Virus record (IMG/VR): IMGVR_UViG_3300036820_000004
Location: 55,754 to 119,753 of that record
Length of the DNA: 64,000 nt
Strand: one strand, 5' to 3'
DNA from: a virus
The notes under the pieces are model-generated. The model searched no databases. It was given only the letters and a program-made list of their open reading frames with translations, and was not told the DNA's origin. The position numbers and the translations under genes were made by a program. This document shows positions 1 through 64,000 of the stretch, piece by piece (positions within the stretch are counted from its first letter, which is position 1; each line of letters begins with the position of its first letter).

Positions 1-2
1 TG

Positions 3-137
3 ACGTGGGCGCAGATCGGTTCCGCGCTCCTCGGCCGCCCCGATCCCCGGCTCGCGAAGAAGCACGCCCGGATGCTGGCCCGGGCCGCGAACCGGAAAGC
101 CGCCGCGTCGATCAGCCTGGAGGGACTCGATGCCTGA
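3..137 (+). CDS. C-terminal fragment of an upstream phage protein (5' end outside window)
   Basis: An open frame enters from the window's left edge and stops at TGA 135-137, giving 44 residues that include TWAQIGSALLGRPDPRLAKK. The stop overlaps the start of the next gene by 8 bases, the same coupling seen between the genes that follow. The residues look like a helical segment, perhaps of a helix-turn-helix, but too little is present to name the protein. By position it could be a small terminase-proximal protein; that is only inference. Confidence 0.6.
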   Translation, partial: TWAQIGSALLGRPDPRLAKKHARMLARAANRKAAASISLEGLDA

Positions 138-429
138 CCGCCTCGTTATCACGTGTCCTGAGCATGGCTGCCCGCTCGTCCCCTCCCTTGCCGACCCGGT
201 CATGCTCTACTGCCCGCAAGACGCCGCCTGCGACACCTCTGTCCGCATCTTCGCGTCAGATGCCCCGCTGTTCCCCTCCTCGCCCATGACCGAGCTTGAG
301 CAGGGCGGTGCTCAGCAGCACGAGTTCGTGCTCTCCCGTGTCGCTGCGGGGTTCTCGCGAACGGAGGCCATGCAGATCCTCTGCTGCATCGTCTCGGCCG
401 GGATCATGAAGGGATCCGGTGATGGCTGA
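130..429 (+). CDS. Hypothetical protein, Cys-containing, pre-portal region
   Basis: This 99-residue protein starts at ATG 130 inside the end of the preceding gene. The N-terminal half has two cysteine pairs (CPEHGCP near residue 9 and YCPQDAACD near 27) that could bind a metal. The C-terminal half, around FVLSRVAAGFSRTEAMQIL, looks helical. It overlaps the next gene by 8 bases, so it is probably translationally coupled in the same operon. I do not recognise the family. Confidence 0.7.
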   Translation: MPDRLVITCPEHGCPLVPSLADPVMLYCPQDAACDTSVRIFASDAPLFPSSPMTELEQGGAQQHEFVLSRVAAGFSRTEAMQILCCIVSAGIMKGSGDG

Positions 430-619
430 CCCGCCAGGCACGTTCCGCCGCATCGACGACCCGCAAGCCGAGGTAGAACGGCTCGCCCGCGAGCGGCAGA
501 TAGCAGCGGGCCAGGTCTGCGCCGAAGTGGTCCGCCGTGACGGCTGCCCGATGCGCCGCCTGCCGCCGCGCAGCCGCGCCCACGACCCTGACCACTGCGA
601 CCGCGCATGGGGGGGCTGA
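422..619 (+). CDS. Small hypothetical protein
   Basis: A 65-residue, very charged protein. I chose ATG 422 over the adjacent GTG 419 because ATG is the stronger start. The stretch around QAEVERLARERQIA suggests a short helix. It sits between coupled small genes upstream of the portal. No family was recognised. Confidence 0.6.
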   Translation: MADPPGTFRRIDDPQAEVERLARERQIAAGQVCAEVVRRDGCPMRRLPPRSRAHDPDHCDRAWGG

Positions 620-621
620 CC

Positions 622-1218
622 ATGGCTGACGACGACGCCTACCTGGCCGCTGACGCGCAGGACCGCCGCGCTGCCCTCGCTGCCGCTGTTGACCTGGCCT
701 CCCGCCGCGGCGACATCGGCTTCCACCACGACGCCGACCCCCACTGGCTTCACCTCGCGGACTCGGCCTACCGCTGGCTCCGCAACCGCGACACCCTGCA
801 CGTCGTCTCCGTGGCGATCACGCCCGGAACCCCTTTCAAGGAAGGAACTACCGCCATGACCGCCACCTTCACCCTCGACGACACCGATGAGGTCGTCTTC
901 TCCCTGACCGGCCAGGACGCCAAGGGCGCCGCGGTGCCGCTGCCCGACGGTTTCACCGCCGCCTGGACGCTGGCCGACCCGGACTCGACGGGTGCCGTCC
1001 TCACCGCGTCCGCGGACACCACGACCGCGACCCTGGCCGCCGGGGTGCCGGACTCGAACCTGATGGTGTCGGTCGTCGTGACCATCACCAACCCGGACGG
1101 GTCGGCCACGACCCTGAACGGCGCCGAGGCCGTCATCGTCCAGGCCACCGCCGCGACCACGGTGGGCCTGGTCGCCGGCACGCCGTCCGCTGAGCCCCCG
1201 GCCGCGCCCTCAGCCTGA
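622..1218 (+). CDS. Hypothetical structural-region protein with a C-terminal Ig-like/beta domain; possible internal start
   Basis: The 198-residue frame starts at ATG 622, just after the previous stop, with a G-rich ribosome site. The N-terminal ~75 residues (DRRAALAAAVDLASRR, then YRWLRNRD) are helical. The rest, from MTATFTLDDTDEV onward, is a Thr/Val-rich beta domain like the small Ig-fold proteins found near actinophage head genes. An in-frame ATG at 856 is preceded by AAGGAAGG at about 839-846, so the beta domain may also be made alone. A bacterial Ig-like role (capsid decoration or particle surface) is inference. Because both start sites look usable, the annotation could be one gene or two nested products. 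Confidence 0.65.
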   Translation: MADDDAYLAADAQDRRAALAAAVDLASRRGDIGFHHDADPHWLHLADSAYRWLRNRDTLHVVSVAITPGTPFKEGTTAMTATFTLDDTDEVVFSLTGQDAKGAAVPLPDGFTAAWTLADPDSTGAVLTASADTTTATLAAGVPDSNLMVSVVVTITNPDGSATTLNGAEAVIVQATAATTVGLVAGTPSAEPPAAPSA

Positions 1219-1290
1219 CAGCGCGGGGCCGCGCCGGGCTGGTGCGGGGAGACCGGCGCGGCCCCGTCAGGTCAGGCATGATGGGACAGC

Positions 1291-1596
1291 ATGAGCGAGG
1301 AAGACGAGATGGCCGATGTCGTACAGGCGCAGGTTCTCCGGGCGTTCGGGTTGAAGCCCTGGGATGCTGGCCTGGCAGCTGTCCCGCTGCGCATCCGGAT
1401 CTGGCGTGCGGTCACCCGCGCCTACCAGCGCGGCAAGGCCATCGACTGGCGCTCATACAACGCGGCCGACGCTGCGGCCCGCGCTGCCATCGAGGCTTAT
1501 AAGGCCGCGCTTCCCGGCCGCGCGCAGGAGATCGCGGACGAGCTCAGCGAGGACCTGCCGCCGGGGATGCGGTTCGAGTGGGTGCCCAATGACTGA
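1291..1596 (+). CDS. Hypothetical protein
   Basis: A 101-residue protein beginning at ATG 1291, about 70 bases after the previous gene. It is mostly helical and charged (RIRIWRAVTRAYQRGKAIDW in the middle, an acidic ELSEDLPPG tail). Its stop overlaps the next gene's ATG by 8 bases. No family was recognised. Confidence 0.6.
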   Translation: MSEEDEMADVVQAQVLRAFGLKPWDAGLAAVPLRIRIWRAVTRAYQRGKAIDWRSYNAADAAARAAIEAYKAALPGRAQEIADELSEDLPPGMRFEWVPND

Positions 1597-2185
1597 CGAC
1601 GCCGCAGGCCACCTCCTGCACAACATCCTGAACCCGCCATCCCGGCCCGGACCGCCGTACACGCATACCATCGACCTGAGTCCTCCTGACCCGGCCGAGG
1701 CCGTGGCGTGGCTGCGCAAACAGATCAAGGACGACAAGGTAGCCGCCGAGGCGGCCACACCCGGCCCGTGGGCATGGGAAGCAACTGGCGAGAAGGACAG
1801 TTCCTGGGCGGTCGGCCTAGTCCAGGACGAATACGGGAACACGCTCAGCGCCCAGATCGAGCCCGGCGAGGGAATCATCATCGACGGGGTCTGTGAAGGG
1901 ATCGACGGGAACCTTGCCGATGCTGCGCACATCACGCTGCACAATCCAGCCGACGTAATCGCTGATTGCGAAGCCAAGCTGGCCATCCTGGACGCCTGCC
2001 AGCCAGACGCGGCGATGGATGCCGCTCTGGAGGACGGCGACATCTCCACCGGGGAGTACGTGAGCACCGAGGCAACAGGTGCCCACATCCTGCGCCTCCT
2101 CGCTGCGGGTTTCCGCCGCCGCGACGGCTACTCCCGCTACTGGGGTGACCCGGTAACCCACACCATCACCGAGGACGGGCAGTGA
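1589..2185 (+). CDS. DUF6221-like protein
   Basis: This 198-residue protein starts at ATG 1589. A longer upstream extension of the frame only shadows the previous gene. It has the layout I associate with DUF6221, a family of unknown function common in Streptomyces and actinophages: an N-terminal WLRKQIKDDKVAAEAATPGPW segment, and a later DAAHITLHNPADVIADCEAK segment that in relatives precedes a helical tail. It overlaps the next start by 4 bases. The family call rests on remembered sequence style, not a search. Confidence 0.7.
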   Translation: MTDDAAGHLLHNILNPPSRPGPPYTHTIDLSPPDPAEAVAWLRKQIKDDKVAAEAATPGPWAWEATGEKDSSWAVGLVQDEYGNTLSAQIEPGEGIIIDGVCEGIDGNLADAAHITLHNPADVIADCEAKLAILDACQPDAAMDAALEDGDISTGEYVSTEATGAHILRLLAAGFRRRDGYSRYWGDPVTHTITEDGQ

Positions 2186-2514
2186 CCAGCGGCGAACTGG
2201 CACGGGGCGCCCTCTGCCTGGACGGTTGCGACCGGATCGACATCCACGCTGGCGGTACTTGCGAGCGGGATGGTCAGCCGCTGGTTCCCGGCCCGCTTGA
2301 CATAATGCACCGTCACCCGGACATCCCGGTGTTCACGCCGATCCGCAATGAGGGCGTCCTCATCTACGACATGGTGCTGCCGAAGTGGCCCGGGCCCGAG
2401 GGCGTTCCCTGGACCCCGATGCGGAATGCCTTCGCCCGCTGGCATTCGGGCAAAATCTGCTACACCCTGCCGTCCGGCAACATAGTCCACGTCAAACCAG
2501 ACTGCCGCTGCTGA
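2182..2514 (+). CDS. Hypothetical protein upstream of the portal
   Basis: A 110-residue protein from GTG 2182, coupled to the previous gene by a GTGA overlap. It has scattered cysteines (CLDGCD near the N-terminus and a C-terminal CRC) and a central aromatic stretch around WHSGKICYTLPSG. It is the last small gene before the portal fusion. No family was recognised. Confidence 0.6.
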   Translation: MTSGELARGALCLDGCDRIDIHAGGTCERDGQPLVPGPLDIMHRHPDIPVFTPIRNEGVLIYDMVLPKWPGPEGVPWTPMRNAFARWHSGKICYTLPSGNIVHVKPDCRC

Positions 2515-2535
2515 CGTTCGATGCTGGAGGTGACC

Positions 2536-5500
2536 ATGGCCTCCCCTTCGGCCATCCTCGCAGCGAGCAAATCCATGCCCGGCGGGGGCCGGCCGAACCC
2601 GGGCCCCCAGCAGCAGCAAGGCCCTTACATCGGCCGCATGTCCCCGCTGGTGCAGCAACTCAACAATGAGCATGGATATGCGAATACGTATGGCGGCTTT
2701 TTGCCGAGGCCGCCGCAGACGTTTACCGATGGCGCATTCAGCCCGTTCTCGCCGATCATGCCGGTGCCGATTGATGCGCCACCACCTGGCTTCGAGCGGC
2801 CAGAACCCCGGCGATTCGCCTACGAGGTAGGTTACAACCTTCCTATCGGCGACCCGGGCACTGAGGGCGGCTACAAGCTCGCCCCGTTCTCGGTGCTCAA
2901 GTCGCTGTCGAAGAACTACTCGATCGCGCGGCGCTGCATCCAGCTAGTGAAAAAGGAAGTCTGCGGCCTGGACTGGGACATCACCCTCACCTCCCACGCG
3001 GAGAAGGCCTACCAGGGTGACCATGAGGCGCAGCGGGACTTCGGGGAACGGCGCGCGAAGGCGATGCGGTTTTTCCGCAAGCCGGACCCGAACTACTTCG
3101 ACTTCACGTCGTGGATGTCGGCGATGCTGGAGCAGATCCTCACCATCGACGCCCTGAGCTTGTACCTGTGCCCGAAGAAGGGCACCGGGATGGGCCGGGG
3201 CCTGCTCGGCTCGGACCTGGACGGCTTGTGGTGCATCGACGGGGCGACGATCCGGCCGCTGCTGAACCTGCACGGCGGCATGCCCGTCCCCCCCGCGCCC
3301 GCCTACCAGCAGTACGAGTACGGCGTGCCCCGCGCTGATTTCACGACGGTGATGGCCGGCCTGGACCTGCCCGAGATCGCCGGCGGGGAACGCGGGGCTT
3401 ACCGCGGCGACCAGCTGGTCTACCTGCCGATGTGCCCGTTCCCTGACTCGCCGTACGGGTTCTCCCCGACCGAGCAGGCGCTGGTCCCGATCCTGACCGG
3501 GCTCCGCAAGCAGGGCTACCAGCTGGAGTTCTTCACCGAGGGCACCGTGCCCGCGGTTTATATTTCACCAGGCGATACATCCATGACTCCCAATCAGGTA
3601 AGGGAGCTTCAGGATGCATTGAATGCGGTCGCGAACGACCAGGCATTTCATTGGAAAGTCATTGTTTTGCCGCCTGGAAGCAAAACAATGCCACAAAAGC
3701 CTAATGATATTGTCGACCAGAGCGACGAGTGGATCGCCAACGAGGTCTGCATGATGTACGGCGTCTCCCCCATGGACGTCGGCATCCTCCCCAAGGTGTC
3801 CACCGTGGCCAGCCCGTTCGCGGCGCGGGAAATGGCGCAGGCCAGCCGCACCAACCAGGAGAAGACCGACACCACGCCGCTGCTGAAGTTCATCGCCTCG
3901 ATCCCGAACTTCATCCTCCAGATCGTGTGCGACCAGCCGGACATGGAGTTCTCGTTCGAGGGCATGCGCGAGGTCCAGGACGAGGCGGCGCTGACCGACA
4001 CCTACGTCAAGCAGGCGCAGATCGGTGTCCGGTCGGTCGACGAGTTCCGCGACAAGATCGGCCTGCCGCCGTGGGGCCTGGACGAGACGAGCGGCCCGCT
4101 GGTGTTCACGCCGATGGGACCGATCCCCCTGTCGGAGGCCGTGTCGATCGCGCAGGCGCAGGCACAGGCCAAGGCACTGCCGCCCGGGTCGTCCGGCGCC
4201 AAAAAGCCCGCGGTGACCGCGAAGCCGCTGCCGTCCGGCACCGTCACCGGGCGGCAGCGCGCCCGCGGCGGTGCCGCGCTCACCCCGGCGCACGCCGCGT
4301 CCGAAGGGTTCATGCCCGAACGGTCGGCCAAGAAGCCCTCGGCGGGCCCGGCTCACGCCCAGGCGTCAGTTAAGGCGACGCTGGCCGAACTGGAGGCCCT
4401 GACCCGGCACCTGCGCAAGGGACGCCTGATCTCCACATGGGAAGCCCGGCATCTCGAGCCCCGCGCGCTGTCGCTGATCGCCGAGCAGATGGCGAAGGGC
4501 ATGGACGCCGAGCAGGCCGCGGGCCTGGTGAAGACCATCGTCCTGCCGCCCGCGTCCTACCAGTGGGCAGAGAAGGCCCGGCACGAGCAGTCCCCGCAGG
4601 CTCAGATCCAGGCGCAGCAACTGGCCCTGGAGCAGGAGTACACGCGGCGGATCGAGGCCGCGTTCGCGTCCGCTGCCGCCGCGGCGGCGAAACTCATCGC
4701 CGCGTGGGGCGCGGGCACTCTCGCCGTGACTACCGCGGTCCTCGCCGGGCTCATCGCCGCCGAGTTGCGCAAGGCGCTGACGGCAGCGCTGAGCGGCCTG
4801 TGGGCCGACGCGTGGGCGCACGGCGAAGCCGAAGCAGGCGGATCCGCTGGCGGGGCGCTGGAAGCGTTCCTCGGCACCGTCGGCCGGCAGGTGCAGGAGT
4901 GGGTCAGCGAAACCAACGTCGCCGCCATCATCGCCGACCTGCGGGACCTGGCCGGCCTGAAACGCAAGGCCCTGATCGCCGCGCTGCTGCGACTCCTCAA
5001 GGCAGATGAGCGGGCCGAACTCATCGCTGTCACCGAGCTGATGCGCGCCTGGAACCAGGCCGTTCTCGCCGTCTGGAAGCTGCTCGGGGTCACCTATAAG
5101 GGCTGGCAGACCCGCAACGACGCCAAGGTGTGTTTCCCCGCAGGTACGCCCGTGGCGACGCCGACTGGCGAAGTGCCGATCGAGCGGCTAAAGCCCGGGG
5201 ATCTCGTCATCACGCCAGAGGGGCAGCGTCCCGTCATTGCCACCATGGAGCGCCTGTACACAGGTGGCCTTACGGTGATTCAGGCGGAAGGCCGGACGGT
5301 CACGGCGACTGACAATCACCGGTTCATGACCACCAACGGCTGGCGCAAGGCTGCCGACCTCAAGCCCGGGGACCTCCTCAAGTCGCTTGAGGACGAGTCG
5401 GCAGAGATTGGCAGCGTCGTTCACTTCTCGCTCGCCCAGCCGGATGACGTGCCAGCCGAGGCGGCCAAGTTCCGCATCGCGGATGGCGTCCTTGGCCGCA

Positions 5501-7776
5501 GTCCGCTGGTGCCAGTACTCGCCGTCGGCCTCAATGGCGACGGCGAGACTGGTGAGCGCGAAGTCGATCGTCCAGCGGCTCACGTCAAGTTCGGGCGTGA
5601 ACTCAAGGCGCAGCAGGGTGAGCGCCTGACGGACGCGGAACTCCAGCATGGTCTCGCCCGTAAACTTGCGGTAGCAACTGCGGGAGCAGAACTGCCGATC
5701 GGCAGCGGCAAGGCCCGGCTGCGTGCGGAAGGTGACACTGCACGTCTTGCAGGTGAGGTAGACCGGTGGCCGGCGGCATTCCTCGGAACAGAACCGCCTG
5801 TTGAGATGCTTCTCAGCCCGGAAACGCGTTCCGCAGCGGTCACAGTCGACGTACTTGGTCTCGGCAGTGGTACATGCCCGCGAGCACGTCCTGTAGCGCT
5901 CGGCGGTGGACTGGCTGACGGTGAAGTCCTTGCCGCAGACAATGCAGGTCTTCGTGACCTTGCAACTGTCCTCGTAGCACGCCCGGGAGCAGTGGATCTT
6001 GGTCTTGTTATTGAGCCTGCCGGGGCGGAAGACGATGCCGCAGCCCGGGCAAGTGCGTTCGGCGTGGACGCGCGTAGCGGTGTGATAGCACTCGTTGGAG
6101 CAGAAGACTCGGGGGCTCCGGGTGCGCTGAGCACGCACGACGATTTTGCTGCACTGGGCGCATTGGTAAGTGAATGGCACGGACAGGCTTCCCCCATTCA
6201 AGCCATTATCGTTAATCACCCGCTTACAGTTTACAATGTCAGCGTTGAAACGGAGCCCGTTTACTACGCGAGTCGCTTCCTAGTTCACAATTGCGGGGAA
6301 TGCAAGGCCAACCAGGCGGCCGGCTCCATTCCCGTCGGTGCGCGTTTCCCCAGCGGCGACCTGATGCCGCCAGGACATCCGCGCTGCCGGTGTCATGCGA
6401 CCGCGCCCCCGCCCGGCTGGACACCCCCGGTCACGGCCGCGAACAAGAAGCGCAAGCGGGGCGTGAACCTGGACGGCGAAGTCGTTCTGGCCGACGCCAA
6501 GCCCGGAGACGAGAACCCTGCCGGCGGAGGTGGCCGCACCCTTTACCCGCACCGCCCTGACGGAACCGAGGTACCCGGGGGTGTTCCCGGCGCGTCTGCG
6601 GGAGGGGAGCCGCCGCGCTGGGACGCCTCCACCCCGGAACGCCGCGGCTACGTCAACACCTACGGCGAGGACGACGGCGACTGGCCTGAGCATGTCCGCG
6701 AGGTCGCGCCCAGGCCGGATCAGGACTACCCGGACGGCGGCGGCGAAGACGAGGACCTGTGGCCGGAAGGCGGCCACGGCACCGCCCAGCCCCCGGTGAC
6801 GTCGATCGGCGGCGGACCGCGCGGCCGGGCACCAAACGCGGTGGGCAAGGCCGCCGACGCTGCGGCACAGTTCCTGAAGGACGCGCCGAAGGCCAAGGCC
6901 AGCGCGGTGCGCAAGCTCATGCAGGAGAACTTCCCGCCGGACGCCCTCGCCTGGGTAGGTCGCGCCACATGGGTGGGCCCCGTTGAGATCCCGCTGGAAC
7001 TCATGGACCTGTCCGGCCGGAAGGGGTGGGCGGCGAGCCACCAGCAGGGCCACGTCAAGGCCATCGCCCGCGACCTGAAGGCCGGCCGGAAAGTCAACGA
7101 GATCATCGGCGTGCTGCGCCCGGGTCACAACCACGTCCGCCTTGTTGACGGCAGGCATCGCACCCTGGCCTGCGAGAAGAACAAGATGCCGGTCCGCGGC
7201 TACGTCGGGTTCCTGGACCGCGACTCCGACCTGGAAGCGGCGTATGACACCTACCACCAGCAGCATCACTTCGGGGACAGCCCGAAGAACAAGGCCGCAG
7301 GCTACGACCTGAGCCCGCGGTCGGGCATGATCTCCCTGGACCTGCCGGAAGGCCTCATCCAGCCGGTGCCCGGCGGCGTGGACGACCACCACGTGACGGT
7401 CGCCTACCTCGGCAAGGATGTGGACGATAGGGAGCTGGATATTGTGCTGGCGCAGGCACGCACCGCGGCCCGGCATGCTCCGGGCCCGCTGGCCGGGATG
7501 CTGTCCGGCATCGGCTCATTCCCGCCGTCCGATGGCAGTGACGGCATGGTGCCCGCGTTCGTCCCGGCCCGCATCCCCGGCGCGGAGAAGCTCCGCGCCG
7601 ACCTTGAGCACCTGTCGGCCAGCGAGCACAAGGACTGGGCGCCGCACGTCACCCTCGCCTACCTGCAGCCGGGTGAGCCGCTCCCGGCGCCGCATCCCCC
7701 GGTGCCGGTGACGTTCACCCACCTGTCAGTGCACCGGGGCGATGAGGTGTACCGGTTCCCGCTGGGTGGCGAGTGA
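2536..7776 (+). CDS. Portal protein fused to MuF head-morphogenesis domain, ParB-like domain and 2H phosphoesterase domain; intein-containing precursor
   Basis: The frame encodes 1746 residues; splicing out the intein (residues ~866-1252) would leave 1359. ATG 2536 is preferred over ATG 2521 because GGAGG lies at 2526-2530. Residues ~100-500 form a portal-type domain (SVLKSLSKNYSIARRCI, then LTGLRKQGYQLEFF and MMYGVSPMDVG), which would be the dodecameric DNA channel at the capsid vertex. Ala-rich helices at ~690-860 lead into a MuF motif that the intein splits: DAKV before it and CGECKANQ...PPGHPRCRC after it. At ~1478-1590 a ParB/sulfiredoxin-like domain carries VDGRHRTLA. The last ~140 residues carry two HxT motifs, HHVTVAYL (~1618) and PHVTLAYL (~1703), diagnostic of 2H phosphoesterases (2'-5' RNA ligase-like). 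MuF C-termini in temperate phages often carry variable effector domains; delivery of these domains with the DNA is inference. Confidence 0.88.
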   Translation: MASPSAILAASKSMPGGGRPNPGPQQQQGPYIGRMSPLVQQLNNEHGYANTYGGFLPRPPQTFTDGAFSPFSPIMPVPIDAPPPGFERPEPRRFAYEVGYNLPIGDPGTEGGYKLAPFSVLKSLSKNYSIARRCIQLVKKEVCGLDWDITLTSHAEKAYQGDHEAQRDFGERRAKAMRFFRKPDPNYFDFTSWMSAMLEQILTIDALSLYLCPKKGTGMGRGLLGSDLDGLWCIDGATIRPLLNLHGGMPVPPAPAYQQYEYGVPRADFTTVMAGLDLPEIAGGERGAYRGDQLVYLPMCPFPDSPYGFSPTEQALVPILTGLRKQGYQLEFFTEGTVPAVYISPGDTSMTPNQVRELQDALNAVANDQAFHWKVIVLPPGSKTMPQKPNDIVDQSDEWIANEVCMMYGVSPMDVGILPKVSTVASPFAAREMAQASRTNQEKTDTTPLLKFIASIPNFILQIVCDQPDMEFSFEGMREVQDEAALTDTYVKQAQIGVRSVDEFRDKIGLPPWGLDETSGPLVFTPMGPIPLSEAVSIAQAQAQAKALPPGSSGAKKPAVTAKPLPSGTVTGRQRARGGAALTPAHAASEGFMPERSAKKPSAGPAHAQASVKATLAELEALTRHLRKGRLISTWEARHLEPRALSLIAEQMAKGMDAEQAAGLVKTIVLPPASYQWAEKARHEQSPQAQIQAQQLALEQEYTRRIEAAFASAAAAAAKLIAAWGAGTLAVTTAVLAGLIAAELRKALTAALSGLWADAWAHGEAEAGGSAGGALEAFLGTVGRQVQEWVSETNVAAIIADLRDLAGLKRKALIAALLRLLKADERAELIAVTELMRAWNQAVLAVWKLLGVTYKGWQTRNDAKVCFPAGTPVATPTGEVPIERLKPGDLVITPEGQRPVIATMERLYTGGLTVIQAEGRTVTATDNHRFMTTNGWRKAADLKPGDLLKSLEDESAEIGSVVHFSLAQPDDVPAEAAKFRIADGVLGRSPLVPVLAVGLNGDGETGEREVDRPAAHVKFGRELKAQQGERLTDAELQHGLARKLAVATAGAELPIGSGKARLRAEGDTARLAGEVDRWPAAFLGTEPPVEMLLSPETRSAAVTVDVLGLGSGTCPRARPVALGGGLADGEVLAADNAGLRDLATVLVARPGAVDLGLVIEPAGAEDDAAARASAFGVDARSGVIALVGAEDSGAPGALSTHDDFAALGALVSEWHGQASPIQAIIVNHPLTVYNVSVETEPVYYASRFLVHNCGECKANQAAGSIPVGARFPSGDLMPPGHPRCRCHATAPPPGWTPPVTAANKKRKRGVNLDGEVVLADAKPGDENPAGGGGRTLYPHRPDGTEVPGGVPGASAGGEPPRWDASTPERRGYVNTYGEDDGDWPEHVREVAPRPDQDYPDGGGEDEDLWPEGGHGTAQPPVTSIGGGPRGRAPNAVGKAADAAAQFLKDAPKAKASAVRKLMQENFPPDALAWVGRATWVGPVEIPLELMDLSGRKGWAASHQQGHVKAIARDLKAGRKVNEIIGVLRPGHNHVRLVDGRHRTLACEKNKMPVRGYVGFLDRDSDLEAAYDTYHQQHHFGDSPKNKAAGYDLSPRSGMISLDLPEGLIQPVPGGVDDHHVTVAYLGKDVDDRELDIVLAQARTAARHAPGPLAGMLSGIGSFPPSDGSDGMVPAFVPARIPGAEKLRADLEHLSASEHKDWAPHVTLAYLQPGEPLPAPHPPVPVTFTHLSVHRGDEVYRFPLGGE
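5131..6291 (+). other. Intein (387 codons) inserted in the MuF motif of the portal fusion
   Basis: The intein begins at Cys codon 5131-5133 (CFPAGTPVATPTGEVPIERL) and ends at His-Asn (VHN, Asn codon 6289-6291), followed by the +1 Cys of the extein. Block A is therefore intact. Block B is TATDNHRFMTTNGW, with the Thr and His needed for N-S acyl shift. Block F reads VYNVSVETEPVYYASRF. All catalytic residues for protein splicing are present. No LAGLIDADG or sense-strand HNH domain occurs between blocks B and F. The forward translation there is low-complexity and Ala/Gly/Val-rich, because that DNA encodes a nuclease on the opposite strand. Insertion at the most conserved cysteine motif of MuF is typical of inteins, which target sites that cannot easily be lost. 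Confidence 0.9.
5188..6219 (-). CDS. Antisense homing-endonuclease-like gene nested in the intein (zinc-knuckle repeats plus Vsr/DUF559-like nuclease)
   Basis: A 343-codon frame runs opposite to the portal gene entirely within the intein. Its N-terminal ~185 residues hold about five CxxC...Cx3C zinc knuckles (CAQC/CSNEC, CPGC/CSRAC, CIVC/CSRAC, CDRC/CSEEC, CKTC/CSRSC). Residues ~190-285 match a Vsr/DUF559-type PD-(D/E)XK nuclease: an E in LEFRVRQALTLL, WTIDFAL, IEADGEYWHQ, then RDAELGRLGWHVIRL. This is the nuclease class known from split-intein-associated homing endonucleases. The ordered cysteines and nuclease motifs make this a real gene rather than a shadow. The start may be GTG 6219 or, more likely, GTG 6180, which has GGGGGA upstream. 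The last ~65 codons overlap intein blocks A and B in antisense, so both strands are constrained there. Confidence 0.82.
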   Translation of the reverse strand: MINDNGLNGGSLSVPFTYQCAQCSKIVVRAQRTRSPRVFCSNECYHTATRVHAERTCPGCGIVFRPGRLNNKTKIHCSRACYEDSCKVTKTCIVCGKDFTVSQSTAERYRTCSRACTTAETKYVDCDRCGTRFRAEKHLNRRFCSEECRRPPVYLTCKTCSVTFRTQPGLAAADRQFCSRSCYRKFTGETMLEFRVRQALTLLRLEFTPELDVSRWTIDFALTSLAVAIEADGEYWHQRTAAKDAIRDAELGRLGWHVIRLGEREVNDAANLCRLVLKRLEEVPGLEVGSLAPAVGGHEPVIVSRRDRPAFRLNHRKATCVQALHGGNDGTLPLWRDDEIPGL

Positions 7777-8087
7777 TGCTGGCTGATCCGGATCGGCCAT
7801 GCCTGCACGGGAACTTCAGGGCCGGTGTTGAGGTCAACCGCCTCAGCGACACCGAGAATGGCCCGGTCACGGGCTACGCGGCCGATATCAAGGTCTGGTG
7901 CGATGACTGCGGCGAGCCATTTCGCTGGATCGGAGTGCAGGCCGGCCTTGACCCGCGCAGGCCGATGTGTTCCGTGGACGAGACGGAACTTCGAGCACCG
8001 CTGCGGCCTGCATCCGCAGACCCGGACTTCGGTTTGGGCATCCCCGGCTTCGCGGTGACATGGCGCGAGGGTTCCGGCAATGGCTAG
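7776..8087 (+). CDS. Hypothetical zinc-ribbon-like protein
   Basis: A 103-residue protein from ATG 7776, which shares its A with the portal stop (TGATG). The centre contains VWCDDCGEPFRWIG, a CxxC followed by an aromatic FxWxG pattern often seen in small actinophage proteins of unknown role. An N-terminal CLHG could supply more metal ligands. Tight coupling to the portal implies expression with head genes. Confidence 0.7.
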   Translation: MLADPDRPCLHGNFRAGVEVNRLSDTENGPVTGYAADIKVWCDDCGEPFRWIGVQAGLDPRRPMCSVDETELRAPLRPASADPDFGLGIPGFAVTWREGSGNG

Positions 8088-8436
8088 CCGGGTCACCCTC
8101 ACCGCAGCCGAGCTAGCCGGGCTGGGCAAGTCGGCCGAGACCCCGGTCGTTTCCACGGTGCATCACCCGCTCGGCACTCACGGGCTCTGGCACACGCCCG
8201 GCAAGAAGGTGCCGGAGATGCAGCAACTCCCGGCGTATCACCAGAACACAGCGCGGGCGCTCATGCGCGACGAAGGCATGAGCGAGTCGCAGGCCATAGC
8301 GACTGCGATCAACGCCATCCGCGAATGGAAGGCAGGCCGCGCGTTCGGCGGCCGGGTGAAGGTGACACCGGAAGTGCAGGCCGCCGCGGCACGGGCCGAC
8401 GCCGAGTTCGAACGGCTGCGTGCCGCCCATCACTGA
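8080..8436 (+). CDS. Hypothetical head-region protein
   Basis: A 118-residue protein from ATG 8080. The segment LPAYHQNTARALMRDEGMSE followed by SQAIATAINAIREWKAG and a KVTPEVQAAAARADAEFERL tail is a recurrent pattern in phage and prophage head modules, also seen fused to portal or capsid-protease proteins. The biochemical role is unknown. It is coupled to the previous gene by an 8-base overlap and is followed by the Tad2-like gene. Confidence 0.7.
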   Translation: MASRVTLTAAELAGLGKSAETPVVSTVHHPLGTHGLWHTPGKKVPEMQQLPAYHQNTARALMRDEGMSESQAIATAINAIREWKAGRAFGGRVKVTPEVQAAAARADAEFERLRAAHH

Positions 8437-8446
8437 GGAGGATCCT

Positions 8447-8668
8447 TTGGACTTCGGAGACGCGATCAGGGCGCTCAGGGCCGGCCAGCGGGTCACCCGC
8501 GCCGGGTGGAACGGCAAGAACATGTGGCTTGCGCTGCAGGTGCCGGACGCCAACTCCAAGATGACACTGCCTTACATCTACATGAGCACTGTCGCGGGAG
8601 ATCTGGTGCCCTGGCTGGCCAGCCAGACGGACATGCTCGCCGAGGACTGGGAACTCGCCCCGGCGTGA
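8447..8668 (+). CDS. tad2: DUF2829 protein, candidate Thoeris anti-defence protein 2 (Tad2)
   Basis: The 73-residue product spans the full length of DUF2829. It starts MDFGDAIRALRAGQRVTRAG, then has WNGKNMWLAL, and ends with PYIYMSTVAGDLVPWLASQT followed by DMLAEDWE. I chose TTG 8447 because GAGGAG lies at 8435-8440 and family members begin with this MDFG-like sequence; the ATG at 8420 lies inside the previous gene. Characterised DUF2829 proteins (Tad2) are small oligomers that sequester the cyclic ADP-ribose isomer signal of Thoeris immunity. That this copy has the activity is inference from family membership. It lies in the head module beside the portal fusion, and overlaps the next gene's GTG. 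Confidence 0.85.
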   Translation: MDFGDAIRALRAGQRVTRAGWNGKNMWLALQVPDANSKMTLPYIYMSTVAGDLVPWLASQTDMLAEDWELAPA

Positions 8669-8967
8669 GCAAGAAACACGGCGCCAAGCGCAAGCACCGT
8701 AAGAAGGCCGCCAAGCGCGTCCTGTGCGCCTCCTGCCGTCAGCCCGTCGACGAGCCCTGGGGCCTGCTCGCCTCCCTCGCCGCAGCCTTGAACGCCTGCG
8801 AGGACGCCGGGTACAAGGTGGTCCTCACCGGCTGGCAGGCCATCCACACCAAACGCGGCTACGTGCTGCGCCTGAAAGATCGCAGGTGGGCGGCAAGGAC
8901 CCAGGACTACGAGCCGTTCCCGGTCGCAGCCGGGGATGACGTGCTCGGCGACGGGATGGACGACTGA
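8665..8967 (+). CDS. Hypothetical basic zinc-knuckle protein
   Basis: A 100-residue protein from GTG 8665, overlapping the Tad2-like stop. The N-terminus is very basic (SKKHGAKRKHRKKAAKR), followed by one CASC pair, then a compact segment (ACEDAGYKVVLTGWQAIHTK) and an acidic tail. It may bind nucleic acid, but I see no recognised domain. It is the last rightward gene before a small leftward islet. Confidence 0.65.
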   Translation: MSKKHGAKRKHRKKAAKRVLCASCRQPVDEPWGLLASLAAALNACEDAGYKVVLTGWQAIHTKRGYVLRLKDRRWAARTQDYEPFPVAAGDDVLGDGMDD

Positions 8968-8969
8968 GG

Positions 8970-9260
8970 TCAATTCCAGCGTGCAAGCGCCGCGCGGGAA
9001 GTGCTCTCATCCTTGAGCAGGCCGTGCTCACAAGCTGGCCCGACGCTTACCTTCGCATCGCTGCCATCTGCCGCAACGGCCCAGAGATGAGGACCGCCCG
9101 GCAGCAGGCCGTGCGGGAATGAGAGCACCTGATGACATGCAAGAGCGAATCCGCTGCGGGACGTGACAGTCGGCGAATCGCCCACGTAAACGAAGGCCTC
9201 TGCGTCATTCCGGATACCGAGATCATCACAGCCGCAAACCGGGCAGGGTTGGCACATCAC
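8970..9260 (-). CDS. Small zinc-ribbon protein, weakly Lar-like
   Basis: A 96-residue leftward protein starting at 9260. It opens with CQPCPVCGCDDLGIR, has a later ACHQV cysteine and an ACEHG, and ends ...SRAALARWN. The CPxCG start and terminal WN resemble Lar/restriction-alleviation-type zinc ribbons. The match is weak and the spacing is unusual, so the function is open. It overlaps the next upstream leftward gene by 4 bases. Confidence 0.55.
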   Translation of the reverse strand: MMCQPCPVCGCDDLGIRNDAEAFVYVGDSPTVTSRSGFALACHQVLSFPHGLLPGGPHLWAVAADGSDAKVSVGPACEHGLLKDESTSRAALARWN

Positions 9261-9613
9261 GCTTCCAAGGATGCCCGGTCATCCCTCCGCTTGTTTCGGA
9301 TGTGCAGGTTGTACCGGGGATTCGCCGAGAACGACAACCGCAGCGACGGCACCCCGGCCATGAGCCCCCGGAACCCCCCGCCGGACGGCAGGCCGAGCCC
9401 GGTGGTGCGGATCACCTGCGCCGAGAGGGATTCCGGGTCATTCATCTGCCAGTCCTGCGGCTCGCGGGCCTCGTACTCCTTCACTGTCCCGTCGGCCCGT
9501 TCCACGACCACCAGAACCCGGGTCACCCTGTCTGCGTCCTCGTCCTCGTAGCGGATGTCCGCCGATTGCGGGGCCGGTACCAGCACGCCTTCAACTGCCT
9601 CTGATTCGCTCAT
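9257..9613 (-). CDS. Hypothetical protein of a leftward three-gene islet
   Basis: A 118-residue protein. The core TRVLVVVERADGTVKEYEAR and the C-terminal LRLSFSANPRYNLHIRNK form a pattern repeated in actinophage hypothetical proteins of about this size. It overlaps both neighbours by 4 bases, so three leftward genes (9807 to 8970) form a coupled unit inside a rightward operon. The function is unknown. Confidence 0.65.
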   Translation of the reverse strand: MSESEAVEGVLVPAPQSADIRYEDEDADRVTRVLVVVERADGTVKEYEAREPQDWQMNDPESLSAQVIRTTGLGLPSGGGFRGLMAGVPSLRLSFSANPRYNLHIRNKRRDDRASLEA

Positions 9614-9807
9614 TCACGCTCCCGGAGCATCGCTTCTATGTCGGCGGCTAGTTGTTCGCCGCACTGTTCCACTTTGCCGCCGTCCCCGCTGAACGCCACG
9701 AAATGGTATGCGCCCTCAAGGTCCGGGCCACTGTAAACGTTCCAGCCGATAGCGCCGTCAGGTAGCGGCGGTAGCGCCTCAAGCGGCCATGGCTCGGTCT
9801 CGCTCAT
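9610..9807 (-). CDS. Small acidic hypothetical protein
   Basis: A 65-residue acidic protein, first gene of the leftward islet. It carries GAIGWNVYSGPDLEGAYHF and a helical tail QLAADIEAMLRERE. Its start lies just 27 bases from the divergent rightward gene, so any promoter for the islet must overlap that coding start. No family was recognised. Confidence 0.55.
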   Translation of the reverse strand: MSETEPWPLEALPPLPDGAIGWNVYSGPDLEGAYHFVAFSGDGGKVEQCGEQLAADIEAMLRERE

Positions 9808-9834
9808 CCGCCAAGGATGCCACGGGAGGTACCC

Positions 9835-10197
9835 GTGTACGTGGGTCCGGTCAGCGTCGCCCCGTTCTGCCTTGACTGCGGCCGGGTGCTTTCCCGCTGC
9901 CCGTGCCCTGAGTCAACTCCAAGTCCCAGCCCTCCGGCTAGGACTTCGCTTGGAGGTGCGGCCGTGTTCCTGGACGGCGAGCGCGAGGAACTTCTCGATG
10001 ACCTGATGGCCGCCCTGAACCGTCTCGCCGACGCGGGCTGCCCGGTTACCGTCAAAGACGGCCGGCTGGACTCCCGCGCCGGGATGGTCGTTCCCTCGCC
10101 GCGGGGCCGGTGGACTTCCCGTCCCCTGATCCCGTCGTTCGCTTCCCGCCCGTGGCCTCCGGTGCTGTCCGAGCACCTGGACGAGGACGGCTGGTGA
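9835..10197 (+). CDS. Hypothetical protein
   Basis: A 120-residue protein. GTG 9835 is preferred because GGGAGG at 9824-9829 is well spaced; ATG 9817 is an in-frame alternative. It has an N-terminal CLDCGRVLSRCPCPE cluster, a helical stretch EREELLDDLMAALNRLADAG and a Pro/Trp-rich C-terminus. It is coupled to the next gene by GTGA. Confidence 0.6.
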   Translation: MYVGPVSVAPFCLDCGRVLSRCPCPESTPSPSPPARTSLGGAAVFLDGEREELLDDLMAALNRLADAGCPVTVKDGRLDSRAGMVVPSPRGRWTSRPLIPSFASRPWPPVLSEHLDEDGW

Positions 10198-10667
10198 CCG
10201 CAGGCTGCGCCCGCTGCGGCGAATGCTGCACGCACATCTGGCTGAACGCCGACCCGCGTCCCTACTCCACGGGCGCCCTTGACGGCGTACCCGATCCCGG
10301 CACCGAGGTCGGCTGGGCTTACTGGCTTGAGCACAGCCGCTACCGCGAGGCAGACCGTGACGATGCCATCCGCCGCTACAACCCGGACGGCAGCATGCGC
10401 GCCAATGCGGACTTCGTAGCTGCGCACTGGGCAGAGACCTGCGACGGTCACTGGACCTGCGACGCCTACGACCCCGAGCACGCCACCTGCACCGCGCATG
10501 AGAACCGGCCGCCGCTCTGCCGCGACTATCCCTGGTACGGCGAGGAACCCGACCCGGAACGCGCGGACCACATGTACCGCCAATGCTCCTACCTCGCCGA
10601 CCTGCCGCCCGACAAACGCCCCGATGACGCACGCCCGCTTATCCCGCTAGCCGTCATCTCGCACTGA
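10194..10667 (+). CDS. YkgJ-type cysteine-cluster protein
   Basis: The 157-residue product has the cysteine-cluster layout of YkgJ/UPF0153 proteins: CARCGECCTHIWL at the N-terminus and RPPLCRDYPW with a preceding C-H-W-T-C-D-A-Y segment later. Proteins of this family are thought to bind a metal or Fe-S centre; the biochemical role is unknown. GTG 10194 overlaps the previous stop. This family is common in bacterial genomes and occasionally carried by phages; why it lies in a head module is not evident. Confidence 0.75.
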   Translation: MTAGCARCGECCTHIWLNADPRPYSTGALDGVPDPGTEVGWAYWLEHSRYREADRDDAIRRYNPDGSMRANADFVAAHWAETCDGHWTCDAYDPEHATCTAHENRPPLCRDYPWYGEEPDPERADHMYRQCSYLADLPPDKRPDDARPLIPLAVISH

Positions 10668-10700
10668 CCTTCCCGAATATCTTCCGGAAATTGGAGCCGT

Positions 10701-13700
10701 GTGGCCGCTGCAGTCCTGACCGAGCCCGAGGCCGCGAAGGCTGCGACCACGTCTGCCGGTGATGACCTCGTCTACTTCTCGATGCCCATCGAGAAGTCGG
10801 AGGACACCAAGACCGTCAATCCCGTGGACGGCACCCCCGACATAGAAATCTTCGGGAAAGTGACCGACGGGACTGTTGACTCGGATCTTCAGGTGGTCGA
10901 TCCCGAGGCCAGCCTGCGGTGGATCAAGCGCTGGAAGGACGACGGCAAAGCCAACGTCCGGATGCAGCATGATCCGAAGAAGCCGGTCGGCAAAGGCCTG
11001 CACGTCGATGGCCACAACGTCCGTGCCCTGATCGCTGACCCGATCGCGAAGCACTTCATCCGCACGGGCATCCTCAACGACTGGTCCATCGGGATCATGA
11101 ACCCGGACATCCGCCGGGGCGATCCCGCATTCAAGCACCTGGACCCGGCGGGCAAGGCCATCAACGGCGTGATCACCGACCGGGCGGACGGGCTCACCGG
11201 ACTGGGTGAGATCAGCGTTGTCGACCGCGGGTCGAATTACGGCACCAAGTTCTCCCTGTGCAAGGCAGCGGCCGATGGCTCGGTGGAGTGGACCGGCGAG
11301 CTGACCGCGCCAGACGAGGTGCTGGCCAAGGCCGCGGCCCCGGCGAAGCCCAAGACGGTGACGGTCGAACTGCCGGCCGACATGCACGTCAGCATCAAGC
11401 CGTCCCAGCTGGCCAGGCTTGCCACGTTCGGGCAGCAGCTGGCGCGCGAGCAGGCGGCAGCGAAGGGCGCCGTGCCGTCGGTGATCACCAAGACGGCGGA
11501 ACCGGATGCGGCCAAGGCTGACAATGCTGCACCCGAACCGGTTCCCGGCGCCCTGCATGACGCTGTGCTGAACCGCGCCGCGGAGGCAGCGGTTTACAAG
11601 CGCGACATCGACACCGCGACCCGCAGCCGTCTCGCCAGCGAGGGCAAGGCGCTGAGCGACGGCTCATACCCGATCGAAACCGAATCGGACATGCACAATG
11701 CCTACACCCTCGCCCGGTCCAAGCACGGGAAGTGGAAGGCCGCGCTCAAGCTCATCGCCCGCCGCGCGAAGCAGGAGGGCTGGACGCCTCCGGGTAAGCA
11801 GGACAAGGTCGCGGCCAAGGGCGCCAAGCCGCAGGTCACCAAGTGCATGAAGTGCGACGGCTCCGGGATGACAGACGGCAAGCCCTGCCCGGACTGCAAG
11901 AAAGGCAAGAAGGCACTCAAGGCGCAGAAGCGCACGATCCGCAAGGCGCTCCGCCACCTGGACGATTTCGCCTCCGTGGTCAACGGCCAGCCGGCGACCA
12001 AGAAGGCCAAGGTCCTGTGCGGCGGCTGCGGGGCCAAGCAGAGCCGCAAGCATCAGATGTGCACCGAATGCGGCAAGCCCATGGCCGGGGCCATGCCGGT
12101 CACCAAGAACCACGACTTCCGGTGCCTGGGCTGCGGCCACGACCCGCTCGACAAGGGCGAGAAGCACTGCCCGCAGTGCGGCAAGGAAAACCCCGGCTAC
12201 AACCCGATGGCCGACCACAAAATCCCCATGAACGCGGGCAAGGCAGCCGCTAAGGAGCGTGTGAGCAAGCGGAAGAAGGCCAAGAGCGGCAAGGGCAAGA
12301 AGGGGAACCCGTTCGGGGACAAGCAGGCTCCTCCCTTCGGCGCCAAAGACGACAGCGGCGAGGACGGCGGGAAAAAGCCATCCAGGGCCAAGAAGGCCGC
12401 GAGCCCGCAGGCCGCCAAGCGCAAGGGAAAGGGCAAGGGCCGCAACCCGGCGCACGGTGTCACCGGCCACGGCGGCGACGTCAAGGGCCTGCCCGCTCAC
12501 CGCGAACCGGACGGCGCGCCGGTCGAGGAGTTCGAGGACGACGCGAACATGCAGGACGGCGACGAACGGCAGGAAATGGCCGCGGCGATGCGCCACAAAG
12601 CCCTCGGGGCCGCGGGCCTGTCCCGCGAGGACGCGCTCCTGCACGACCTGACCTGCGCCGCGTTCCGCCCGGCGGACGTGCGCAAATGCTTCCCCTACGC
12701 CTCCCTCGGCGACATCGACGGCGCCATGTGGCAGCGGCAGGCCCTGATGAAGGCCGCGGCCGCCCCGGCAGCGGAAGCGCTCGCGATGCGGGACCTGTTC
12801 CGCCACGCCGAAACCCTCAAGAACGCATCGGATGACCTGCTGCTAGACCTGCGTGAGCAGGCCCACGCGGACTTCCTCGCGGTCAACAAGGTGCTGACTG
12901 ACGCCACCCCGGGCCCGGCGTCGTTCCCGACCCCGGCGCATGTCACCCCGCAGCAGTATCAGCGGCCGTACATTCACGAGGGCCATTCGGCGCCGTCACC
13001 GCAGCAGGGCGCCCCGCACGACTTCCGCGTTCCCGAAGGCCAGCCGTCGGCGGAGGACTTCACCCGCGGATTCCTCGCCGATGGCCGCGCCGCGGACGCC
13101 CCGGCCAACGACACCCCCCGGCATGAGCCCATTCCGGCACCGATGACCCCCGGCATGCCGTCCCGCGTTTATTACACCGGGGCGATGCGGGACAACGCCC
13201 GCCAGGCGATGACCGCCATGCACGACCACATCTCCCGCGTTTTCCCCGACGTGTGCCCCATGTCCCCGGAGGTCAGCGGCATTCAGAAGCCCGCACCGCA
13301 GGTCCCCGAAGGCGTCGGCGGCCCGGCACCGAGGAGCGGCAAGAAGGCCGCGAAGGCGAAGGCCCGCAAGCAGCGCAAAGCCCTGGCCGCCAAGCGCCGC
13401 CGTCTCGAGCAGCGCGTCCTGAAGGGATCGATGACCGTGAAGCAGGCACGCCGCAAGCTCGGCCTCAAGGCCAAGGGCGCCAACCTCACAGCGATGAAGC
13501 TGGCCAAGGCGTTGCCTTCTCCTTCGGTGCCGGTTCCTTCTCCGCTGGATCCGGACGTCATCAAGGCGGCCATCGCCGAGGCCAACGCGCCGCTCCTCGA
13601 GCGCATCGCCGCCCAGGACAAGACCCTGCGCAAGCAGCGGAAGGCCATCGACGCCATCGCCGACCACGCCGACACCTCCCAGGCCCCCCTCCGCGGGGTG

Positions 13701-13895
13701 GTCTCCCTCAACAAGGCTTCTGCGGCGCCGGCGGCGCCGCAGACCGCTACGGCATCCGCGGAGCGGGTGCAGATGGCGGAACTCCAGCGACTCCACTACG
13801 TGTCGCGCTCCAGCCCGGACCCGGGCATGCGGGAAGCAGCCCGCCGGGACCTCGAAACCAAGCTCGGACTGGACTCCATGACCCCTCAGACGTAA
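10701..13895 (+). CDS. Prohead protease-like / scaffold fusion with DUF6582 and zinc-ribbon segments
   Basis: The 1064-residue protein lies directly before the capsid gene and starts at GTG 10701. Residues ~25-190 resemble an HK97-type prohead protease: IFGKVTDGTVDSDLQVVDPE, later ILNDWSIGIMNP and GLGEISVVDRGSN. Residues ~290-370 contain a DUF6582-like segment (LASEGKALSDGSYPI, then ESDMHNAYTLARS). Three zinc modules follow: CMKCDGSGMTDGKPCPDC (DnaJ-like), CGGCGAKQSRKHQMCTECG and CLGCGHDPLDKGEKHCPQCG. A Lys/Ala-rich linker and a C-terminal coiled coil ending near APLRGVVSLNKA look like a scaffold. Cleavage of the scaffold from the capsid during maturation is the expected role. It is much longer than a typical ~200-residue protease. 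Confidence 0.78.
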   Translation: MAAAVLTEPEAAKAATTSAGDDLVYFSMPIEKSEDTKTVNPVDGTPDIEIFGKVTDGTVDSDLQVVDPEASLRWIKRWKDDGKANVRMQHDPKKPVGKGLHVDGHNVRALIADPIAKHFIRTGILNDWSIGIMNPDIRRGDPAFKHLDPAGKAINGVITDRADGLTGLGEISVVDRGSNYGTKFSLCKAAADGSVEWTGELTAPDEVLAKAAAPAKPKTVTVELPADMHVSIKPSQLARLATFGQQLAREQAAAKGAVPSVITKTAEPDAAKADNAAPEPVPGALHDAVLNRAAEAAVYKRDIDTATRSRLASEGKALSDGSYPIETESDMHNAYTLARSKHGKWKAALKLIARRAKQEGWTPPGKQDKVAAKGAKPQVTKCMKCDGSGMTDGKPCPDCKKGKKALKAQKRTIRKALRHLDDFASVVNGQPATKKAKVLCGGCGAKQSRKHQMCTECGKPMAGAMPVTKNHDFRCLGCGHDPLDKGEKHCPQCGKENPGYNPMADHKIPMNAGKAAAKERVSKRKKAKSGKGKKGNPFGDKQAPPFGAKDDSGEDGGKKPSRAKKAASPQAAKRKGKGKGRNPAHGVTGHGGDVKGLPAHREPDGAPVEEFEDDANMQDGDERQEMAAAMRHKALGAAGLSREDALLHDLTCAAFRPADVRKCFPYASLGDIDGAMWQRQALMKAAAAPAAEALAMRDLFRHAETLKNASDDLLLDLREQAHADFLAVNKVLTDATPGPASFPTPAHVTPQQYQRPYIHEGHSAPSPQQGAPHDFRVPEGQPSAEDFTRGFLADGRAADAPANDTPRHEPIPAPMTPGMPSRVYYTGAMRDNARQAMTAMHDHISRVFPDVCPMSPEVSGIQKPAPQVPEGVGGPAPRSGKKAAKAKARKQRKALAAKRRRLEQRVLKGSMTVKQARRKLGLKAKGANLTAMKLAKALPSPSVPVPSPLDPDVIKAAIAEANAPLLERIAAQDKTLRKQRKAIDAIADHADTSQAPLRGVVSLNKASAAPAAPQTATASAERVQMAELQRLHYVSRSSPDPGMREAARRDLETKLGLDSMTPQT

Positions 13896-13943
13896 ACCGC
13901 GCCGCGCCGCGAAAGCGCGCGGCAGCAGCGAAAGCGAGACCGT

Positions 13944-16691
13944 GTGACAGCAGTTCTGGACGGCACCATCCCGTCCCTGAATGACGGCGTGACCGCGCCG
14001 CCGCCCGACCAGGTCACCAAGGCGCTCTACGGAGAAGCCGCACGGCCCGACCTGGGCACCAGCCAGTACTCGAACACCGCCGAAGCCCTCGTCGGCAAGA
14101 TGAGCCACCTCGTCAAGGGCGCCGGCTTCGCCGGCGAGGGCGGCAACACGCCGCTGACCAACCAGGCCGACATCGGCCGCCGCGCGTTCGAGGCGACGAT
14201 CGACCTGCGTTCCGCCACCCGCCAGGGCATCTACGCCAAGTCGACGGTGGTCAAGTCCATGTCCCAGGATTTCCTGGGCCGGTTCGGCGCGCTGCGCCTG
14301 GCCCTGGAAACCCCGTCCATCCAGGAGTTCATCGGCACCGTCGCCAGCCCGGACATCGCCCGGTCATTCACGGCCGGAAATTTGGGGATAGGGTCGACGT
14401 ACGGTTTGACCCCTTTCAACCTGTTGGCTCCCTCCCGCCTTAACTAGATGGGGCCGTCGCGCCGTGAGGCGCGGATGACAACTCCGCGAACTGCTGGAAC
14501 ACCCGAGCCACCTGCGTGCGCCACAACGTGAGGCGAAAGCCTGAGCGTGACGGCCGAAAAGCTACGCAGCAGGGGCAATCAGCAGCCAAGCCCGCCTGCC
14601 GTCGGCGACGGGAAGGTCCAGAGAGCATGCACGGAGCGCCTCCCTGAGGCGATGATGTGCTCCGAGCCTGCGTGAGAGCGCAGGAGGCGACCGGAAACGA
14701 GCCGCCCCTCTGTTGAAACGGACAGAGAGTAACAATTTACGCATCTATCCCATCTATACCGTCAACTAGGCGGCTCCGGAGGGCGACCTCCGGATGACAA
14801 GCGCACTGCCCGGGGAACCCCGCCCGTATACTGACCTGAAGCCGTCGCTCGCGCCCTCCTCATACAGGGGTACGATCGGCGGTTTGCTGTGTCTGGGGAA
14901 TCCCGGTCCGCGGCGATGCCCGCCGCGGTGTAGAGACTGTACGTGCGCGCTCTGCCACGGACGCGGCCACGGGGCATTACGTGGCCACGGCCGCAGAGCA
15001 TGAGACAGTCCGGACCTGCGTGGATGGCAAACCGCAGGAGGCGCACGGAAACGATGCGCCCGCTCGCCTCTTCGGCGAGAGGTAACAGAATCGCTACCGC
15101 AACAAGTTCGCCCGGCCGCCCGGCCAGGGCGCGTCCCTGATCGAGCGTCTCGCGGTCGGCATCTCCGGTTCACAGACCGGCGGCCAGTCCGTGCTGGACT
15201 TCTCGATCCCTGAGATGGTGCAAACCGGCGGGTCGTTCGGCCAGTGGCCGCTCAACCTGCCCCCGGCCGTCAGCGAGCAGTTTGTGACACTGAACGTGCC
15301 GTATCGTTTCTTCGGCGTCACGGAGCAGCTCAGCTTCCTCGCCCAGTGGGCAGGGCAGGGGTTCGAGGATCTGTCCGCGCTCGCCAACCTGATCCTTCTG
15401 CAGGCCGCCATGCAAGCGGAGGAGTTCCAGCTGATCGCGGGATCGTCGGCGAACCTGGCCATCCCGGCCGCGCCAACGTGCACGGTCCGCAACGCCCAGT
15501 CCAACGAGACCGCGCTGTCCACTTCGGTCGTCAACGTCCAGGTGGCTGCGGCGAACTACTTCGGCCGCACGGCTTCCAGCGGGTCCACGTCGGTGACGGT
15601 GGGCGCGGGCCAGGTCGTGGACGTGACCATCTCGCCTGTGACCGGGGCGATGAACTACCAGATCTTCGGCCTTTCCTCGGTCCCGACCACGTACCTGCTC
15701 GCGACCTGCGGGGGCGTGAAGTACACGCTGCAGGGCGCGCTGCCCGCGGCGGTCACCACCAACCCGACGGCTGACACCGGCACCGGGGCCGGAACCCGGA
15801 TGGAAGGCGTCATCCCGACCCTGACCGGCCTGTCGGCGCAGGCGGCCATCTACCCGAACGGCAACCCGATCGTCTGGCAGGGCGGCTACGTCAACCAGAA
15901 CGTCGGCCAGCACCTCAACTACAACGTCATCTACACCGCGCTGAAGGCGCTGTTCGACTCGCCGTCGATCTCGCCGGGGGCGTTCAAGGCCGACCCGGCG
16001 GAGATCATCTCCTCGGGTTCGGACATCGCGAACCTGTCCCAGGATGTGATCTCGCAGGGTTCGGGCACCAACTTCGAGCTGTTCATCAAGCAGGGCGAAG
16101 TCGGGAACGTCACCGTCGGTGCGGCCGTCAGCCAGTTCCAGAACCCGGTCACGAGGTCCATCCTGAAGACCGTGGTCCACCCGTTCTACCTGCAAGGCAA
16201 CGCGGAACTGCTGTCCTACCAGCTCCCCCAGAGCTGGACGAACGTGGCCAACGCGTGGGAAGTGTCCTGCGTGCAGGACTATGTGACGCTCAACTAACTA
16301 GGGCGCGCGGCAGGGTGACCTGCCGTGGAAAACGGCACTGTTCGGGGAACCCCTCCAATCACCGGGGAATCCCGAGCTTCAGCGATGCCCGCTGGAGTGT
16401 AGAGACTGTACGTGCCGGATCTGTGCGACGGGATCAGCGACGGGGCATTACGCCGCTGGCACCGCAGATCATGAGACAGGCCGATCTGCACCGATGGAAA
16501 AGGTGCAGAGGCCGGCAGAAATGACCGGCCCGCTCACCATCTGGTGAGAGGTAACAGAATGCGCACTCCCCGTGATCGATGTGACCTACAGGTACATCCT
16601 CCTGCTCATGGCTGCCCTGGTGGCCCATGCTCCGATGTATTCTGCCCACCTGGGCGGTTTGCAGCAGTCTGATGTGACTCCGTACAGTTAG
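13944..16691 (+). CDS. Major capsid protein gene, four exons interrupted by three group I introns
   Basis: Predicted exons are 13944-14440, 14742-14762, 15094-16290 and 16562-16691 (497+21+1197+130 = 1845 nt, 614 residues). Exon 1 starts at GTG and ends ...NLLAPSRL. Exon 2 gives IYPIYTV. Exon 3 resumes YRNKFARPPGQGASLIERL and runs to QDYVTL. Exon 4 adds ALPVIDVTYRYILLLMAALV and ends QSDVTPYS. Joined, they make one continuous frame with the order expected of this actinophage capsid family (PFNLLAPSRLIYP...RN...AR..GQG). Without splicing, translation stops at 14447, and no other start would restore the protein. The exact splice points were chosen from a U at each 5' site, a terminal G at each 3' site and frame continuity. 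The assignment to major capsid rests on position after the protease and on remembered family sequence. Confidence 0.85.
14441..14741 (+). ncRNA. Group I intron 1 in the capsid gene (301 nt)
   Basis: Core elements are visible: Q-like GCAATCAGCAGCCAAG at 14575-14590; an R-like GTCCAGAGAGCATGCACGG around 14617-14635; and an S-like GATGATGTGCTCC at 14651-14663. P7 can pair GAGCA (14623-14627) with TGCTC (14658-14662). The 5' exon end GCCU pairs with GGGC shortly inside the intron, giving the U.G splice-site pair of P1. The terminal base is G 14741. There is no internal ORF or endonuclease. Its core differs from introns 2 and 3, so it is probably a different subgroup. Confidence 0.82.
14763..15093 (+). 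ncRNA. Group I intron 2 in the capsid gene (331 nt)
   Basis: The R-like element GTGTAGAGACTGTACGTG (near 14928-14945) and S-like CATGAGACAGTCC (14999-15011) can form P7 by pairing GACTGT (14935-14940) with ACAGTC (15005-15010). P1 is CCGU of exon 2 with GCGG in the intron, with U.G at the splice site. The 3' end is GAGGTAACAGAATCG, with terminal G 15093. It has no ORF. It shares multiple blocks with intron 3 and is evidently a copy of the same intron lineage. Confidence 0.82.
16291..16561 (+). ncRNA. Group I intron 3 in the capsid gene (271 nt)
   Basis: The same core blocks as intron 2 are present in the same order: CGGGGAACCCC, GGGGAATCCCG, GTGTAGAGACTGTACGTG (16397-16414), GGGGCATTACG, ATCATGAGACAGGCC and GAGGTAACAGAAT. 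P1 pairs exon 3 CGCU with GGCG. The terminal G is 16561. It is shorter than intron 2 because a peripheral segment between the first two blocks is missing. It lacks an endonuclease ORF. Confidence 0.82.
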
Positions 16692-16733
16692 TCCTAGTTT
16701 GTCCGGTTTGGCAAACCTATGACTCCCGCCTCA

Positions 16734-16772
16734 GGGCCGACCCGGGTACTACGAAAGTACCCGGGTCGGCCC
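16734..16772 (+). terminator. Perfect 17-bp hairpin downstream of the capsid gene
   Basis: Arms 16734-16750 (GGGCCGACCCGGGTACT) and 16756-16772 are exactly complementary around a 5-base loop. It lies 42 bases after the capsid stop and 23 before the next start. There is no T tract, so it may be a factor-assisted terminator, an attenuator or an mRNA-stabilising stem that keeps capsid mRNA in excess. Confidence 0.75.
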
Positions 16773-16795
16773 CAACCATCCAAGGAAAGGACCGT

Positions 16796-17164
16796 GTGAG
16801 CGGAATCTTCGCGGCCGGAATCCAGCAGGTTCAGTCCAGCATCGGCACGACCTCGGCGCTGGTCTGGAACCCTGAGAACACCAGTGCCACCACGTTCGGC
16901 CCGCTGGGCTCCGTCCCGGCCACCGCGGTCCTCAAGGACGTGACCATCCTCAACACCGGCACCGTGACCGTGTACATCGGGTCCGGGTCGCTTACCGCGG
17001 GCGGGTCGCAGACCCCGCTGGCCATCCCGGTCGGCGGCCAGGTCACCGTCCAGGGCTACTCGGTGTCCAGCCCGTCTGGTGCTACCGGGCAGATCTGGGG
17101 CAACACGTCCTCAGGCACCGGTTCCACGCTGGCCGGGCTGGTGTCTGTCGCGAGCGTGATCTGA
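16796..17164 (+). CDS. Putative capsid-associated beta protein
   Basis: A 122-residue Thr/Ser/Gly/Val-rich protein from GTG 16796 with a strong AAGGAAAGGA site. It is all-beta in appearance (AVLKDVTILNTGTVTVYIGS, then TPLAIPVGGQVTVQGYSVSS). Position straight after the capsid gene suggests a head decoration or stabilising protein. It shares the TVTVYIG motif with the gene two downstream (17569), pointing to duplication. Confidence 0.7.
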   Translation: MSGIFAAGIQQVQSSIGTTSALVWNPENTSATTFGPLGSVPATAVLKDVTILNTGTVTVYIGSGSLTAGGSQTPLAIPVGGQVTVQGYSVSSPSGATGQIWGNTSSGTGSTLAGLVSVASVI

Positions 17165-17165
17165 G

Positions 17166-17567
17166 ATGGCCGGCAGCGGCAGCCCGGTCAACCCGGTCGG
17201 CTCGGCGTGGTTCCCCGGCGACGCCGCGACCGGTGCGAAGGTCACGAACACGCCGCAGGTCTTCGCCCAGCCGGTGGTGTTCCAGAAAGGCTTCGCGACC
17301 GGTGTCAACGGCGCGACGCCTCCTGCGATCACGGCACCGGGCACCGTGGCGTCGGCCGGGACGGTATCCAACGGCACCGGCTACGACTGCATGGTGTACC
17401 TGTCGGCGACAACCGGCATCCAGAAGATCGTGTACGTCGGCGTGGCTGGCGGGACGATCGCGGGTACCACGCCGGCGGCGCAGACGACCGATCTCTACGT
17501 GCCGAACAACCAGGCCATCGCGGTCACCTACACCGGGACGCTGACCTGGACCTGGCTGGCGATCTGA
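17166..17567 (+). CDS. Putative capsid-associated protein
   Basis: A 133-residue, Gly/Thr/Ala-rich protein starting at ATG 17166, one base after the previous stop. It has an N-terminal NPVGSAWFPGDAATGAKVTN and C-terminal strands ending TYTGTLTWTWLAI. It is probably part of the same surface/decoration set as its neighbours, judged by composition and spacing only. Confidence 0.65.
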   Translation: MAGSGSPVNPVGSAWFPGDAATGAKVTNTPQVFAQPVVFQKGFATGVNGATPPAITAPGTVASAGTVSNGTGYDCMVYLSATTGIQKIVYVGVAGGTIAGTTPAAQTTDLYVPNNQAIAVTYTGTLTWTWLAI

Positions 17568-17568
17568 G

Positions 17569-17862
17569 ATGTTCGTCACCGGCCAGGTCACCGCGGGCAC
17601 CGCGTCGTCCGCCCTGTGCCAGATGCCCCCGGGCCCGTGCATGCTTTCCGTCTCCAACCCTTCGTCGGTGACGGTGTACATCGGGCCCGGGGGAACGGCG
17701 CTGACCACCGGGAACGGGTACCCGGTACCTGCCGGGCAGACAACGGCATGGGCCGGGTACCAGGGCAGCAAAGGCGCGGCGCTGAACGTGATCGCCGCGT
17801 CCGGAACCGCGAACTCGGTGGGGTTCCTGATCTCGTCGGCAACCGGGCAGACGGGGTTCTGA
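17569..17862 (+). CDS. Putative capsid-associated beta protein, paralogue of 16796 gene
   Basis: A 97-residue protein. Its centre, SNPSSVTVYIGPGGTALTTG, followed by VPAGQTTAWAGYQG, resembles the corresponding part of the 122-residue protein at 16796. Such small beta proteins near capsid genes often decorate heads or tail tubes. It begins one base after the preceding stop. Confidence 0.65.
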   Translation: MFVTGQVTAGTASSALCQMPPGPCMLSVSNPSSVTVYIGPGGTALTTGNGYPVPAGQTTAWAGYQGSKGAALNVIAASGTANSVGFLISSATGQTGF

Positions 17863-17868
17863 CGTGCC

Positions 17869-18594
17869 GTGACCACCCTCACCAACTCGTTCGAGGGCGG
17901 CACCAGCGGCACAACCATCACCCCCGGCAATTCCGGCGGGGTGTCAGGGAACGCGTTCGACGTCGTTAACATCGGCGCATCGGCCGCACTCGCCTACAGC
18001 AACACCCAGGCCGCGCATGGCACGCTGTCAGGCGAGTTCACCGAACCCGGGACCAGCACAACGTGCTTTGCGGCCTGGGCCGGGAGCCTGACCGGGTCCT
18101 CGCTGGCCACCATCTGGTACCGCGCCTACGTTTACCTGCCGGCGCTGCCCCCGGTCACCAACATGAGGCTCATCGCCCCCTACGACAGCACCTCGATCTG
18201 CGCCGGGATCGCGGTCAGCACCGCAGGCAAGATCGTGGTCCAGGCCGGGACCACGGACACGACGCAGTACACGAGCACCAGTGCGGTCAACACCGCCGGG
18301 TGGTTCCGGCTGGAGGGTTTCGTCACCGGGTCGGCCAGCGCGGGCCAGGTGTCGATGGCGTTGTACAACTCGCCGGACTCCGCGACGGCCACCGAGACCT
18401 TCACCTCGGCCGCCAGCCTGAACACGACCGGCGCGATCACCAGCGTCCGGTTCGGCTCCTCGGCGCAAGGCACGAATTACTCCTGGTTCATGGATGATCT
18501 CGGCGCTTCCAGCACCGGTCCGGTTGGTCCCGTTGTCAGCCCTGCCGCCGGCGGCGGCAGCAGCATCGTCCCTGTTCTCGTCGCGAGCATGTGA
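17869..18594 (+). CDS. LamG/concanavalin-like surface protein, copy 1
   Basis: A 241-residue protein from GTG 17869. It begins TTLTNSFEGGTSGTTIT and then repeats jelly-roll-like strands (IWYRAYVYLPALP, GWFRLEGFVTG), ending in a SWFMDDLGASSTGP hinge and a Gly-rich tail. Its N-terminus and domain order match the protein at 37311-38024, so the phage encodes two related copies, one near the head genes and one among tail-tip genes. The fold suggests glycan binding or a head fibre. The following glycosyltransferase starts 13 bases later. Confidence 0.75.
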   Translation: MTTLTNSFEGGTSGTTITPGNSGGVSGNAFDVVNIGASAALAYSNTQAAHGTLSGEFTEPGTSTTCFAAWAGSLTGSSLATIWYRAYVYLPALPPVTNMRLIAPYDSTSICAGIAVSTAGKIVVQAGTTDTTQYTSTSAVNTAGWFRLEGFVTGSASAGQVSMALYNSPDSATATETFTSAASLNTTGAITSVRFGSSAQGTNYSWFMDDLGASSTGPVGPVVSPAAGGGSSIVPVLVASM

Positions 18595-18607
18595 AAGGGA
18601 GGCGCCT

Positions 18608-19744
18608 GTGCGGATCCTGGTTTACTCAAACGCGCCGTGGGCCTGGTCGGGGTACGGCACGCAGACCGCGCAGCTGGTTCCGCGGCTGGCCGCCGCCGGT
18701 CATGAGGCGGCGGTGGCCGCGTTCCACGGCTTGCAGGCCGCGCCGCTGAACTGGCAGGGGTTCATGGTGTACCCGGGCAGCGGCGAGGACCCGTGGGCGC
18801 AGGATGTGCTGCAAGGCCACTACGCCCACCACCAGGCGGACCTGCTCCTCACCCTCATGGACGCGTGGGTGCTGAACCCGGCCCTGCTCGCCGGCATGAA
18901 TGTGGCCCACTGGATGCCGGTCGACTGTTCTCCGCTATCGGCGATGGACAAGCATGTCCTCACCGAGGGCGGCGGCAGGCCCGTCGCGATGAGCGGTTTC
19001 GGCCGCCGCCAGCTGGAAGACGCCGGCTGGGCACCGCTGTATGTTCCGCACGCGATCGACACGCAAGCCATGTTCACCCCGCTCCCGGACCGGGATGCTC
19101 TGCGCAGCGAGCTCGGCCTGGCCGGCCAGTTCCTGGTCGGCATCAACGGCGCCAACCAGGACCCGGTCAGGAAAGGCCTAGCCGAGCAGTTTGAGGCGTT
19201 CGCCGCGTTTCGCTCCGCGCACCCGGAAGCGCTGCTGCTGGTCAACGCACGGTGCGAAACCCGGCAAGGTATCAGCCTGACCGCCCTGGCCGCCGCGCAC
19301 GGCCTCGGCCCGGACAGCGTCCAGTTCGCTGACCAGTACCTGTACTCGGCGGGGCTGTTCGGACAGGACAAACTCGCTCGCTGGTACGGCTTGCTGGACG
19401 TGCTGTCGAACTGTTCCTTCGGTGAGGGGTTCGGCTTGCCCGTCCTCGAGGCACAGGCATGCGGGACACCGGTCGTGGTCACGGACTTTTCCGCGATGAC
19501 CGAGCTGTGCGGCTCCGGGTGGCTTGTGGAGGGCAGCCGGTTCTGGAACAAGGGCCACTCCGCGTGGTGGCTGCGGCCGTCGGCAGCGGCCATCGCCGGC
19601 GCGTACGAGGAAGCGTTCGCGTTGTGGCAGGCCGGGGGCCTGGGTGCCTACCGGGAGAAAGCGCGGCAGTTCTCGCTGGCCTATGACGCTGACCGCGTGC
19701 TCGCCGAGTACTGGGTTCCCGCACTGGCTGAACTCGCCGGCTAA
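18608..19744 (+). CDS. GT4-family glycosyltransferase (copy 1)
   Basis: A 378-residue GT-B glycosyltransferase. GTG 18608 follows GGGAGG, and this start gives the first Rossmann strand RILVYSNAPWAWSGYGTQTA. The C-terminal domain has the retaining-enzyme EX7E motif in FGEGFGLPVLEAQACGTPVV. It has no signal peptide or membrane segment, so it acts in the cytoplasm. It heads a glycan cassette within the structural operon; likely acceptors are virion proteins, though a nucleotide or cell-envelope acceptor is possible. The paralogue at 20351 is about as long but has a damaged N-terminus. Confidence 0.85.
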   Translation: MRILVYSNAPWAWSGYGTQTAQLVPRLAAAGHEAAVAAFHGLQAAPLNWQGFMVYPGSGEDPWAQDVLQGHYAHHQADLLLTLMDAWVLNPALLAGMNVAHWMPVDCSPLSAMDKHVLTEGGGRPVAMSGFGRRQLEDAGWAPLYVPHAIDTQAMFTPLPDRDALRSELGLAGQFLVGINGANQDPVRKGLAEQFEAFAAFRSAHPEALLLVNARCETRQGISLTALAAAHGLGPDSVQFADQYLYSAGLFGQDKLARWYGLLDVLSNCSFGEGFGLPVLEAQACGTPVVVTDFSAMTELCGSGWLVEGSRFWNKGHSAWWLRPSAAAIAGAYEEAFALWQAGGLGAYREKARQFSLAYDADRVLAEYWVPALAELAG

Positions 19745-20292
19745 CTGGCTTGTGCCTGGGCTCTCCATTCAGCAGCCCACTGGAAGTCCAGCCCGGCCAG
19801 TTTCGCGCACTGCTCATCCTCTGGCAGGTCACCAACCATGAGTCCCATGTACGGCGGATAGTACTCACCAAAGCGGGCCGCGATGTCAAGCGCGGACTCG
19901 ATCAGCAAGCCCGGCGACGGCTTACGGCACCAGCACCGGGCAAATTCGGGAAGCTTCGCATTCGGGTGATGAATGCAGAACGCGATCTTGTCGAATAGTT
20001 TGCCAGATTGCCGGTAGGTCTCCCGCATGGCGGCCTCAACCTTGGCGTATGTGACGATGCCAAGCGAGACGCCGCCCTGATTGCTGACGCCGATAATCCG
20101 TCCTCCGTCCGCTTTCCAGCGACGCATCATCTCGATCGCCTCGGGAAACACCACGACATCGTCAGGACCATTCACGAACCGGCCGAGCGCATCATCCTTG
20201 CCCTGTCGCACAGTGCCGTCAAGATCCAGGTACAGGACCGGCACAGCGCGTTCCTTCTCGTCCCGCACCATGCGGGTGACCTGGTGGCCCAC
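19741..20292 (-). CDS. HAD phosphatase, GmhB/HisB-N-like
   Basis: A leftward 183-residue HAD-superfamily phosphatase. Motif I is YLDLDGTV, motif II is GVSNQGG, a CWCRKPSPGLL segment matches the Cys-rich loop of heptose-bisphosphate phosphatase (GmhB) and histidinol-phosphatase relatives, and MVGDLPEDEQCA supplies the acidic motif. I chose GTG 20292 because GGAGG lies just upstream on this strand. It converges on the first GT4 gene and abuts the second, whose N-terminus appears displaced. A role in making a sugar-phosphate or sugar-nucleotide donor for the cassette is plausible; a polynucleotide 3'-phosphatase is the alternative. Confidence 0.82.
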   Translation of the reverse strand: MGHQVTRMVRDEKERAVPVLYLDLDGTVRQGKDDALGRFVNGPDDVVVFPEAIEMMRRWKADGGRIIGVSNQGGVSLGIVTYAKVEAAMRETYRQSGKLFDKIAFCIHHPNAKLPEFARCWCRKPSPGLLIESALDIAARFGEYYPPYMGLMVGDLPEDEQCAKLAGLDFQWAAEWRAQAQAS

Positions 20293-20350
20293 AGGCTGCC
20301 TCCGTTGGGGGGGTGGTTTGAGTTCGGATCCTCGTGCATAGCAATGCGCC

Positions 20351-21457
20351 ATGGCTCCCTACTTTAGGGCTGGCTATGGCGCTCAGACGGCCATGCTAGC
20401 GCCCCGGCTGGCAGCAGCCGGCTACGAGGTAGCGATCTCCGCGTTCGCCGGGCTGCAGGGCGCTGCGACCACGTGGAACGGTCACACCGTCTACCCGGGC
20501 GGTCTTGACCCCTACGGCGGTGACGTCCTCCCGGCCCACGCGGCCCGGTTCGGCGCCGACCTCGTCCTCACCCTCATGGACGCGTGGGTGCTGAACCCGG
20601 CCATTGTCAACGGCCTGAACGCGGCGTGCTGGATGCCTGTCGACTGCACGCCCCTGTCGGCGATGGACCGCGGGTTCCTGCGCAACTCCGGGGCCCGGCC
20701 CATCGCGATGAGCGAGCACGGGCGCGCCGAACTCGAAGCCGCCGGGTGGGCTGCTCTGTACGCGCCGCACGCGGTGGACACGCAGGCGTTCGCCCCGCAG
20801 GACAAGACCGCGGCGAGGAAGGTCATGGGCGTCCCGGCGGACGCCTGGGTGATCGGAGTCAACGCAGCCAACCTGGACGCGGTCCGCAAAGGCTTCCCGG
20901 AGCAGATGGCCGCGTTCGCCGCGTTCCGCAAGGACCATCCCGAGGCGATCCTCCTGCTGCACACTCATCCCGCCGGCCCCGGTTCCGGATGCGATCTGCG
21001 GGACCTGGCCGGCCGGCTGGGCATCGGCGACGCGATCCGCTGGTCCGATCCTTACCGGTACACCTGCGGCGGGTTCAGCACGGCGGACATGGCCCGCTGG
21101 TATGCCTGCCTGGACCTGTACTCCGGGTGCGCGTACGCCGAAGGATTCGGCCTGCCGCTCCTCGAAGCCGCAGCGTGCGGTGTCCCGTCGGTGACCACGT
21201 CATTCTCGGCGATGCCGCAAGCCGCCGGGCCGCACGCCTACCTGGCCGCAACCGAGCCGTTCTGGAACGCCCGGCACCGGGCCTGGTGGGGCAAGCCGCT
21301 GGTCGCTGACATCGCCGCAGCCTACGAGCAGGCATTCAAGGACGAACACGACAGCGACGCGATCCGTGCCCACGCCCTGGCCTACGACGCGGACGCGGTG
21401 TTCGCGGAGCACTGGCTGCCCGTCCTGGCGGTCCTGGCGGAAGGAGGTGCCTGTTGA
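20351..21457 (+). CDS. GT4-family glycosyltransferase (copy 2), N-terminally altered
   Basis: A 368-residue homologue of the 18608 enzyme: TLMDAWVLNPA, MPVDCTPLSAMD and EGFGLPLLEAAACGVPSV align throughout, including both glutamates of EX7E. The N-terminus is MAPYFRAGYGAQTAMLAP, whereas copy 1 has RILVYSNAPWAWSGYGTQTA, so the first beta strand of the GT-B fold is replaced by an unrelated short stretch. This is where the oppositely oriented HAD gene begins. There is no clear ribosome site before ATG 20351. Either the enzyme tolerates the loss or expression is impaired. It overlaps the next gene by 4 bases. Confidence 0.8.
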   Translation: MAPYFRAGYGAQTAMLAPRLAAAGYEVAISAFAGLQGAATTWNGHTVYPGGLDPYGGDVLPAHAARFGADLVLTLMDAWVLNPAIVNGLNAACWMPVDCTPLSAMDRGFLRNSGARPIAMSEHGRAELEAAGWAALYAPHAVDTQAFAPQDKTAARKVMGVPADAWVIGVNAANLDAVRKGFPEQMAAFAAFRKDHPEAILLLHTHPAGPGSGCDLRDLAGRLGIGDAIRWSDPYRYTCGGFSTADMARWYACLDLYSGCAYAEGFGLPLLEAAACGVPSVTTSFSAMPQAAGPHAYLAATEPFWNARHRAWWGKPLVADIAAAYEQAFKDEHDSDAIRAHALAYDADAVFAEHWLPVLAVLAEGGAC

Positions 21458-21993
21458 GCCTCCGCGACGACTACCTGGCCCGGCTGGAGCCGTGGAGCGA
21501 CATCCAGGACTGCCTGGTGCGCCTGCACGACGCCGCGGCCCGGTATCCCGGGGTGCGGGTCCTGGAGCTGGGGGTCCGGTCGGGCAACTCGACCGCGGCG
21601 TTCCTCGCCGCCGCCGACCGGGCGGACGGGCATGTCTGGTCGGCCGACATCATGCCCCCGGACGTGCCCGCGCACTGGCACGACTGCGGCCGGTGGACGT
21701 TCATCCCCGGCGACGACATGATCATAATCCCGCCGCCGGGGCCGTTCGACATCCTGTTCATCGACTCCTCGCACCGCCGCGCCCACACCCTCGCCGAACT
21801 GCGCAAGTTCGCGCCACTGGTGCGGCCGGGAGGGAAGGTGCTGCTGCATGACACGCGGCTGGAGCACGTGGACGGCGAAGAAGTGCCGTTCCCGGTGGCC
21901 CGGGCAGTGAGCGCCTTCTGCGGGGAGACCGGGTTGTCGTGGACCGACCATGACGCCTGGTACGGTCTCGGCGAGATCGTGATCCCGGCGTGA
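21454..21993 (+). CDS. Class I SAM-dependent methyltransferase (Methyltransf_24-like)
   Basis: A 179-residue protein starting at TTG 21454 behind AAGGAGG. It contains the SAM-binding motif VLELGVRSGNSTAAFL, then VWSADIMPPD, FDILFIDSSHRRAHTLAEL and RPGGKVLLHDT, a layout of small-molecule or sugar O-methyltransferases. It is in the glycan cassette and likely methylates a sugar or related acceptor; the substrate is unknown. A 34-codon frame (21990-22094) lies between it and the next methyltransferase and may be a remnant. Confidence 0.82.
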   Translation: MSLRDDYLARLEPWSDIQDCLVRLHDAAARYPGVRVLELGVRSGNSTAAFLAAADRADGHVWSADIMPPDVPAHWHDCGRWTFIPGDDMIIIPPPGPFDILFIDSSHRRAHTLAELRKFAPLVRPGGKVLLHDTRLEHVDGEEVPFPVARAVSAFCGETGLSWTDHDAWYGLGEIVIPA

Positions 21994-22074
21994 ACGCCCC
22001 CGGGCTCGCCGGAGTCCTCGCCGCGCTCGAGGAAGGGTCGGCGTTCTGGCTCGGCTACGGATGGCTGAAGGCCC

Positions 22075-22578
22075 GTGGAACGCATTCCCGCTGAGTCCTG
22101 GCGCGACCACCCGGGCCACATCAGACGCTACCTGTGGGCAGCGTTCCTCACCGCGCCGTCCGAGCGGGTCAATGACATCGCCTGCGGCACCGGGTACGGT
22201 TGCCTGCTGCTGCCGCACGCCGGCTACCACGGCTACGACAAGCCCGGCGTGCCCCGCGGGGACCTGTTTCCCGGCGAGTTCACCGGGTGCGACATCGACG
22301 ACCCGGCGTGGATGCCGCGCGAATGCGACGTGACGTGCTGTTTCGAGACCCTGGAGCACGTCCGGGGCCCGGCCGCGCTGGCGAAGGTGATCACGGCCAC
22401 GACCCGGCGCGCGGTGTTCGTGTCGGTGCCGGTCATCCCGACCGTGCACTGCAACGAGTTCCACCGCTCGGACTTCACCGCCGCTGACATCCCGCCCTTG
22501 CTCGGCGGGTTCGCCGTCGCGGAAGAATGGGCCCAGCCGGAGGAAACCTCGCACGTGTGGATGTTCACCCGTGCCTGA
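22075..22578 (+). CDS. Class I methyltransferase, type-11-like
   Basis: A 167-residue protein from GTG 22075, the only start after an upstream in-frame stop at 22066. It carries NDIACGTGYGCLLLP as SAM motif I, a CDIDD acidic strand end, and CDVTCCFETLEHVRGPAAL typical of type 11 methyltransferases, with a final HVWMFTRA. It is shorter than usual at the N-terminus. It overlaps the next glycosyltransferase by 8 bases. Its acceptor is unknown; by context a sugar or glycoprotein is likely. Confidence 0.8.
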   Translation: MERIPAESWRDHPGHIRRYLWAAFLTAPSERVNDIACGTGYGCLLLPHAGYHGYDKPGVPRGDLFPGEFTGCDIDDPAWMPRECDVTCCFETLEHVRGPAALAKVITATTRRAVFVSVPVIPTVHCNEFHRSDFTAADIPPLLGGFAVAEEWAQPEETSHVWMFTRA

Positions 22579-23230
22579 CGCCGCGATCATCACCGCGGTG
22601 TACGGGGCCTATGACGTGATCAAGCCAGTGTGCCCGCAAGACGGCACCGACTGCGAGCACATCCTGGTCACCGACGATGAGACTCTCGGCGAGGACCACC
22701 TGGGCTGGCGGGTCGTCTTGCGGCCCCGTCCCGGCGTTTCCCCCATGCGGGCGGCCAAGTGCCCGAAGCTGTGCCCCTGGGAATACACCGCCGCCCCGGC
22801 ATCGGTCTGGGTGGACGGGTCGGTCATCGTCACGTCGCCCCGGTTCGCCGGCCAGGTCCTGGATGCCGCCGCGCCGCTCGCGCAGTTCGCCCACCCGGAC
22901 CGGGACTGCATCTACGAGGAGGCCGTGACGTCGTCGGCGATCGCCAAGTACGCGGGCGAGCCGGTCATGGCGCAGGCGCGGCACTACCGGCTGCAAGGAC
23001 ATCCGGAGCACTGGGGACTGTGGGCGGCCACGGTGATCGCCCGGCACCACACCCCGCAGGTCCGCGACCTCGGCGAGCAGTGGACCGCCGAGGTCGGGGC
23101 ATGGTCGTTCCAGGATCAGGTCTCCCAGCCGTACGTGCTGCGGAACCTGGGCCTGCGGCCCGCGGTGCTGCCCGGATGTTACCGGGACAACTGCTGGCTG
23201 CGCCTGGAAGGGTCGGGGAAGCACTGGTGA
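22571..23230 (+). CDS. DUF616-type glycosyltransferase
   Basis: A 219-residue protein with the DUF616 (TOD1/MUCI70-like) plan: AIITAVYGAYDVIKPVCPQD at the N-terminus, an ILVTDDE strand, AAKCPKLCPWEY, WVDGSVIV as the probable acidic metal site, and HPDRDCIYEEAVT. Members are GT-A-like glycosyltransferases. The donor and acceptor cannot be predicted. It starts at GTG 22571 within the preceding gene and overlaps a small zinc protein at its end. Confidence 0.8.
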   Translation: MPDAAIITAVYGAYDVIKPVCPQDGTDCEHILVTDDETLGEDHLGWRVVLRPRPGVSPMRAAKCPKLCPWEYTAAPASVWVDGSVIVTSPRFAGQVLDAAAPLAQFAHPDRDCIYEEAVTSSAIAKYAGEPVMAQARHYRLQGHPEHWGLWAATVIARHHTPQVRDLGEQWTAEVGAWSFQDQVSQPYVLRNLGLRPAVLPGCYRDNCWLRLEGSGKHW

Positions 23231-23427
23231 CGGCCCCCGCACCCGAGGTGACGATCGCCATCGCGGGCCAGCCCGCAGTGCGTGCCCGGTGCTGCGGCAG
23301 CCCGCGGCCGGACACGTGGTGGACGCTGCGCGACAAGCACGGGAATTTTGCCCTGGAGATGCGGTGCCGCAGTTGCCAGGCCGCGCTGGGCGCCATCACC
23401 TGGCATGAGGACATGAGGCCAGCATGA
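23227..23427 (+). CDS. Small zinc-ribbon-like protein in the glycan cassette
   Basis: A 66-residue protein from GTG 23227 with two cysteine pairs, RARCCGSPRP and MRCRSCQAALG, flanking TWWTLRDKHGNFALE. It overlaps both neighbouring glycosyltransferases by 4 bases. It may be a metal-binding accessory protein; no family was recognised. Confidence 0.6.
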   Translation: MTAPAPEVTIAIAGQPAVRARCCGSPRPDTWWTLRDKHGNFALEMRCRSCQAALGAITWHEDMRPA

Positions 23428-24236
23428 CCGTCTGGCTCCCGGTGATGTTCCGCGACGAACTTGAGCTCCTGGAGATGCGGCTCGAGGAAACAGCCGCGTG
23501 GCCGGCGCGGACCGTGCTGACGGAAAGCCCGCTCACCCACCGGGGCATGCCCAAGCCGCTGCACTACGCGGAGAGCCGCGACCGGTTCGCAAAGTGGAAC
23601 GACTCCATTGTGCATGTCGTCGCGGACCTGCCGGACGTGCCGCCGTGGGCGCGGGAGCACGCCCAGCGCAACGCCGCGTGGCCCGTCATCGACGCGAACG
23701 CTGAGCCCGGGGACACGGTCATCATCGCCGACCTGGACGAGATCCCGTCCTCCTCGCTGATGAACTGGCGGCAGGTAACCGGCGGCCGGTACACGGTCAT
23801 CGCGGCGCGGATGCGGACCGCCTTGTTCGCCGTGGACTGGCTGGTGCCAGATGAGGTGCTGCCGCCGACATGCGTCGCGGCCACCGTGGAATGGCTGCGG
23901 GCGAGAGCGGCCGAGGGCCAAGGGCTCGGCGAGGTGCGGGACCGGCGCGGTGAGTTCTTCCAGCTGCGGGACGGCGGCTGGCATTTCTCGTGGCTCGGGG
24001 GACCCGCAGCGCAGCAGCGCAAGCTCCTGACCTCCACCTGTCACACCGAACTGCTCGGCACCGAAGAGGGGAACCTGATCCTGTCCGGGGAGCGGTACCG
24101 CACCGGCCGGCATGCCGCTGGCCACCTGCCCGTCGTGGGCGCGGACGCGGACGGGACGTGGCCGGCGTTCATCAGGGAGCGGCGCTGCCCTGCTGAGTGG
24201 TTCCGGCCCAGAAAGGAAGCCGCCTGTGCCCTCTGA
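23424..24236 (+). CDS. GT17-like glycosyltransferase
   Basis: A 270-residue protein matching GT17 (beta-1,4-mannosyl-glycoprotein GlcNAc-transferase-like): it opens WLPVMFRDELELLEMRLEE, then VLTESPLTHRGMPKPLHYAE, WAREHAQRNAAW and the metal-binding VIIADLDEIPSS, followed by GGWHFSWLGG. It is found in several phage and bacterial glycan loci; the natural acceptor here is unknown. The GTG of the next gene lies 11 bases before its stop. Confidence 0.83.
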   Translation: MTVWLPVMFRDELELLEMRLEETAAWPARTVLTESPLTHRGMPKPLHYAESRDRFAKWNDSIVHVVADLPDVPPWAREHAQRNAAWPVIDANAEPGDTVIIADLDEIPSSSLMNWRQVTGGRYTVIAARMRTALFAVDWLVPDEVLPPTCVAATVEWLRARAAEGQGLGEVRDRRGEFFQLRDGGWHFSWLGGPAAQQRKLLTSTCHTELLGTEEGNLILSGERYRTGRHAAGHLPVVGADADGTWPAFIRERRCPAEWFRPRKEAACAL

Positions 24237-25035
24237 CTTGTCCTCCATGGCCGTGATGACCACCGCCTGGAGACGTCCCTACTACTTCGAGCGCGTCCTG
24301 CTTTCCTGGTCCCGCGCCGAGGGCATCGAGAGCCTGGGCCGGTTCGTGATCTCACTGGGCCGCACCGACCGCTACGACCGCCAGGTGAAGCTCATTGACC
24401 GGATGCGCTCCCGGTTCGGGGTGCTGGAGATCCTGGACCAGTCCGGCCGGGCCATGTCAGTCAACGGGCCGCACACCGCTATCGCCGAGGCCGCGATCCA
24501 CGCGTTCGCCAGCGACGGCATCGACTTCCTGGTGTTCGGCGAGGAAGACGTGATGGTCTCCTCCGACGTGCTCACCTTCATGTGGCGGGCCGCAAGCCAG
24601 TTCCGGGATGACGAGCGCGTGCTGGCGGTTCTCGCCCATTCCCGATGCGGGCAGGGCTGGGACGGCCCGTCGGTGACCGACGACCCGGACGCGGATCCGG
24701 GGATCGTGCGCCTGGCGCCGTACTTCAACCCGTGGTGCTGGGGCGTGTGGCGGGACCGGTGGGAGCAGGTCCTGGAACCGGAGTGGGACTGGGACTGCAC
24801 GAGTGGCGGCCCGATGGACAGCGGCTACGACCACAACATCCAGGCCCGCATCCTGCCCCGCCACAACATGCTCTGCGTCGTTCCCGACGCTTCTCGCTCG
24901 CAGAACATCGGCCAGCACGAAGGCTGGGCGACCAGCCCGCAGACCTGGGCCTTCTCCCAGGCGAAATCCTTTCGCGAGCACCGCGACCCGTGCGAGTTCC
25001 GGCTAGCCGAGGAGACGCAATGCCCAGCCAAGTGA
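24226..25035 (+). CDS. GT-A fold glycosyltransferase
   Basis: A 269-residue protein from GTG 24226. It has AVMTTAWRRPYYFERVLLSW, then IDFLVFGEEDVMVSSDVLTF where the acidic cluster sits at the usual nucleotide-sugar/metal position, and FNPWCWGVWRDRWEQVLEPE as an acceptor-side motif reminiscent of GNT-I-like (GT13) enzymes. It is the last enzyme of the cassette. Assignment to an exact GT family is uncertain. Confidence 0.72.
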   Translation: MPSDLSSMAVMTTAWRRPYYFERVLLSWSRAEGIESLGRFVISLGRTDRYDRQVKLIDRMRSRFGVLEILDQSGRAMSVNGPHTAIAEAAIHAFASDGIDFLVFGEEDVMVSSDVLTFMWRAASQFRDDERVLAVLAHSRCGQGWDGPSVTDDPDADPGIVRLAPYFNPWCWGVWRDRWEQVLEPEWDWDCTSGGPMDSGYDHNIQARILPRHNMLCVVPDASRSQNIGQHEGWATSPQTWAFSQAKSFREHRDPCEFRLAEETQCPAK

Positions 25036-25310
25036 ACCTGCCCCCCGGCTGCAGGTCACTGCGCATGGAAGACGGCTCCCGCTACGTCGCGGCCCGCGAG
25101 GGCGGCAAGGTCACCGTCGAAGACCATCACGCAGCGGCGATCGACCAGATGGACGGGAACGGCACCGCGGGCTTGGTGACCGGAGCGTTCCGGGTGTTCG
25201 GCAGCAGCAGGAAGGCCGGGCGCTGGTGCCGGTCCTGCCAGCCAGCACGGCTCTGGAACGCCTGGAATTTGCTTTGTCCGCGCTGCGGTGCGGCTACGGA
25301 GCCTGAGTAA
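25020..25310 (+). CDS. Hypothetical protein with C-terminal zinc ribbon
   Basis: A 96-residue protein from ATG 25020. The N-terminal half (CRSLRMEDGSRYVAAREGGK, then VTVEDHHAAAIDQMDGNGT) resembles short proteins repeated next to actinophage connector genes. The C-terminal half has WCRSCQPARLWNAWNLLCPR, a four-cysteine ribbon. It is placed at the return from the glycan cassette to structural genes. Confidence 0.68.
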   Translation: MPSQVNLPPGCRSLRMEDGSRYVAAREGGKVTVEDHHAAAIDQMDGNGTAGLVTGAFRVFGSSRKAGRWCRSCQPARLWNAWNLLCPRCGAATEPE

Positions 25311-25339
25311 ATCCACCACTCACCGGAAGGAACCATGCC

Positions 25340-26029
25340 ATGACCCTCTTTGCCCGGAGTGATGTCGCTTCGGTGCATGTCCCTGCCGAGGACTTCGGAG
25401 GCTGCGCGCAGACGCATCGCCGACCCGTGGTCAACGGCGCGCCCGCCCAGGTCTGGGCGCTGGACTGCCCCTCATGCGAGAACCATCTCCGCCACAGCGA
25501 CCAGTGGGGTGTCACCGCATCCGAGATCCCCGAAACCCACGATGAGGGCAAGGCCCGCGAGGACTTCGACAAGCGCGGCGCCAAGGACAAGGACGCGATC
25601 CTCACCCTGGCACTGGCCCGTCTCGCCGGGATCGACTCCGCCGAACTTCCCGAGTCACTGACCCGGATGATCTCCGGTGCGCCGCTGCACGTCCCGGTCC
25701 AGGGGCAGATGGAATGCCCGGACGGTCATGGACAGCCGGCCGGGTCCAGGTTCTGCAACCAGTGCGGGTCGCCCATGTCGCAGCCGGCCACCAAGGCCGC
25801 TCTCAGTGCCCCCCAGCGCGCCGCTGAGCCTGCCCCTGCCGCAGCTCCGCCACCGTCGGCACTGCGGGCTCAGCGGCTGCGGGACGCGCGGCTGGAAACC
25901 CTTCAGGCGCTCGCCCGCAGCAGGGACCTGGACGCGGACGGCACCCGGCCCGACCTCATCTCGCGACTCGCGGCAGCCGGGGTCACCAACGCCGACCTTC
26001 AGCGGTTCCTCGAGCCCGCAGCCGTCTAG
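25340..26029 (+). CDS. Zinc-ribbon and SAP-like domain protein
   Basis: A 229-residue protein from ATG 25340 with an AAGGAACC ribosome site. It contains a CPSCENHLRH segment, a second ribbon CPDGHGQPAGSRFCNQCG in the middle, and a C-terminal SAP-like helix pair (RLETLQALARSRDLDADGTR followed by PDLISRL). SAP motifs bind DNA, so a role at the connector, in genome packaging or in assembly is possible. Similar proteins sit before head-tail connector genes in actinophages. Confidence 0.68.
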   Translation: MTLFARSDVASVHVPAEDFGGCAQTHRRPVVNGAPAQVWALDCPSCENHLRHSDQWGVTASEIPETHDEGKAREDFDKRGAKDKDAILTLALARLAGIDSAELPESLTRMISGAPLHVPVQGQMECPDGHGQPAGSRFCNQCGSPMSQPATKAALSAPQRAAEPAPAAAPPPSALRAQRLRDARLETLQALARSRDLDADGTRPDLISRLAAAGVTNADLQRFLEPAAV

Positions 26030-26036
26030 GGAGCAT

Positions 26037-26261
26037 GTGGGAAGGCGTAAAGGGGCATCCTGCGCCCGGTGCGGCGGGACGAAGCGCACCAGGGGGCGGC
26101 GCAAACCGCAGATGCAGTGGGGAACATCGCAGGGTGCCCCGATCGGCATGTGCGTGGACTGCCAGGAACCTGTTTGCCTCATACATGCGGTGGAAGCCCC
26201 CGACGACGGGGGGTACCGCTGCACGAAATGCCAGCGGGCCAAACGGAAGGGCACGGCATGA
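26037..26261 (+). CDS. Small basic zinc-finger protein
   Basis: A 74-residue protein, GTG 26037, with TAGGGAG just upstream. It has three CxxC pairs (CARC, CVDC, CTKC) plus CLIH, and an N-terminal run of basic residues. It overlaps the connector gene's ATG by 4 bases. It could be a nucleic-acid-binding or structural zinc protein. Confidence 0.62.
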   Translation: MGRRKGASCARCGGTKRTRGRRKPQMQWGTSQGAPIGMCVDCQEPVCLIHAVEAPDDGGYRCTKCQRAKRKGTA

Positions 26262-27232
26262 CGTTCCCGGCGCAGGCCGTCCCCCTCCCCGCAGGGCAAA
26301 CCCCTTACGTCACCGCGGACCAGCTGCTCAACGGGATGTGGCCGACCGGGATCAGCTGGGCGTCGCTCCCGCCGGGGCGCGAGGCTACCGTTGACCAGAA
26401 GTACGCGGCGGTCTCCACGGTCTGCGCGGAAGGCACCAGTGAATGCGACGCGGCCTGCAACCAGCCGCTCCGCTGCACGGCGACAACCGAGTTCCTCCAC
26501 GGACCCGGCGACGGCGGGAACCGGGTCACGATCCAGCCCGGGTCCGGGCTGTGCCGGGTCATCCTCCAGCGCCTGCCCGTCCTGATGATCACCCAGGTAC
26601 GCGTGTCACCGAACGTGTTCCCGCGGCAGTGGACCACACTGCCCGACGGGTACTACTCGCCCGAGTACCCGGCCCTCGGCCTGTACGACTCGATCGCGCC
26701 GTCTGCGGGCGGCCAGGGCGGCCAGGCCATTCTCATCGCCCAGGGCTATGTCCCTCCGGTCCGCTACGGCACGGCGATCCAGGTGTCCTACACTCACGGC
26801 TGGCCGCACGGGTCACTGACCGAGGCGGCCGACGCTGACGCGACCGAGATCAGCGTGGATGACTGCACGGGCTGGGGCATCACCACCGCGGCCGGGACCG
26901 GGGCCGCGGGCGTCGTCTACGACGGCGCGTCCGGGTCACAGGAAGCGATCAAATGCACCGCTTCATCTGACCCGTCCGGGCCCGGGATGCTTACTCTCGC
27001 AACGCCGCTGCAGAACGCCCACAATGCCGGGATCATGGTGTCGTCGTTCCCGCAGGACATCATCTGGGGCGCGGCCCTGTTCGCCTCCGCTACGGCGCTC
27101 ACCAGGGGCGCAACCGCGACCACGATCCAGGAAGCGCCCGGGCGCGGGTCAGGCAGCGGCGGCGACGCGGGCGTGACCGGGCTGATGAAGGCCGCCCAGA
27201 AGAAACTCCGGTTCTACGCGAGGACAATCTGA
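26258..27232 (+). CDS. Head-tail connector / adaptor protein (probable)
   Basis: A 324-residue protein from ATG 26258. N-terminal helices (YVTADQLLNGMWPTGISWAS) and a beta region (LQRLPVLMITQVRVSPNVFP) followed by an inserted Val/Thr/Gly domain resemble gp6/adaptor-type connectors found two genes before the tail tube. Tight coupling (ATGA) to both neighbours supports a morphogenetic unit. The call rests mainly on synteny. Confidence 0.65.
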   Translation: MTFPAQAVPLPAGQTPYVTADQLLNGMWPTGISWASLPPGREATVDQKYAAVSTVCAEGTSECDAACNQPLRCTATTEFLHGPGDGGNRVTIQPGSGLCRVILQRLPVLMITQVRVSPNVFPRQWTTLPDGYYSPEYPALGLYDSIAPSAGGQGGQAILIAQGYVPPVRYGTAIQVSYTHGWPHGSLTEAADADATEISVDDCTGWGITTAAGTGAAGVVYDGASGSQEAIKCTASSDPSGPGMLTLATPLQNAHNAGIMVSSFPQDIIWGAALFASATALTRGATATTIQEAPGRGSGSGGDAGVTGLMKAAQKKLRFYARTI

Positions 27233-27789
27233 TGTCGCTCGCCGCGGTCCAGCAGTACATCAAGAGCCTGCTGGATCAGATGCCGTGGCCGGACACGATG
27301 ACCGGCCTGCCGGCCCCGAACTGTTACATCCAGCCGCCCAACCCGAACGTGCAATCGGAAATCCCGTCGATCTACGTGTGGATGCAACGGGACCGCGAAT
27401 CCCGCGACACCGACAAACTCCGCTCGGGCACTATCCCCCGCGCCGCGGCACCCGGCGGCCCGTCTGGCACCAAGGCCGTCGACTACATGATCCCGGTATG
27501 GCTGGTGTGGATGATGTCATCCGACGATCCTGACATCGACAACCTGTTCCCCGGCATGATCTGGGCCGTGCGCACTGTCCTGCGCGGCGGCGCTTTCGCC
27601 GAGGACGGCACCTCCTACAGCCAGACGCCGTACCTGCTGACCGACCCGTGGACCAGTGAGCAATCCTGGCTGATTGACCTCGGTGAGGACATGACCACCG
27701 AGAACTACGAGCGTGTTCTCGAAGATCAGCGATTCCTGCGTTTCGACGCGGTCATCGACTGCTCGGTCAGCGAAGTCATCGCTTCCTGA
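27232..27789 (+). CDS. Head-tail or tail completion protein (probable)
   Basis: A 185-residue protein starting at ATG 27232 (sharing the TGATG junction). It has AVQQYIKSLLDQMPWPDTM and a core VDYMIPVWLVWMMSSDDPDI followed by a domain ending RFDAVIDCSVSEVI. Size and position just ahead of the tail tube fit a tail terminator or completion protein. Confidence 0.62.
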   Translation: MSLAAVQQYIKSLLDQMPWPDTMTGLPAPNCYIQPPNPNVQSEIPSIYVWMQRDRESRDTDKLRSGTIPRAAAPGGPSGTKAVDYMIPVWLVWMMSSDDPDIDNLFPGMIWAVRTVLRGGAFAEDGTSYSQTPYLLTDPWTSEQSWLIDLGEDMTTENYERVLEDQRFLRFDAVIDCSVSEVIAS

Positions 27790-27831
27790 GCTGCCTTTAC
27801 CTTCACCTTCACCCTCACCGACAGGAGCCGT

Positions 27832-28083
27832 GTGGCTGGTGGTCCTTACTCGTTTTCCGGCCTGAACACCCTGGGCTACCCCGACTACCGCGACCTCGGC
27901 ACCGGCCGCATGCTGGTCGCCGCCCCCGGCGAGTCCTACGAGATCGCCGCCATCGACGGCCAGCTCGTCGTGCCGCCCCCGGACGGCCGCTGGGCCGCGG
28001 CAAGTTCCGGTGCCCCGCCCGGCATCACCCCTCCCCCTCCAGTCCCGCCTGTGCCCGCAGTCGAGGGGAGTGAAGCGGCATGA
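27832..28083 (+). CDS. Small Pro-rich hypothetical protein
   Basis: An 83-residue protein from GTG 27832 with ACAGGAG upstream. It has a compact N-terminus (TLGYPDYRDLGTGRMLVA) and a long Pro-rich C-terminus. It overlaps the tail tube gene's start by 4 bases. No family was recognised. Confidence 0.6.
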   Translation: MAGGPYSFSGLNTLGYPDYRDLGTGRMLVAAPGESYEIAAIDGQLVVPPPDGRWAAASSGAPPGITPPPPVPPVPAVEGSEAA

Positions 28084-29360
28084 CCAACATCCCCCCGGGC
28101 GTCGCGCCGTCCTCCAGGTCCTGGCTCGGCATCGCCCGCGAGATCGGCGGCGCCGGCATCTCCGGTGTCGGCACCCCGACCCTGCCCACCGCGACAATCC
28201 CCCTCGACAAGTCCTCGTACGAGGTTGAGGACATGCCCAAGTTCCTCGAGGACCTCGCCATCCGCGGCAGCATGTCGCAGCGGTTCGCCGACGTGATCGG
28301 CGTCCAGGACGCCTCGTTCTCGTTCGGCGGCCCGGTCTTCGGCGACGTGTGGGGCTACTTCTTCGACAACCTCTTCGGCGACCTGTCCACCACCGGTTCC
28401 ACCCCGGCGAACGGCACGCACATCGTCAACCCGGGCGGCGTTGTCGTGGGCGGGACGCAGGTCACGGTGGCCAGCACGACCGGTTACACGAACTCGTCGA
28501 TCGTCCAGATCGACAGCGGCTCCGTCAGCGAAGTCGTCATCCTGAACACATCCGGCGGCACTGTGGGCGGCACCGCGCTGGTCTTCTCCAACTACCCGCT
28601 GCGGTTCGCCCACGGGTCCGCCGCGACCGTCAGCACGGTCACCGGCCCCTACATGCACACCTTCGCTGTGCTCAACTCCACAGCCGGGTACGGCGGCGCG
28701 AACGGCGCCCAGCCGCCAACGCACAGCCTGACCGACAACACGTACCTCACCCCCGGCGTCTACGCACGCACCTACCCCGGCGCGTGCGTCGGCCAGATCG
28801 AGATCAACGGCAACGCCGAAGGTCTCTTTATGGGGAAAAGTTCCGGAAATACCTGGTTGTCCGCCCCGGCCTCGACCATCCCGACTAACTCGACTACCTT
28901 CACGGTTCCCCTGCCGAACTGGCGTTCCACGCTCACTGTCGGCACCGCGGTCACTTACGATGTGGGCGAGTGGACGTGCACCTTGAAGCGGGAATTGCAA
29001 GTTTTTTGGACAGAACAGAACAATCAGACTCCATTTATCATCGCGCGAGGGACTCTCGACGCGTCCGGGGGCATGAAGTTCACCGTCCCTTCAGACGAGA
29101 CCCCCCTGAACTACATGCTGAACAACGTTCCTCTCTTGGTCCAGATAGTCACGACCAACGGCCTATCAGGGGTCAACGAGATCCAGTACACGGTGACCGC
29201 GCATAACGCGCAGTTCGTCAAGTCGAAGCCCGTGAGGTCGGGCGTGCTGGTCGGCTACGACAACGAGTACCGCACTGAGGCAAACACTTCAGATGTGGGC
29301 GGATCCGGCGGACTAGGACAAATGACGCTCCAGATTCTCAATAACGTTCCGACATACTAG
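28080..29360 (+). CDS. Major tail (tube) protein, probable
   Basis: The 426-residue protein is placed between connector genes and the tail-assembly chaperones. It begins SRSWLGIAREIGGAGISGVG and IPLDKSSYEVEDMPKFLEDL, a common opening for tail tube proteins of this class, then is beta-rich with an inserted Thr/Val/Gly region, ending LGQMTLQILNNVPTY. It would polymerise into the tail tube through which DNA passes. The free-standing homing endonuclease sits antisense 13 bases downstream. Confidence 0.75.
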   Translation: MTNIPPGVAPSSRSWLGIAREIGGAGISGVGTPTLPTATIPLDKSSYEVEDMPKFLEDLAIRGSMSQRFADVIGVQDASFSFGGPVFGDVWGYFFDNLFGDLSTTGSTPANGTHIVNPGGVVVGGTQVTVASTTGYTNSSIVQIDSGSVSEVVILNTSGGTVGGTALVFSNYPLRFAHGSAATVSTVTGPYMHTFAVLNSTAGYGGANGAQPPTHSLTDNTYLTPGVYARTYPGACVGQIEINGNAEGLFMGKSSGNTWLSAPASTIPTNSTTFTVPLPNWRSTLTVGTAVTYDVGEWTCTLKRELQVFWTEQNNQTPFIIARGTLDASGGMKFTVPSDETPLNYMLNNVPLLVQIVTTNGLSGVNEIQYTVTAHNAQFVKSKPVRSGVLVGYDNEYRTEANTSDVGGSGGLGQMTLQILNNVPTY

Positions 29361-29373
29361 ACATTTCGGATAC

Positions 29374-30420
29374 TCAGGACAGTGTGGCCTTGCCTATGAG
29401 TGCGGCCTCAAGGTCTGCCACCCTGACCAGCAGGGCATTCCTCTCGCGGGTCAACTCAGCGATACTGCGCCTGTGATGGGCCTGCACCTTGGCCGTCTCC
29501 CATGCGCAGTTACCGGGCTCGTAGTTTCCTTCTACATCCGTCCGGTCGAGACTGTACTCAGGGGTCGGCTTCGGGCCCATGTCCGCGATGAAGTTCTGCA
29601 GGCCCTCAGGTAGCCCGAGCCAGCGATCGCAGACCTTGATGCCCCGGCCGCCGTAACCTTCCCAGTTCCGCGCATCCGGGTTGGTGCAGCGATCCACCAT
29701 GCTGTACCAGGTCTGATACAGCGGGTGTTTGCTGAGACCGTGGGTGATGCGTCGCTCCCGCTGGATACACCCGCAGGATCGGGTAACGCCGAATTTAAGG
29801 CTGTTGGCTTTCGGCTTCGCCTCGTTTCCGCACTCGCAGGTGCAGCGCACCCGGTCGTGGCAGAAGTAGACATCTTCCAGGAGTGTGAGACGCCCGAAAA
29901 CCGTGCCCGCTGCCAGATACGGCTGTTTTCCCGGGGACACTGTCATCGGACGCCCTAGGGGTTTGCCCTTCCGGTGGCAGACGCACGGCTTGTTGCCCCA
30001 CCTCAGCAATGCATCGGCCGAGACGAGACGCTCGTTGCCACATTCGCAACGAACCGGAAGGACAGTACCGTCGCGGCCATAGTTCTTCAGTACTGTCCAG
30101 GTGCCGATGACATCGCCGGCGCTGATCTGAGGCTCCCGGCGCTTCACGCGCCCAACAGGGCCTGGATCGCCGTTTTTCTCCACGCGGCGCCAGTGCATCC
30201 GGCACCAGCCGAAAGCCCACGCATAATTGGGGCAGTCGTCCAGGTGCTGGCACTTCTTTCTGCCCCGGCGCCGCAGCGAGGCTTCGTGTGCATGCCGGGC
30301 GCGGCTGGCACGCTCACGGATGCACTCTGCCTTGGTAGTGCAGATGCCGACCCGGTTACTGGACCGGAGCTGGCCGCGGCAGACCGCGCAGGTGCGGGTC
30401 GCGGGGGTAGCCTTGTCCAT
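29374..30420 (-). CDS. Free-standing HNH/His-Me-type homing endonuclease with zinc modules
   Basis: A leftward 348-residue protein with ATG 30420 behind GAGGAG. The N-terminal half has several zinc modules (CAVCRGQL, CQHLDDCPNYAWAFGWCRMH, CECGNERL, CECGNEAK) interleaved with short repeats. The C-terminal domain follows the phage HNH-like pattern: HPLYQTWYSMVDRCTNPDAR, YGGRGIKVCDRW, SLDRTDVEGNYEPGNCAWET. Such enzymes spread themselves into intronless or HEN-less sites of related phages. Its location exactly between the tail tube and chaperone genes, opposite to transcription, indicates an independent mobile insertion. Confidence 0.85.
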   Translation of the reverse strand: MDKATPATRTCAVCRGQLRSSNRVGICTTKAECIRERASRARHAHEASLRRRGRKKCQHLDDCPNYAWAFGWCRMHWRRVEKNGDPGPVGRVKRREPQISAGDVIGTWTVLKNYGRDGTVLPVRCECGNERLVSADALLRWGNKPCVCHRKGKPLGRPMTVSPGKQPYLAAGTVFGRLTLLEDVYFCHDRVRCTCECGNEAKPKANSLKFGVTRSCGCIQRERRITHGLSKHPLYQTWYSMVDRCTNPDARNWEGYGGRGIKVCDRWLGLPEGLQNFIADMGPKPTPEYSLDRTDVEGNYEPGNCAWETAKVQAHHRRSIAELTRERNALLVRVADLEAALIGKATLS

Positions 30421-30528
30421 GTCGGTGCTCCTCTGTTAAGGGTTAAGCACTGGCCAAGCCCGGGGCGGTCTGACCACCGTCGCCGGGATTATTCGTGCGA
30501 ACATTCTATCTGAAATCAGGAGACGCCT

Positions 30529-30891
30529 GTGCGCATTTCCCTTCCGTCCGGTGCCTGGATTGAAGTCCGCGACAATGACAAGCCGAGTGATCGCTGGGCG
30601 GTAGCGGACGCCCCGGACGTCGTTAATATCGACGGTCAGGTCTCCGTCCGTAATGCTCAGGGGAACATGGGGAAAACCTACTACGCCCGGGTCATCCTTG
30701 CGTGGTCCTACGAGGCCCCGTTTTCTCCAGAGAACCTGGAGCTTTTCGGCGATGAATGGCCCGGCGATATGGATGACTTCCTAGCACTAGAGGATGCCCT
30801 GCAGGAGCGTTTCAGCCGTGTGTCCCGGTCCCGGCGCTCCCCAAACCCGCAGAGGCCGCCCTCGCCGACGAACGCGACATCTCCCGCCTAG
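30529..30891 (+). CDS. Tail assembly chaperone, upstream frame (G-like)
   Basis: A 120-residue protein from GTG 30529 with CAGGAGA upstream. Position between tail tube and tape measure, acidic helices (ELFGDEWPGDMDDFLALEDA) and an out-of-frame partner identify it as the G-type chaperone that helps the tape measure fold and recruit tube protein. A slippery heptamer CCCAAAC at 30840-30846 is read as C CCA AAC in this frame. Confidence 0.8.
   Translation: MRISLPSGAWIEVRDNDKPSDRWAVADAPDVVNIDGQVSVRNAQGNMGKTYYARVILAWSYEAPFSPENLELFGDEWPGDMDDFLALEDALQERFSRVSRSRRSPNPQRPPSPTNATSPA
30840..30846 (+). promoter_or_regulatory. Programmed -1 frameshift slippery site CCCAAAC
   Basis: The heptamer fits X XXY YYZ in the upstream chaperone frame (C CCA AAC), and the -1 frame continues open for 96 codons. 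No long pause stem was mapped downstream. Confidence 0.75.
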
Positions 30892-31133
30892 TCGCCTGCT
30901 TCGCTTCGGACGGCACGCAGGGCGGCCTGCCGGACGGGATGCCGCCGCGGGAGATGACGTACTGGTGGTGGCTGGACAGGCACGGTCTCACACGCAGGCA
31001 GGTTGACGAGGACATCTCCCTCGAGGACCTTGAGTGGGTTCCGAAGTTGGACGCAGCTAAGGCGCGCGTGACCGAGATGAGGCAGAAGCAGGCCGCTCGC
31101 GAGGCTCGCAGCGGTCGGCAGCGCGGGTTCTAG
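30846..31133 (+). CDS. Tail assembly chaperone, -1 frameshift extension (T-like)
   Basis: After a -1 slip at CCCAAAC (30840-30846) ribosomes would read PKPAEAALADERDISRLVAC, then MTYWWWLDRHGLTRRQVDED and end at TAG 31131-31133. The fused product would be about 200 residues. No good independent start lies at the front of this frame, although an internal ATG at 30939 exists. The arrangement matches the G/GT chaperone pair conserved in long-tailed phages. Confidence 0.8.
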   Translation, partial: PAEAALADERDISRLVACFASDGTQGGLPDGMPPREMTYWWWLDRHGLTRRQVDEDISLEDLEWVPKLDAAKARVTEMRQKQAAREARSGRQRGF

Positions 31134-31432
31134 CGCCGCACATGCGCGCAGGTCAGCACTGTTGCCACTGGCATTAGCACCGGCCCCGCGTAGTCCGGCA
31201 CCCCTCCTGACGCCCATCCGATGGCGATCCCGGCCAGTTCACCCGCGGCGACGGGGACAGGTGACGGAAACCGGATCTCTACGGTCTTCCCTTCGGTGCT
31301 CGCCGCGGCCGGGTGACCGGGCACGCAGGTAAGCATGATCCGCACCATGCCGTCGCGCCGGATCACCGACATGGCCACGCCGCCGTTGAACGCACGCCCG
31401 GAGATGATCCTCGGCGCGACACGGGAGCCCAT
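31130..31432 (-). CDS. Possible leftward hypothetical protein filling the chaperone-tape region gap
   Basis: No rightward gene explains 31134-31455, but a 100-codon leftward frame does. It reads MVRIMLTCVPGHPAAASTEG, then TVEIRFPSPVPVAAGELAGI and GPVLMPVATVLTCAHV, a plausible small beta protein. It converges on the chaperone stop with a 4-base overlap. No convincing ribosome site precedes ATG 31432 or the internal ATG 31372, so it may be non-coding. Confidence 0.4.
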   Translation of the reverse strand: MGSRVAPRIISGRAFNGGVAMSVIRRDGMVRIMLTCVPGHPAAASTEGKTVEIRFPSPVPVAAGELAGIAIGWASGGVPDYAGPVLMPVATVLTCAHVRR

Positions 31433-31455
31433 GAGCGAAGCGTAGGGGGTGCCCG

Positions 31456-31947
31456 GTGGCTATCACCCTCGCTGAGCTTGTGCCCGTCCTGGAAGCGCTG
31501 CGGGACCGGGCTGCGACTGCCGCGCCGCCAGCGGTGACGGCCATCGGGCAGACATATCAGAAGCACCTGCAGAAGGTCACGTTGCGGCGGTATTTCGCCA
31601 CACCGGGACAGTTCGGCACGTCGTCGCCGCCGGGGCAGCCTCCCGCGTGGCGGACTGGCGCCATGGCCCGGTCGGTGACGACCGTTGTCGGCCCGTCGTC
31701 CGGGATGACTGCCACGGCCAGCGTAGGCCCGCATGTGATCTACGCCCGGACTCAGAATGAAGGCGGGATTCACCGGCCGTCCCGGGCCCGGTACATGCAC
31801 TGGATCAACTCGGGCGGCTCCTGGTACCTGAAGCGGGTCAATATCCCGGCCCGGCCGTTCATGGAGCCGGCGCTGCGCGAGTGCATCGAGAACGGGTCGC
31901 TGACCAAGGCGGCCGCCGAAGCGTTCCTGGCTTGGGTGTGGGGGTGA
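31456..31947 (+). CDS. Minor tail / HK97 gp10-like protein (probable)
   Basis: A 163-residue protein from GTG 31456. It has AELVPVLEALRDRAATAAPP and a C-terminal NIPARPFMEPALRECIENGS, the RPFmxPA pattern found in gp10-like tail-completion proteins. It lies directly before the tape measure. Confidence 0.6.
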   Translation: MAITLAELVPVLEALRDRAATAAPPAVTAIGQTYQKHLQKVTLRRYFATPGQFGTSSPPGQPPAWRTGAMARSVTTVVGPSSGMTATASVGPHVIYARTQNEGGIHRPSRARYMHWINSGGSWYLKRVNIPARPFMEPALRECIENGSLTKAAAEAFLAWVWG

Positions 31948-32025
31948 ATTCCCCTGCCTAGCCTGCCGGACGTCGAAGAGACCTTCAAGGCAGATTCAGG
32001 CCCGTACGTTGCCGGTCTTGAGGCA

Positions 32026-35000
32026 ATGATCGCGGCGGCCGACCGGGCCGAGCAGGCCAACTATGCGCTCCTGGTCTCCATCGGCGCGCTTCAGGCAGGC
32101 CAGGACGCGGCAGCACGCGGGGCCAGCGTTGACGCCGCCGCGAACGCCTTCCTGGCCGAGCAGGCGGGGAACGCGGCCCGGGCCAGCACCGAGGCGGCTG
32201 CCGCAACGACCGCCGCAGGCGATGCGGCAGGCGATGCGGCAGGAAAGTTCGCTGCCGATGACGCAGCCATGCGAGGTGCCGCGGACGCGGCCACGGACGC
32301 GGCCCTGGCTGAGGCGGCTGCCACGGTTTCGACGAGGGCTGCAGGTGACGCAGCGCTGGCATCAGTCGCGAAGACGGATGCGTCGCGGCTGGCGATCGGC
32401 CGGTGGGGTATCACCTGGAACGCGCTGCACTGGATCATCGCGGGCGGCGCGGAACTTCTGGCTGTCACCCTCCCGGCGGCGGTCGCAGCGGGGTCGGCGG
32501 CGTTCGTGCTCTACCAGGGCGTCGTCGAGCAAGTCGGTTTCCGGCTGCAAGCCCTGTACGGGACTACCGAGGCCACCGCCGCGATGCTGAACAAGACCAC
32601 AGGCGATGTCCTCGGCCTGGGGCACGCATTCCAGACGGCCCAGAACGCGGCTGACCCGATCGCCTACCAGTTGCTCGGCGAGTACGTGAACGCCGCTAAG
32701 AGCCACATGGTGGACCTGGCCAGCGCCGGCGTGGCCGTGGACCGCGCCCTCGGTGAACTCGGCGCGAAGATCGACGTCGACCTGATCCAGCAAGGCGGCC
32801 AGCTCAACTCCCTGCTCGCCAACATGGTCTCCGATCTGATCGAGATCGGGCAGGTTTTCGGCAATCTCGGGCATGCCGTCTTGAATCTTGCGGCTGACAT
32901 GCCGGGGCTGGCCGAGGTGCTCCTCAAGATCGCTGACGCGGCGTCGCGTGTCGTGCTGTGGGTGTCCGAACTGCCGGCGCCCCTGATCTTGACGTTCATG
33001 GTGTTCGAGGAGTTTTCCCGGTGGGGCGGCCTGGTCGTGACCATGCTCGGGAAATTGGGGCTGGCCAGCAGCGAACTGTCGGGCGGCCTGTTCTCGGTGT
33101 CACGGTTCGGCGGAATCCTGTCCAATGTCCTCAAGGCTATCCCGATGCTGGCCGCGGGTGCGGTCCAGGGCCTGGGATCGCTCATGCAGGCCGTCGCTAG
33201 TGACGAATATGCGTTCGGCCGGGCCGGGACGGCGGTAAAGGGACTCGGCGAGGACATGGAGGCCGGCATCGCCGACATTCCCATGTGGCAGGCCGCGCTC
33301 GGCGCGCTGGCGATCGGCGGGTTCATCTTCTTCGCCGACAAGGCCCTGACCGCGCGGAACGCGACACAGCAGTTCACTGATTCGCTGCAGAAGGCGGCCG
33401 AGGCCGCGTCGAACGTGAACGTGATCGGCACCATCGCCGACAACATGGCCCGGATCGACACCGCCCAGCGGCAGGCCGCCGCGTCGGCGGGCACCCTGGC
33501 GCAGAACTGGACGCAGATGGGCAATGCCGCGCACCTCGGCGTTGAGCCTGTCAGCGACTTGCAGGAGAAAATGGCCGGCCTGTCAGCGGGGATGACCCAG
33601 CAGGACCAGGATCTGCGGAATGTCAGCCAGGGCGTGCAGGTGCTGGGACGGGCGTACGGGACTGACCTGACCCAGTCGCTTGCTCTCGCCGATGAGGCCG
33701 GGGTGAAACTGGTCAAGGGCATCACCGGGACCGGGCAGGCGGCGCAGGTTGCGCGGGCTCAGGTCGCCGGCCTGGTGCAGGGTTACAAGGCGATGGACCA
33801 GACCGGGGGGATCCTCGGCAATGACATGAACACCCTGGCGATCCAGACCGGGCTGGCTGACACCAAGGTCCAGGGCCTCAACCAGGCGTGGGACCAGCTC
33901 CTTTCCAATGCCACCGGCCTGACCAGCAATTTTGCCGGGCTGATCACCGACATCGGCGAGATCAACAACGCGATCACGACCAGCGGCAAGAAGTTTGACG
34001 TGTTCGGCGGCGAAGCTGTGTCGAGCACGCAGGCTGCTGCCATGTCGATGAAGTCATTCGGCGGGGTCGGCGCGCAGGTGTGGTCGAACTACGACTCGGC
34101 GCTGCAGCAAGCCGGCCAGTTCACCGACTCGCTGCGCACCGCCGCTGCGTACGGCGCGGTGTCACAGAAAGCGTTCACCCAGCAGATCGCGTACACGGTG
34201 CAGCAACTGCTGCCCTATGCCCGGTATTCGCAGACCGCTGCCGCGCAGCTGGGGATCCTGGTGCAGCAGGCCGGCGGCCCGGCGCTGACTAGTTTCAAGT
34301 CGCTGAAAGAGTGGGTGGATAAGAACTCCGAGTCTGCTTCGGCGTTCAACAAGCAGATGGCCGGGGAGACCGTCCAGTTGTCGGACGTGTCTCAGGCCGC
34401 GTCAGAGTTTGCGTCCACGCTGAACTCGCAGGTCGCCTCTGCGCTGGACTCGGCGAAGATCTCGACGTCGGGGCTGACGCAGGCCGCGCAGCGGCTCAAC
34501 CAGGCGTACACCCAGACCCACGGCACAGTCTCAGGGCCAGTTGTCTCCTCGTTCGCCCAGTTGGTGACGAGCCTTGACCGGGTGTACGGCAACACGCAGA
34601 CCGCTACCGGGATCGCGAATGCTTACGCCCGGTCGCTGGGCTTGACCTCTGCCCAGGTGAAGATCCTGGACTACGACGTGTCCGGCCTGGTCGCGCAGAT
34701 GAACCAGCTTCACTCCAAGACGGTCACGGTCACCGTGAACGGTCAGATCACCGGGTCGGGGGCGGCGGCGCTGGCCGCGGGAGGCGTTTCCCCGGTCACG
34801 ATCATCCACGCCCGTCAGCCCACCCAGCTGGCGACTGGCGCGCAGTACGCGGCGGCGGGCATGGCCGTGGTCGGCGACGCGGGGCCGGAACTGGTGCGGT
34901 TCGGTGGCGGGGAGCAGGTCATCCCGTCGTGGCAGACCGCGGCAGCGGTGCACGGCGGGGGCGGGGAGGGGACGCTGAATTTCTCCCACCAGTCCAGCAT

Positions 35001-35100
35001 TCAGGTCGACGGCACGAAGCTCGGTGCGGTGACGCGAACCCAGTCACTGACATACCAAAGGCGCAATCCGTCCAATAACCTGTCATTGCGGACACGCTAG
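32026..35100 (+). CDS. Tape measure protein
   Basis: At 1024 residues and following the chaperones, this is the tail-length ruler. The N-terminal ~120 residues are an Ala-rich coiled coil. Hydrophobic stretches (AVTLPAAVAAGSAAFVLYQG and LILTFMVFEEFSRWGGLVVT) could form membrane segments during ejection. The C-terminus contains a Gly/Ala-rich GSGAAALAAGGVSPV region. The start is uncertain. ATG 32026 is the first standard start, but the frame is open back to ATT 31948, immediately after the previous stop, and the extra residues (IPLPSLPDVEETFKADSGPY) look like a genuine tape-measure N-terminus. Translation may therefore begin at a rare codon (ATT 31948 or CTG 31954/31963). Confidence 0.85.
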   Translation: MIAAADRAEQANYALLVSIGALQAGQDAAARGASVDAAANAFLAEQAGNAARASTEAAAATTAAGDAAGDAAGKFAADDAAMRGAADAATDAALAEAAATVSTRAAGDAALASVAKTDASRLAIGRWGITWNALHWIIAGGAELLAVTLPAAVAAGSAAFVLYQGVVEQVGFRLQALYGTTEATAAMLNKTTGDVLGLGHAFQTAQNAADPIAYQLLGEYVNAAKSHMVDLASAGVAVDRALGELGAKIDVDLIQQGGQLNSLLANMVSDLIEIGQVFGNLGHAVLNLAADMPGLAEVLLKIADAASRVVLWVSELPAPLILTFMVFEEFSRWGGLVVTMLGKLGLASSELSGGLFSVSRFGGILSNVLKAIPMLAAGAVQGLGSLMQAVASDEYAFGRAGTAVKGLGEDMEAGIADIPMWQAALGALAIGGFIFFADKALTARNATQQFTDSLQKAAEAASNVNVIGTIADNMARIDTAQRQAAASAGTLAQNWTQMGNAAHLGVEPVSDLQEKMAGLSAGMTQQDQDLRNVSQGVQVLGRAYGTDLTQSLALADEAGVKLVKGITGTGQAAQVARAQVAGLVQGYKAMDQTGGILGNDMNTLAIQTGLADTKVQGLNQAWDQLLSNATGLTSNFAGLITDIGEINNAITTSGKKFDVFGGEAVSSTQAAAMSMKSFGGVGAQVWSNYDSALQQAGQFTDSLRTAAAYGAVSQKAFTQQIAYTVQQLLPYARYSQTAAAQLGILVQQAGGPALTSFKSLKEWVDKNSESASAFNKQMAGETVQLSDVSQAASEFASTLNSQVASALDSAKISTSGLTQAAQRLNQAYTQTHGTVSGPVVSSFAQLVTSLDRVYGNTQTATGIANAYARSLGLTSAQVKILDYDVSGLVAQMNQLHSKTVTVTVNGQITGSGAAALAAGGVSPVTIIHARQPTQLATGAQYAAAGMAVVGDAGPELVRFGGGEQVIPSWQTAAAVHGGGGEGTLNFSHQSSIQVDGTKLGAVTRTQSLTYQRRNPSNNLSLRTR

Positions 35101-35325
35101 CCGGCCAGACCGGGGTGTATGGCCTGCTTGTGCGCGGCGGCCAGTTCGTTGAGCCGCTCAAGCGGCCACGCGGTGTCCCACCTGTTGACAGGTTCGTCGC
35201 GCAGCAGGTCCGCCTTCTCCTGCAGCCCTGCGTCCAGGCCACGCCTGGCACCACAGGCTCATTGCGGACATGTCGTCGTAGCTGACGAGGAACGCGCCCG
35301 TCCCGGTGTCCGTCATGCCGCACAT
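35097..35325 (-). pseudogene. Frameshifted small leftward gene between tape measure and spike
   Basis: Read leftward from ATG 35325 or 35316, the frame gives TDTGTGAFLVSYDDMSAMSL and then loses coding character. A different frame resumes with GLDAGLQEKADLLRDEPVNR and WPLERLNELAAAHKQAIHPG, ending at TAG 35097-35099. Both parts look like real protein and together would make a ~75-residue product, so one indel near 35245 has probably broken it (or is a sequence error). This accounts for the otherwise empty 240 bases. Confidence 0.45.
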
Positions 35326-35344
35326 GGTACGAGGAGGTGCTCGC

Positions 35345-37303
35345 TTGGCCACTCTGGAGCAGTTCACCCTGCCGCCGCCAAGGTCCGTGGGAAGCCCGAA
35401 CCCGCCTGTCGATGTCAACAACATCGTCAACTGCGTCACCGCCTACGGATCAGCGTTCAACATCGTCAACACCGGATTCGCCGGCGGCGCCTACCTCGAT
35501 GGCACCAGCGATTCGACAGCGGCCATCCAGGCGTGCATGGACGCCGCCGCCACCTATGGCGCTGCGGTGTTCATTCCTGGCGGGGTGATCTTCCGGGCAT
35601 CGCAGCTGACCTGGAACGCCGGGCAGATCATCCAGGGTGTCTACTCCGGCACCTACCCGGGCGAGGACTCGATCACCACGGCGAGCATCCTGGCCCGGCT
35701 GGCTAGCACCAATGAAGACCTGATCACCGTCCCGGACGGCACCGACTATGGCATGATCCGCGATCTGATGATCGACGGGAACAAGTCGAATAACAGCGCG
35801 GGAGACGGTGTTCACATCGCCGACGGGATTTCCGACCAGGAATGCCAGATCGTCATCGAGCGGTGCTACATCCACGACAACCCGGGCAGCGCCGTCTACC
35901 TGGGTAACAACCGGCGCGGCACCAAGGTCCTCACCTCAGTGCTGCACGAATCCGGGATTGACGGGGTAACGATCGCCGGCTCAGACAACCATGTCTGGAA
36001 CTGCATCATCGGCGACAATACCCGCGCCGGGATCTGCCTGGGCACCACGATCACGCAAAACTGGGCGGCCACCAGCGGCTTCGCGTTCAGCGTGGCCCAC
36101 ATCGGCGGCAATGACATATTCAAGAACGGCGTGGGCATCGCCATCGCCAGCGGCGTCAATGATGTCACCGCCTACGACAACGGCATCGACCATAGCCAGA
36201 AACAGGGCATCACTGTCTACGACGGGTCAGCCAACTCGCTGGTGCTCAACAGCCTTCATTCCAACAGCCAGGCCGCGAACAACACCTACGCGCACATCGA
36301 CGTCGGCGCGAACGTCACCTCGGTCAGCATCGACGACAACAACTTCGGCCCGCTCGACTCCGACGCGACCAACGCGCCGTCGTACTGCGTGAATGCGGCT
36401 ACGGGCATAGCCACCGGCACGATCCTGGGCAACCTCGGCTCGATGAACGCGACATCAACGGTGGGCGGCCTGATCAACTCGGCGGCGAACACTGACCCGT
36501 ACGTGTGCCTGTCCAATGCCGGGGCGCTGATCAAGGGCTCGGGGAACAACATCCTGTCGCTGAAGAACGCGTCGGGCACGCTGGTCACGAAGGTCAGCAA
36601 CGGCGGGTCGTTCGTGCACCAGGGGGGTGCATTCCAAGCAACAGCGACTGGCGGCGGCCACGTTTTCGGGTCGGCGACCGCGCTGCCGAACACCGCACTG
36701 TCGGTGATCGGCAATACTGCCGCCAATCCGGTGCTCGGCATCCAGGCCGCTACGTCTCAGATCGGTGACCTGCTGGACTTCTGGAGCAGCGGCGGCTCAC
36801 CTACGCTGCTCCAGGCGGTGGACTTTACGGGCGCGATGCCGGGACTATACCTGTGCACGCCGACGCAGTACGCCCCGGGCTCGCAGGTCACGTTCTCGTC
36901 AACCGCGCAGACATTCTCGGCGGTGTCCTCCGCGAATATCAACACGCGCTCGTTCACTGCACCCGCATCGGGAGAGGTCCTTGTCGGCGCGACCCTGACG
37001 TCTCAGGTGAACTCGGACGGTAACACTGTCGCCTTCGCGCTTGCCGAGCACGGGACCACGACTCCCCTAGTCAGTACCGCGTCTGTGCTGAAGTACCCAG
37101 GGTCGGCGTTCCCGTTTCCGCTATCACTCCCATTCCTGGTCAGCGACCTAGCTGCGGGGAGTGCCTACACCTTTGACCTGATGTGGTGCGTGGCCAGCGG
37201 TGGCACCGTCACCGCCTATGCCTACGGGCAGACGGGCACCACGCCGACGCAGGGCAATTCCGGACTCGGCGGCCCGGCAATTATGACCGTGCAGGCGGCG
37301 TGA
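35345..37303 (+). CDS. Pectate-lyase-like beta-helix tail spike
   Basis: A 652-residue protein. TTG 35345 follows GAGGAGG (35331-35337); earlier in-frame ATGs lie before that site. The N-terminal segment NTGFAGGAYLDGTSDSTAAI then QACMDAAATYGAAVFIPGGV is the classic opening of pectate-lyase-3/right-handed beta-helix phage spikes. Helical coils follow (DGVTIAGSDNHVWNCIIGDN, NDIFKNGVGIAIASGVNDVT). After ~500 a C1q-like trimerising domain (SFTAPASGEVLVGATLTSQV) closes the protein. It would bind and possibly depolymerise a surface polysaccharide of the host. Confidence 0.85.
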   Translation: MATLEQFTLPPPRSVGSPNPPVDVNNIVNCVTAYGSAFNIVNTGFAGGAYLDGTSDSTAAIQACMDAAATYGAAVFIPGGVIFRASQLTWNAGQIIQGVYSGTYPGEDSITTASILARLASTNEDLITVPDGTDYGMIRDLMIDGNKSNNSAGDGVHIADGISDQECQIVIERCYIHDNPGSAVYLGNNRRGTKVLTSVLHESGIDGVTIAGSDNHVWNCIIGDNTRAGICLGTTITQNWAATSGFAFSVAHIGGNDIFKNGVGIAIASGVNDVTAYDNGIDHSQKQGITVYDGSANSLVLNSLHSNSQAANNTYAHIDVGANVTSVSIDDNNFGPLDSDATNAPSYCVNAATGIATGTILGNLGSMNATSTVGGLINSAANTDPYVCLSNAGALIKGSGNNILSLKNASGTLVTKVSNGGSFVHQGGAFQATATGGGHVFGSATALPNTALSVIGNTAANPVLGIQAATSQIGDLLDFWSSGGSPTLLQAVDFTGAMPGLYLCTPTQYAPGSQVTFSSTAQTFSAVSSANINTRSFTAPASGEVLVGATLTSQVNSDGNTVAFALAEHGTTTPLVSTASVLKYPGSAFPFPLSLPFLVSDLAAGSAYTFDLMWCVASGGTVTAYAYGQTGTTPTQGNSGLGGPAIMTVQAA

Positions 37304-37310
37304 AGAAGAA

Positions 37311-38024
37311 ATGACAACGCTCACCAACTCGTTCGAGGGCGGCACCAGCGGCACAACCATCACTGCCGCCAACTCCGGCGGCGCGTCGGGGAACGCGTTC
37401 GACTCGGTTTCCATCGGGACCAGCGGCTCCCTGGTGTTCGACAATGCCCGCGCCGCGCACGGACTGCTGTCGGCCAAGGCGGCCACGGGTGGCACCGCAG
37501 ACGAAGTGCTGATGGAGTGGACAACATCGCTCGGCACCCAGGCCACCGTCTACTACCGCGCTTACCTTTACCTGACCTCGAACTCGGCTGCGGTGCAGCC
37601 GGTTGAGGTGCGGGCAGGCGGATCGTCAGCGGCGTCCATCGCGATCAGCACCAGCGGCAACCTGCGCCTGGTGAACGGCGCGTTCGCTGTAGTGATGACG
37701 TTCAGCGGCATGGTGCCCCTCGGCCAGTGGTTCCGCCTCGAGGGGCTTTTCACCGGGGATCCCTCCAATGGCGTGATCTCCTGCTCGCAGTTCAACTCGA
37801 TGGATTCGGTCACGCCCACTGAGTCGCACACCCTTACAGGGCAGGACACGACTGGTTCGCTGACCCAGACCTGGTTCGGGCAGACCTCCAGCGTGGCGAA
37901 CACGCCCGCTTTCTGGCTGGACGATGTCGGCGTCTCGTCGTCGGGCCCGCTTGGTCCCTGGACGCCGCCCGGCGGCGCGGGCTGCAACATCGTCGCCCCG
38001 CTTGTCGCCAGCGGCGCTATCTAG
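37311..38024 (+). CDS. LamG/concanavalin-like surface protein, copy 2
   Basis: A 237-residue protein with the same opening (TTLTNSFEGGTSGTTIT) and layout as the protein at 17869, including VYYRAYLYLTSN, QWFRLEGLFTG and FWLDDVGVSSSGPLGP. Past the N-terminus the two have diverged considerably. Being next to the spike and tail-hub genes it probably serves at the tail tip, and the earlier copy at the head. Confidence 0.75.
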   Translation: MTTLTNSFEGGTSGTTITAANSGGASGNAFDSVSIGTSGSLVFDNARAAHGLLSAKAATGGTADEVLMEWTTSLGTQATVYYRAYLYLTSNSAAVQPVEVRAGGSSAASIAISTSGNLRLVNGAFAVVMTFSGMVPLGQWFRLEGLFTGDPSNGVISCSQFNSMDSVTPTESHTLTGQDTTGSLTQTWFGQTSSVANTPAFWLDDVGVSSSGPLGPWTPPGGAGCNIVAPLVASGAI

Positions 38025-38079
38025 TCCCCGCTTGCGGTTCTCCTGCTGACCGGCTAGCGCCACCCTAAGGAGGGCCGGC

Positions 38080-41000
38080 GTGGCCGAAACCCAGTACATG
38101 CTCATCGGGCTCTACTCCTACCCGCCGAGCGCGTTCTGGACCGCGGCGATCGACGCGTACCCGACAACGGCGATCATCATCGCCAACGTCGACTCCGGTC
38201 CCGGCACCGGTTACGAGTCCAACTTCGGCGCCATCTACACCGAAGCATCGGCCGCCGGGATCATCCTCGCCGGGTACGTCTACACCTCCTACGCCGCCCG
38301 GTCCGAAGCCGACGTCGAAGCCGACATCGACAACTGGTTCACCTTCTACGGCACGTCCGGCGTCACCAGCATCTTCTTCGACGAGGTTGACGCCACCGCC
38401 GGCAACGAGACCTACTACACCACCATCACCGACTACGTCCACACGAACTATCCCGGCTCTACGGTCATCCTCAACCCGGGGAATATCCCCGACGAGGACT
38501 ACCTGTCGGTGCCCATCGGCGACATCATCCAGGTCGAGGAAAACTCTTACGCCAACCTCGCCGGGGACGCCGCGGGTGCTCCGTCGTGGCTGTTTGACTA
38601 CCCGAGTTCGCAGCTCGCGGTCACGGTCAACACCTGCCCGACCGAAGCGGACATGGCCACCGCGGTCGGCCTGGCCGCGTCCGCGTTCAACGCGCAGTAC
38701 GTGTGGGTCACCGCAGACGACATCTACAGCGCCGAGCCGTCATACTTCGCCGCCGAGGTAGCGCTCCTCGTCGGCGGCGGCCCGTCCGGTGACCTGACCG
38801 TCACCGCCACCCAGGGCGGCAGCACCAACCCCGGCATCCTGCTGCGCGTCCTTGTGCTCGACAACGCCGCCGTCGCAGGCTCCCCGGCCACGGCATCCCA
38901 GTCCGCAGCCGCAGCCCACCAGGCATCCGTCACCACGACCATCGCCGGGTCTGTCGTTTACGGCACGGTCATCGACGGCGCTGACTCCGCGGTCACCATG
39001 CACGCCGGGTGCACCGCGATCGACAACATCACCGACGCGACAAACACGCTGTGCTACGCCACGTTCCACACCGCGGCGACAGTGACCCCCGGCGCAGCTA
39101 CCGTTGGCGCCACCGCGACCGATCCCGGGGGCATGGCCGCACTGGAGGTGCGCCCGTCCGGCGGCAGCATCACCACCGACGCGTCCAGTCCCGCTGTCGC
39201 CGACTCGACGACAGCAACAGCGATCACGTCGGCCGGGTTCACGCCACCCGGGGGAACGCTGCTGGTTGCCCTGGTCTCGGCCGGGGGCCTGGGCGGCGAC
39301 GTCACCACGATGACGCTGGCCGACTCCTACGGCCTCACCTGGCACGCCGCTGTCCAGGCTCACGCCGCGGGCCAGTTCTACGCCGGCGTGTGGTACGCAG
39401 AAGCTCCCGCAGCGCCGGACATCACCACCAGCAGCCTGCCCGGCGCCACCGAGGACAGTGCCTACGCGCAGGCGCTGGGCGTGACCGGCGGCTGGCTGCC
39501 GCTGTCCTGGTCGCTTACCACGGGCAGCCTGCCCTCAGGCCTGTCCCTCGGCGCATCATCCGGGGTGATCAGCGGCACCCCGCACGCCACCGGTACCTCG
39601 TCGTTCACTGTTGAGGTCACTGACGCGTTCGGGAACTCAGCCACCCAGCCACTGTCGCTGACCGTCGCCGGATCCGGGAGCGCGGTCTACACGTCGCTGT
39701 ACCCGGCGGTGTACGGCGGCGGGGCGGGCCCCTCACCCGGGTCGGTTGTCAACGTGTGGAGCAGGGGCTACGGCCGGCCGCCCGGCGAGGCACCGTCGCC
39801 TGCGGTGTCGCCGCTCGCGCTGGAACTGGACTCCGCCACCTCAGTCGGCGGCGGGTCGGGGACTCCGACCAGCGGGAACTGGATGTTCGCTGTCGTGGCA
39901 TGGCGGCAGGACGCGGGCACCGCCGGGGTACTGCAATACCCTTCCACCAACACGATCTGCGACGACACGCACAACTTCTGGATCCCCGTCTCCGTCGTGG
40001 GGCCGGAAACGGGGATCGTGCGGACCGCGGTATGGATGGCTCCGGCGTTCCGCGCCCCGCAGTTCGTGTTCGCGTCGCCGACCGCCTACCAGTCCGCGGT
40101 CACGCTCCTGGTGTTCGAGGTCACCGCCGCCGTCCCCTGGTATGAGGTGGCCGCGTTCGCGACCGCGTACACCAACCAGGGCCTGAGTGTCACCCAGTCG
40201 CAGGACACCGCAGCCGGGCTGTTCTCCGCGGGCGTCATCGCCTACGACCTGAACACGCTCACGGTCACCTACACCGACACCGGGTGGACCGGGCAGGGGT
40301 CAGTCACCGCATCCAACGGATCCGACCACACGGGCGACCTGACAATGACCGCGTTTACCGCGGCGACCACCGGCTCTGCCATGACCCTGGCCGCGACCGG
40401 GACCGGCACCAGCGCCGACTGGGCCGAAGTCCTCATCGTCGTCCACGGCGTCACCGACGCGATCGGGTTCCCCTACCAGGACCTCCTGCAGATGGAGAAC
40501 TGGCCGGCGCTGATCTTCGAGATGGCATGCGGGCAGGTCCTCAACCAGAACTGGACCTTCAACCCGGGCATCGCACCGTGGACCGCCGCCAACGGGGCCG
40601 CCGCCGCAGCCTCGGGCCTGTACCCGTCCGGGAACTCGGCCGGGTCGCTGCTGGTCACCCCCGGCGGCGTGTTCGGCGACCAGGGCGCCGCCAGCGAACG
40701 CATCCCCGTCATCCCGTTCACCGCCTATGCCGTCGCCGCGCAGGTCACCGTCCCGTCGGCGTGGGACGGCGGCGTGCAGGCCGCCGTCATCTGGTACAAC
40801 TCCGGCGGGTCGGTCATCTCCGAGTCAGATTCGGCGGTGTCCCCGGTCACCGGGTCGCTCCAAGAGGTCACGGCGACAGTCACCGCGCCCGGCGGCGCCG
40901 TGACCGGGCAGTTGTTCGTGTGGCTGACCGGCGGCGCCGTACCCGTCACGGCGCTGATGTACATCGCCTACGCCTCCTTCGGCCTGCCCGGCGCGCTCGG

Positions 41001-43509
41001 CGCCACGCCACCCGACCAGTTGTCGTGGACTGACCTGTCCGGCCGCACCATCACCATCGAACCCATCCGGTTCTCCCGCGGCATCCAGTACGAGCAGCAG
41101 TCCCTCGAAGCGGGCACGCTCGAAATCCCCCTCGCCAACAACGACGGCTACCTGACGGCGGGCAACAACCTGTCCCCGTACTATCCGCAAGCCGGGCAAA
41201 CCGACGTGCCGGTGCGCCTGCGCGCCATCTGGCCGTCATCGCCGACACCATACGCCGTGCTGTACACCGGGTTCGCCGACGACGTGAAAGTGCAGCGCGA
41301 CGAGGAAACCCTGTACGGGTACGTGACACTGACCGCGGCGGACTGCTGGTCGCGGCTGACCGCGCAGATGCTCACCGCCGGGCAGCAGGAAAACCTCGAG
41401 GACTCCCCGGCCGGGTTCTACCCGTGCAACGACCTGGCCGGGGCGCTGGCCGCGGCGAACCTCGCGCCGACAAGCCTGCCTCCGCTCGCCCAGCAGGATT
41501 CCAAGTCCGGCACAGGCGCCCTGAACATCGGCTTCGGGAACACTGATATCACGCTCCCCGGCGACCCGGGCGGCACCGGCTGGTTCCTCGACTCCCTGAC
41601 GTCGGCTGACGGGACGATCGGCGCGTCCCTGGTTTTGTTCCCCCCGGACCTGTCATCGCTGCCGTCTGTCGCTGACGGGGTCACTGTCGAGTTCTGGGTG
41701 CTGATCGCCGACTCGCACACCACCGGGATCACGTGGAACGGGGCCATCGCGTCCTGTGTCGGCGCCCGGGGCCGGGTGTGGGAACTGTCGGTCGGCGCGC
41801 CGTCGGGCGGCGAGTCAGGGCAGATCCTGTTCTCCGTCTTCGACAAGATCACCGGGGCTGCGACGACGACCGTGGTGAACCCGGGCGACAACTGGGGCGA
41901 CACTAAGTTCTACTCGGTCGCGTTCACCGAGACGACATGGGAGATCTACGAAGACGGCGACGTGCTCGACAGCGGGACATGCAACTTCTCGCCCGTCTAC
42001 AACGGGTTCTGCTTCGACGGCCTCAACGTGCCCTGGGGCGGCCTGTCGGGCAACTGCTTCAACGGCGTCCTGCAAGACATCGGCATTTTCCCGGGCATCC
42101 TGCCGCAGCCCAGGATCCAGGCCCACTACAACATCCCGCTCAACGCCGCCCTCGACGAAGTCGATCTCTCCCGTGTGGCACGGGTCACCGGGTACGGCGG
42201 GTTCGTCCCCCCGCTGGCCATGCTCGGCCTGGGCGTGCCGCCCGCGTTCCCGGACGGTCCGTCCGGGCCATCCAACCCCGGCGTCGACCCGGTCACCCAG
42301 ATCACCGACACCCTCGGCCAGATCGTCTCCGATTACTGGACCAACGTCGCGTCGTCCACCCTGGCTGCGTTGTTCTGCGACGGGGCCGGGGCGCTGGTGT
42401 ACCGGCGCCGCTACGAATGGTATGACCGGGTCCAGGGCCAGACGGCTATCGGCGAGCAGGCACCCCGCGCGCTGAACGTCAACCCGTTCTTCGGCGCCGG
42501 CGTGTACTCGTGGACTGCGTCGGACGCCGCCCTGGCGTGGGCACCGGGGCAGGGCCAGTTCTACGGCTCGGCTGCCGCGCAGCTGACGGCGACCGGGGCC
42601 GGGGAAGCGGGTTTCGCCCCCGAGGATCAGTCGGCCACGCCGGGGCAGGAGTACTCCTGCCTGATTGTCGTCCGCTGCCCGGCCGGGTACCCGGGCGGCG
42701 GCTTCGCGCAGCTGACCTGGCTGGACGCGTCCTTGTCGACGATCAGTTTCGTCACCGGGAACACGGTGCCGCTGGTGGCCGGGGCGTGGACGTGGCTGTT
42801 CGTGTCCGGGCAGGCCCCGGCCGGCACGGCGTACGTCACCGGGATTTTCGGCACGTCGGGCACCCCGTCGGGTGGCACCGTGTTCTACGTGTCGTCGGTG
42901 ACCATGGCGGTCTACCCGGGTGAGGCACCTTACCTGCGTGACGAGCACCTGTCCGACGACCGGGCGCAGATGTTTAACACGGCAATCCTCACCCAGTCCG
43001 GCACCGGCACCCTGACCACTTACTCGGGTACGGCTTTCGCCTTCACTCCCACCAGCGGCGTGACCGTCAGCGCGGAGAACGCGGAGTCGGTTGCCCAGCG
43101 GGGGGCCGTACCCTACACGGCGACGGTCTACCTGCAGAACACCATGCAAGCGGTGCCGTTCGCTGCGAACGAGGGGTCGATCGAGGACCTGGCATCGTGG
43201 ATCGTGAACACGCTCGGCACCCCGCAACTGCGCGCCGAGCAGGTCACCCTCACCCCTGGCGCCACGTTGCCGGACATGATCGCCGCCCTGTTCACCGAGA
43301 TCGGTGACACGGTCACCATGCACCTGCGGCCCCTCGGCGCGGCGCCGGTCACGCTGGTCACCTACCTGTCGAACATGTCCCACGAGATCGACGTCCGCAC
43401 CGGGTGGACCACGACGTGGCAGTTGTCACCCGCGCCGCAGGCCGCGATCCTGCAACTGGATAATCCAGAGCTAGGCTGCCTGACAGGTGAGAATCTAATC
43501 GGGTTCTAG
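38080..43509 (+). CDS. Giant tail-tip protein: Spherulin-4-like glycosidase, Ig-like, tail-hub and LamG domains
   Basis: The 1809-residue protein starts at GTG 38080 behind AAGGAGG. Residues ~1-235 are Spherulin-4-like (LIGLYSYPPSAFWTAAIDAY, VTSIFFDEVDATAGNETYYT, VILNPGNIPDEDYL), a TIM-barrel family related to polysaccharide hydrolases. Residues ~445-530 form a putative Ig (He_PIG) domain (LPSGLSLGASSGVISGTPHA). From ~990 a tail-hub domain appears (LSWTDLSGRTITIEPIRFSR, then QQSLEAGTLEIPLANNDGYL). A LamG-like domain with GVTVEFWVLIADSH follows at ~1200. The C-terminal third has further hub and carbohydrate-binding-like segments. Fusion of an N-terminal glycosidase to the hub is unusual and points to cell-wall or capsule processing during entry. 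Confidence 0.8.
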   Translation: MAETQYMLIGLYSYPPSAFWTAAIDAYPTTAIIIANVDSGPGTGYESNFGAIYTEASAAGIILAGYVYTSYAARSEADVEADIDNWFTFYGTSGVTSIFFDEVDATAGNETYYTTITDYVHTNYPGSTVILNPGNIPDEDYLSVPIGDIIQVEENSYANLAGDAAGAPSWLFDYPSSQLAVTVNTCPTEADMATAVGLAASAFNAQYVWVTADDIYSAEPSYFAAEVALLVGGGPSGDLTVTATQGGSTNPGILLRVLVLDNAAVAGSPATASQSAAAAHQASVTTTIAGSVVYGTVIDGADSAVTMHAGCTAIDNITDATNTLCYATFHTAATVTPGAATVGATATDPGGMAALEVRPSGGSITTDASSPAVADSTTATAITSAGFTPPGGTLLVALVSAGGLGGDVTTMTLADSYGLTWHAAVQAHAAGQFYAGVWYAEAPAAPDITTSSLPGATEDSAYAQALGVTGGWLPLSWSLTTGSLPSGLSLGASSGVISGTPHATGTSSFTVEVTDAFGNSATQPLSLTVAGSGSAVYTSLYPAVYGGGAGPSPGSVVNVWSRGYGRPPGEAPSPAVSPLALELDSATSVGGGSGTPTSGNWMFAVVAWRQDAGTAGVLQYPSTNTICDDTHNFWIPVSVVGPETGIVRTAVWMAPAFRAPQFVFASPTAYQSAVTLLVFEVTAAVPWYEVAAFATAYTNQGLSVTQSQDTAAGLFSAGVIAYDLNTLTVTYTDTGWTGQGSVTASNGSDHTGDLTMTAFTAATTGSAMTLAATGTGTSADWAEVLIVVHGVTDAIGFPYQDLLQMENWPALIFEMACGQVLNQNWTFNPGIAPWTAANGAAAAASGLYPSGNSAGSLLVTPGGVFGDQGAASERIPVIPFTAYAVAAQVTVPSAWDGGVQAAVIWYNSGGSVISESDSAVSPVTGSLQEVTATVTAPGGAVTGQLFVWLTGGAVPVTALMYIAYASFGLPGALGATPPDQLSWTDLSGRTITIEPIRFSRGIQYEQQSLEAGTLEIPLANNDGYLTAGNNLSPYYPQAGQTDVPVRLRAIWPSSPTPYAVLYTGFADDVKVQRDEETLYGYVTLTAADCWSRLTAQMLTAGQQENLEDSPAGFYPCNDLAGALAAANLAPTSLPPLAQQDSKSGTGALNIGFGNTDITLPGDPGGTGWFLDSLTSADGTIGASLVLFPPDLSSLPSVADGVTVEFWVLIADSHTTGITWNGAIASCVGARGRVWELSVGAPSGGESGQILFSVFDKITGAATTTVVNPGDNWGDTKFYSVAFTETTWEIYEDGDVLDSGTCNFSPVYNGFCFDGLNVPWGGLSGNCFNGVLQDIGIFPGILPQPRIQAHYNIPLNAALDEVDLSRVARVTGYGGFVPPLAMLGLGVPPAFPDGPSGPSNPGVDPVTQITDTLGQIVSDYWTNVASSTLAALFCDGAGALVYRRRYEWYDRVQGQTAIGEQAPRALNVNPFFGAGVYSWTASDAALAWAPGQGQFYGSAAAQLTATGAGEAGFAPEDQSATPGQEYSCLIVVRCPAGYPGGGFAQLTWLDASLSTISFVTGNTVPLVAGAWTWLFVSGQAPAGTAYVTGIFGTSGTPSGGTVFYVSSVTMAVYPGEAPYLRDEHLSDDRAQMFNTAILTQSGTGTLTTYSGTAFAFTPTSGVTVSAENAESVAQRGAVPYTATVYLQNTMQAVPFAANEGSIEDLASWIVNTLGTPQLRAEQVTLTPGATLPDMIAALFTEIGDTVTMHLRPLGAAPVTLVTYLSNMSHEIDVRTGWTTTWQLSPAPQAAILQLDNPELGCLTGENLIGF

Positions 43510-43520
43510 TCGTCAATGAA

Positions 43521-43573
43521 AAGCCGCCCGGTCCGCGTGTGCCAACACGCTGAGATGAGGACCGGGGCGGCTT
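43521..43573. terminator. Imperfect hairpin between tail-hub and C1q-like tail genes
   Basis: AAGCCGCC (43521-) and GGCGGCTT (-43573) form the outer stem, with a CGGTCC/GGACCGG continuation containing a bulge. A second stem GCGTGT/ACACGC nests inside. The 158-base gap has no other gene. Confidence 0.5.
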
Positions 43574-43667
43574 CTCGGGACAGAGCAAGAGAACCGAACC
43601 CCTCACACGCGAAGGCTAGCCCACGGCATAGCGCTCGTGCCAGCGACATGCACCGGGGCGGTGAGCC

Positions 43668-44996
43668 TTGTCCTACCCGCAGCTCCCCGACCCCATCACC
43701 TGGACTCAAGGCGAGACCCTGACCGAGTCGCGGCTGCGCGCCGACCCGGGCAACCTCGCCTGGCTGCTGACTAAACGGCCGCTGTTCCTCGGCGAGCAGG
43801 CCACCGCCGCGCAGGGCATCCCGAACAACGCCACGACGACGGTGAACCTGGACACCGAGATCGTCGACAACTGGAACGGTCACGTCATCCCGGACGCCGC
43901 CTACGCAGCGCCGCTGGCCGGCTGGTACCTGTGCGAAGGCAACGCGCTCATCGCGGGCATCGACTCGTCCGGCTGGTACGGCGCGGGTGTCCGCGCCGTC
44001 CAGAACTCTGTCACCCGTGACCTGTTCGGCAACATCCTGTGCGCCAACGGCGCCGACATCACCGGCCCGGCGGTCTCCGACCTGGTGGAGCTCAACCCGG
44101 GCACCGGGGACACCGCGGCCCTGGTCGCTTTCCAGAACAACGGAGGCACCCAGGACCTGTCCGCCCCGGGCGCGTTCTTCTCCGTGCAGTGGGCCGGCAT
44201 GCCGGCCAGCAGTTTCGGTGACACGGTCCCCGTCGGCCAGGTTGTCACCAGCCCGCAGCCCGCCGCCGCGTGGCCCCCCGGCTCAGGCACCCTGCTCACC
44301 GCGGGCGTCGCCGCCGGGGGTTCCGTGATCACGGTGGCGAACACGACGGGCATGATCGACGGCGGCACCCTCGGCCTGGACTACTACCTCGGCCGGCCGG
44401 TCACCCCGGCGGCCGAGGCGGTCACCATCGCCGGGATCTCCGGCGGCACCGTCACCACCTCGGCGGCGGCCTACCCGCACGGCGGTACTGTCTCCCCCGG
44501 CTACGCCGCCGTCCCCGTCTCAGCCGCGTTCATGAACCAGCAGGTCCGCGACATCATCAACTTCCTGGCGTTCCCGCCGATGACGCGGCTGTCGTCGGCG
44601 GGCAGCACCCAGGGCATCCCGTCGACCACCTTCCCGACCGCGACCGCGGTCGTCTTCGAGTCCGCCACCCTGGACAACTTCTCCGGCTGGAACGGCACCA
44701 GCGAATGGGTGGTGCCGGTCTCCGGCGTCTACTACGTCTACGGCCAGGTCCTGCTCCAGGCCAGCGTCATCAACATGGGTGCTGGCATCGGCGTGTCCGG
44801 GGGCACGATCCAGTGGGGTGACCAGGTCCGGTCCCAGACGTCGCTGATCTCCGGCGCGACCGTCCGCAAGACTATGCGCCTGACCGCGGGCCAGTACCTG
44901 CAACTGTTCGCCTGGCAGCAGCACTCGGGCACCATCGGCCTGCTCAACGACACCAACGCCTACTCCACGATGATCGCGATCTGGAGGGGTTTCTAG
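43668..44996 (+). CDS. Minor tail protein with C1q/TNF-like C-terminal domain
   Basis: A 442-residue protein from TTG 43668 with GGTGAG upstream. The N-terminus (PDPITWTQGETLTESRLRAD, PGNLAWLLTKRPLF) is shared by actinophage tail proteins that attach to the baseplate. Two beta domains follow; each contains WYLCEGNA- or YYVYGQVL-type strands typical of C1q-like trimers. It is the penultimate tail protein before lysis genes. Confidence 0.75.
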   Translation: MSYPQLPDPITWTQGETLTESRLRADPGNLAWLLTKRPLFLGEQATAAQGIPNNATTTVNLDTEIVDNWNGHVIPDAAYAAPLAGWYLCEGNALIAGIDSSGWYGAGVRAVQNSVTRDLFGNILCANGADITGPAVSDLVELNPGTGDTAALVAFQNNGGTQDLSAPGAFFSVQWAGMPASSFGDTVPVGQVVTSPQPAAAWPPGSGTLLTAGVAAGGSVITVANTTGMIDGGTLGLDYYLGRPVTPAAEAVTIAGISGGTVTTSAAAYPHGGTVSPGYAAVPVSAAFMNQQVRDIINFLAFPPMTRLSSAGSTQGIPSTTFPTATAVVFESATLDNFSGWNGTSEWVVPVSGVYYVYGQVLLQASVINMGAGIGVSGGTIQWGDQVRSQTSLISGATVRKTMRLTAGQYLQLFAWQQHSGTIGLLNDTNAYSTMIAIWRGF

Positions 44997-45536
44997 GTGG
45001 CTACCTGGCCGCCGCCGTTTGTCCCCGCCTTCCCGGCCGGCTACGGTCCTCAGGCCAGCGACTTCGCCACCTGGTGGTACCAGAACGCGGCCTTCCTGCA
45101 GAACCGGGTCGTGTTCCGCGCCTCGCAGACCACCACCGCCACCACGCTGCCCGACTCGCAGGCGATCACCACCATCGGCTACGACAACGTGCTCGAGGAC
45201 CCCTACTCGGGCTGGGACCCCGGCACGTTCCTTTGGACGCCGCCGGCCGGGTATTCCGGCTGGTACCAGGTCACCATGACCATCCGCACCGGCACCCTCG
45301 CCGGGCTGGTGAACCTGCGGGCATCCCTCGCCGGGTCCTACACCTACCAGCTGACCTGCCTGCAAGGCTCCTCCACCGACGGCGGCGTGTCGGCCACGTA
45401 CGGCGTTTACCTGACCGGCGGCCAGGACAACGCCGGCGCCGCGGGCCAGCTCCTCAACTCGGGTGCGAACGTGGACACGTCGCTGGTCTCGGGCCAGGAG
45501 TCGACGCTGGAGATCTGCTGGCTGTCGCAGTCATGA
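44997..45536 (+). CDS. Small C1q-like tail protein
   Basis: A 179-residue protein from GTG 44997, immediately after the previous stop. N-terminus FATWWYQNAAFLQNRVVFRA and the strands GYSGWYQVTMTIRTG and YGVYLTGGQDNAGA parallel the larger neighbour, so it is likely a paralogue of that protein's second domain. Confidence 0.72.
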   Translation: MATWPPPFVPAFPAGYGPQASDFATWWYQNAAFLQNRVVFRASQTTTATTLPDSQAITTIGYDNVLEDPYSGWDPGTFLWTPPAGYSGWYQVTMTIRTGTLAGLVNLRASLAGSYTYQLTCLQGSSTDGGVSATYGVYLTGGQDNAGAAGQLLNSGANVDTSLVSGQESTLEICWLSQS

Positions 45537-45551
45537 CGGAGGGGTGAGCCT

Positions 45552-45899
45552 GTGTCTGCGGCCTGGGTCAGCGCCGCGTGCGCTCTGCTCATCATCATCG
45601 CCGGGTTCACGGTGTTCGCTGCCCGGTGGGTGGTGAGGATCCTCCTGCGCACAGTCCAGTTCCTGCACGACTGGGAAGGCGAGCAGGAACGCGAAGGCGT
45701 CGCCGCGCGGCCCGGTGTCATGCTCCGGCTGCATTCGGTGGAGGACTCGCTGGCCACCATCGTCACCGAAGTCAGCCCCGACGGCGGCAAGTCGCTGCGA
45801 GACGCGGTGAACCGTGCCGCCGCCGACGTCGCCACCATCAAAGACGAGCAGGCCAGGGTGCGTGCCGAGCTGACCCGGCTGCAGAACCCGCGACCATGA
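45552..45899 (+). CDS. DUF2746-like membrane protein, possible holin-associated
   Basis: A 115-residue protein from GTG 45552. It has one N-terminal membrane segment (WVSAACALLIIIAGFTVFAA), then an amphipathic basic stretch and a C-terminal coiled coil (VNRAAADVATIKDEQARVRA). This is the DUF2746 plan seen beside lysis genes in actinophages; a role in holin function or membrane anchoring is inferred. Confidence 0.68.
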   Translation: MSAAWVSAACALLIIIAGFTVFAARWVVRILLRTVQFLHDWEGEQEREGVAARPGVMLRLHSVEDSLATIVTEVSPDGGKSLRDAVNRAAADVATIKDEQARVRAELTRLQNPRP

Positions 45900-46255
45900 A
45901 AGGCACGGGCATGCCGAAGATCACTGCCAGGCGGGCCAATGTCATCCTGCTGGCCCTGGTGCTTGTCGTGGGCATCGGGAACCTGTGGGCCACCCATGAC
46001 GACGTGGATGCGTCGGCCGCGCAGCAGAAACGCGAGCAGGCGCAGCAGCAAGCGGCGCAGAAAACCACGCAGCAACGGCAGGAAGTCCTGGCGTGCCGCC
46101 AGTTCGGCGGCCTGGTGGAGTCGATCGTTCGGGCCAACGCCGACACGCAGCATGCCGTGAAGGCGTCCAAGAGCTTCGGGCAGCTGTTCTCGGTCGCTGT
46201 GCAGAGGTATTACAGCCAGACCGGCTGCTCACGGTACTTCGTGGTCGGCGGGTAG
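45896..46255 (+). CDS. Membrane-anchored small protein of the lysis region
   Basis: A 119-residue protein, ATG 45896, coupled to the preceding gene by an ATGA overlap. It has one membrane segment (ANVILLALVLVVGIGNLW), a Gln/Ala-rich coiled coil (QQKREQAQQQAAQKTTQQRQ) and two cysteines near the C-terminus. The plan (short TM, long periplasm-like coil) resembles spanin-like or holin-accessory proteins, though Gram-positive hosts lack an outer membrane. Confidence 0.6.
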   Translation: MKGTGMPKITARRANVILLALVLVVGIGNLWATHDDVDASAAQQKREQAQQQAAQKTTQQRQEVLACRQFGGLVESIVRANADTQHAVKASKSFGQLFSVAVQRYYSQTGCSRYFVVGG

Positions 46256-46259
46256 GGCC

Positions 46260-46478
46260 GTGACCATTCTCCTCGGCGCCGAGATCCCCGTCTGCTGCGT
46301 GGCCACCATCTACGCCATCCACCGCATGCTCCGCACCCATCACGAGGTGATGGCCGCAGTCATCGGCCGCAAAGCCCGGAACCTCACCGAGGAACTCGGG
46401 CATGCGGAGGAACGGATCACCGACGCGGCGCGGACCGGGCTGCGGTCACGCAACGGCCCGGCCCGGCTGCGGGACTAG
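46260..46478 (+). CDS. Small membrane protein of the lysis region
   Basis: A 72-residue protein from GTG 46260. One hydrophobic segment (ILLGAEIPVCCVATIYAIHR) is followed by a basic C-terminal helix. Three small membrane proteins in a row suggests a holin set; which one forms the hole cannot be told from sequence. Confidence 0.6.
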   Translation: MTILLGAEIPVCCVATIYAIHRMLRTHHEVMAAVIGRKARNLTEELGHAEERITDAARTGLRSRNGPARLRD

Positions 46479-46729
46479 GCCTTGATTGCCGGCAGATCCA
46501 GGTTCGCCACCATGGACGCGATCTGCTCATCAGAGATGACCGCGTCAGGCCCGTTGACAATCAGGGTCAGGATGAACCACTGCTCGGCGGTGCGTTCAAG
46601 GTCGTGCGGGAGCAGGTAATCCTTCGCCGTACGGGCAACACTCCCGTGGCCAAGCTGTTTCGAGATCATCGCTAGCTTCATCAGGGCTTGCCCAACTGCG
46701 GCAGAGTCAAGGACATCAGTATCCGGCAT
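46475..46729 (-). CDS. Hypothetical 84-residue protein coupled to the tyrosine recombinase
   Basis: A leftward protein starting at ATG 46729 (A shared with the recombinase stop), with GGGGAAG upstream. It is helical (VGQALMKLAMISKQLGHGSV, DLERTAEQWFILTLIVNGPD). It is cotranscribed with the recombinase and could be an accessory or directionality protein, but there is no sequence evidence for this. Confidence 0.62.
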   Translation of the reverse strand: MPDTDVLDSAAVGQALMKLAMISKQLGHGSVARTAKDYLLPHDLERTAEQWFILTLIVNGPDAVISDEQIASMVANLDLPAIKA

Positions 46730-47397
46730 CAGTTCTTCCCCTCTGGGTTCCACTGCCGCGCCCGCCCCATGGCGATGACGTCGGCTGGTGCTATGTGATC
46801 GATGTACCGGGCAGTGACACTGCTGTTGGCGTGCCCGAGTGCTTTGGAGACCGTGTTGACCGGAACACCTTCGGCGATGAGCGACGCGGCGAAGGAGTGC
46901 CGCAGGCCGTGCGGGTGAACGCGCTTCTCGAGGCCAGCCTTGGCGGCGATGCGCTTGAGCATGTCCCGGACGTAGCGGTTGCTCATCGATTCCCCGGACA
47001 GGGTGCAGAACAGCACGGCCACCGGGCGCTTGCCGGTGGCGACGCGCTCGCCCTCCGCGGTCACGGTCGTGGGCACGCGCGCCGGGATGCCGGCTTTCGC
47101 GCGCACGTCCACCCATCGCTGCACCATGGCGACCGTCCCGTCGTCGGTCCCGACCGTCCGCGCCTTGTTGCCCTTGCCGTGCAGAACCCGCACCGTGCCG
47201 CCGTCCGGGTCGATATCAGCGACGCGCAGATCGAGCGCCTCGGAGATGCGCAGCCCGCACCGGTACATCACCGCGATCAGCGCGCGGTTGCGGATGCCGG
47301 TCGGGGCGCGGACGGAGCACTGCTTCAGGAGTGCCGACAGCTCGTTCTCGGTGAGCGGCTGAGCCGGGAACCGCCGTATGGGGGCTGCTCTCGCCAT
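46729..47397 (-). CDS. int: Tyrosine recombinase (short integrase/Xer-like)
   Basis: A leftward 222-residue tyrosine recombinase. All catalytic residues are visible: R50 in YRCGLRISEAL, a Lys at 75 or 78 in HGKGNKAR, H163 and R166 in HPHGLRHSFA, H189 in LGHANSSV and Y198 in TARYIDH. The ~100-residue N-terminal SAM-like core-binding domain is missing, so it is a catalytic-domain-only form. It faces away from a strong-looking promoter and operator region. It may be an integrase relative, a resolvase or a DNA-arrangement switch; a separate serine recombinase is encoded 2 kb away. Confidence 0.88.
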   Translation of the reverse strand: MARAAPIRRFPAQPLTENELSALLKQCSVRAPTGIRNRALIAVMYRCGLRISEALDLRVADIDPDGGTVRVLHGKGNKARTVGTDDGTVAMVQRWVDVRAKAGIPARVPTTVTAEGERVATGKRPVAVLFCTLSGESMSNRYVRDMLKRIAAKAGLEKRVHPHGLRHSFAASLIAEGVPVNTVSKALGHANSSVTARYIDHIAPADVIAMGRARQWNPEGKN

Positions 47398-47419
47398 TCT
47401 GGGCCTCCGAAACCGCTGG

Positions 47420-47495
47420 GTGTTCTAACTGAAGATTAAGAACACTATATAGCAGCGGTTCCGGCAGGTCAAGATCATTCGTGCAGAAAGAACAC
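47420..47495. promoter_or_regulatory. Operator-like AGAACAC repeats in the divergent recombinase/glycosidase region
   Basis: GTGTTCT (47420-47426) and AGAACAC (47439-47445) form an inverted pair across the predicted start point and -10 region of the leftward promoter. A third AGAACAC (47489-47495) lies upstream of the promoter -35, just before the ribosome site of the rightward gene. Arrangement and spacing suit a repressor or recombinase arm-site array. Confidence 0.6.
47444..47472 (-). promoter_or_regulatory. Near-consensus sigma70-type promoter for the tyrosine recombinase
   Basis: On the minus strand TTGACC (47472-47467), a 17-base spacer and TATAGT (47449-47444) closely match TTGACA-N17-TATAAT. 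Transcription would start near 47437, about 40 bases before the recombinase ATG at 47397. Confidence 0.7.
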
Positions 47496-47521
47496 TGGAT
47501 CCTATCCGGAGGAGCCCTCTC

Positions 47522-48013
47522 GTGACCGACTTCTACGACTCCGCCCGCTGGGGCCTGATCCCGGCCGGGGCGCGGGCGATGCTGTACGTCGACGGCCGGT
47601 ACGCGGCAACACCTGCGGACGCGAAGCGGTTCTCCGCGGTGCGGTGGATCACGATCGCGGGCGGCGCGTCCTCGGCGGCGAAGGCCGGGGCGATCGACTA
47701 CGAGCCGGGGAATCTCGCGTTCGAGGGTAACCAACTGCGCGAGTTCGCGGTGGCCCGGCGGGCGATGAACTGCCGGGCCCGGGTGTACTGCAACCTGACC
47801 GACCTGCCCTCGGCGCATTCCAAGGCCAGCGACCTGAGCAATGTCGTCTGGTGGCTCGCGACACTGGACGGTCATCCGGCCAACGTGGCCGAGATGGTCA
47901 CCGCGGCGCGGGGGCGGGACGTGAAACTCGCGCCGGGACAGTTGTGGGCGAATCAGTACGCGGGCGGCCCGGCCGCGGCCTACGACACGTCGGTGCTGCT
48001 CGGTGTCTGGTAG
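47522..48013 (+). CDS. Glycoside-hydrolase-like protein (DUF1906/GH25-like), candidate endolysin
   Basis: A 163-residue protein from GTG 47522 behind GGAGGAG (47508-47514). It has FYDSARWGLIPAGARAMLYV, RWITIAGG, GAIDYEPGNLAFEG, ARVYCNLTDLPSAH, WWLATLDG and PGQLWANQYAGGPAAAYDTS, a TIM-barrel lysozyme-like plan resembling DUF1906/GH25-like domains, with an acidic DYEPGN site. No other lytic enzyme is visible in the lysis region, so it is the best endolysin candidate. A strong terminator follows, and the upstream operator region may control it. Confidence 0.72.
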   Translation: MTDFYDSARWGLIPAGARAMLYVDGRYAATPADAKRFSAVRWITIAGGASSAAKAGAIDYEPGNLAFEGNQLREFAVARRAMNCRARVYCNLTDLPSAHSKASDLSNVVWWLATLDGHPANVAEMVTAARGRDVKLAPGQLWANQYAGGPAAAYDTSVLLGVW

Positions 48014-48107
48014 GTGATCCCGGCGGCCACCTTGGGGCTCGCACAGCATCACGGGGCCGCCGGGGACACGCTAGGCTAACCTCATCGCAAACCTGGCTGG
48101 AACTTCA

Positions 48108-48156
48108 GCGCCGGCCCGCAGTTCCCTTCCGGGGGACTGCGGGCCGGCGCCTTTTT
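48108..48156 (+). terminator. Rho-independent terminator after the late operon
   Basis: A 15-bp GC-rich stem (48108-48122 with 48136-48150) is followed by a T tract at 48152-48156. It ends rightward transcription of the structural/lysis region; the next gene converges. Confidence 0.9.
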
Positions 48157-48172
48157 GCATGCCCGGGGCCTG

Positions 48173-48286
48173 TCAGGCCAGGTGCCAGTAGTTCCCGCAC
48201 CTGAATGATTCCGGTGCCCGGCCCCACTGCTGGCGTCCCTGGCTGGCCGCACGCTGGGTGCGGGCCGGGCGCCGCTTGCGGGTCAC
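48173..48286 (-). CDS. Possible 37-residue basic peptide
   Basis: A leftward frame from GTG 48286, 11 bases after the secreted-protein stop, encodes a basic N-terminus and an aromatic/Cys end (ESFRCGNYWHLA). The ribosome site is weak. It is too short to judge. Confidence 0.3.
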   Translation of the reverse strand: MTRKRRPARTQRAASQGRQQWGRAPESFRCGNYWHLA

Positions 48287-48296
48287 GCCGGCATGC

Positions 48297-49121
48297 TCAG
48301 CCGAGCTGGCTCGCGCAGTCGGCCGCGTCGGGCGCGAGGATGTTCCCGTGGAAGTCCAGGCCCCAGTTGCTGGCCTGCGCGTCGATCCACAGGCCCGAGT
48401 AGCGGGGGCACTGGGCGTCGGTGCCTTCCGGCGCGGTGTACAGCCACCCGGCGTCAGCGCCGAGAGTCAGCGACGCGGTGTGCGCGCCGGGCTGGCCGAG
48501 CAGCACCCAGTTACCGGTGGTGTAGTTGCCGGTGGCCGGGACGCCGTTCTCATCCATCGATACCGGCACGTCCTTGGTGTAGTAGTTCTTGTAGCTGGAG
48601 AAGAACGACCCGTCGTTCGTGCCGCCGGAGAACGTGACCCGCTCGACGACGTCCAGGGGGATGGACGTGCCTCCGCTGAACGCCGGGTTGCCCGGTGAGT
48701 CCTGCCCGGCGATGGTCTGCGTGTACCCGTCATCCGACATCGTGTAGGTGTAGTGGTAACAGTGGATGCCGCCGCCGCAGTCGGCGACCGGGTAGGGCTG
48801 CCACTTGCCGTCCGCGTACTCGTAGCCGCGTTTGCCGCCTGACCGGGTGATCGTGACGACCTGGGTGTAGGTGTCGTACCCCCAGTAGTTGCCGGCGTCG
48901 CCGGAATCCGGGTCCAGCGCGATCTGCGTGGTAACGGTGTGGCTGGCGGCCACGGGTTTTGCTGAGGCTGCGGCAAACCGCAGCTTCGGCGCCCGGGCAC
49001 GGGAGCCGTGGGTGATGCCGGGCCCGGCGTGGACCGGGGCTGCGGACGCGGGCAGCACGCCGAGGCTCAGCGCTGCTGCGGTAGCGGCACCGCCGATGAG
49101 GGCATAGATGGTCTTGCGCAT
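48297..49121 (-). CDS. Secreted protein (accessory/lysogenic conversion candidate)
   Basis: A leftward 274-residue protein with ATG 49121 and AAAGGAA upstream. It has a classical signal peptide: MRKTIYALIGGAATAAALSL then GVLPASAAP with an AxA cleavage site. The mature part is rich in Tyr, Gly and Thr, with four cysteines (DCGGGIHCYH, AQCPRYSG, ADCASQLG) that could form disulphides. It resembles host-type secreted proteins, not virion proteins. As a leftward gene between the recombinases it is probably expressed from the prophage and alters the lysogen. Family unknown. Confidence 0.75.
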   Translation of the reverse strand: MRKTIYALIGGAATAAALSLGVLPASAAPVHAGPGITHGSRARAPKLRFAAASAKPVAASHTVTTQIALDPDSGDAGNYWGYDTYTQVVTITRSGGKRGYEYADGKWQPYPVADCGGGIHCYHYTYTMSDDGYTQTIAGQDSPGNPAFSGGTSIPLDVVERVTFSGGTNDGSFFSSYKNYYTKDVPVSMDENGVPATGNYTTGNWVLLGQPGAHTASLTLGADAGWLYTAPEGTDAQCPRYSGLWIDAQASNWGLDFHGNILAPDAADCASQLG

Positions 49122-49139
49122 GGTATTCCTTTCATCGTC

Positions 49140-49164
49140 GGCGCCCGGGTCGGTCCCGGGCGCC
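49140..49164 (-). terminator. Perfect 10-bp hairpin between the zinc protein gene and secreted protein gene
   Basis: GGCGCCCGGG (49140-49149) and CCCGGGCGCC (49155-49164) are exactly complementary around TCGGT. It lies 6 bases past the stop of the leftward gene at 49171 and 19 bases before the secreted-protein start. No T tract follows on the leftward strand. Confidence 0.55.
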
Positions 49165-49170
49165 GTCCTT

Positions 49171-49413
49171 TCAGCGGGGGATTTCGCGGCTCGCCAGTGA
49201 GCCGGGGATCACCGTCACGGCTTCGAGCACGTCCTCGTGGTCGGCGCACGCCCTGACCGGGCGGCCGCGGATCGTGAGGCCGATTACCTTCGGCGAGGAC
49301 CAGCGGGACAGGCGGAACCAGCGGCGGCAGTTAGGCACGGCGCAGCGACGTCCGGCGAGCTGGGCGCGGGACAGGCCGCTCGCGCAGATACGCGGCAGGG
49401 CAGCAGTGGTCAT
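49171..49413 (-). CDS. Small zinc-binding-like protein
   Basis: A leftward 80-residue basic protein; ATG 49413 has GAGGGGGG upstream. It has RRCAVPNCRRWFRLSRWSSP and RACADHEDVLEAV, a C-x4-C...C-x2-H arrangement likely to bind zinc. It sits next to the serine recombinase and could be a regulator or directionality factor, but there is no direct support. Confidence 0.62.
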   Translation of the reverse strand: MTTAALPRICASGLSRAQLAGRRCAVPNCRRWFRLSRWSSPKVIGLTIRGRPVRACADHEDVLEAVTVIPGSLASREIPR

Positions 49414-49512
49414 CGGATCCCCCCTCAAAAGGCCCGTCCCCGCAGATCAGACCTAGACTGGCCTCACCTGTCGGGCGAACCTGCGACTGCATGTGTATGA
49501 CATCATAGGGGA

Positions 49513-50997
49513 ATGGACAGCGTCCCGCCCCGCGAATACGCCCTTTACCTCCGGAAAAGCAACGGCCCCATAGGTATCCTGCGGCAGCGTACCGCCACGA
49601 CGACCTATATCAAGGGCAAAGGCGGCGTCATCGGTCCCGTGTTCGAGGACGCCGACCGGACCGCCTTCCGGAAGGGCACTGACCGGCCTGAGCGCGAGGG
49701 CTTCGACGAGATGCTCGGATGGCTGAGCCAGCGGAGCGGCGCTGGCGCTGCCGCATGGCACGCCGACCGGTTCGTGCGGGATCCCGAGGAAGCCGAACTG
49801 CTGATCCGTGTGTGCCGGGACCGCGGTCACATGGTCGAAACCAAGGCGGGCGGCGCCTATGACATGTCCACCGCGAACGGGCGCAAGCACTTCCGCCAGG
49901 ATGCACTGGACGCTACCACCGAGGTCGACCACAACACCGAGCGCATCATCGAGCAGAAGGCCGAGGCCGCCGCGGCGGGCCTGTGGCTCGGTGGCCTGCG
50001 CCCGTTCGGCTGGGAAGGCATCCCTGCCGAGCCGGGCAGCGAGACCAAGTTCCTCGGCCTTCGTGTCGTCCCGCTCGAGGCCGCCGCGCTCCGCTCGGCC
50101 GCCGGGGCGATCCTGGAAGGCACCAGCGTCACGTCGATCGCTGCGGAGTGGAATGCCCGCGGCATCAAAGGCACCTCTGGCGGCCCGTGGGACGCCGGGC
50201 GGCTGAAGCGGGTGCTGCTGCGCCCTCGCAACGCCGGGCTCGTCGTCCACAACGGCGTCGAGAAGGGGACCGCACAGTGGGATCCGGTCATGCCGCTCGA
50301 GGTGTTCCGCGCACTAGAAGTGAAACTGAACGGCCGGAGGAAACCGGGCCACCCGTCTGCAAGGGTCTGGCAGGGATCGGGCTTGTACCGGTGCGGGGTG
50401 TGTGACAAGCCCGTTGGCGTGCACGGCGGCACCGGGGGGCATCACCGGACGTCCTACACCTGCCCGGGTCACGTAGCCCGTCAGGCAGTCAAGGTCGACA
50501 AGCACGTGAGCGCTATCGTCACCGCTTACCTTGGTCGCCTGGAAGCCGCCGCCGCCCTGGCCGCGGCAACAGTGCCAAGAGGCGAGGACGTCACGCTGCT
50601 GCGGGCGCAGATCACCGCCATCGAAGGGCGCCGCAAACGCGTCGCCGAGCGTTATGTTGACGGCACGGCTGATGACGACGAGCTCGACGCGTCAGTTGCC
50701 CGCGCCCGCGAGGAAATCGCGGCGCTGGAGAAGCGGATCGCCGAAGCGGGGCGGGTGAATCCCCTCACCAGCGTGGCGGGAGACCAGCGCATCGGTGAGA
50801 AGTGGCCCGGCTACCCGGTCAGCCGCAGGCAGGCCATCATCCGGGAACTGCTCGTGGTACGAATCCACCCCGCCGGGCCCGGCCGGCCGCCGGGTGTCCA
50901 GTGGCCGGAGACATGGTTTGACAGGGACCTGATCGAGATCCTTCCCGGGCCGGTGTTCGGCGCGGCCGCCCCGGCTGCGCCGCTGACCGTCCCGTAG
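49513..50997 (+). CDS. int: Large serine recombinase (phage integrase)
   Basis: A 494-residue protein. The N-terminal catalytic domain has ALYLRKSNG (probable nucleophile Ser16), AWHADRFVRDPEEAELL in the place of the conserved DR..R, and a recombinase domain (GLWLGGLRPFGWEGIPAEPG; SVTSIAAEWNARGIKGTSGG). The zinc ribbon is GLYRCGVCDKPVGVHGG...TSYTCPGHVAR. A coiled coil at ~375-440 (QITAIEGRRKRVAERYVDGT) completes the large-serine-integrase plan. Such enzymes integrate with simple attP/attB sites and need a separate directionality factor. The attP would be expected near 49.4-49.5 kb or past 51.0 kb but was not identified. Confidence 0.9.
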   Translation: MDSVPPREYALYLRKSNGPIGILRQRTATTTYIKGKGGVIGPVFEDADRTAFRKGTDRPEREGFDEMLGWLSQRSGAGAAAWHADRFVRDPEEAELLIRVCRDRGHMVETKAGGAYDMSTANGRKHFRQDALDATTEVDHNTERIIEQKAEAAAAGLWLGGLRPFGWEGIPAEPGSETKFLGLRVVPLEAAALRSAAGAILEGTSVTSIAAEWNARGIKGTSGGPWDAGRLKRVLLRPRNAGLVVHNGVEKGTAQWDPVMPLEVFRALEVKLNGRRKPGHPSARVWQGSGLYRCGVCDKPVGVHGGTGGHHRTSYTCPGHVARQAVKVDKHVSAIVTAYLGRLEAAAALAAATVPRGEDVTLLRAQITAIEGRRKRVAERYVDGTADDDELDASVARAREEIAALEKRIAEAGRVNPLTSVAGDQRIGEKWPGYPVSRRQAIIRELLVVRIHPAGPGRPPGVQWPETWFDRDLIEILPGPVFGAAAPAAPLTVP

Positions 50998-51004
50998 CCC
51001 CGGA

Positions 51005-51181
51005 TCAAGGGCGCACCGGCTGGCACGTGCCGTCCGGGGCCGTCTGTCCCGGCGACCCGGCCACCGTGCAGTACGTGCCGTTCCCGTCGTAGCGGCCTTG
51101 CAGCAGGAGCCCGGCCGTGATCATCGCGGCCACGGCAGCGCAGGCCAGGAGCACGAGCACGGGATGCCGGAATCGCGTCAT
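51005..51181 (-). CDS. 58-residue membrane/secreted protein
   Basis: A leftward frame from ATG 51181. One hydrophobic segment (PVLVLLACAAVAAMITAGLL) follows a basic MTRFRH start, then a short extracellular part with two cysteines (GTYCTVAG, DGTCQPV). Plausible as an exported or membrane peptide; the ribosome site is weak. Confidence 0.5.
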   Translation of the reverse strand: MTRFRHPVLVLLACAAVAAMITAGLLLQGRYDGNGTYCTVAGSPGQTAPDGTCQPVRP

Positions 51182-51225
51182 GAGTGCTGCCTGTTCTGTT
51201 ACCGGAGGGTTGCCAGCCTATGGGT

Positions 51226-51243
51226 AGCCCGGCAGGCCGGGCT
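51226..51243. repeat. 18-bp near-perfect palindrome upstream of GntR regulator 1
   Basis: AGCCCGGC-AG-GCCGGGCT lies 53 bases before the GntR start. It may be an operator or a short hairpin. Confidence 0.4.
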
Positions 51244-51295
51244 AGGGGGAGAGCGCCCAGACTGGTACCCGGATGGCCTGGGTACGGTCCGCCGG

Positions 51296-51529
51296 GTGAC
51301 CATTGATCATGATGGCGCCACGCCTGTCTACCGGCAGATAGCTGCGGTTCTCCGGGGCCGGATCGAGGCCGGGGTGTACCAGCCGGGCCGCCCAGTGCCG
51401 TCGGAGCCGCAACTGGTCGGCGAGTTCGGCGTGGCCAGGCTGACTGCCCGCAAAGCGGTGCGGGTGCTCGCGGACGAGGGCCTCGTCCTCATCGTCCGCG
51501 GCCGGGGCGCCTACGTCCGCGAGCACTAG
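51296..51529 (+). CDS. Minimal GntR-type winged-helix regulator 1
   Basis: A 77-residue protein consisting only of the GntR DNA-binding domain: PVYRQIAAVLRGRIEAGVYQ, PGRPVPSEPQLVGEFGVARL, TARKAVRVLADEGLVLIVRG and RGAYVREH. GTG 51296 is used because the domain starts right there. No effector-binding domain is present, so it probably regulates constitutively or by dose. It converges on the secreted-protein gene at 51539 and is related to the second GntR protein 720 bases away. Confidence 0.82.
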   Translation: MTIDHDGATPVYRQIAAVLRGRIEAGVYQPGRPVPSEPQLVGEFGVARLTARKAVRVLADEGLVLIVRGRGAYVREH

Positions 51530-51538
51530 CACCTCAGG

Positions 51539-52039
51539 TCACCAGGTCCACTCGGACTCGCCGTTGTCAGCGCCCGTGAGGATCATCTCCTGGCCGTTCC
51601 CGATACCGGCCAGGTACAGCGCCCAGTGAACATTTTCGAGCAGGTACCTGCCGTCAGACTGCAACCTGGGTATCCACTCCTCGGGGGAGAAGTTCGCCTG
51701 GCAGGAGTTGTCCCAGGCGTGGGCACCGTCGGTGTTCACGCAGCCGGAGCCGTTGTTGACCTTCATCTCGTAGGTGCCGTTCGACTGCTCAGCCCACGCG
51801 ATGTCCGTGGTACAGGTGCCGTTGGACGTCATGATGTCGCCCGCGCCCGGGCTGGTGACGTACCAGCCGTAGCCGTTCACCACGCAGTAGCCGCTGGTGA
51901 GCGGTCCCGCTTTCGCGGCGGCGTGGACGGGTGCCGTGTGAGCGGCCGGTGAGGCCATCGCCGGGGCGGTCACGGCCAGGCCCCCGAGTACCGCGAGCGC
52001 GGCGCCCGCGGCGAGGATCGTCAGTCGTTTTCGTAGCAT
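51539..52039 (-). CDS. Secreted protein 2 (accessory/lysogenic conversion candidate)
   Basis: A leftward 166-residue protein with a clear signal peptide: MLRKRLTILAAGAALAVLGG then LAVTAPAMASPAA. The mature part has four cysteines and GYCVVNGYGWYVTSPGAG, YEMKVNNGSGCVNTDGAHAW and YLLENVHWALYLAGIGNG, resembling small secreted actinobacterial proteins with a ricin- or beta-trefoil-like flavour. It lies between two GntR regulators and is divergent from the second, suggesting regulated expression in the lysogen. Confidence 0.72.
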   Translation of the reverse strand: MLRKRLTILAAGAALAVLGGLAVTAPAMASPAAHTAPVHAAAKAGPLTSGYCVVNGYGWYVTSPGAGDIMTSNGTCTTDIAWAEQSNGTYEMKVNNGSGCVNTDGAHAWDNSCQANFSPEEWIPRLQSDGRYLLENVHWALYLAGIGNGQEMILTGADNGESEWTW

Positions 52040-52178
52040 GAGTTCAGCCCTTCGTAAGTGGGGTGAACGTCCCGGGGCTGGTCAGGCCTTGCAAACTCGG
52101 CCAGCCCCGCGGGCGCGGACTGCGGCTGGCCACCTCCCCCCTCTGGTGATGGTCTGTCTGGCCTGAGCCTACGTCTGC

Positions 52179-52205
52179 CATGCCTGGCATGCTAGGCATG
52201 CCATG
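52179..52205. promoter_or_regulatory. Overlapping 6-1-6 palindromes, probable GntR operator
   Basis: CATGCC-T-GGCATG (52179-52191) is a perfect 6-1-6 palindrome. CATGCT-A-GGCATG (52188-52200) reuses the second half-site with one mismatch, and a further GGCATGCCATG follows. The array lies in the divergent region between the secreted protein and GntR regulator 2, covering the ATG at 52203. Confidence 0.65.
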
Positions 52206-52244
52206 ACTGGGTTAGCGGGTCATGGCCGTTTAAGGTTTAGCTTC

Positions 52245-52484
52245 GTGATCCGGCCGGTTGACGAGCACGCACCCGAGCCCAGCTACGTGCAGCTGGCGGC
52301 GATGATCCGCGAGGGAATCGAGTCAGGCGAGTACGCGCCGCGGACAGCTATCCCGTCGATCATGGAGATCGTGGGCCAGACCGGGCTGGCGATCGGGACG
52401 GTGCGGCACGCCATCGGGGTGCTTGCTGAGGAAGGCCTGGTGCAGAAGGTGTCCGGCCGCGGGACGTTCGTCGTGCAGCGCTAG
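52245..52484 (+). CDS. Minimal GntR-type winged-helix regulator 2
   Basis: A 79-residue GntR DNA-binding domain protein: PSYVQLAAMIREGIESGEYA, PRTAIPSIMEIVGQTGLAIG, TVRHAIGVLAEEGLVQKVSG and RGTFVVQR. GTG 52245 is preferred, since the in-frame ATG 52203 lies within the palindromic operator. It probably binds those palindromes and controls both itself and the divergent secreted gene. It is a paralogue of regulator 1. Confidence 0.8.
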   Translation: MIRPVDEHAPEPSYVQLAAMIREGIESGEYAPRTAIPSIMEIVGQTGLAIGTVRHAIGVLAEEGLVQKVSGRGTFVVQR

Positions 52485-52618
52485 CTGAGGTAGAGCAGCG
52501 GCCGGCCGAGGATGCGATGTTCTTCCACCCGGTAGCCAAGGCGCTCAAGTTGGACGAGCAGGATGCGGACCGGTCCCCAGCCGTCATCGGCGGGCTCTAC
52601 GTAGGCGACGGCCATCAC
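52481..52618 (-). CDS. 45-residue hypothetical protein
   Basis: A leftward frame starting GTG 52618 (ATG 52615 next) within the previous gene's end. It reads VAYVEPADDGWGPVRILLVQ then LERLGYRVEEHRILGRPLLY. Compact and well formed, and coupled to its neighbour, so likely real. No family was recognised. Confidence 0.5.
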   Translation of the reverse strand: MMAVAYVEPADDGWGPVRILLVQLERLGYRVEEHRILGRPLLYLS

Positions 52619-52932
52619 ATCGGCTCGCCGCAGACCGAGCAGCGGCTGGCCGGGTTCTGCGGGACATCCAGGAGCGTGTACCCGAGCCCTTCGGCGCACA
52701 GGTGCCAGCGGACCGGGCGGTGCCGGGAGTCGAAGCACACGCCCGGTGCGTCCACGGGCGGGTCAGTGCGGGCAGTCCCGTCGCTCAGCGGGCCCAGGCA
52801 CCAGGGACAGATGTTCTCGGCAAGGGACGCGGCGGCGTGTGCGTAGAACACGTCGTTTGCCTCTTCGCCCTCGGGCACGGTGATTGTGTGGCCGCTGGGC
52901 AGCGTCAGGAAGTGGTCGGAGTACAGGCTCAC
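52615..52932 (-). CDS. Hypothetical protein with two CxxC pairs
   Basis: A 105-residue leftward protein. GTG 52932 overlaps the previous stop and fits the coupling pattern; the longer frame lacks support. It has LYSDHFLTLPSGHTITVPEG, CPWCLGPLSDG and a C-terminal CSVCGEPM, likely a zinc site made from both ends. Confidence 0.62.
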   Translation of the reverse strand: MSLYSDHFLTLPSGHTITVPEGEEANDVFYAHAAASLAENICPWCLGPLSDGTARTDPPVDAPGVCFDSRHRPVRWHLCAEGLGYTLLDVPQNPASRCSVCGEPM

Positions 52933-53147
52933 CGCATCTCCTCCGGTTCCCAGATCCGCCATAGCCCGCACCCGCGGCACTGGTGCCGGGTGTGGGTCTC
53001 CATCATCGCGTCGGCCCACTCGCTGTGCGCGACGTACCCGGCTGGGTGCGGCTCGTGGGGCTCGCAGTCCGGGGTTGTGGCCGGAGGGGTGACCATGGGC
53101 ATGCCCGGGGTGTAGCCGAGGTCGCAGACGAAGGTCTGCCTACCCAT
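52929..53147 (-). CDS. Small Cys/His-rich hypothetical protein
   Basis: A 72-residue leftward protein from ATG 53147 behind GGGAGG. It has TFVCDLGYTPGMPMVTPP and HTRHQCRGCGLWRIWEPEEM, a CRGC ribbon preceded by histidines. It is the first of the coupled leftward trio. Confidence 0.6.
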   Translation of the reverse strand: MGRQTFVCDLGYTPGMPMVTPPATTPDCEPHEPHPAGYVAHSEWADAMMETHTRHQCRGCGLWRIWEPEEMR

Positions 53148-53169
53148 CCTGATCCTCCCTGGTGATGCC

Positions 53170-53670
53170 CTAAGTCTGGCCGAACTCGGACGGGTAGTGC
53201 TCAATCCGGCCCTTGTACGGAGGCTTGACGCAGTGCCACTGGCTCAGGTTCCCGGCCCTGCGGCTCATCCTGAGTGTCTGCCAGGTTCCAGAGCGCACCG
53301 AGAGGGGATCGTGCTCCGGGTAGGCCGGGAAGCCGAACATCATCGTTCCCCGCTGGACAACCTGGTAGTTGCGGTCCGCATAGGAGGTGCCCGGCGGCAT
53401 CTCGATGATTTCCACGTTCCCGCGGTCCGTGCCCAGTCCGAGCCACCAGGGATCTACGCGACTGCGGTCGGCCGGGACGATGACGACGTGCCGGGCCTCC
53501 GGCCGGTGGTCGTGAAGCCAGAGGCCAATGAAGGCGTCCCCGCCGATGCACCCTCCGGTGACGTAGCGGCCGGCGAGGGGGACGCCGGTAATCAGGACGT
53601 TGAGGATGACTTCCCGGCCTCCGTCGTCCAGGTCCCGGGCAGCGGTGAAGGAAATGGTCAGGTCAGCCAT
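53170..53670 (-). CDS. Hypothetical protein, 166 residues
   Basis: A leftward protein from ATG 53670. It has LTISFTAARDLDDGGREVIL, VTGGCIGGDAFIGLWLHDHR, ARHVVIVPADRSRVDPWWLG and a later GNVEIIEMPPGTSYADRNYQ. This looks like a Rossmann-like nucleotide-processing or small hydrolase fold of the kind where a phage uses a SLOG/DprA-like domain (GGCIGGD, VVIVPADRS). That comparison is only suggestive. Its start overlaps the stop of the disrupted gene beside it. Confidence 0.65.
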   Translation of the reverse strand: MADLTISFTAARDLDDGGREVILNVLITGVPLAGRYVTGGCIGGDAFIGLWLHDHRPEARHVVIVPADRSRVDPWWLGLGTDRGNVEIIEMPPGTSYADRNYQVVQRGTMMFGFPAYPEHDPLSVRSGTWQTLRMSRRAGNLSQWHCVKPPYKGRIEHYPSEFGQT

Positions 53671-53798
53671 CGCCGCCCTCCACGGGTACCAGCTCGCAGA
53701 CCACGTAGATCTCCCGGCGGCCGAGTTTCGCGTTCTCCTCGCGGTCCATCCGGGCCACCTCCTCTGCCCATTCCCGGTCGTCGTGGATGAAGTCAGTC

Positions 53799-55123
53799 TT
53801 GACTACTCCCCGCCCTGAAGGACGGGGATTCCCGGGCTCACGCCCGAGGGTTCCTGTTTCACGGCCGACTGCACGGGGGTTGCCCCGCCGTGTCTGACAT
53901 CAGCTCCGCAGGCATCGCCGGGGATGCCCCCGGCTACGGCAAGACCTGCCGCACGGATACACTTCGCGGCGTTGATGTCCCGGTCGTGCCGGGTGCCGCA
54001 GGACGGGCAGCGCCACGTCCGGGTACTGAGGGAGAGTTCGGCGAGCAGGTGCCCGCACGCCGAGCAGGTCTTGCTGCTCGGGTACCAGCGGTCGATCACG
54101 ATCAGTGTGCGTCCGTACCGCTCGCATTTGTACTCAAGCTGGCGGCGGAACTCGCCCCACCCGCAGCCGGAGATGGCCTTGGCCAGCGACCGGTTGCGGA
54201 CCATGTTCCGCACAGCCAGATCCTCAATCACGATCACGTCGTTCTGCCGGACCAGCCTCGCCGATGCCCGGTGCAGGAAGTCGGCGCGCGAGGCGCGGAC
54301 CTTGCGGTGCGCGCGGGCCACCTTGGCCTTCGCCCTCACCCGGTTGGCCGAGCCTTTCCGGCACCGGGCCATGCGCCGCTGGTAGCGGGCCAGTGCACGG
54401 GCACGGCGTTCCAGGTGCTTCGGGTTGGCGATCTTCACTCCGTCGCTGGTCGCGGCGAAGTCCTTGATCCCGAGGTCCACGCCGATGGCGTTCCCCGTCG
54501 CGGGAAGCGGTTCCGGCCGGGCGGTGTCCGCGTGGAAAGTCACGTACCAGCGCCCGCACGGGTCCTTGGAGACCGTCACCGACGCCGGGTCCAGGCTGGC
54601 CAGGTCCACCTCAGGCCACGACCACACGCAAGCGAGCGGCGCCGTGGACTTCGCCAGCCACAGCGCGCCGTCCTTCATCCGGAACGCGCTGCGGGTGTAG
54701 GCGGCCGACTGGCGGCCCCGCCGGGACTTGAACCGCGGGTAGCGCGACCGCTTGCCGAAGAACGCGGCGAACGCCTGATGCTGGTGCCGGAGCGCCTGCT
54801 GGAGCGGGACCGAGGACACCTCATTCAGCCACGCCAGATCCGGATCGCGTTTCATCGCGGTCAGCGCCGCATCGGTCTGCGCGTACGAGGTGCTCTTGTG
54901 CTCGGCGGCGTACCGTGCATGGCGGGCAGCGAGAGTCCGGTTCCACACCACCCTGACGCAGCCGAACGTGCGGGCCAGCATGACCTGCTGATCAGCGTCC
55001 GGGTACGCCCGGCACTTATACGCCGTCCTCACCCTTACAGGATACCGGCCATGCGGGTAAAACCGTGTGCGGCACGCCGCACGCCATTCCTCCCCGGCCT
55101 GAAGTCCGGGGCTTCCTGGCGTT
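53799..55123 (-). mobile_element. TnpB-only IS605/IS1341-type element (~1325 bp)
   Basis: Boundaries are set by the split gene and by GTCAGTC copies at 53792-53798 and 55124-55130. Near the right end a CCCCGCCC...GGACGGGG hairpin (about 53808-53826) lies just inside; near the left end CCCCGGCC...GTCCGGGG (about 55093-55111) forms the matching stem. The element carries tnpB but no tnpA transposase, so it depends on a helper TnpA. The tnpB stop lies 5 bases from the right end, where reRNA (guide RNA) normally maps. IS605 elements insert without conventional target duplication, so the repeats may be target/end similarity. Confidence 0.78.
53803..55032 (-). CDS. tnpB: TnpB RNA-guided nuclease
   Basis: A leftward 409-residue TnpB. 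All three RuvC acidic residues are present: D186 (GVDLGIKDFA), E270 (VIVIEDLAV) and D352 (HDRDINAAKC). The zinc finger CSACG (323-326) and CPSCG (342-345) is intact. The N-terminal wedge/REC region (MRTAYKCRAYPDADQQVMLA) is normal. TnpB uses an RNA made from the element's 3' end to cut DNA next to a short motif (TAM), favouring retention of the element. The sequence just outside the left end (…ACTGAC on this strand) is the expected TAM position. The protein appears functional by residue inspection. Confidence 0.92.
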   Translation of the reverse strand: MRTAYKCRAYPDADQQVMLARTFGCVRVVWNRTLAARHARYAAEHKSTSYAQTDAALTAMKRDPDLAWLNEVSSVPLQQALRHQHQAFAAFFGKRSRYPRFKSRRGRQSAAYTRSAFRMKDGALWLAKSTAPLACVWSWPEVDLASLDPASVTVSKDPCGRWYVTFHADTARPEPLPATGNAIGVDLGIKDFAATSDGVKIANPKHLERRARALARYQRRMARCRKGSANRVRAKAKVARAHRKVRASRADFLHRASARLVRQNDVIVIEDLAVRNMVRNRSLAKAISGCGWGEFRRQLEYKCERYGRTLIVIDRWYPSSKTCSACGHLLAELSLSTRTWRCPSCGTRHDRDINAAKCIRAAGLAVAGGIPGDACGADVRHGGATPVQSAVKQEPSGVSPGIPVLQGGE

Positions 55124-55190
55124 GTCAGTCGTGAGCCGCTCGGGCCGGTGGCTTGCCTGATTGATCTCAGCGACCACGAAGCCCAGGGAG

Positions 55191-55730
55191 TTACCGCGCA
55201 TCGCCGCTGTCCTCTCCGCTCTCAAGTGCGGCCTGAACCCCGGCCGGCAGGGACAGGTAGCCCATGTCGATCACGGCCGGAACCGGGGACCACTCCACGA
55301 GCTGGCCGAAGCCGCCCATCTCCGCGACCTTGGCCTCGTGCGCCGGCCCCGCAGTATCCGCGGGGTCCACACGCGCCATCTCGCGGCGGAGCGCGAGCTT
55401 GGCGGCATGCAGGTGCATCGGCTCACGGTGCTCGGCGTACAAAGTGATCGCCTCGGCGAGCCAGCCGAACGGCGTGTCTGCGGTGAAGCACACCAGGCGA
55501 CCCAGCCGGAAGTGTGATCCGCCCGGGTCGGTGAGCGTGAGCAATGGCTCCAGCACGTCGGCAAGGTCGTACAGCTCGCCCGGATCCCAGGCCTCGGCGT
55601 ACTCGCCCAGTTCCTCGAAAAGCTTCTTCAGCAACGCGGACAGCGGGTCGGGGCTCGGCCGCCACTGGCCGGAGACGCCATGGTCCCGGCACCATGCCTC
55701 GTTGCCGTCGCGGACGATCTTCCAGCCCAT
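55191..55730 (-). CDS. MazG-like nucleotide pyrophosphohydrolase (probable)
   Basis: A leftward 179-residue protein from ATG 55730. Residues ~30-70 give LSALLKKLFEELGEYAEAWD then PGELYDLADVLEPLLTL, the EExxE...ExxD helix pattern of the MazG/phosphoribosyl-ATP pyrophosphatase superfamily. It continues with a second helical part. MazG-like proteins hydrolyse nucleoside triphosphates and can lower (p)ppGpp or abnormal nucleotides during infection. It overlaps the disrupted gene's ATG by 11 bases. Confidence 0.72.
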   Translation of the reverse strand: MGWKIVRDGNEAWCRDHGVSGQWRPSPDPLSALLKKLFEELGEYAEAWDPGELYDLADVLEPLLTLTDPGGSHFRLGRLVCFTADTPFGWLAEAITLYAEHREPMHLHAAKLALRREMARVDPADTAGPAHEAKVAEMGGFGQLVEWSPVPAVIDMGYLSLPAGVQAALESGEDSGDAR

Positions 55731-55945
55731 CAGGTGCCGTCCTTCCTGGCCCGGACCTCTTTGTGAGCCCTGTGCCAGCGCCTGCGGGCGGCATCTGACT
55801 CCGACACGCCCGAGGTCTCGCCGCACTCACACAAGGCCACGCCGGTCTTGGAGCCGTACACCCGGAGCCACGGACTGGTCTCGCCGCGCTCGAACGGCTT
55901 GCCTTCGTGGTGGAGGCCGTGGCCGGCCAGGCGGGTGCTACGCAT
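55730..55945 (-). CDS. Small basic hypothetical protein
   Basis: A 71-residue protein, ATG 55945. Two cysteines (ALCECGETSG) and a C-terminal basic helix (DAARRRWHRAHKEVRARK). Resembles short actinobacterial proteins of the CxCG...RRWHxxHK type whose role is unknown. Joined to the MazG-like gene by TGATG. Confidence 0.65.
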   Translation of the reverse strand: MRSTRLAGHGLHHEGKPFERGETSPWLRVYGSKTGVALCECGETSGVSESDAARRRWHRAHKEVRARKDGT

Positions 55946-56195
55946 CCGGGCGCTCCTCCCGTACGTCGGCCTCGGGGAGCTTCAGGTAGACGCGCAACTT
56001 CTCGCCGAGGTGCTCGATGAGCCCAGCGACAAGCGCGGCACCGAACTGATCAGACCGTCCGCGGGCTGCCTCGTCCAGGCATCCGTCAACGTCGCGGCAC
56101 AGGCCGTCCTGGACGTCCCACCATTGCTCCCATGCCGCGTCACTGTCCGGCTGCGGCTCGCTCGCTCCAGCGCCGGGCAGGCGGATGCTAGCCAT
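55938..56195 (-). CDS. Hypothetical acidic protein
   Basis: An 85-residue acidic, helical protein from ATG 56195 with an aromatic start (AAWEQWWDVQDGLCRD) and a C-terminal helix (LVAGLIEHLGEKLRVYLKLP). It overlaps both neighbours. No family was recognised. Confidence 0.6.
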   Translation of the reverse strand: MASIRLPGAGASEPQPDSDAAWEQWWDVQDGLCRDVDGCLDEAARGRSDQFGAALVAGLIEHLGEKLRVYLKLPEADVREERPDA

Positions 56196-56454
56196 GACGC
56201 CCCTCCTTGCTGAGCAGTTCTCCGGCGATGACCCGCCTCAGTTCGCTCGCGCACTCAGCCTGAGCGTCGTGGCCGGTGGAGAACTTCTCCCAGCGGGAGG
56301 CGGCTTCCAGTGCCGCCTCAACCGCAGCGACGAAGCCCGGAAACAGTTCCGTCACCATCGTGTGCTCGGTCTCTGCGTCGCCCGGCCTCGACCGCGCGGT
56401 CTCAATGAGTGCCCGGACGTGGCCGAGGTAGGCGGTTGCTTGGTCGTCAGCCAT
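56188..56454 (-). CDS. Hypothetical helical protein
   Basis: An 88-residue protein from ATG 56454. All-helical in appearance: YLGHVRALIETARSRPGDAE, FVAAVEAALEAASRWEKFST, ECASELRRVIAGELLSKEGR. Overlaps the neighbours by 8 bases on each side. Confidence 0.6.
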   Translation of the reverse strand: MADDQATAYLGHVRALIETARSRPGDAETEHTMVTELFPGFVAAVEAALEAASRWEKFSTGHDAQAECASELRRVIAGELLSKEGRHG

Positions 56455-56761
56455 CGCGCGCCTCCAGCAGACCGGCGAGCACCAGCACGGCACGAACCTC
56501 GGCCGCTGCCGGCGCTTGCTTGCGGTAGTAGTCGACCTGGACGCGCGTGAGCGGTGCCCCGGCGCGGATCTCCCAGTGCCCGGTGTAGTGGTCGATGGCC
56601 AGGTTGTGGTTCTTGCCGCCGGGGAACCACACCCAGCACTCGCGCACGTAGTTGCCTCGCTCACCGCGGAGCGGGACCGGCATCTGCGGGATGCGCGACT
56701 CGCCGTAGAGGGCGGTCAGTTCATCCAGCCACGGCCGGTCTGTCACGATGATCTCACTCAT
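56447..56761 (-). CDS. Hypothetical protein, 104 residues
   Basis: A leftward protein from ATG 56761. The N-terminal half contains RPWLDELTALYGESRIPQMP and CWVWFPGGKNHNLAIDHYTG, and the C-terminus VQVDYYRKQAPAAAEVRAVL. Aromatic and compact; no family was recognised. Confidence 0.6.
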   Translation of the reverse strand: MSEIIVTDRPWLDELTALYGESRIPQMPVPLRGERGNYVRECWVWFPGGKNHNLAIDHYTGHWEIRAGAPLTRVQVDYYRKQAPAAAEVRAVLVLAGLLEARDG

Positions 56762-57156
56762 CGGTGCCCCTCCTCCTTCACGCCCAGCCCGGCGATGTCC
56801 GCCTGGACGGCTTGCAGTGCCCTGGCCAGGTTCGCGGCGTGCATCGCGGTGGCGTGCAGGTCTCTTGCTGCCTGCTCGCATGCCTCCTGCGGGTCGCCGG
56901 TCTTGGCGTCGTAGATGCGTCCCGTGGCGAGGTGTCCCCGCAGGAACCGGTCAAGCTGCTCGCACATCTGCGGGATGCGGCCGGTTGCGGAGTAGAAATC
57001 AGCGACGAGGCGGCAGGCGTCGGCCGGGTAATCCAGGCCGCCCTTGTCGCTCATCGTGGCGTAGGTCAAAAACCGGGAGCAGTCGTCGAGCAGCTGGCCG
57101 GCCTCGGCGGTGCGCTCCGGATTGTGGGGGCCATCCGGGTTCAGGTCGATGTCCAT
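56758..57156 (-). CDS. Hypothetical helical protein, 132 residues
   Basis: A leftward protein from ATG 57156. It is helical (AEAGQLLDDCSRFLTYATMS, CRLVADFYSATGRIPQMCEQ, ALQAVQADIAGLG). Recurrent in Streptomyces phages as an orphan early gene by style; role unknown. Confidence 0.62.
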   Translation of the reverse strand: MDIDLNPDGPHNPERTAEAGQLLDDCSRFLTYATMSDKGGLDYPADACRLVADFYSATGRIPQMCEQLDRFLRGHLATGRIYDAKTGDPQEACEQAARDLHATAMHAANLARALQAVQADIAGLGVKEEGHR

Positions 57157-57158
57157 TG

Positions 57159-57335
57159 TCAGTACAACCTCATGTCGAAGCCGTCGGGGTTGTTGTCGTC
57201 ATCAGCGGACGGCGGCCCGTAGTCCACGTTCCCGGCCGCGTCTACGTACAGGCCGTTGTCCTGAGCCCATTCCAGGTAGACGTCATCGGGGTAGGCCTCA
57301 GGGCTCAGGTTGTGGTCGCGGTACCAGTCAGGCAT
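57159..57335 (-). CDS. 58-residue acidic protein
   Basis: A leftward frame from ATG 57335, stopping at 57159, three bases from the next start. It reads PDWYRDHNLSPEAYPDDVYL then EWAQDNGLYVDAAG and an Asp/Asn-rich tail. Highly acidic; possibly a DNA mimic or regulator, but composition is the only hint. Confidence 0.6.
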   Translation of the reverse strand: MPDWYRDHNLSPEAYPDDVYLEWAQDNGLYVDAAGNVDYGPPSADDDNNPDGFDMRLY

Positions 57336-57341
57336 TGTCGC

Positions 57342-57815
57342 TCACCCGCACATGGCGGCGAGGATCAGCTTGACCTCTCGCGGGCCGTCGTAGCCGATGT
57401 GATCGAGCACGGTGCCGAACGCCGCGAGCTCGTTCTCACCGGGCGGGGCGAGTGTGGCTGGGTCGATCTCCTCGGAACCCCACTCGGCCTGGCTGTACGA
57501 CCGCCTGAGGACCAGGAGCGTGCCCCCGGACTCGTAGCCGTAGTTCTTGAATGTTACGGGCACGGCTGCCTCAAGACGCTGCTGCCATGGCACGCGGACC
57601 GTCTCGCGCCATTCCCGGCGCTCAGCACCTGTCGCGCTCTCGGGAAGATTGAAGGCGGGCGGTTCCTCGGTGAAGCCGAACAGGCCGGGCATCACCTTGT
57701 TCTCAAGGACGTAGGTGTCGACGCCGAGTTCGTCGAAGTCGTATCCCTCGGCGGTGTTCTCCGGGTCATCGAAGTCGATGCCCCAGGCGATCTTGGCGTA
57801 AGGACTGCTTCCCAT
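57342..57815 (-). CDS. Hypothetical acidic protein, 157 residues
   Basis: A leftward protein from ATG 57815. It has [20 protein letters not shown], a central [20 protein letters not shown], then [20 protein letters not shown]. Small proteins opening KIAFGxDF/W are repeated in actinophage early regions. Function unknown. Confidence 0.65.
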
Positions 57816-57816
57816 G

Positions 57817-58206
57817 TCAGATTCCCTCCGTAGTCGTCGTCTCAGGTTCGGTCGTCCCGTTGTCAGGCACCAGCCGGAACCGCCACGTACAACGCGGCGA
57901 GACGGCGATGTCAGGGGCGTGACCCCACGACGGGATGCACGCCTGCCCGATGAACGACTTGACGCGCCGTGACTTCAGGTCAAGCACCGCGACGTGGGTT
58001 GCGACCTCGCGCTTGCACCATTCGCAGGTCAGCGGGGAGTCCTCGGTGCCGTTCTCGGCAGGCGCGTGCAGCTGGCCGCCGGGGCACCAGAGGTCTCCGG
58101 GCCGTTCCCCGCTGACAGCGACCCACGAGTTGCCCCCGTCGCCGAGAGGGACGATCAAGGCTCGGCAGCGGCAGGAGATCGGGGTGTGGGTGGTGGTGGT
58201 CATCAT
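57817..58206 (-). CDS. Hypothetical protein with zinc-binding centre
   Basis: A 129-residue leftward protein starting at ATG 58206 or 58203. After [20 protein letters not shown] the centre has [20 protein letters not shown], then [10 protein letters not shown] and a C-terminal beta strand. Its first ~15 residues match the gene at 58613 (MTTTTTGTPLSC), evidence of duplication. Confidence 0.62.
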
Positions 58207-58431
58207 CTGAACCCGTCGATGAACTTGCGCAACTCGCCGGGCTTCTCGAACTCGCCGATCATCGCCAGCGGCGTCATCAGATCCCGGACGACATCGCATG
58301 ACGACTCCGTTTTCCGGGTGCTTCCCGAGGTCCGACATCAGCGACGCGATGGCGTTGCCGGTGTCGCCCTGGTCGGCGTACTCAAGCGCCCGGTCCTTGG
58401 CCCACTTCATGTGCTCTGCTCGCGTGGTCAT
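58203..58431 (-). pseudogene. Frameshifted small protein gene
   Basis: From ATG 58431 the frame reads TTRAEHMKWAKDRALEYADQ then GDTGNAIASLMSDLGKHPE, a pattern known from actinophage early proteins. After an AAAA run near 58308-58311 it leaves that frame; the expected C-terminus MTPLAMIGEFEKPGELRKFI followed by DGFR lies one base over and ends at TGA 58203. One A too many would explain it. It may be a true mutation, a sequence error or a +1 shift. Confidence 0.6.
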
Positions 58432-58616
58432 CAGAACGGTGCCTCCGTGTCGTAGGTCTCGCCCTCGGGAAGCACCCAGGGATCGGGTGGCGGGCAATCG
58501 CACGCAGCGTTGAAGTGCTCGTCCGCGCAGTGCTGCCAGTACGCTTCGGCTTCCCAGTCGGGCTCGTCGCGATCGGGCTGGGAGTCAGTGTCACCCCAGT
58601 CGTCGATGTCGGTCAC
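58431..58616 (-). CDS. 61-residue acidic protein
   Basis: A leftward protein from ATG 58616: an Asp/Trp-rich N-terminus (IDDWGDTDSQPDRDEPDWEA), then YWQHCADEHFNAACDCPPPD. It shares a TGATG junction with the next gene. Function unknown. Confidence 0.6.
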   Translation of the reverse strand: MTDIDDWGDTDSQPDRDEPDWEAEAYWQHCADEHFNAACDCPPPDPWVLPEGETYDTEAPF

Positions 58617-58894
58617 GCGCCCTCCCCGGTGTCGTAGCGGCAGACGGCGACCAGGGAGTCAGCGGGAAAGCAGCACGGCAGCCAGTTTCCTTCCACATCG
58701 ACATGCACCACGGCGGCCCCGTTCGGCAGCGTCCCGCGCTCGGCGCTGGCCAGGATCTTCCACCGGCCGGCATGCACGATCAGGTCTCCGGGGAAGACCA
58801 GGAACTCGCCTGCACTGTCGGTCCAGGTGAGGATCATGTCGCGGACCGCGCTCGGCGGGCAGGAGAGCGGGGTGCCGGTGGTGGTGGTGGTCAT
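58613..58894 (-). CDS. Hypothetical beta protein, paralogous N-terminus
   Basis: A 93-residue leftward protein; ATG 58894 chosen because its MTTTTTGTPLSC opening matches the 57817 gene. It continues VRDMILTWTDSAGEFLVFPG, LIVHAGRWKILASAERGTLP and a CCFPADSLVAVCRYDTG end, a small beta barrel in appearance. Confidence 0.6.
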   Translation of the reverse strand: MTTTTTGTPLSCPPSAVRDMILTWTDSAGEFLVFPGDLIVHAGRWKILASAERGTLPNGAAVVHVDVEGNWLPCCFPADSLVAVCRYDTGEGA

Positions 58895-59136
58895 GGCGAG
58901 CACCCTCCTTCACAGGTTTCCGGGCCGCAACCGCAGGCGTCGCAGTCAAGGCACCACTCGTCAGGCGCCCAGCCGCAATCGGGACAGCAGGCGCAGGGGC
59001 GGATGTGGCAGCGAAGGCACTCGGATTCCGTGGTGTGCACGATCTGGGCCTCGCGCCGGGTTGCCTCAGCGTGAGCCTCGCGGAACTGGCGGCGCTGCGG
59101 CTCGGTGAAGTTCCAGGGCTCAGTGGTGGTGGTCAT
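58891..59136 (-). CDS. Cys-rich zinc protein
   Basis: An 81-residue leftward protein from ATG 59136. N-terminal helix (WNFTEPQRRQFREAHAEATR), then twelve-plus cysteines in CLRCHIRPCACCPDCGW, CLDCDACGCGPETCEGGC. Probably binds two or more zinc ions. Role unknown. Confidence 0.65.
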   Translation of the reverse strand: MTTTTEPWNFTEPQRRQFREAHAEATRREAQIVHTTESECLRCHIRPCACCPDCGWAPDEWCLDCDACGCGPETCEGGCSP

Positions 59137-59435
59137 CGGGAAGCCTCCTCGGCAGCGCGCTTGTGAGCCCTCTCGCACGCAGACGGGCTCTTGGACCGGC
59201 ATGACGAGCACAGCCGGTCGTGACTGTCGGCGGGGACGTGAAGGCCGTGGCGGGAGTGGCACCAGCAGCCGGGTGACGCGGCAGCGTCTTCGGTATCCGC
59301 CGGCTCAGGCATACCCGGGTACCAGCCCTCACGCGTGCAGGTCATCGCGGCGTCCGAGTCCTCATGGCACCAGTCGTCGTCGAAGCCCCAGCGGCCAGGC
59401 TTGCCGCATTCCGGGCACGGGCTCGGCGCGCTCAC
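59133..59435 (-). CDS. Cys-rich zinc protein
   Basis: A 100-residue leftward protein. PSPCPECGKPGRWGFDDDWC opens, CWCHSRHGLHVPADSHDRLC is central, and CSSCRSKSPSACERAH follows, so at least two zinc sites. Starts GTG 59435 at a recurrent CCGGTGA junction. Confidence 0.65.
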   Translation of the reverse strand: MSAPSPCPECGKPGRWGFDDDWCHEDSDAAMTCTREGWYPGMPEPADTEDAAASPGCWCHSRHGLHVPADSHDRLCSSCRSKSPSACERAHKRAAEEASR

Positions 59436-59617
59436 CGGCTTGCCTCCAGTTCCCTCATCTTCGCCAGCGTGGAGCGGTTGGCCGAGAGCAAGCCGCCGAA
59501 CGGGGCTGCGCCAGCGAGATCACCGTCCCGGACGTAGCCCTCGTGGACCGGGGTGTCTGCGTCGATGGACTTGCACAGGTAGTCCTTGAGTTCGGCCCAG
59601 CGCTGTTCGGCGGTCAC
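59432..59617 (-). CDS. 61-residue hypothetical protein
   Basis: A leftward protein, GTG 59617: TAEQRWAELKDYLCKSIDAD, then VRDGDLAGAAPFGGLLSANR. Short and helical. Its start reuses GGAGGCTGACCGGTGACCGCC almost identically to the gene upstream. Confidence 0.58.
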   Translation of the reverse strand: MTAEQRWAELKDYLCKSIDADTPVHEGYVRDGDLAGAAPFGGLLSANRSTLAKMRELEASR

Positions 59618-59856
59618 CGGTCAGCCTCCGCATCCGGGGTGGTGGCCGCTGGCCTGTGTTCCGGGCAGCGGTCGCCCTCATCGGCACCGCCGGCGGCGAC
59701 CCGCGTCCAGCCCTTCTGTGCCGCAACCCAGCGGGCAGTCTCAAAGTCCCCGGCCGCGACTTCGAGATTCTGCATGCAGGTGATAACGGCGCCCGCGTCC
59801 CCGGCTGGCGAGTCCTGGTGGTCACACCAAAGGCGCACTGCGTTGTAGGCGGTCAC
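59614..59856 (-). CDS. Hypothetical protein, 80 residues
   Basis: A leftward protein, GTG 59856: LWCDHQDSPAGDAGAVITCM, FETARWVAAQKGWTRVAAGG and a CPEHRP motif near the end. Couples to both neighbours through ACCGGTGA. Confidence 0.58.
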   Translation of the reverse strand: MTAYNAVRLWCDHQDSPAGDAGAVITCMQNLEVAAGDFETARWVAAQKGWTRVAAGGADEGDRCPEHRPAATTPDAEADR

Positions 59857-60158
59857 CGGTCAGCCTCCGTGTCCACGGGCTCGTGGTTGTGCTCGCAGCC
59901 GTCGCAGCAGTCCGGGCAGAGCAACCAGCCGGGCTCCTCGCATGAGGCGCAAGGACGCCCGTCACCTACGCCGGCGGCCACGATCACCGTCACGGCGGAC
60001 GGCGACAGGCGCTTGATCATCTTCACGTCCCACGCTGCCGGGTGCTCGGCGCAGCGCGGGTAGGTCTCCCACTCGCCCCGCAGGGTCCGGGCGTAAAGGA
60101 TCTCCGTGGTCTCGTTCTGGCACGGGGCGTTCACGTTCTTGCTGCACAGGGTGGCCAT
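59853..60158 (-). CDS. Cys-rich hypothetical protein
   Basis: A 101-residue leftward protein from ATG 60158. CSKNVNAPCQNETTEILYAR and YPRCAEHPAAWD at the N-terminus, then CASCEEPGWLLCPDCCDGCE near the end. The last motif is a dense zinc site. Role unknown. Confidence 0.62.
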   Translation of the reverse strand: MATLCSKNVNAPCQNETTEILYARTLRGEWETYPRCAEHPAAWDVKMIKRLSPSAVTVIVAAGVGDGRPCASCEEPGWLLCPDCCDGCEHNHEPVDTEADR

Positions 60159-60160
60159 CG

Positions 60161-60520
60161 TCAGTCCTCCCAGCCCTTGACGACCTCGGCCAGGGCCTCG
60201 GCCTGCGCCAGCGTGAGGCGGTGACCGTGGCCCAGCGAGATCCTGCGCTCACGCAACACCGCCATGGCCGCCTTCCCGCGCTCCGCGCGCTCCACTTCGT
60301 CCAGCGTCATGACGTACCGGTGCTCGTAGGCGTCGTTCCTGGCGCCAGTTTCACGACGGAACGTGTCCGTGGAGCCGGGATGTGCCCCCCCGTACCGGAC
60401 GTGGATCAGCTTCGGCCCGGCCTTGACGACCTCGCCGGCCCAGCCCCCTTCGGGCTGCCCGACGCGCTTGCCGTTCACGTCGAAGACGCGGACCTCGTCG
60501 CCCACCTCGTAGCCGCTCAC
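60161..60520 (-). CDS. Hypothetical SH3-like/beta-barrel plus helical protein
   Basis: A 119-residue leftward protein from GTG 60520. The N-terminus YEVGDEVRVFDVNGKRVGQP, then GWAGEVVKAGPKLIHVRYGG resembles an SH3-like or KOW barrel. The C-terminal half (LDEVERAERGKAAMAVLRER, then LAQAEALAEVVKG) is helical. Homologous two-part proteins recur in actinophage early regions. Confidence 0.65.
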   Translation of the reverse strand: MSGYEVGDEVRVFDVNGKRVGQPEGGWAGEVVKAGPKLIHVRYGGAHPGSTDTFRRETGARNDAYEHRYVMTLDEVERAERGKAAMAVLRERRISLGHGHRLTLAQAEALAEVVKGWED

Positions 60521-60804
60521 CGGTCACCCCTCGCATAGACGGTTAGCGGCGGCAGCCCGAATGCGGCCCGCTCAGCATCGAACCGGGCATCCCGGTCCTC
60601 CTCGCTTTCCTCGGCGAGGGCAGCGGCGCACCGGCCACCATCCGGGTTCACCTCAATGTCGCAGCCAGTACCGCAGTCCATGCAGCAACGAGACGAGCAG
60701 CCGGGTGCGTCGCAGCCGGTGTCGTACAACGGCTCCTCGCACTCCGGGCAGTTGTCCGGGCCGATGGCGAATTCTTCGGCCTCGGTGTCGTAATAGACAG
60801 CCAT
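60517..60804 (-). CDS. Cys-rich acidic protein
   Basis: A 95-residue leftward protein from ATG 60804. CPECEEPLYDTGCDAPGCSS then RCCMDCGTGCDIEV forms a ribbon-like zinc site; the C-terminus is an acidic helix. Ends GDR at the ACCGGTGA junction. Confidence 0.62.
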   Translation of the reverse strand: MAVYYDTEAEEFAIGPDNCPECEEPLYDTGCDAPGCSSRCCMDCGTGCDIEVNPDGGRCAAALAEESEEDRDARFDAERAAFGLPPLTVYARGDR

Positions 60805-60807
60805 TGC

Positions 60808-61116
60808 TCAGTCCTCCGTGTCAGGGGTGGTGGCCGACGGGTCGATCCGCGTGCGCCCCCGGCTGTAGTGCGGGATCGGATCCTTTATGAACCGCCCGTT
60901 CTCGCCAACCGCATTAACTCGGTAGCCCGGCCAGTCCAGGTAGCCGAACGCGTCCTGCATCTCTTCCAGCAGGGTCACGAACTTCGCCTGCCAGGGATCG
61001 GGCATCGACTGGAGCACCGAGCGTGGCAGAACGAGGTAGCTGGCGTAGGTCAGCCCGAACCAAGTGTGGATCGCCTCGAAAGGCTCGGTGATTTCGTCGT
61101 GATCAATGGTGGCCAT
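60808..61116 (-). CDS. Hypothetical protein, 102 residues
   Basis: A leftward protein from ATG 61116: EPFEAIHTWFGLTYASYLVL, PDPWQAKFVTLLEEMQDAFG and DWPGYRVNAVGENGRFIKDP. Orthologues with TWFxLTYAxYLVLPR seem widespread in actinophages by memory. Function unknown. Confidence 0.65.
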   Translation of the reverse strand: MATIDHDEITEPFEAIHTWFGLTYASYLVLPRSVLQSMPDPWQAKFVTLLEEMQDAFGYLDWPGYRVNAVGENGRFIKDPIPHYSRGRTRIDPSATTPDTED

Positions 61117-61119
61117 CGG

Positions 61120-61302
61120 TCAGCGCTCCTCAGTCTCGATCTGCGCGTCCCACCAGCCCCGGTCGTAGCCGTGGCCATAGGCGGTGTTCTCCGGCTGCTC
61201 CCACCGCCCCGCGAGGTAGTCAGCGTGGCCGGACTGCCGCCCGCGCCGGTACTCCTCTTCGGTGCGGGCTAGCAGAGCCGGGTCGGAGACGGTCATGGTC
61301 AT
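61120..61302 (-). CDS. 60-residue hypothetical protein
   Basis: A leftward protein from ATG 61302: TEEEYRRGRQSGHADYLAGR and YGHGYDRGWWDAQIETEER. The G-x-x-x-G-x-x-D and GYDRGWWDA repeats suggest a small helical hairpin. Confidence 0.58.
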   Translation of the reverse strand: MTMTVSDPALLARTEEEYRRGRQSGHADYLAGRWEQPENTAYGHGYDRGWWDAQIETEER

Positions 61303-61305
61303 GGG

Positions 61306-61536
61306 TCAGCCCTTCACGATCACGGGCTTGGAGATCTCCAGCGACATGTGATCCCGCAGCCACGAATGCTGCTCAAGTGCCTCGGTCAGTTCGCGGCGCA
61401 AGCGCGCCCGGATCTCCATGGAGACGAACCCGCTGCCGTGGGCATCGGCGTACGCCTGCTCCTGCTCGGGTGTCAGGGTCACGGTGACCATGGCCGAGAC
61501 CTTGATCTCGTCGTAAGGGGCGTCGTAGTCAGGCAC
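61306..61536 (-). CDS. 76-residue hypothetical protein
   Basis: A leftward protein from GTG 61536, beginning MPDYDAPYDEIKVSAMVTVT, then TPEQEQAYADAHGSGFVSME and RRELTEALEQHSW. A short beta strand before a helix is suggested. Couples to the previous gene through TGACCGGTG. Confidence 0.6.
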   Translation of the reverse strand: MPDYDAPYDEIKVSAMVTVTLTPEQEQAYADAHGSGFVSMEIRARLRRELTEALEQHSWLRDHMSLEISKPVIVKG

Positions 61537-61539
61537 CGG

Positions 61540-61707
61540 TCAGTCCTCCGCCTTCAGGCGCCGCTGGTACTCGGCGCCGGTCCACAGCAGCAGTTCCAGC
61601 GAGGTGTCCGGGTCAGCCTTGAGCGCGTCCCACAAGAGCAGCAGCGAGCGAGCGTCCAGGGTGCGGGCGCGGGCCTTGAAGGCTGCCGTCTTGTTGGCGG
61701 TGCTCAC
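61540..61707 (-). CDS. 55-residue hypothetical protein
   Basis: A leftward frame from GTG 61707: STANKTAAFKARARTLDARS, LLLLWDALKADPDTSLELLL and WTGAEYQRRLKAED. Helical and well formed, coupled at both ends. Confidence 0.6.
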   Translation of the reverse strand: MSTANKTAAFKARARTLDARSLLLLWDALKADPDTSLELLLWTGAEYQRRLKAED

Positions 61708-61898
61708 CGGTCGTCCTCCTCGTCCGTTTCCTTCGCGATCTCGTCGCAGATCCGTGCCGCCACGGCCTCGACGCGGGCGATCCGCGCCGGGTCACCTGAC
61801 TCCCAGTCCCGCTGAAGCTCTGACTTCCTGTCGTGACGGAGGCGCCAGCGGAGCCATGCGTTCTCGGCCAGAAGACGGCGGCGGTGCAGGGTGCCCAT
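61704..61898 (-). CDS. 64-residue hypothetical protein
   Basis: A leftward helical protein from ATG 61898: LHRRRLLAENAWLRWRLRHD and ARVEAVAARICDEIAKETDE. Highly charged; possibly a nucleic-acid or protein interaction helix. Confidence 0.6.
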   Translation of the reverse strand: MGTLHRRRLLAENAWLRWRLRHDRKSELQRDWESGDPARIARVEAVAARICDEIAKETDEEDDR

Positions 61899-61935
61899 CG
61901 GTGCTCCTCGGTCGTCTGGTTGCGTCTCCCCGCTC

Positions 61936-61960
61936 CCCGGCGGGCAGCGAACCCGCCGGG
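61936..61960. terminator. 9-bp hairpin in the intergenic region
   Basis: CCCGGCGGG (61936-61944) and CCCGCCGGG (61952-61960) around CAGCGAA. It lies between two leftward genes (122-base gap), possibly attenuating downstream transcription. Confidence 0.5.
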
Positions 61961-61978
61961 TGTGCTCTCGTGGCCGTC

Positions 61979-61995
61979 CGGGGGCTCGAACCCCG
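61979..61995 (-). other. tRNA T-arm-like stem-loop, no complete tRNA
   Basis: On the minus strand CGGGG-TTCGAGC-CCCCG forms a perfect T-arm with a canonical TTCGAGC loop, followed by GACGGCCA. No matching 5' acceptor or good anticodon arm is present upstream, because that DNA is the end of the neighbouring gene. Confidence 0.35.
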
Positions 61996-62020
61996 GTGTT
62001 TTCCAGCCGGCCTGTGTGCT

Positions 62021-62197
62021 CTATCGCTGCACGAAGTAGAAGGTGCGCCCGTATGGGCGGCGGTTGCGGGTGACGATGGTCCGTGCGGCGGTGCGGATGA
62101 GGTCTTCGCGGCGGTACCCGGCTGCGATCAGCTCGCGCTCGGTGATGAACGGGTGAGCCTCGATGTACCTTGCGATCTCGATCATCAGGTCGTTCAT
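62021..62197 (-). CDS. 58-residue helix-turn-helix-like protein
   Basis: A leftward protein; ATG 62197 follows CAGGGAG. It reads LMIEIARYIEAHPFITEREL, IAAGYRREDLIRTAARTIVT, RNRRPYGRTFYFVQR. The compact helices and C-terminal basic strand resemble a winged helix. It starts about 110 bases from the divergent RHH-like gene, with shared operator-like repeats between. Confidence 0.65.
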   Translation of the reverse strand: MNDLMIEIARYIEAHPFITERELIAAGYRREDLIRTAARTIVTRNRRPYGRTFYFVQR

Positions 62198-62222
62198 TGG
62201 GCGCTCCCTGCTTGCTTGTGCG

Positions 62223-62289
62223 TGCATATGCAATCTAGTACGCTGTGCATATGCAAGTCAAGCCGGATTCCGGAAGTCGCGCATATGCA
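62223..62289. promoter_or_regulatory. Three TGCATATGCA palindromes in a divergent regulatory region
   Basis: Perfect TGCATATGCA copies lie at 62223-62232 and 62246-62255, and CGCATATGCA at 62280-62289. They sit between the leftward HTH-like gene (start 62197) and rightward RHH-like gene (start 62308), suggesting an operator array for one of these regulators. Confidence 0.7.
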
Positions 62290-62307
62290 TCCGCTACGAT
62301 CAGCGGC

Positions 62308-62502
62308 GTGATCAGCCGCGCCCAGGACACCCACTTGCCCAACCGCGTCGTCCGCCTCGGTGATGAGTGGGACGAGCTCGCCGAGGCCGCCGGGAAGCAC
62401 AAGCGCGCCGCTGTCATCCGGCAGCTCGTTCGCTGGTATCTGCGCTATCCCGGCGCCAAGCTCCCCGAACGCCCTCCGCGCCCTTCCCCTCGGCGCGATT
62501 GA
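62308..62502 (+). CDS. Ribbon-helix-helix-like regulator
   Basis: A 64-residue rightward protein from GTG 62308. A strand NRVVRLGDEWDELAEAAGKH followed by KRAAVIRQLVRWYLRYPGAK fits an Arc/CopG ribbon-helix-helix (R-V-R strand then two helices). ATG 62245 would extend the frame through the palindromes, so it is less likely. It is the only rightward gene in the early region and probably autoregulates through the TGCATATGCA array, acting against the leftward operon. Confidence 0.72.
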   Translation: MISRAQDTHLPNRVVRLGDEWDELAEAAGKHKRAAVIRQLVRWYLRYPGAKLPERPPRPSPRRD

Positions 62503-62507
62503 GCCCT

Positions 62508-62837
62508 TCACCACGAGCCCCGGATCTTGCGCGCAACCGCGTCCCGGACCGCCTCTTCGTACGCCCGGCAACCCTCGCAAAGTTCGTCCTCGCAGTGCTC
62601 CCCTGCTACCTGGTCGCCACCATGCCGGACAGCGGCCAGGGACACAGCAGCGAGGACAGACTGCGCGTAGCCGTGCCGCCAGCATGGCTCGCAACTGCAA
62701 TCGTGGAAGTGGCTGTCAGGACGCTTCGAGGAGTCCCGGATCGCCTGGGTGATGTCGGCTGTCAGCTGCTCGACGACCAGTGCCTGGTGCTGGCGGAGCA
62801 TGAAGTCGATGGCGTGCTGTTTGAGCCGGCCGGTCAT
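62508..62837 (-). CDS. Hypothetical Cys/His-rich protein
   Basis: A 109-residue leftward protein. N-terminal helix (AIDFMLRQHQALVVEQLTAD) then FHDCSCEPCWRHG and CEDELCEGCRAYEEAVRD. Two zinc-like clusters. Coupled to the methyltransferase by a 4-base overlap. Confidence 0.65.
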   Translation of the reverse strand: MTGRLKQHAIDFMLRQHQALVVEQLTADITQAIRDSSKRPDSHFHDCSCEPCWRHGYAQSVLAAVSLAAVRHGGDQVAGEHCEDELCEGCRAYEEAVRDAVARKIRGSW

Positions 62838-63523
62838 GCCGCACGCTCCCCCAGGTGCTGAAGCAACTGGGCGCCGATGAACTCGGTGTAGGCAGGCGGA
62901 ATGGCCTCAGCGAGCTCGTCGCGGGTCATCCAGTTGATCTCCATTGCCTCGCGGGCAAGGGCGATCGGGGCGCAGTTTCCCTCAACCGAGATGACCGTTC
63001 CGGGCACCCAGTGACCGGCTTTGCTGGCCGGGGTCAGGTGGCGCGGGTGGTGCGGTGCGGCGACCGGGAAGTTCGTCTCGAAATAGCGGTGCCGGTACAA
63101 CGGGCGGCCGAACATGGCACCGCACAGCATCACGCCATTGGCACCGAACAGGTCATCCTGGCCCGGCAGGCCGGCGCCCTCGACGTTCTCCATGACCCAC
63201 GGGCCGCCCCATTCGGTGAGCCGCTCACGCATGGGGTCGATGAGGTCGGGATAGGTCTCGGCCAGGCCGGGCCGGCAGTTCGACATGCGGGACTTGCGCT
63301 GGCATGGCGGGGACGCGTGCACCGCGTCGAACCCGTCGAGCGGGAACGTCATCGCGTCGGCCTGGACGAACCGGAATGGGTAATTCGGCTGCGGGACCAG
63401 GTCAACGCCGACGACTTCCCAACCAGCTCGGTAGTAGCCGGTCGAACAGCCGCCCGCGCTACAGCACAGGTCCACCAGTGTCGGGCACCACGCAGCGTCC
63501 CTGGTGACGGCTGACCTGGTCAC
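62834..63523 (-). CDS. C5-cytosine DNA methyltransferase
   Basis: A leftward 229-residue protein from GTG 63523 with GGAGG upstream. Motif I is LVDLCCSAGGCSTGYYRAGW, then VVGVDLVPQP, motif IV HASPPCQRKSRM with the catalytic Cys, motif VI GPWVMENVEGAG, and motif VIII-like YRHRYFETNF. The C-terminus has AIPPAYTEFIGAQLLQHLGE where the usual GNAV motif lies. It is short with a small target-recognition region. It probably modifies phage DNA against restriction. Confidence 0.87.
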   Translation of the reverse strand: MTRSAVTRDAAWCPTLVDLCCSAGGCSTGYYRAGWEVVGVDLVPQPNYPFRFVQADAMTFPLDGFDAVHASPPCQRKSRMSNCRPGLAETYPDLIDPMRERLTEWGGPWVMENVEGAGLPGQDDLFGANGVMLCGAMFGRPLYRHRYFETNFPVAAPHHPRHLTPASKAGHWVPGTVISVEGNCAPIALAREAMEINWMTRDELAEAIPPAYTEFIGAQLLQHLGERAA

Positions 63524-64000
63524 AGCACCTCCGTGAGCGCTTGACCGAGCCACTGCGCAACATTGGCGCTGACCGCGTTGCCGGCTTGCATCGTCTGCTC
63601 GCCTTGGTTGCCAGTGACGATGTAGGTGTCGTGGAAGCGCTGTGCGCGCAAGTGCTCGCGGGGCTTGAGCATCCGCAGGCGGCACTCGGCGACGTCGGAC
63701 AGGTCGTCGGGCTGGACGAGGGCCGCGGAGTCGCGGGTGGCCAGGGTGTGCAGCGGCTCGCCGGTCGTGCTGGCACGGGAGCGCTTGCCGCGGTAGGGCA
63801 CGACCAGGGCGTGCGTGTCGCTGGCCGTCACGGTCCCGATCGGCCCGCTGATCGATTCGATGTTCCGCTCGGGCGAGCAGTAGCCGCCGTAGTTCTTGAT
63901 GACGAACGGCGGCGTGGTCAGCCAGTGGTGACAGTAGGTCGCGATGCTCGACACCGGCTCATCGGTCCCCATGGCCGTCTGGTTGTTTCGCAGGACCGTA
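63520..64000 (-). CDS. C-terminal part of a second C5-cytosine methyltransferase (5' end outside window)
   Basis: A leftward frame runs off the right edge. It includes VLRNNQTAMGTDEPVSSIAT, FVIKNYGGYCSPERNIES, repeats of DTHALVVPYRGKRSRAST, and the C-terminal MTase motifs: LKPREHLRAQRFHDTYIVTG then MQAGNAVSANVAQWLGQAL (motifs IX-X). It overlaps the smaller methyltransferase start by 4 bases, so a single transcript carries both. Its catalytic domain is beyond this window. Confidence 0.8.
   Translation of the reverse strand, partial: TVLRNNQTAMGTDEPVSSIATYCHHWLTTPPFVIKNYGGYCSPERNIESISGPIGTVTASDTHALVVPYRGKRSRASTTGEPLHTLATRDSAALVQPDDLSDVAECRLRMLKPREHLRAQRFHDTYIVTGNQGEQTMQAGNAVSANVAQWLGQALTEVL

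What the first reader, a model, noticed from the sequence alone, without database searches (positions are those of the whole stretch)
5131..6291. Homing endonuclease encoded antisense inside an intein
The intein (5131-6291) has all splicing residues, yet the gap between blocks B and F encodes nothing recognisable in the sense frame. On the opposite strand a 343-codon frame encodes five zinc knuckles and a Vsr/DUF559-like nuclease. Its last ~65 codons overlap the intein blocks A-B. Standard large inteins carry the nuclease in the same frame, so this one DNA segment must stay open on both strands. I know of Vsr-like nucleases lying between split-intein halves, but not of this antisense nesting.
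Basis: partly seen in the sequence, partly recalled or inferred. Interest (0 to 1): 0.88.

Follow-up and report, generated by a model that had tools for sequence, protein, structure and literature searches.

The report
Homing nuclease hidden antisense in intein
In this virus a self-splicing protein insert appears to carry the gene of its own DNA-cutting partner on the opposite DNA strand, so that one stretch of DNA encodes two proteins head-on; the same layout recurs in many viruses, including phages grown in the laboratory.

Summary
Confirmed and generalised. The intein (5131-6291, 387 codons) is exact: an 80%-identical relative has the empty site. The minus-strand ORF (5188-6219; likely GTG start at 6180, 330 aa) is a zinc-knuckle plus DUF559/EDxHD-like nuclease. 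Forty intein clusters (85% identity, the window's included) carry it antisense with the sense frame open, always codon-aligned. In three AT-rich homologues it uses no TTA/CTA/TCA where 14-19 are expected; substitutions peak at nuclease third positions there, but at sense third positions in the intein blocks. AlphaFold folds the nuclease well; its sense reading is disordered between two good HINT halves. Mini, remnant, fractured, free-standing and same-strand +1 forms exist. Cultured Gordonia phages carry LAGLIDADG-like or HTH-DUF559 ORFs antisense in MuF inteins, with empty alleles; one intein is 100% identical between genes whose exteins are 84-89% identical. Ten library searches listed no antisense nuclease in an intein; three relevant works could not be read. 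Splicing, antisense expression and cleavage are untested.

The parts
2521..7776 (+). host ORF, 1751 aa: portal domain (residues 136-513), MuF-like region, weak 2'-5' RNA-ligase-like end
   Evidence: PF04860 E 2.9e-16; 2_5_RNA_ligase2 E 2.4e-5, under its cut-off
5131..6291 (+). intein, 387 codons, inserted DAKV|...|CGEC
   Evidence: exact empty site in L082
5131..5436 (+). N-terminal HINT part, intein residues 1-102
   Evidence: AlphaFold pLDDT about 88-97 per block of ten
5437..6210 (+). sense reading of the nuclease region, residues 103-360, predicted disordered
   Evidence: pLDDT under 50 throughout
6211..6291 (+). C-terminal HINT part ending HN, residues 361-387
5188..6180 (-). antisense nuclease gene, 330 codons plus stop, GTG start at 6178-6180 (longest ORF 5188-6219)
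5656..6180 (-). five zinc-knuckle-like units, residues about 1-175
5386..5649 (-). DUF559/EDxHD-like nuclease domain, residues 178-265
5191..5337 (-). disordered nuclease tail, residues 282-330, overlapping intein blocks A-B
6292..6396 (+). C-extein CGEC...HPRCRC stretch of the MuF-like region, rejoined by splicing (inferred)
   Evidence: sequence; empty-site relative

Best explanation
A mobile intein whose homing endonuclease is a separate gene printed antisense, codon against codon, inside the intein. The structural gene is translated straight through; the two HINT parts fold around a disordered loop of about 258 residues (the sense reading of the nuclease region) and splice the portal/MuF-like protein. 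An antisense transcript gives the zinc-knuckle nuclease, which cuts intein-free alleles of the same gene in co-infecting phages, and repair copies intein and nuclease together. The sense frame stays open because the nuclease gene avoids only TTA, CTA and TCA, all of which have synonyms, so no nuclease residue is sacrificed. Shown: anatomy, exact empty sites, selection on opposite strands in different segments, recurrence, and, for another nested nuclease in cultured phages, identical inteins in diverged genes. Inferred: splicing, antisense expression, cleavage of the empty site.
For: Empty site. Nuclease family and fold. HINT fold with disordered middle. Forty clusters with both frames open. 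Codon avoidance. Codon-position test. Shine-Dalgarno matches at 11 of 25 antisense starts against 2.8 expected. Free-standing relatives convergent with an intein-less MuF gene in 6 of 11 records by Pfam match, plus L020 and L063 by motif. Gordonia phages: empty alleles, and inteins identical over 825 bases between genes 84-89% identical.
Against: No expression, splicing or cleavage data. The window's own start lacks a good Shine-Dalgarno match and no sigma-70-like promoter was found there. The window's frame alone is compatible with chance. The lateral-transfer evidence is from Gordonia phages with a different nuclease, not from the window's own family. No cultured phage with the zinc-knuckle type nested was identified. 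The recognition site is unknown.
Confidence: 0.82

Rival explanations
1. The antisense frame is a by-product of GC-rich coding DNA, and its similarity between relatives is only the reflection of a conserved sense protein.
For: In the window log10 P of an open frame is only -0.82, and other long antisense ORFs exist.
Against: AT-rich homologues with 0 of 14-19 expected codons; nuclease third positions most variable in the 30 most similar of 300 pairs; antisense protein matches DUF559 and folds well while the sense reading does not; free-standing homologues whose opposite frame is closed.
Confidence: 0.02
2. The nested nuclease no longer homes; it is kept for another role, such as excluding competing phages or regulating the structural gene through antisense RNA.
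For: Free-standing relatives sit next to intein-less MuF genes without an intein; expression and cutting are untested.
Against: Intein-minus relatives, remnant and nuclease-less inteins and identical inteins in diverged Gordonia genes fit a homing cycle.
Confidence: 0.1
3. The insert is an RNA intron, and the open sense frame is incidental.
For: Antisense homing genes are known in group I introns (PMC9548176, passages seen).
Against: No Rfam match in window 2400-8000 at E<=0.1 nor over gathering scores in six homologous loci; splicing residues and HINT fold conserved; open sense frames in AT-rich relatives would be needless.
Confidence: 0.02
4. The nuclease homes, but the intein with its long disordered loop splices poorly or only cleaves, so the host protein works partly unspliced or in pieces.
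For: Three clusters already have a broken sense frame; the fold is near that of a bacterial intein-like domain (2lwy).
Against: C1, T..H and HN invariant in 24 of 24 aligned inteins, and a Cys follows HN in the loci viewed; strong selection for an open sense frame.
Confidence: 0.04

Closest known systems
Large mobile inteins with an in-frame endonuclease domain
   Same: HINT splicing halves with a homing-type nuclease between them, precise insertion, empty alleles
   Different: Nuclease is a separate antisense gene; the sense reading of that region is disordered
Fractured genes with split inteins and Vsr-like nucleases (Dassa 2009, title in reference lists seen; content recalled, not readable)
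   Same: EDxHD/Vsr-like nuclease lying between intein halves in phage genes
   Different: Here 40 clusters keep one unbroken host ORF; only L050, L104 and L105 are broken
ShiLan-type inserts in phage methylases with an out-of-frame HNH nuclease (PMC11855218; abstract and sections 3, 18, 19, 31 read)
   Same: In-frame insert hiding an overlapping nuclease gene; disordered host-frame reading
   Different: Same strand, third frame, and by its authors neither intein nor intron; ours are inteins, antisense or same-strand +1
Nuclear group I introns with antisense homing genes (PMC9548176, abstract and passages seen)
   Same: Homing gene on the strand opposite to the host gene
   Different: Removed as RNA from rDNA, so no host-protein frame has to stay open
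Ambigrammatic narnaviruses (PMC6884476, passages seen)
   Same: Codon-aligned reverse ORF kept open by synonymous choice; same rule for permitted frames
   Different: RNA virus with a reverse ORF of unknown function

Membership tests
Intein | Splicing residues: Cys1, block B T..H, C-terminal HN, Cys+1 | tested here: met
   sequence, 24-member alignment
Intein | HINT fold | tested here: met
Intein | Precise in-frame insertion with an intein-free allele | tested here: met
Intein | Protein splicing activity | not testable with these tools
   needs expression or virion mass spectrometry
Canonical large intein | Endonuclease in the same reading frame as the splicing domain | tested here: not met
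EDxHD/Vsr-like homing endonuclease | Sequence and fold similarity of the catalytic domain to I-Bth0305I and Vsr | tested here: met
   profile E 1.2e-16 to 3r3p, Foldseek E 2e-4
EDxHD/Vsr-like homing endonuclease | The E-D-x-H-D catalytic residues | tested here: inconclusive
   invariant E180, E217, D219, W223, H224 in 35 nucleases; the motif is recalled, and 3r3p does not carry all of these positions in the alignment shown
EDxHD/Vsr-like homing endonuclease | Site-specific cutting of the empty allele | not testable with these tools
   needs purified enzyme
Fractured gene / split intein | Host gene broken in two by the insert | tested here: not met
   the window's ORF is unbroken; met only by L050, L104, L105 among 43 antisense clusters
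Group I or II intron | Catalytic intron RNA | tested here: not met
   no Rfam match
Out-of-frame (ShiLan-type) nuclease insert | Host frame open through the insert, nuclease in another frame | tested here: met
   but ShiLan is same-strand and not an intein

The most novel reading that the evidence does not exclude
Out-of-frame nesting is a second general architecture of mobile inteins. Different nucleases (zinc-knuckle DUF559, HTH-DUF559, LAGLIDADG-like) settle inside inteins as overlapping genes, seen here only in the two registers (codon-aligned antisense and same-strand +1) in which every intein-frame stop can be avoided by synonymous codons; when a sense stop does appear the gene fractures. 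Such inteins would be both the product of neighbouring free-standing nucleases that target the same gene and a source of natural split inteins.
Probability: 0.55. Interest if true: 0.9.

Novelty: new variant of a known kind. Interest (0 to 1): 0.83.

Why it matters
It separates the two halves of a mobile intein: splicing stays in the host protein while homing becomes an independent gene. It is a recurrent natural case of long head-on dual coding in which both products have a likely role, with a simple rule for the permitted registers. It makes the origin of split inteins testable, because nested, remnant, fractured and free-standing states of one nuclease family lie side by side. And it can be tested soon: Gordonia terrae phages such as Barsten and Geodirt are a cultured intein-plus / intein-minus pair. 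In the Gordonia and helicase records viewed no nuclease is annotated at these places, so annotation is likely to miss this class.

Tried and rejected
Chance antisense ORF: rejected by AT-rich homologues, codon-position test and fold. RNA intron: no Rfam match. Functional sense peptide: predicted disordered, and the most variable position there is sense position 1. Overlap with blocks A-B as functional: tail disordered. Antisense promoter in the window: none by sigma-70 consensus.

Cultured host of the zinc-knuckle nested type: tblastn with four such nucleases in the phage collection gave 21, 67, 24 and 74 records (21, 30, 24 and 20 rows were listed), all listed rows at or under 35.1% identity. 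I judged these only by the annotation under the match, which named no MuF gene; I did not fetch them, so a nested copy among them is not excluded. Plasmids gave 16 and 5 records, all under 60% identity, not followed. The one genome-contig scan gave 6 loci, of which only L077 (Gordonibacillus kamchatkensis) appears as a nested case in the census. A scan for relatives of the window's host gene gave one locus, L082.

Literature: all 10 searches listed no paper whose title or abstract start describes an antisense nuclease in an intein; several lists were capped (e.g. 30 of 185, 20 of 100, 25 of 68). Dassa 2009, Gorbalenya 1998 and the preprint 10.1101/2025.01.02.630785 are not held; PMC11855218 cites the last two for overlapping reading frames, so an earlier description there cannot be excluded.

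Limits of the counts: loci were found by nuclease- or intein-based searches, so proportions are not prevalences. In one search membership was decided partly by the open frame itself, and relatedness is not corrected for. In one search starts were chosen by rule; L060 had none, and L017, L060 and L077 starts are uncertain. In one search the nucleases of L051, L094 and L124 match in two or three pieces and were not checked for intactness; the nuclease profile was built mostly from nested members. On the tree L017 and L077 are long branches of unsure place, and the free-standing label is about as scattered as when shuffled (8 changes, shuffled mean 9.3, as low in 71 of 500). Same-strand +2 is not impossible (20 of 35 proteins need no stop), and ShiLan appears to use it.

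Full report
WHAT IS THERE. The window is part of a 119,753-base virus record. A 1751-codon ORF, 2521-7776, encodes a portal domain (PF04860, E 2.9e-16), a MuF-like region with CxxC and HPRCRC motifs and a weak RNA-ligase-like end; PF04233 does not match this record, so the MuF label rests on the motif and on homologues. An intein of 387 codons interrupts it at 5131-6291: Hint_2 E 1.1e-11, Intein_splicing E 6.7e-6. On the other strand, ORF 5188-6219 encodes DUF559 (E 2.4e-9) and MTES_1575 (4.5e-9) domains after five CxxC...CxxxC units. Homologues start with MPF or MF, which in the window is GTG at 6178-6180, so I take 5188-6180 as the gene. The two frames are aligned codon against codon.

THE EMPTY SITE. 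A relative of the host gene (L082; 79.8% identical over 2604 aligned columns before and 82.8% over 998 after) reads TRNDAKV|CASCRANQAAG without the insert. The insert is exactly the intein.

RECURRENCE. Scans of viral contigs with the nuclease (17 loci; 57 loci), of genome contigs (6 loci) and of viral contigs with the intein C-block (72 loci) overlap in part. All loci then held were classified with profiles of the intein ends and of the nuclease in six frames. Of 66 intein clusters (85% identity), 44 have the nuclease in the codon-aligned antisense register (40 with the sense frame open, the window among them; 3 with sense stops; 1 remnant), 7 on the same strand at +1, 2 in frame, and 13 have none of this family; no other register occurred. 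Of the 72 C-block loci alone, 47 match antisense, 8 at same-strand +1 and 17 not at all. These loci were found by homology, so the figures are not prevalences. C1, T..H and HN are invariant in 24 aligned inteins; 35 of 35 aligned nucleases match DUF559.

DUAL CODING IS SELECTED. In this register a sense stop equals a nuclease codon TTA, CTA or TCA. Twenty-four nested loci have none in the nuclease region; by the codon usage of the same contigs 14.4, 17.7 and 19.0 would be expected in L026, L003 and L060 (log10 P -9.8, -11.1, -12.4). The sum over the 24 is -72.9, uncorrected for relatedness and partly conditioned on the open frame; the window gives only -0.82. Ten free-standing relatives use 1 to 25 such codons, and the fractured L050 uses 15. 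Between homologues the third position of NUCLEASE codons is the most variable in all 30 most similar of 300 pairs, while in the intein blocks the third position of SENSE codons is, in all 14 pairs printed. So the middle is constrained as nuclease and the ends as splicing domain, on opposite strands.

STRUCTURE. AlphaFold gives the nuclease a mean pLDDT of 84.5, with residues 282-330 mostly under 50. Its best solved relative is I-Bth0305I, 3r3p (profile E 1.2e-16; Foldseek E 2e-4); Vsr is more remote (1cw0, profile E 3e-6). The intein read in the sense frame is well predicted at residues 1-102 and 361-387 only; 103-360 is under 50. Its best fold matches are the bacterial intein-like domain 2lwy and gp41-1.

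EXPRESSION. Eleven of 25 nuclease starts have a Shine-Dalgarno match of four or more bases against 2.8 expected; the window is not among them. No sigma-70-like promoter was found in window 5050-6700 on either strand. Expression is inferred.

STATES OF ONE CYCLE. Inteins without this nuclease at a MuF-type site: L097/L098, L099, L100/L102, L101. Remnant: L119, 162 residues, with a C-terminal piece of the antisense nuclease. Fractured: L050 (15 sense stops) and L104/L105 (9 each); in L104/L105 the C-half has an ATG at codon 330 after AAAAGG. Free-standing: of 11 records, six (L021, L040, L047, L052, L057, L062) have the nuclease convergent with a MuF match that holds no intein, about 30-140 nt apart (the L021 match is under Pfam's cut-off); L020 and L063 (a broken gene) are adjacent by motif only; L008 lies on the same strand; L002 and L032 lie 3.2 and 8.4 kb away. 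On a tree of 53 nucleases the free-standing rows need 8 changes, at least 7 forced by well supported branches; they are about as scattered as shuffled labels. This fits a nuclease that changes between sitting beside and inside its presumed target gene; the direction of the changes is not shown.

THE REGISTER RULE. Enumeration shows that only codon-aligned antisense and same-strand +1 have no dipeptide that forces an intein-frame stop; for 35 nucleases the other registers force on average 0.5 (same +2), 2.9 and 3.9 stops. The same rule was derived for narnaviruses (PMC6884476, passages seen). The rule is not absolute: 20 of 35 proteins could be coded at same +2, and the ShiLan insert seems to use that frame (PMC11855218). 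Common descent may also explain part of the constancy.

SAME-STRAND OVERLAPS. In helicase- and terminase-like inteins (L126/L128, L127, L130, L131, L133, L142, L154) a DUF559- or HNH-like nuclease overlaps at +1; host labels here are my reading of the flanking sequence. No intein-frame stop occurs where 9.5 to 21.6 are expected by random synonymous coding, and none of 2000 draws reached 0 in any of 8 rows. Its third position is again the most variable in 10 of 10 pairs of five of these loci. Cultured phages carry it unannotated: Vibrio phage CP-T1 gp10, Corynebacterium phage phi673 gp43, Pseudomonas phage MR14 gp44, Vibrio phages 159E43-1b and 1.270.A; in CP-T1 the overlapping ORF matches DUF559 at E 1.1e-11.

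CULTURED ANTISENSE CASES. Gordonia phage Barsten gp15, a MuF protein (PF04233 E 1.3e-10), has a 275-residue intein at EVIN|CRC with a codon-aligned antisense ORF of 206 codons that matches PHROG 5046 'HNH endonuclease' (E 1.9e-15) and the enzyme I-MsoI (3fd2, E 2.9e-4), a LAGLIDADG enzyme (recalled); Pfam gives it no family. The same ORF is in SchottB, Nordenberg, Thing3, Sitar and Lennon (9 records, 6 phages). Kewpiedoll and Vivi2 have other inserts at the same site whose codon-aligned antisense ORFs match HTH and nuclease families: Kewpiedoll GcrA 1.5e-4 and DUF559 0.003 (both under cut-off), Vivi2 HTH_58 1.1e-11 and MTES_1575 1.2e-4 (the latter under cut-off); the Vivi2 insert ends RN, not HN. 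Geodirt is empty there. Barsten and SchottB share an identical intein (825 bases) between exteins 88.5% and 84.3% identical; Lennon and Thing3 likewise (825 bases; 95.3% and 97.0%). That is the mark of recent lateral movement of an intein together with its antisense nuclease. In these GC-rich phages the open frame alone would prove little; homology carries the case.

COMPARISON AND NOVELTY. By anatomy it works like a mobile intein with an EDxHD/Vsr-like enzyme. It fails the in-frame feature of canonical large inteins, and the window fails the broken-gene feature of fractured genes. Antisense homing genes are known in group I introns (PMC9548176, abstract and passages) and out-of-frame ones in phage methylases (PMC11855218, sections read). 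An intein with a homing endonuclease in a phage minor head protein is reported, frame not stated in the passages seen (PMC7468147). Ten library searches listed no antisense nuclease in an intein; lists were capped. I could not read Dassa 2009, Gorbalenya 1998 or the preprint on actinobacteriophage inteins with 'non-canonical architecture', and the Gordonia cases fall in that preprint's field. I therefore call it a new variant of a known kind and leave open whether the antisense form has been noticed there.

WHAT IS SHOWN AND WHAT IS INFERRED. Shown: intein, empty site, nuclease family and fold, opposite-strand selection, recurrence, register bias, lateral movement in Gordonia phages. Inferred: splicing, antisense expression, cleavage of the empty site, and the order of steps between free-standing, nested and fractured forms.

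Noticed in passing
L126/L128, L127, L130, L131, L133, L142, L154; L156-L159, L162: Second overlap type: a nuclease gene on the same strand at +1 inside an intein whose frame stays open, also in cultured phages.
   Followed up: partly
L161, L163, L164, L166, L167, L168: Cultured Gordonia phages with LAGLIDADG-like or HTH-DUF559 ORFs antisense in MuF-gene inteins; Geodirt (L165) is empty there.
   Followed up: yes
L106: One MuF-like protein with two inteins: an antisense nuclease at the first CxxC and an in-frame nuclease at the CRC site.
   Followed up: no
L077:5695-6933: A bacterial contig (Gordonibacillus kamchatkensis) with the antisense arrangement in a non-MuF host that looks like an HNH protein.
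   Followed up: partly
L050, L104, L105: Intein halves in frame but the sense frame broken by 15, 9 and 9 stops, nuclease antisense between them: candidate natural split inteins.
   Followed up: partly
L119:4577-5063: Intein of 162 residues with a decayed piece of the antisense nuclease.
   Followed up: partly
window 49513-50997 (+): Integrase-like ORF (phrog_95, E 5.6e-58), suggesting a temperate phage.
   Followed up: no
window 18494-19744 and 20351-21457 (+): Two glycosyltransferase-like ORFs (phrog_2170, E 1.1e-23 and 3.4e-17).
   Followed up: no
Mycobacterium phage records H1-H17: Remote zinc-knuckle DUF559-like relatives annotated as hypothetical next to or under a DNA methylase gene; not fetched.
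   Followed up: no

Follow-up and report, generated by a model that had tools for sequence, protein, structure and literature searches.

What a Tad2-like gene is doing in the head module of a phage is the question raised by this locus: whether it encodes an intact anti-Thoeris sponge, a component of the head or a gene of no current use, and whether its location is itself unusual. The DNA analysed, referred to here as the window, is 64,000 nt long, spans positions 55754-119753 of a metagenomic viral record 119,753 bases long and has a GC content of 67.7%. We consider it probable, with good confidence, that the gene encodes an intact anti-Thoeris sponge of the Tad2 type, carried as exchangeable cargo in the head operon and without a structural role.

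Family membership and fold

The gene and its ribosome-binding site are located as follows.

8447..8668, + strand: Tad2-like protein gene, 73 aa, TTG start (PF11195, AF2 model and Foldseek)
8436..8441, + strand: Shine-Dalgarno sequence AGGAGG of the Tad2-like gene, 5 nt upstream of the TTG (sequence reading)

Direct reading of the sequence gives an exact frame from the TTG at 8447 to a TGA stop codon at 8666-8668, and the GC content by codon position (0.61/0.49/0.88) is like that of other genes of the same phage. The PF11195 profile of the Tad2-like family (formerly DUF2829) matches the ORF over profile positions 1-72 of 73 with an E-value of 4.9e-27 and 94.7 bits against a curated cut-off of 25 bits (Pfam), in agreement with the identity proposed in a first-pass annotation of this DNA. 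A profile search of the whole 119,753-base record found no second PF11195 copy. Among solved relatives matched by sequence, SptTad2 is the best (8e-16), followed by SPO1 Gp34.65 (3e-13), MoTad2 (2e-12), HgmTad2 (7e-12) and AcrIIA7 (3e-10). The same annotation had called the protein full-length, which holds for coverage of the whole domain but not for size, since it is a short Tad2, some 13-30 residues below the solved ones, the difference lying in β2-β5.

The AlphaFold2 model of the monomer, built from an alignment of 55 homologues, has a pLDDT of 94.1. In a Foldseek search of the PDB its top match is SPO1 Tad2 in complex with 1''-3' gcADPR (8smf_H; TM 0.89, 44% identity), so that the comparison with known Tad2 structures that had been suggested earlier comes out in favour of the family, as far as a predicted model goes. 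All 24 PDB matches at E<=0.001 are Tad2-family chains, and the next unrelated fold in the ranking has an E-value of 0.3.

The 13 columns that are invariant among 55 homologues are all kept (R18, W21, G23, M39, P42, Y43, V54, P55, W56, D62, L64, D67 and W68). The 8447-8668 protein is also identical at each position where conservation among 54 homologues reaches 85%. The conserved RxGWNGK and SxxDxxAxDW motifs are both present, in line with the earlier claim of intact N- and C-terminal motifs. Loss of the gcADPR-binding residues, which had been named as an observation that would count against the assignment, is not apparent as far as conservation can tell, because all of the highly conserved positions are kept. 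The protein is a complete, intact member of the Tad2 family and an ordinary new addition to a family that is already known.

A variable slot in the head module

The neighbourhood of the gene contains the following features.

2521..7776, + strand: portal-MuF fusion ORF with an intein and a C-terminal 2H phosphoesterase domain (PF04860 2.9e-16, PHROG portal 2.1e-53, Hint_2 1.8e-10)
7773..8087, + strand: small ORF between the portal and g8080, no family match (ORF list)
8080..8436, + strand: g8080, 118-aa conserved head-module ORF and left flank of the slot (homologues in relatives)
8665..8967, + strand: g8665, 100-aa ORF and right flank of the slot (sequence; homologues in L107, L130, L135 and L257)
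10701..13895, + strand: probable head maturation protease/scaffold ORF (order conserved in most of 79 relatives; protease role assigned by eye)
15191..16297, + strand: putative major capsid protein (position and conservation; its PHROG family is of 'unknown function')

The first-pass placement within the head module is confirmed by this order, with the portal/MuF ORF upstream and the protease/scaffold-like ORF and putative capsid gene downstream. The GTG start codon of g8665 overlaps the stop codon of the Tad2-like gene (GTGA).

No close relative of the phage was found in the phage collection searched. Relatives were taken as 79 viral loci collected with the putative major capsid protein, among which the gene order is portal, (g8080), (g8665), protease/scaffold-like, g13944 and capsid. 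Homologues of g8080 follow the portal gene in a dozen or so relatives, including L107, L113, L118, L123, L130, L135, L136, L148, L150 and L257, the last of which is the closest relative with 80% DNA identity over the portal. PF11195 over its cut-off is absent from the records of the ten relatives searched. Both flanks are kept in four relatives, and there the slot differs from one phage to the next: in L107 it holds an unrelated 77-aa ORF whose junctions on either side are almost identical in sequence to those here (CACTGAGGAG...GGCGTGAGCAAG); in L130 it is empty and the g8080 stop overlaps the next start; in L135 no gene lies between the flanks and both flanking sequences are in one ORF; and in L257 it holds other ORFs, one of them ribbon-helix-helix-like by eye. 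A search using g8665 alone found no further slots. Because the slot holds other ORFs or nothing where both flanks survive, the Tad2-like gene is, by comparison of these sequences, an ORF-precise exchangeable cargo and no head component, which is one of the options that the first-pass annotation had offered.

The position of the gene among head genes and its translational coupling to its neighbour would also be expected of a structural or assembly factor of the head that happens to have a Tad2 fold. A Tad2-like protein is, however, missing at the locus from all 79 capsid-matched relatives, relaxed thresholds included, their slot is empty or occupied by unrelated ORFs, and in other phages the family is found in regions of early or metabolic genes; we regard a head factor as very improbable, and a structural role in the virion was rejected on the absence of the gene from these relatives.

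The region between the portal and protease genes is itself variable over about 2.9 kb. It comprises three short overlapping minus-strand ORFs within the plus-strand head module (8970-9807), which have no family match, together with flanking small ORFs; a putative metal-chelating protein with a CxxCxxCC motif (PF03692) is encoded within it at 10110-10667.

The most surprising finding lies in the portal ORF, where a DUF559 nuclease is encoded antisense within the intein, an arrangement that is conserved in other phages.

5131-6291, + strand: intein in the portal-MuF ORF (Hint_2 match in the portal ORF; absent at the same position in L257)
5188-6219, - strand: 343-aa zinc-finger DUF559/Vsr-like nuclease, antisense across the intein (DUF559 2.4e-9)

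The nuclease is probably a homing endonuclease. Over the central part of the intein it is the nuclease strand that carries the coding signature (0.56/0.53/0.82 GC by position, against 0.82/0.53/0.56 for the intein frame), and third positions of the nuclease take the largest share of the substitutions between the window and L262 (154 versus 105 and 88). The nested antisense arrangement is also present in L262, L264-L267 and L268, as judged from opposite-strand alignment to the intein of the window. The opposite frame is open through the intein for 673 codons in L262 and 842 codons in L264; the probability of a chance 280-codon open frame is about 2e-10 in L264 (32% GC), and for the AT-rich phages with this arrangement that of a chance open frame is about 1e-10 to 1e-9. 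A literature search of limited scope found no description of an intein with a nested antisense nuclease, and the architecture is possibly undescribed.

At the C-terminus of the portal, 7324-7776 encodes a fused 2H phosphoesterase (2'-5' RNA ligase-like) domain, in which two HxT motifs are conserved. A portal-fused 2H domain occurs in 5 of the 79 relatives and is absent from L257. It is closest in fold to LigT/CPDase and to 'RNA ligase'/capsid morphogenesis proteins of actinophages, which match far better than Acb1, and an Acb1-like anti-CBASS reading was for that reason rejected as first choice.

Ligand class, timing and host

Tad2 family members cover several ligands, including gcADPR, His-ADPR and cyclic dinucleotides (PMC12043709, PMC13299392), so the specificity of this one is a guess. 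The anti-Thoeris class is a homotetramer with two inter-subunit ligand pockets; those for gcADPR are lined by the β1-β2, β3-β4 and β4-α3 loops, and cyclic dinucleotides are bound in the β2-β5 insertion of long Tad2s (PMC12043709, a review).

SPO1 Tad2 (Gp34.65; PDB 8SME/8SMF/8SMG/8WJE), the closest match in fold, has the GWNGKNM and SQTDxLAEDW motifs in common with the 8447-8668 protein; it is 89-90 aa long against 73 aa here, with about 13 fewer residues here between β2 and the C-terminal half, and it differs from the present gene in not sharing the head-operon location. SptTad2 (8WJD) and HgmTad2/AcrIIA7 (8KBI series) are of the same family, and their WLASQTD is identical in the 8447-8668 protein, but they have the long insertion between β2 and β5 that is a feature of cyclic-dinucleotide binding and is absent here: in the alignment, the gap from D34 to P42 is 7 residues, compared with roughly 20-37 in SPO1, SptTad2 and HgmTad2. 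MoTad2, from a Myroides odoratus prophage (8V3E, 9EIB), has the same fold (TM 0.83-0.89), but its ligand is His-ADPR (PMC13299392) and it has SVSD where the 8447-8668 protein has SQTD, as in the gcADPR-type SPO1. Since the β2-β5 insertion is missing, an ADPR-type (Thoeris) sponge appears likelier than a CBASS sponge, which is unlikely by the known binding mode. A cADPR isomer is the best guess for the ligand class, because the protein is closer to SPO1 than to MoTad2 in this respect.

The phage is probably temperate, and lysogeny plausible, because a serine integrase is encoded (49513..50997, + strand; phrog_95 5.6e-58; Resolvase/Recombinase domains). The best whole-protein matches of the Tad2-like protein include two mycobacteriophages among phages and Haloactinopolyspora, Nonomuraea, Amycolatopsis and Micromonospora among cellular sequences, which makes an actinobacterium the likely host. 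A search of 198 actinobacterial genomes for capsid homologues gave a single match at 33% and three marginal hits. Of 198 genomes sampled from an actinobacterial class, 15 contain a ThsB_TIR domain, counted alone, and a Thoeris target is on that account plausible.

In the scheme that we infer for the tetramer, ligand, timing, host and target, the product of the gene, which came as an exchangeable cargo ORF into the variable slot flanked by two small conserved genes and is translationally coupled into the head operon, would be made together with the head proteins. A host ThsB (TIR protein) that senses infection would make an ADP-ribose-based signal, a cADPR isomer, which the 73-aa protein, assembled as a Tad2 homotetramer, would bind and sequester, so that the Thoeris effector of the actinobacterial host would stay off. 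Gene order and translational coupling are the whole basis on which late expression is suggested. A scan for a local σ70 promoter at the gene, of a kind that is weak for actinophages, found none. Delivery with virions and protection of lysogens, both raised in the first-pass annotation, are conjectural, and the latter would need expression of Tad2 outside the late operon.

Three other readings accept the fold but differ on its use. The protein could be a sponge mainly for another signal, either CBASS cyclic dinucleotides or the His-ADPR of type II Thoeris, as the ligand breadth of the family and the structures of HgmTad2/AcrIIA7 and SptTad2 with cGG (PDB titles) would allow; the short D34-P42 gap and the SVSD of MoTad2 argue against this, as does the lack of 3'3'-cGAMP binding by SPO1 Tad2, which is intermediate in length (PMC11722364), and we consider it unlikely. 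It is rather improbable that the gene is a neutral passenger, intact but of no current use in the host of the phage: among the relatives only this phage has it, and Thoeris in the host is hypothetical, yet the conserved positions are all intact, codon usage is matched to the phage and the ribosome-binding site is strong. An AcrIIA7-type anti-CRISPR directed at Cas9 is brought to mind by the presence of AcrIIA7 in the same family and by some phage homologues annotated as anti-CRISPR; AcrIIA7 itself has been solved as a sponge with 1',2'-cADPR and cGG (PDB title 8kbk), and this reading is extremely improbable.

Tad2-like genes among head genes of other phages

The earlier suggestion that the location is remarkable does not survive comparison, as other phages have Tad2-like genes among head and packaging genes, and the head-module position is not unusual. 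The order is terminase, Tad2, portal in L010, and terminase, portal, protease/MuF, Tad2, scaffold-like, capsid-like in the actinobacterial prophage of Haloactinopolyspora (L167; terminase and protease assigned by PHROG, portal by tblastn, scaffold and capsid by eye). Klebsiella phage NNA-G4 (Drulisvirus) has a Tad2-like gene after the major capsid gene. In the mycobacteriophages Curiosium and MalagasyRose, gene 4 encodes a short DUF2829 protein (67% and 61% identical to the 8447-8668 protein, respectively) shortly upstream of the terminase genes; these are unrelated phages with another insertion point. Elsewhere, Tad2-like genes adjoin ribonucleotide reductase, clamp loader, lysis or NAD-salvage genes.

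At least nine terminase large subunits are found among the closest larger genes beside Tad2-like genes on viral contigs. In a uniform-placement test on 21 contigs, seven genes lay within 4 kb of a terminase versus 3.6 expected (p 0.054), with p-values of 0.10 at 2 kb and 0.17 at 8 kb on the same contigs; enrichment as a sign of functional placement is not supported, being significant at none of these distances. Nor is a single origin of the head-module copies supported: the five labelled copies form no one clade, in a tree whose columns are too few for the 8447-8668 copy to be positioned.

Several other arrangements were seen in the same survey. In Aeromonas phage Ahp1 (L256:3983-5911) the Tad2-like gene is directly beside a nicotinamide phosphoribosyltransferase gene, linking a sponge with NAD salvage. 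Two adjacent Tad2-like copies occur in one record in G232:C1:29079-29896 (L047) and in G233:C1:33450-33948 (L049), and the G233 pair adjoins a terminase gene.

A ThsB1 is reported to sense the major head protein of a phage (PMC12043709), and a sponge made from the head operon could for that reason be well timed. A broader and tentative proposal, to which we give a low probability, is that Tad2-type sponges have been repeatedly inserted in capsid operons since the capsid protein can trigger Thoeris, as a just-in-time counter-defence. If so, co-transcription would supply the sponge at the time of, and in proportion to, the appearance of the capsid trigger, and such insertion would have come about separately in the present phage, in L010, in L167, in Drulisvirus NNA-G4 and in the two mycobacteriophages.

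As a compact, intact Tad2 from a high-GC temperate phage, the protein lends itself to the questions of the minimum size of a Tad2 and of the signal that is retained without the cyclic-dinucleotide insertion. The exchange of ORFs in a slot of a head operon shows that anti-defence genes need not be in early regions and are worth seeking among structural genes.
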